Assembly: GCA_003509065.1 (NCBI GenBank)
Contig: DODG01000275.1
Span: 1-6,563, forward strand
Source: Acidobacteriota bacterium
GTDB lineage: Bacteria; Acidobacteriota; Vicinamibacteria; Vicinamibacterales; UBA823
Length of the DNA stretch: 6,563 nucleotides
Reading direction: 5' to 3'
Below the pieces are notes generated by a model that searched no databases, was not told the origin of the DNA, and saw nothing but the letters and a program-made list of their open reading frames with translations. Both the position numbers and the translations under genes were made by a program. Shown piece after piece: positions 1 through 6,563 of this stretch (position 1 is its first letter; each line of letters opens with the position of its first letter).

Positions 1-1290
1 GATACCTCCGCGGCGGAGTACGTTCACTAACTTAATCGCCGTACCCGGGTCCCACTGGTTGAGGGAAATAACGTAGGTCTCATCCTCACCGGCGGCAATC
101 GCGTCTCGACCCATTTGATAGATGTTATACAGCCATTCCTCCCGCCGCTTGGCACCGATATCAAGTACGGCCATCGAGCCAGTTAGCATGTATTCGCATG
201 TATCTCGAATGTGCCACTCGCCACCAAGATACGGGTTGGGATAAAAAGTCGAAGGTTCGGTCGTTGACTCGCCGTTAGAGAACCGTGGAGGAAATTGCTG
301 GGGATCGTAGGTCGCTGGTGTTGCGGACGCGTGAGACGCCTCAGTCAGGATACCCACCATATTGTGGTAATAGGGGGCCGTGCGCATGCCACCATTCCAC
401 CAAGTATCGAATCCAATCTGTGAAATCACCCCAGTCTTGCCTTCTTGATCATAGCGACGGCCCATCGCTGACCCAACGGCGTTGATACCGCGCATAACAA
501 GCGCTGGAATGTTCGGGTTTACAGGTTCGGCGAATGGAGGAATAAAAATTCGCGATGGAAACGGACCGGTCTGGTGTTGATTATAGATAATCTGCGGAAA
601 CCATTCCTCATACAGTTGCCGACCCACATTTCTCGATTCAGGTTGATTGAACATATACCAGTCGCGATTGTTGTCGTGCCCAACGTACTTCTGATAAAGC
701 TCAGGAAGTGGTGCATGCTCGAACTCGGTGCCAACGTGTTGCATGTACCAATTGGCGACCAATGTCGTCCCATCAGGATTCATATTTGGCACTAGCAAAA
801 AAATGACATTGTCACGTATGTTCCGCATCTCTTCCGACTCATCCGAGACCGCGTTGTAGGCCATCCACGGTGCCGTCTGACCATGTGCGACCTCTGTGGA
901 ATGCAAACCAAAATCAATCCAGACCACAGCCTTTCCTTCGTTTGCAAGTGCCCGAGCTGTTGTCTCACTCACCTGACCTTGTGCCAGCGTTCGCGCAATC
1001 TCCTTGTAACGATCCAGATTCCGCATATTGGCTTCTGACGAAATTATGGCCATTGTCTGCGTACGGTCTTCTGCCGTTTTACCAATTTCGATTAGTTGCA
1101 TCCGGTCACTGGAGTCCGCAAGCGTACGAAAATAGGCATCAATCTGTTCATAGGTCGCCAATTTGTAATCGGCACACGGTGCCCAACCGATGACACTCTC
1201 GGGTGTCGGTACGCCGGATTGCGTGGTTAGAACAGAAGCGCCGGCAGCAACCAGCACTGCAATGATGAACGCGTGAATCGACCGTTTCAT
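1..1290 (-). CDS. Secreted M14-family zinc carboxypeptidase, C-terminus cut off by window edge
   Basis: This frame is open from an ATG at 1288-1290 to the window edge, giving 430 residues with no stop. A Sec signal peptide is visible at residues 1-24 (MKRS, then the hydrophobic run AFIIAVLVAAGA), so the enzyme is probably exported to the periplasm or outside. The M14 catalytic residues are present: the HxxE zinc pair H130/E133 in GLHSTE, an NNRDW segment (207-211) matching the Asn-Arg that grips the substrate carboxylate, the third zinc ligand H239 in YNQHQTG, and the catalytic Glu E317 in GILTEASHA. In this family it hydrolyses peptides, typically removing C-terminal residues. The large bacterial secreted members usually have extra C-terminal domains, so much of the protein may lie outside the window. 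The start is supported by AGGGGG (1301-1296) five bases upstream. It lies 72 bp downstream of the WYL gene on the same strand. Substrate is unknown. The family call is secure. Confidence 0.93.
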   Translation of the reverse strand, partial: MKRSIHAFIIAVLVAAGASVLTTQSGVPTPESVIGWAPCADYKLATYEQIDAYFRTLADSSDRMQLIEIGKTAEDRTQTMAIISSEANMRNLDRYKEIARTLAQGQVSETTARALANEGKAVVWIDFGLHSTEVAHGQTAPWMAYNAVSDESEEMRNIRDNVIFLLVPNMNPDGTTLVANWYMQHVGTEFEHAPLPELYQKYVGHDNNRDWYMFNQPESRNVGRQLYEEWFPQIIYNQHQTGPFPSRIFIPPFAEPVNPNIPALVMRGINAVGSAMGRRYDQEGKTGVISQIGFDTWWNGGMRTAPYYHNMVGILTEASHASATPATYDPQQFPPRFSNGESTTEPSTFYPNPYLGGEWHIRDTCEYMLTGSMAVLDIGAKRREEWLYNIYQMGRDAIAAGEDETYVISLNQWDPGTAIKLVNVLRRGGI

Positions 1291-1362
1291 GAATGCCCCC
1301 TAATAAATAGTGTTACTAGTGTCTCGGATTACGCCGGCGGTGACAAATGCCAAAACTGACGG

Positions 1363-2457
1363 TCATGGACGTTCCTCTTTCGAAGTGTCAGGTCCATAAG
1401 GTATCGACGAAACGCTGTGGTCGGAACTATCCTGTTTTTTAGTGTTGTTTTCTATATCCAGGTCGGCTTGGAGCGCATACCGTTCGCGTGCCCCTTCAAG
1501 CTCACCCACAATACGTTCGGCAAGATGAGACGGTGACACGACACGTGCTAGTGGACCAAATCCAAGAATCCAACGAGTTAGCGCCCGGTCGAGACAGACT
1601 TGCAACGATACACTGACTGACCCGTCTGGGTGTTCGGAGATACGTTGAGAAGGATGCCATTCTCGCTCGCGCACATACGGTGCGACCCGCTCAGCAAATT
1701 CAATCTTCACAGATTCGGGCTTACCTTGGTTAATACCAAGGGAGTGACTGAATAATTCCTGTGACAAACCTTGCGTCGGTTCGAATGTCGTGTCTAAAAG
1801 CGACAAGTGCTTGACCCGCTCAGTAGCAAAGGTCCGCATCTCAGCATACTCGGGCACGTACGCAACGAGATAGAGGCCACCCTCCGCATAGACGAGGCGG
1901 TACGGTTCGACAAGATATTCCTTTGTGCGATTACTTGAGAAGGAGTGGTAGAAAATTGTGGTCTGCCGTCGTCTCAAGGTAGCATCCAAGAGTTTAGCTA
2001 CCGTTTCCTCGAGTTTGCCGCTGTCAATAATTTTCTTCTTTATTGGTTCTGCCTTTGCTTGCAACACGGTCGGCAACCGATCGAGAAACTGTCGCATGCG
2101 GGGAGTCAAAACAGTTTCAAGCTTCAGAAAAGCATTGTGAAGGTCCTGTGAAAACGGCGTGCCGGACAAAGCCTCAAGGACTGTTCGGCTGAAGTAAAGC
2201 GCACACAGTTCAGACAGCGTAAAGCCTACATTGCCAAGGAGCTTTAATGGACGAGCATCAAGCTTCCAGTGCCGCTTCCCCTCAATCAGTTCATCGAATA
2301 GAGGAAACCCTGCCAACTGAAGTGCTTCGAGGTCTCTTCGGATGGTGCGTGTCGTCACCTCCATCTTGCGCGCTAACTCATTGATCGTCGTCCAATGAGA
2401 CGCTTCTATCTCACGCAGGATATTCCACTGACGAATTACCTCAGCATTGCGGGGCAT
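1363..2457 (-). CDS. HTH/WYL-domain transcriptional regulator
   Basis: This encodes a 364-residue regulator with the usual three-part WYL architecture. Residues 5-60 form an HTH_11/DeoR-like winged helix (INELARKMEVTTRTIRRDLEAL, recognition helix about 35-46). Residues 165-225 form the WYL core, with VEPYRLVYAEGGLYLVAY followed by MRTFATERV; the W of the WYL triad is Leu here, a common variant. Residues 245-330 form the C-terminal WCX region. Such proteins bind DNA through the HTH and sense a ligand or nucleic acid through WYL. I chose the ATG at 2455-2457 (MPRNAEVIRQ, typical of the family) over an in-frame TTG at 2484-2482. The nine extra residues do not look conserved and a good promoter overlaps that segment. 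It has no Shine-Dalgarno sequence. The C-terminal 35 residues are polar and probably disordered. Its targets may include neighbouring genes, but no operator could be assigned. Confidence 0.93.
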   Translation of the reverse strand: MPRNAEVIRQWNILREIEASHWTTINELARKMEVTTRTIRRDLEALQLAGFPLFDELIEGKRHWKLDARPLKLLGNVGFTLSELCALYFSRTVLEALSGTPFSQDLHNAFLKLETVLTPRMRQFLDRLPTVLQAKAEPIKKKIIDSGKLEETVAKLLDATLRRRQTTIFYHSFSSNRTKEYLVEPYRLVYAEGGLYLVAYVPEYAEMRTFATERVKHLSLLDTTFEPTQGLSQELFSHSLGINQGKPESVKIEFAERVAPYVREREWHPSQRISEHPDGSVSVSLQVCLDRALTRWILGFGPLARVVSPSHLAERIVGELEGARERYALQADLDIENNTKKQDSSDHSVSSIPYGPDTSKEERP

Positions 2458-2468
2458 CGAATGGCGAA

Positions 2469-2497
2469 GGTATAGCAAGCCCAACGGGTATTGACAA
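2469..2497 (-). promoter_or_regulatory. Predicted sigma70-type extended -10 promoter for the WYL regulator
   Basis: On the minus strand TTGTCA (2497-2492, five of six matches to TTGACA) is followed by a 17-base spacer and TATACC (2474-2469). TG one base upstream of the hexamer (TGCTATACC) makes it an extended -10. Transcription would be expected to start near A2462, only five bases before the ATG at 2457. This gives an almost leaderless mRNA, in keeping with the lack of a ribosome binding site. It implies that the regulator can be transcribed independently of htpG, which ends at 2518. The prediction rests on sequence match only. Confidence 0.55.
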
Positions 2498-2517
2498 GGT
2501 TTCGTTATGGCAGTTCG

Positions 2518-4458
2518 CTAAAGCCCTTTGGACATCAGATCGGCAATCGCCCGGTTGAACCTTGCTGGATCGGGGAGTTCGGAACCCTCGGCCAGTAAAG
2601 CGTAGCCGAGAAGCAGATAAGCGTAATCGACAAGCGCCGGGTCTTCCTGGTTCCCAGCAAAACGTGCCTGCAACTTGGTCGTGATCTCATGATCGGGATT
2701 TAATTCAAGAATCCTTTTATTCTTAGCCTGACCATCAACGCCCTTTGCACGGCGAAGTAACCGTTCCAATTGTGGACTCATGTCTCCTTCACCTCCGACC
2801 AAACAAGCCGGTGAAGTCGTGAGGCGCGTTGACAACCGCGCTTCTTTGATCCAGTCGCCCAAATTCTTCTGAAGAAATTCCAGTAAGTTCTCGAAGGTCT
2901 TCTTACGATCGGCAAGGTCCTCCTCAGCCTGTTTACGCTCTTCGTCACTGCCAAGTTCAACTGTCCCTTGTCCAACGGACTTTAGCGTTTTGCCCTCAAC
3001 TTCGTGAACCGATCCAGTAACCATTTCGTCAATCGGGTCTACCAGGTACAGCACTTCATATCCCTTGGCCTGGAACGCCTCAAGGTGTGGGGAGTTCTCA
3101 ATGACCGCGCGCGATTCGCCTGTGAGAAAATAGATGTCGTCCTGGCTAGTCTTCATCCGCGCAACATAGTCAGTAAGACTGGTGAGTGCACTCGGGTCAT
3201 GTGACGATTGAAATCGCAACAACGGTACAACACGGTCTTTGACATCCGTTTCTGCGGCAACGCCTTCCTTAAGCACCTGTCCGAACTCGTTCCAAAATTT
3301 TAGATATTTTTCGTCGTCTTTCTTCTGTACCTGACCGAGGTGATCCAATACCTTCCGACTAAGCCAATTCTGCATTTGCTTGATGTGACGGTCTTGCTGA
3401 ATCATTTCGCGCGAAACATTTAACGGCAGGTCTGCTGAATCAACTACCCCCTTGAGAAAGCGAAGGTATGACGGTAACAAGTGCTGACATTGCTCCATGA
3501 TGAGTACACGTCGCACGTATAGCTGTAGACCAAACTGCTGATCGCGATAGTACAAATCCAAAGGCGCTTGTGCCGGCAGGTACAGCAGCGCTTGATACTC
3601 AATCCGACCCTCCGCCTTGAGCAAAAGTCGATCCAGTGGTTCCTGCCAATCGTGGGCAATATGACGATAGAACTCGGCATATTCCTCACTTGAAACTTCG
3701 TCGGATGGACGAGTCCAAATCGGCTTCATCGAATTGAGAATCTTCTCTTCAGTAACCGCGTGCGTCGTTTCTTTCGTCGACTCATCAACAGGTTCCTGAC
3801 GAGTTTCTTCTGCTTTGATGGGGTAGCTGACAAAGTTTGAATACCGCATTACTAGTGAACGCAGCACACCGAACTCCGTAAAGTCATCCAAGCCGTTCTC
3901 CACGTCAACTGCCTTAAGATGAAGCGTAATCGTGGTGCCACGAGTGAAGCGAGTGTCCTCTGCGAGTTCGTACGTCCCGTCGCCCGTGGAAGTCCAGCGG
4001 GTAGCAATCGAAGCTCCTGCACGACGTGTTACGAGCGTTACTTTGTCAGCCACCATAAACACAGAGTAGAAACCGACGCCGAACTGGCCAATTAGGTCAG
4101 CAACCGCCTCGCCCGACTTACGATCCTTGAGTGTGTCCATAAGTTCCCGGGTTCCCGACTTGGCAATAGTGCCAATGTGAGACACCACCTCATCCCGGCT
4201 CATGCCGATGCCATTGTCCAACACCGTCAGGGTGCGGGCATTAACGTCAGTTTCTAGTCGAATTTCAAGAGTTTCAGCTGGATCCAAAATCTTTGGATCG
4301 GTAAGTGATTCGAACCGAACGCGGTCAAGAGCATCTGAAGCATTCGAGATAAGTTCCCGTAAAAAGATCTCCTTGTGGGAGTACAGCGAGTTGATCACTA
4401 TGTCGAGCAACTGCTTCGTTTCGGCTTGAAATTGATGTGTTTCCACTTCCGCGTTCAT
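2518..4458 (-). CDS. htpG: Molecular chaperone HtpG (bacterial Hsp90)
   Basis: This 646-residue protein is a full-length bacterial Hsp90 (E. coli HtpG has about 624). It is a cytosolic, ATP-driven dimeric chaperone that remodels client proteins, usually together with DnaK. The GHKL ATPase domain spans about 1-215: E35 and N39 in RELISNASDAL, D81 in DNGIGM, IGTIAKSGT at 96-103, and the glycine-rich lid GQFGVGF at 124-130. The middle domain contains IWTRPSDEV (247-255) and the catalytic-loop arginine R350 in LPLNVSRE. The C-terminal dimerisation domain ends with PDPARFNRAIADLM. Only a short acidic linker (about 218-238) separates the first two domains, as is normal in bacteria. The start is fixed by TAGGAG (4470-4465) six bases upstream. 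All key residues are present and nothing appears broken. The gene is divergent from the small Cys-rich gene, and the WYL regulator follows after 60 bp. Confidence 0.98.
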   Translation of the reverse strand: MNAEVETHQFQAETKQLLDIVINSLYSHKEIFLRELISNASDALDRVRFESLTDPKILDPAETLEIRLETDVNARTLTVLDNGIGMSRDEVVSHIGTIAKSGTRELMDTLKDRKSGEAVADLIGQFGVGFYSVFMVADKVTLVTRRAGASIATRWTSTGDGTYELAEDTRFTRGTTITLHLKAVDVENGLDDFTEFGVLRSLVMRYSNFVSYPIKAEETRQEPVDESTKETTHAVTEEKILNSMKPIWTRPSDEVSSEEYAEFYRHIAHDWQEPLDRLLLKAEGRIEYQALLYLPAQAPLDLYYRDQQFGLQLYVRRVLIMEQCQHLLPSYLRFLKGVVDSADLPLNVSREMIQQDRHIKQMQNWLSRKVLDHLGQVQKKDDEKYLKFWNEFGQVLKEGVAAETDVKDRVVPLLRFQSSHDPSALTSLTDYVARMKTSQDDIYFLTGESRAVIENSPHLEAFQAKGYEVLYLVDPIDEMVTGSVHEVEGKTLKSVGQGTVELGSDEERKQAEEDLADRKKTFENLLEFLQKNLGDWIKEARLSTRLTTSPACLVGGEGDMSPQLERLLRRAKGVDGQAKNKRILELNPDHEITTKLQARFAGNQEDPALVDYAYLLLGYALLAEGSELPDPARFNRAIADLMSKGL

Positions 4459-4477
4459 CTCTCACTCCTAACTGCCT

Positions 4478-4493
4478 CTTGTCGAGACACAAG
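4478..4493 (-). repeat. Short inverted repeat CTTGT-N6-ACAAG in the htpG leader
   Basis: Five-base arms enclose a six-base loop. On the htpG transcript this could form a small hairpin just upstream of the TAGGAG ribosome binding site. If the TACAAT box at 4505-4500 is used, it would sit at the very 5' end of the mRNA. Arms this short can arise by chance. Operator or mRNA-stabilising roles are both possible. Confidence 0.3.
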
Positions 4494-4547
4494 CCCTTAA
4501 TTGTAGCGTGTCCGGACTCCAAGCGATCGGAGCATCTGACGCCGTAT

Positions 4548-4573
4548 ATAAAAATATCAAGAAACTTTTTTAT
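4548..4573. repeat. AT-rich inverted repeat ATAAAAA-N12-TTTTTAT
   Basis: Seven-base arms at 4548-4554 and 4567-4573 lie at the centre of the htpG divergent region, in an AT-rich tract. It could be a protein-binding dyad, a promoter UP-like element, or simply low-complexity sequence, in which such repeats arise easily. Confidence 0.3.
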
Positions 4574-4585
4574 TTTGTGCCGTGC

Positions 4586-4602
4586 GTGACCTTCCCTGTC
4601 AC
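4586..4602. repeat. Inverted repeat GTGAC-N7-GTCAC, possible operator
   Basis: Perfect five-base arms with a seven-base spacer (17 bp in all, a common operator size) lie 44 bases before the ATG of the Cys-rich gene. The position fits an operator over that gene's promoter. No binding protein can be named. No second copy was noticed in the other intergenic gaps. Confidence 0.35.
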
Positions 4603-4628
4603 TCCTCATTAGTACAGTTGTGTCCAAC

Positions 4629-4638
4629 AAGGAAGGAG
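4629..4638 (+). promoter_or_regulatory. Ribosome binding site AAGGAAGGAG that sets the start of the Cys-rich protein
   Basis: This strong purine-rich Shine-Dalgarno sequence ends eight bases before the ATG at 4647-4649. It therefore supports that ATG over the in-frame GTG at 4620, which lies upstream of the site. An out-of-frame ATG at 4640 is too close to it to be served well. Confidence 0.75.
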
Positions 4639-4646
4639 TATGTCGA

Positions 4647-5147
4647 ATGATTCAAAATTCTGAACAACAAGTCGTGACACCTCATGGTGTATCAAAGGCA
4701 GCCGTCGGATTAGTAAAGGCTCGTCAGGTAAATAGTTCACGAATCTGCACTCCAAAGTTGAGGATGAGTCACGAATTCACTTCGGTAGGCAAACAACTTG
4801 AGTTCGCTTACCGTGGTGTCGGTCCGTCAGACCGTTTACCGTCGACTCCGGTCAATCTTCAGCATGAAACCATGTGCTGTATTTGCCAAGACCGACAAGT
4901 AATGGTCGACCGGGTATCACGAAACAGGTCTTCGTTGTTTCACCTGCTGTGCTTCCCCTGTTATCACCATCAAATGGAACGCAAAAGAATGATTAAGCAA
5001 CGTCGGGCACTTGCGATGTTACAAAGACCGACTGATGCCCTGAGCAGGCACTCTGGAGAGACACACCCTCCCGAGGTGACGAAGTATCAACACTTGGCAC
5101 ATAGACGACATCAGGCACAGATATTGGTCCGGCGGGCGCTGATGTAG
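4647..5147 (+). CDS. Small basic Cys-rich (zinc-ribbon-like) protein of unknown function
   Basis: This is a 166-residue soluble protein with no signal peptide or membrane segment. I do not recognise the family. Its central feature is a pair of CxxC knuckles, C77/C80 in MCCICQ and C102/C105 in LLCFPCY, separated by 21 residues. This is a typical layout for a single structural zinc site. C78, H99, H107 and H108 are nearby. The second knuckle leads into a strongly basic, probably helical stretch (QMERKRMIKQRRALAML, about 109-125), and the C-terminus is again rich in Arg and His (AHRRHQ, VRRALM). Charge and zinc knuckles suggest contact with nucleic acid or another protein, but that is inference. 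It has a strong ribosome binding site and an uninterrupted frame, so it is very likely real. It is transcribed divergently from htpG. The first 70 residues are low in recognisable structure. Confidence 0.8.
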   Translation: MIQNSEQQVVTPHGVSKAAVGLVKARQVNSSRICTPKLRMSHEFTSVGKQLEFAYRGVGPSDRLPSTPVNLQHETMCCICQDRQVMVDRVSRNRSSLFHLLCFPCYHHQMERKRMIKQRRALAMLQRPTDALSRHSGETHPPEVTKYQHLAHRRHQAQILVRRALM

Positions 5148-5160
5148 CGTGCATCCATCA

Positions 5161-5186
5161 GGCAGGCGACTGAAGGATAACCTGCC
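5161..5186 (+). repeat. Inverted repeat GGCAGG-N14-CCTGCC after the Cys-rich gene
   Basis: Six-base GC-rich arms (5161-5166 and 5181-5186) start 14 bases after the Cys-rich gene's stop. The position suits a transcript end. However, the loop is long and no T tract follows, so it is not a convincing intrinsic terminator. Confidence 0.3.
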
Positions 5187-5201
5187 GTGCGACGGGCCTC
5201 A

Positions 5202-5230
5202 TCGCCAACCGCCAGAGACCCTGATATCCT
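5202..5230 (+). promoter_or_regulatory. Possible extended -10 promoter for the M42 gene pair
   Basis: TCGCCA (5202-5207, four of six matches to TTGACA) is followed after 17 bases by TATCCT (5225-5230). TG one base upstream of that hexamer (TGATATCCT) makes an extended -10. The predicted start near A5237 would leave a three-base leader before the ATG at 5240. The hexamer matches are modest, so confidence is limited. Confidence 0.35.
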
Positions 5231-5239
5231 CTGCTGAAC

Positions 5240-6160
5240 ATGAGCTATCAGTTATTGCGCTCCGCGCTCATCGCGACATTACTTTCGGCGCCGTATCCGC
5301 TGGCCGCCCAAACGGCGGCAACTTTGTCTGAACAATTCATCGAGATGACTGCTGTGACCGGGTACGAGCAAACGGCAGCCGAACAACTTCTGGCAATGCT
5401 CCCGGGCACGACATTAGATCGAGCAGGTAATGTCGTTGGGGTGCTCGGTACCGGCACACCCGTTAGATTGCTAGTTTGTCCACTCGATGAAGTCGGTTAT
5501 GTCGTAGGACGTATCACGGACGACGGTTATCTTCGCCTACGACGCGTTGGAGTAGGCAAACCGAATCTATTCGACCAAGGCTTGGAAGGACATCGAGTGA
5601 CTGTTTGGGGTGCCGCTAAAACAACACCGGGTGTCGTTTCGATTCCGTCCACCCATCTAGGACGTGGCCGCTCCTCGATGCCAGACAGACCCTTTGACGT
5701 AGACGACGCTTATGTCGACATCGGTGTGGACTCCGCAAAGGAGGTGCAGCAGCTTGGCATTCGACTTCTGGATGCGGTAGCCCTGGCTAAACGTCCCCAT
5801 CGGTATGGTAAAAATTTACTGGCGGGTCCAGAAGCTGGTCGTCGCGCTGGGTGCGCAGCTTTGGCGCGAACCTATCTTGATCAACCGGACGTCGACGGTA
5901 CCGTTGTGATTGCGTTCGTGGTTGAAAGCCAACTTCGTCATGCGGGATTGCGGGTCGTGTCCCGCCAACTGGGTCCCTTCGCCTCGACCTGGTTTATCAA
6001 CTATGACCCACCCGAGCGAATTATTGATGAGGGATTCGGTGCCATCAAGCACTCGGATGTACCTGTTCAATTTAGTGAGACCGCTGTTGAGACCATCAAT
6101 CTGGAAGAAGTGGAAACACTCACTACTCAGATCAGTACAGGAATCAAGAAACACCCATGA
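5240..6160 (+). CDS. Exported M42 aminopeptidase-like protein, apparent catalytically dead paralogue
   Basis: This 306-residue protein has a signal peptide at about 1-24 (LLRSALIATLLSAPYPLAAQ). The M42 (FrvX/glutamyl aminopeptidase) framework is clear. It has FIEMTAVTGYEQ and DRAGNVVGV near the N-terminus, LDEVGYVVGRITDDGYL at 82-98, the inserted-domain segment GHRVTVWG...GVVSIPSTHL, then YVDIG, GRRAGCAAL (200-208) and AVETINLEEVETL (282-294). Active M42 enzymes are cytosolic or exported dinuclear metallopeptidases. Here each expected functional residue seems replaced: P81 for the His of AHMDE, G200-R201 for the DD of DDR, E229-S230-Q231 for the QEE carrying the catalytic Glu, and E280 for the last His of the HSPVE-type motif. 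The frame is intact, which argues for a maintained pseudoenzyme rather than a decaying gene. A TGA at 5222 in frame fixes ATG 5240 as the first possible start, and it has no Shine-Dalgarno sequence. It overlaps the next gene by four bases. Confidence 0.85.
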   Translation: MSYQLLRSALIATLLSAPYPLAAQTAATLSEQFIEMTAVTGYEQTAAEQLLAMLPGTTLDRAGNVVGVLGTGTPVRLLVCPLDEVGYVVGRITDDGYLRLRRVGVGKPNLFDQGLEGHRVTVWGAAKTTPGVVSIPSTHLGRGRSSMPDRPFDVDDAYVDIGVDSAKEVQQLGIRLLDAVALAKRPHRYGKNLLAGPEAGRRAGCAALARTYLDQPDVDGTVVIAFVVESQLRHAGLRVVSRQLGPFASTWFINYDPPERIIDEGFGAIKHSDVPVQFSETAVETINLEEVETLTTQISTGIKKHP

Positions 6161-6563
6161 CTCTTAAATGTGGCGCAGTCATTCGTAGCCTAGTGAGCAT
6201 GGTCGTCCTATTTACGACAACATTGCCTGCCTCTGCGCAAGTTGATTCGAGTCGAGTTGAGGCAGTCGCAGGACTCCTTGAGGAATTGATTGAAACTTAT
6301 GGTGTGTCAGGAGATGAGCAGCGTGTGCGTGCTGTCGTAGAGCGACACCTACCCGCTTGGGCGAAGCCGCGAGTCGACGAATCCGGGAATCTGTGGGTAA
6401 GAGCTGGGCAGGGTGACCCGGTGGTCGTCTTTATTGCGCACATGGATGAAGTCGGGTTTCAAGTGACCGAGCTTCTCGACGATGGGTCGTTGCAAATCAG
6501 GCAGCGAGGTGGTTTTTATCCACATCTATGGGAGGCCACACCAGCATTTGTGCATACGGCTGA
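6157..6563 (+). CDS. Exported M42-family metallo-aminopeptidase, 3' end beyond window
   Basis: The visible 135 residues start at ATG 6157-6159, overlapping the TGA of the previous gene (ATGA). The frame stays open to the window end. A signal peptide is evident at 1-27 (hydrophobic VIRSLVSMVVLFTTTLPASA, with cleavage likely before QVDSS). The mature start LLEELIETYGVSGDEQ and DESGNLWVRAGQGDP match the M42 N-terminus. VFIAHMDEVGFQV contains the first metal-ligand His, H95, and the conserved D97-E98. It therefore probably hydrolyses peptides from the N-terminus using two metal ions, outside the cytoplasm. The DDR, catalytic QEE and last His lie beyond the window, so activity is not proven here. 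It aligns along its visible length with the upstream paralogue. The nearest Shine-Dalgarno-like AGGA (6139-6142) is 14 bases away, so translation is probably coupled to the upstream gene. Confidence 0.9.
   Translation, partial: MTLKCGAVIRSLVSMVVLFTTTLPASAQVDSSRVEAVAGLLEELIETYGVSGDEQRVRAVVERHLPAWAKPRVDESGNLWVRAGQGDPVVVFIAHMDEVGFQVTELLDDGSLQIRQRGGFYPHLWEATPAFVHTA

Follow-up and report, generated by a model that had tools for sequence, protein, structure and literature searches.

A tandem M42 pair in which a pseudopeptidase probably lends a catalytic histidine to its intact partner

The window considered here, the whole 6,563-nucleotide stretch of an Acidobacteriota contig, carries two M42-like genes on its plus strand, an upstream one that we call MU (5240–6160) and a downstream one, MD, that starts at 6157 and runs beyond the window end. 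MU is predicted to be an M42-fold pseudopeptidase and not an M42 peptidase: homology in sequence and fold is present, but only 0–2 of six active-site ligands are kept in 81 of 82 aligned MU rows. Metal ligands retained on MD and a loop histidine retained on MU amount to a complementary loss that is evident from the alignments. We consider it probable that the two proteins form an asymmetric MU:MD heterodimer, or a fused pseudodimer, sharing one reciprocal loop-swapped site to which MD contributes the metals and MU the histidine. The pattern suggests that MU survives by lending MD one catalytic residue; the dimer geometry, the action of the histidine in trans on MD and the export of both proteins are what we infer. 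The features concerned are as follows.

5240–6160, plus strand: MU, M42-fold pseudopeptidase gene, 306 aa (ORF, Pfam, model, fold match)
5240–5311, plus strand: signal-peptide-like N-terminus of MU, about residues 1–24 (by eye)
5477–5482, plus strand: C80 and P81 of MU; H68 metal-ligand position lost (alignment)
5654–5656, plus strand: H139 of MU, loop His in STHLGRGR, candidate residue for completing the active site of MD (alignment, literature)
5717–5719, plus strand: D160 of MU, at the PfTET3 Asp137 position, a dimer contact (numbering offset, excerpts of PMC4745047)
5837–5839, plus strand: G200 of MU; D182 bridging-ligand position lost (alignment)
5852–5854, plus strand: C205 of MU, which co-occurs with C80 (alignment)
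5927–5932, plus strand: S230 and Q231 of MU, where the catalytic Glu and a ligand Glu have been lost (alignment)
6002–6076, plus strand: shortened stretch of MU, 25 residues versus about 84–86; M42 oligomer contacts lie here (alignment, excerpts of PMC4745047)
6077–6079, plus strand: E280 of MU; H323 ligand position lost (alignment)
6157–6160, plus strand: ATGA overlap of MD start and MU stop (ORFs)
6157–6563, plus strand: MD, M42 peptidase gene truncated at the window end, with the AHMDEVGF ligand motif (ORF, Pfam; full-length relative L001 6420–7535)

Both genes score above the 23.2-bit cut-off of the Pfam M42 family (80.4 bits for MU, 37.6 for MD), overlap, and begin with signal-peptide-like N-termini as judged by eye, in agreement with the initial annotation of tandem, signal-peptide-bearing M42 homologues; the MU frame is likewise uninterrupted over its 306 codons. 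Only the first ligand motif of MD, AHMDEVGF, falls within the window, and it is retained there as had been claimed. The remaining motifs were read from the nearest relative, L001 (contig NZSH01000065.1 of a metagenome-assembled genome, MAG), whose MU shares 90% identity with the window MU in the best segment: SFDDRAG, STEXEXGL (with two ambiguous residues, near E212), AVDTFVS and RYSHSP. All six ligands are found in 72 of 73 complete MD rows and in 120/120 C-terminal halves of a more distant set, the best 120 of 412 L088-type fused proteins. Aminopeptidase activity of MD is assumed from its family.

MU presents a very different picture. The initial annotation had read, by eye, CPLDEVGY, GRR and ESQ in place of the expected motifs and had seen no histidine in the HSPVE-type motif; the columns of MAFFT alignments with MD and M42 proteins confirm each of these. 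The motifs are CPLDEVGY, AGRRAGC, VESQ and FSETAVE, with P81 at the H68 position, G200 at D182, S230/Q231 at E212/E213 and E280 at H323, and the six positions, which comprise the dinuclear ligands and the catalytic Glu, read P, G, S, Q, N and E in the window MU. None of the six is kept in 44 of the 82 MU rows, one in 34, two in 3 and four in 1, with 21 rows having no residue in at least one ligand column; the N-terminal halves of the best 120 of 412 L088-type proteins keep 0–2. Among rows with a residue at the position in one MU alignment, His is found at H68 in 0/73, Asp at D182 in 0/74 and His at H323 in 0/73. By these counts ligand loss in MU is in excess of chance, the rows tracing to one duplication and their counts not being independent events. 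A complete alternative set of ligands, named beforehand as counter-evidence, was found at the six positions in none of the 202 MU halves (82 + 120) scored by sequence alignment. The model of MU (pLDDT 90.7, pTM 0.86) matches the M42 fold. The fullest MU, with four of six ligands, is the N-terminal half of the fused pair L097, which still has H68, E212, D235 and H323 without D182 or E213 and is an intermediate stage of ligand loss. Among the 120 distant N-terminal halves, Glu persists at E212 in 53 and Asp at D235 in 32.

The framework of the vacated pocket is retained, with Asp at the D70 position in 79/82 MU rows and R202 in 77/82, as would suit a MU that binds a peptide substrate or product there and delivers it to MD or gates its passage. 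We regard this as very improbable: the former ligand positions vary widely (the H68 column holds A, P, G, S, T, N, D and, once, H), two cysteines beside the pocket could close it, and the idea does not predict the loop pattern described below. The free peptide-binding protein of the initial annotation was likewise set aside, as it leaves both the fusion of the genes and the complementary loss unexplained. The two cysteines, C80 and C205, flank the lost active site; both are present in 74/82 MU rows, neither in 6 and one in 2. Together they look like a disulfide replacing the metal site. They are invariant in set A3 (96/96 each), which would fit a new catalytic role of MU's own, built for example on C80/C205, but distant members often do without them (Cys in 42 and 45 of 120 halves at the respective columns) and we saw no further newly invariant set of catalytic residues, leaving this reading an even slimmer chance.

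What MU does keep without exception is a histidine outside the metal site, which had escaped the initial annotation and which offers a concrete role for MU. In the M18 aminopeptidase DNPEP, according to excerpts of PMC3472314, a loop of the dimerisation domain reaches across the dimer, and the His170 at its tip completes the active site of the other subunit; H170F abolishes activity, and the loop His is conserved in M42 enzymes, where the loops are disordered. For the M42 enzyme PhTET2, excerpts of PMC8993905 report reduced activity in H123 mutants and, from structures of relatives, a position of H123 possibly near the adjacent subunit's site, at distances from about 4 to >20 Å. Disorder of the loop in most structures leaves room for the M42/TET histidine to serve either its own site or its partner's; a trans role is proposed. 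The MU equivalent is H139 in STHLGRGR, and a histidine is found there in 82/82 MU rows, 120/120 N-terminal halves (the best 120 of 412 L088-type proteins) and sets A3 (96/96) and A2 (82/82), with some rows shared between sets, as well as in 19/19 ordinary M42 proteins. The H68 column varies and the loop position does not: the loop His is held by a constraint from which the former ligand positions have been released.

In MD the loop is shortened and mostly of a PR-type motif. Histidine was found in 3/79 MD rows, two rows being unreadable at this point, and in 8 of 120 C-terminal halves, the alignment of so short a loop being loose. The three rows are L001 (PRDEHX, adjoining an ambiguous residue), L088 and L090; together with the eight distant halves they weaken the case for a divided site. 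Loss of the loop His from MD is thus incomplete, and it is doubtful in the window lineage: the loop of the window MD lies beyond the window end, and the nearest relative, L001, is one of the three His-bearing MDs.

A second loss in MU, overlooked in the initial annotation, concerns assembly. Between D235 and H323 the window MU has 25 residues, about 60 being gone; the median interval is 84 in MD, 86 in ordinary M42 proteins, 10 in split MU, 41 in fused MU and 67–76 in more distant MU groups. In PfTET3, the oligomeric interface includes Pro257, Asn292, Gln295 and Arg298, and the dimer contact includes Asp137 with Arg311/Tyr312 (excerpts of PMC4745047). Transferred to MU by hand through a numbering offset, the four oligomer residues should fall within the lost stretch. 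The Asp137 column is Asp in 81/82 MU rows and 19/19 ordinary M42 proteins; the dimer-contact Arg column is Arg in 58/82 MU rows, and the window MU has Gln/Phe at the PfTET3 Arg/Tyr positions. From the lost stretch and the kept Asp, MU looks capable of dimerisation but unfit for the normal place in a 12-mer. Because the ~60 missing residues carry the TET oligomer contacts, a standard 12-mer containing MU is unlikely, and the mixed 12-subunit particle with a dead paralogue, proposed in the initial annotation, finds no support as stated; MU as a regular TET subunit is disfavoured on the same ground. In MD the Asp137 column is Trp in 40/79 rows and Asp in 23/79, a hint of an asymmetric dimer interface.

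A kept dimer contact, a lost oligomer side, overlapping genes and fusion could also describe a structural cap or a folding or secretion partner that binds MD by way of the dimerisation domain and either stabilises it or restricts how it assembles, contributing no catalytic residue. We think this unlikely, since it leaves unexplained a loop His that is invariant in MU and mostly lost in MD. A divided, loop-swapped site predicts metals without the loop His on one chain, the loop His without metals on the other, and tight coupling or fusion of the two. The ancestral M42 homodimer would have had two identical sites, each formed by the metal centre of one subunit and the loop His of the other. After gene duplication, the copies would have divided these functions: the metal centre stayed with MD, whose loop was given up, and the loop His stayed with MU, which lost its metal centre together with part of the surface of the catalytic domain. 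A copy that stops binding metal leaves its partner's loop without a site to act on, and would itself survive for the sake of its own loop. The working unit would be an exported aminopeptidase with one active site, assembled as a heterodimer by coupled translation or made as one fused chain.

The initial annotation had named a search for the pair in other genomes as a check, and relatives do have it. In the phylum of G002, a Gemmatimonadetes-titled MAG, MU (best E ≤ 1e-24) is found in 85 of 298 genomes, 29 with a split pair and 56 with a long frame. MD (E ≤ 1e-70) accompanies it in 85/85, a result that is built in for fused genes, so that the test proper is the 29 split cases. In 30 of 32 non-duplicate split loci, the window excluded, MU is followed by MD on its own strand; in the other two, L011 and L041, a contig end intervenes, and L012–L015, L025–L027, L030, L031, L034, L036 and L039 were dropped as duplicates before counting. 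MU-MD fusions of 669–874 aa occupy 40 of the 41 long-frame loci examined (L044, L046–L085) out of the 56; the remaining one, L064, counted as split in the alignment counts, is truncated by the end of its contig and probably represents an incomplete fusion. Co-inheritance and fusion of MU and MD are, on this evidence, apparent in the sequences. Flanking purN and/or purH were seen in 24/32 split and 12/41 long-frame loci, and this sharing of flanks makes the fused gene there the positional counterpart of the split pair. In one genome, G233, MD stands without MU, the locus being cut by a contig end. In G217, a 3' MD remnant without MU (L119:1618–2073), with RYSRSP and hence Arg at H323, lies between purN and purH, and MU and MD therefore seem to have been lost together.

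Beyond that phylum, the one to which G001 (the MAG that contains L001) belongs has matches at E ≤ 1e-20 in 12 of 119 genomes, one of them L092, a single protein with active-type ligands. Within the order of G001, 13 of 60 genomes match, and a split pair there (L124) shows the same motifs. Protein searches over candidate sets of limited size matched at least 1012 sequences with MU (E ≤ 1e-5), at least 1305 with the L056 fusion (E ≤ 1e-10) and at least 412 with the L088 fusion, of which the best 120 are listed in each case and the weaker may be ordinary M42 proteins. Names among the fusion matches listed include Gemmatimonadaceae, Hymenobacter, Fulvivirga, Acidobacteriota, Thermoanaerobaculia and one MAG labelled Janthinobacterium. 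A model of a fused 712-aa protein has a mean pLDDT of 86.6 and a pTM of 0.87, which suits, if only indirectly, a defined arrangement of the predicted halves; Foldseek with this model returns single M42 chains and cannot reveal a pseudodimer.

A tree of 81 chosen rows (34 MU, 34 MD, 12 ordinary M42 and 1 single, from ORFs picked by HMM match) places the MU rows in one clade (98/94) and the MD rows in another (100/97), both apart from the ordinary M42 proteins, and the two clades branch similarly inside by eye. The fused or split state changed at least twice on the MD rows and at least three times on the MU rows. The single protein, L092:1135–2541 (minus strand), with full ligands and a STHLRR-type loop, lies next to MD and resembles the state before the division of roles. 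The MD of L001, from a MAG titled Woeseiaceae, clusters (100/97) with that of L016, a locus of the G002 phylum, despite its other phylum group, reflecting either gene transfer or a mislabelled MAG. For Hsp90, the best non-self match is 63% among 80 genomes of the L001 group and 54% among 81 of the G002 group.

Selection on the upstream gene, for which the initial annotation had named dN/dS as a check, is not neutral. Among 64 overlapping, non-independent pairs (same-form only, MU dN < 0.25, both dS 0.1–1.0), the NG86 dN/dS has a median of 0.269 for MU (0.110–0.399) and 0.206 for MD (0.034–0.305), values that point to purifying selection on both. Altogether 1954 pairs were computed; fused-versus-split pairs with ratios >1 were taken as saturation or poor alignment and left out. 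MU exceeds MD in 56/64 pairs, as a decaying duplicate might, but its range of ratios, the single old clade, the invariant loop His, recurrent fusion and co-occurrence in all 85 MU genomes make decay barely credible. For the family, decay is ruled out by dN/dS, tree and loop His, and the frame of the window copy is intact. The initial annotation's view that the loss is adaptation rather than decay is upheld by gene overlap, co-occurrence, fusion and a dN/dS of ~0.27.

Several known systems come close to the pair. It shares with the M42 (TET) aminopeptidases of PF05343 (PhTET1/2/3, MjTET, TmPep1050) the fold, the dimerisation domain, the loop His in MU and the full ligands in MD; where an ordinary M42 chain has both metal site and loop His, the pair divides the two between chains or halves, and MU is missing a stretch with oligomer contacts. 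M18 DNPEP also completes its site with a His from the dimer partner's loop, but forms homodimers within a 12-mer, each subunit having its own metal site, and excerpts of PMC3472314 describe no division of labour. Complexes of two M42 paralogues are known in the PhTET2-PhTET3 hetero-12-mers (PMC4220976) and in B. subtilis YtoP-YsdC (PMC10090944), neither of which is described as a live/dead pair in the excerpts of those papers. In M16 two-half peptidases, active-site residues usually lie in one half and both halves are needed (excerpts of PMC12731061), whereas fold and clan differ, the active half of MU-MD is C-terminal, and the role proposed for its dead half is loop donation. Heteromers of M42 proteins and two-half M16 enzymes are already known, and the live/dead M42 pair with a putatively divided site appears to be new; among the open-access matches listed, by titles and abstract starts, we found no live/dead M42 pair or fusion.

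We put at roughly even the chances that the pair represents a distinct M42 architecture, an exported one-active-site dimer or single-chain pseudodimer outside the tetrahedral shell, with a reciprocal loop-swapped site split between the halves; the presence of L001 among the loop exceptions lowers this estimate. If true, M42 would have its own counterpart to the two-half enzymes of M16, exemplified by MPP and IDE, and such an open rather than compartmentalised enzyme might trim larger peptides. The M16 family itself is absent from the Pfam matches of MU or MD at E ≤ 1. With the metal site and the loop His residing for the most part on separate chains, mutation of a single chain can show whose site the loop His serves, and fused versions in Hymenobacter and Fulvivirga, among the matches listed, make laboratory tests look feasible. 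Donation of one catalytic residue would be a concrete reason for keeping a pseudoenzyme, and the finding bears on the large number of proteins listed in databases as 'putative aminopeptidase FrvX' in which the N-terminal half would be unable to bind metals.

A scan of 4450–6563 gave one promoter-like element (1.3 expected) and three terminator-like elements (1.8 expected), which were not used. The minus strand of the window encodes an M14 carboxypeptidase (1–1290), a WYL-type regulator (1363–2484) and an Hsp90 (2518–4458). The M14 zinc carboxypeptidase, cut by the window start, has a signal-peptide-like start and is a second peptide-degrading enzyme close by. Upstream of MU, a plus-strand ORF (4620–5147, 175 aa) with Cys/His-rich stretches and no Pfam match has a 166-aa counterpart in L001, likewise upstream of MU.
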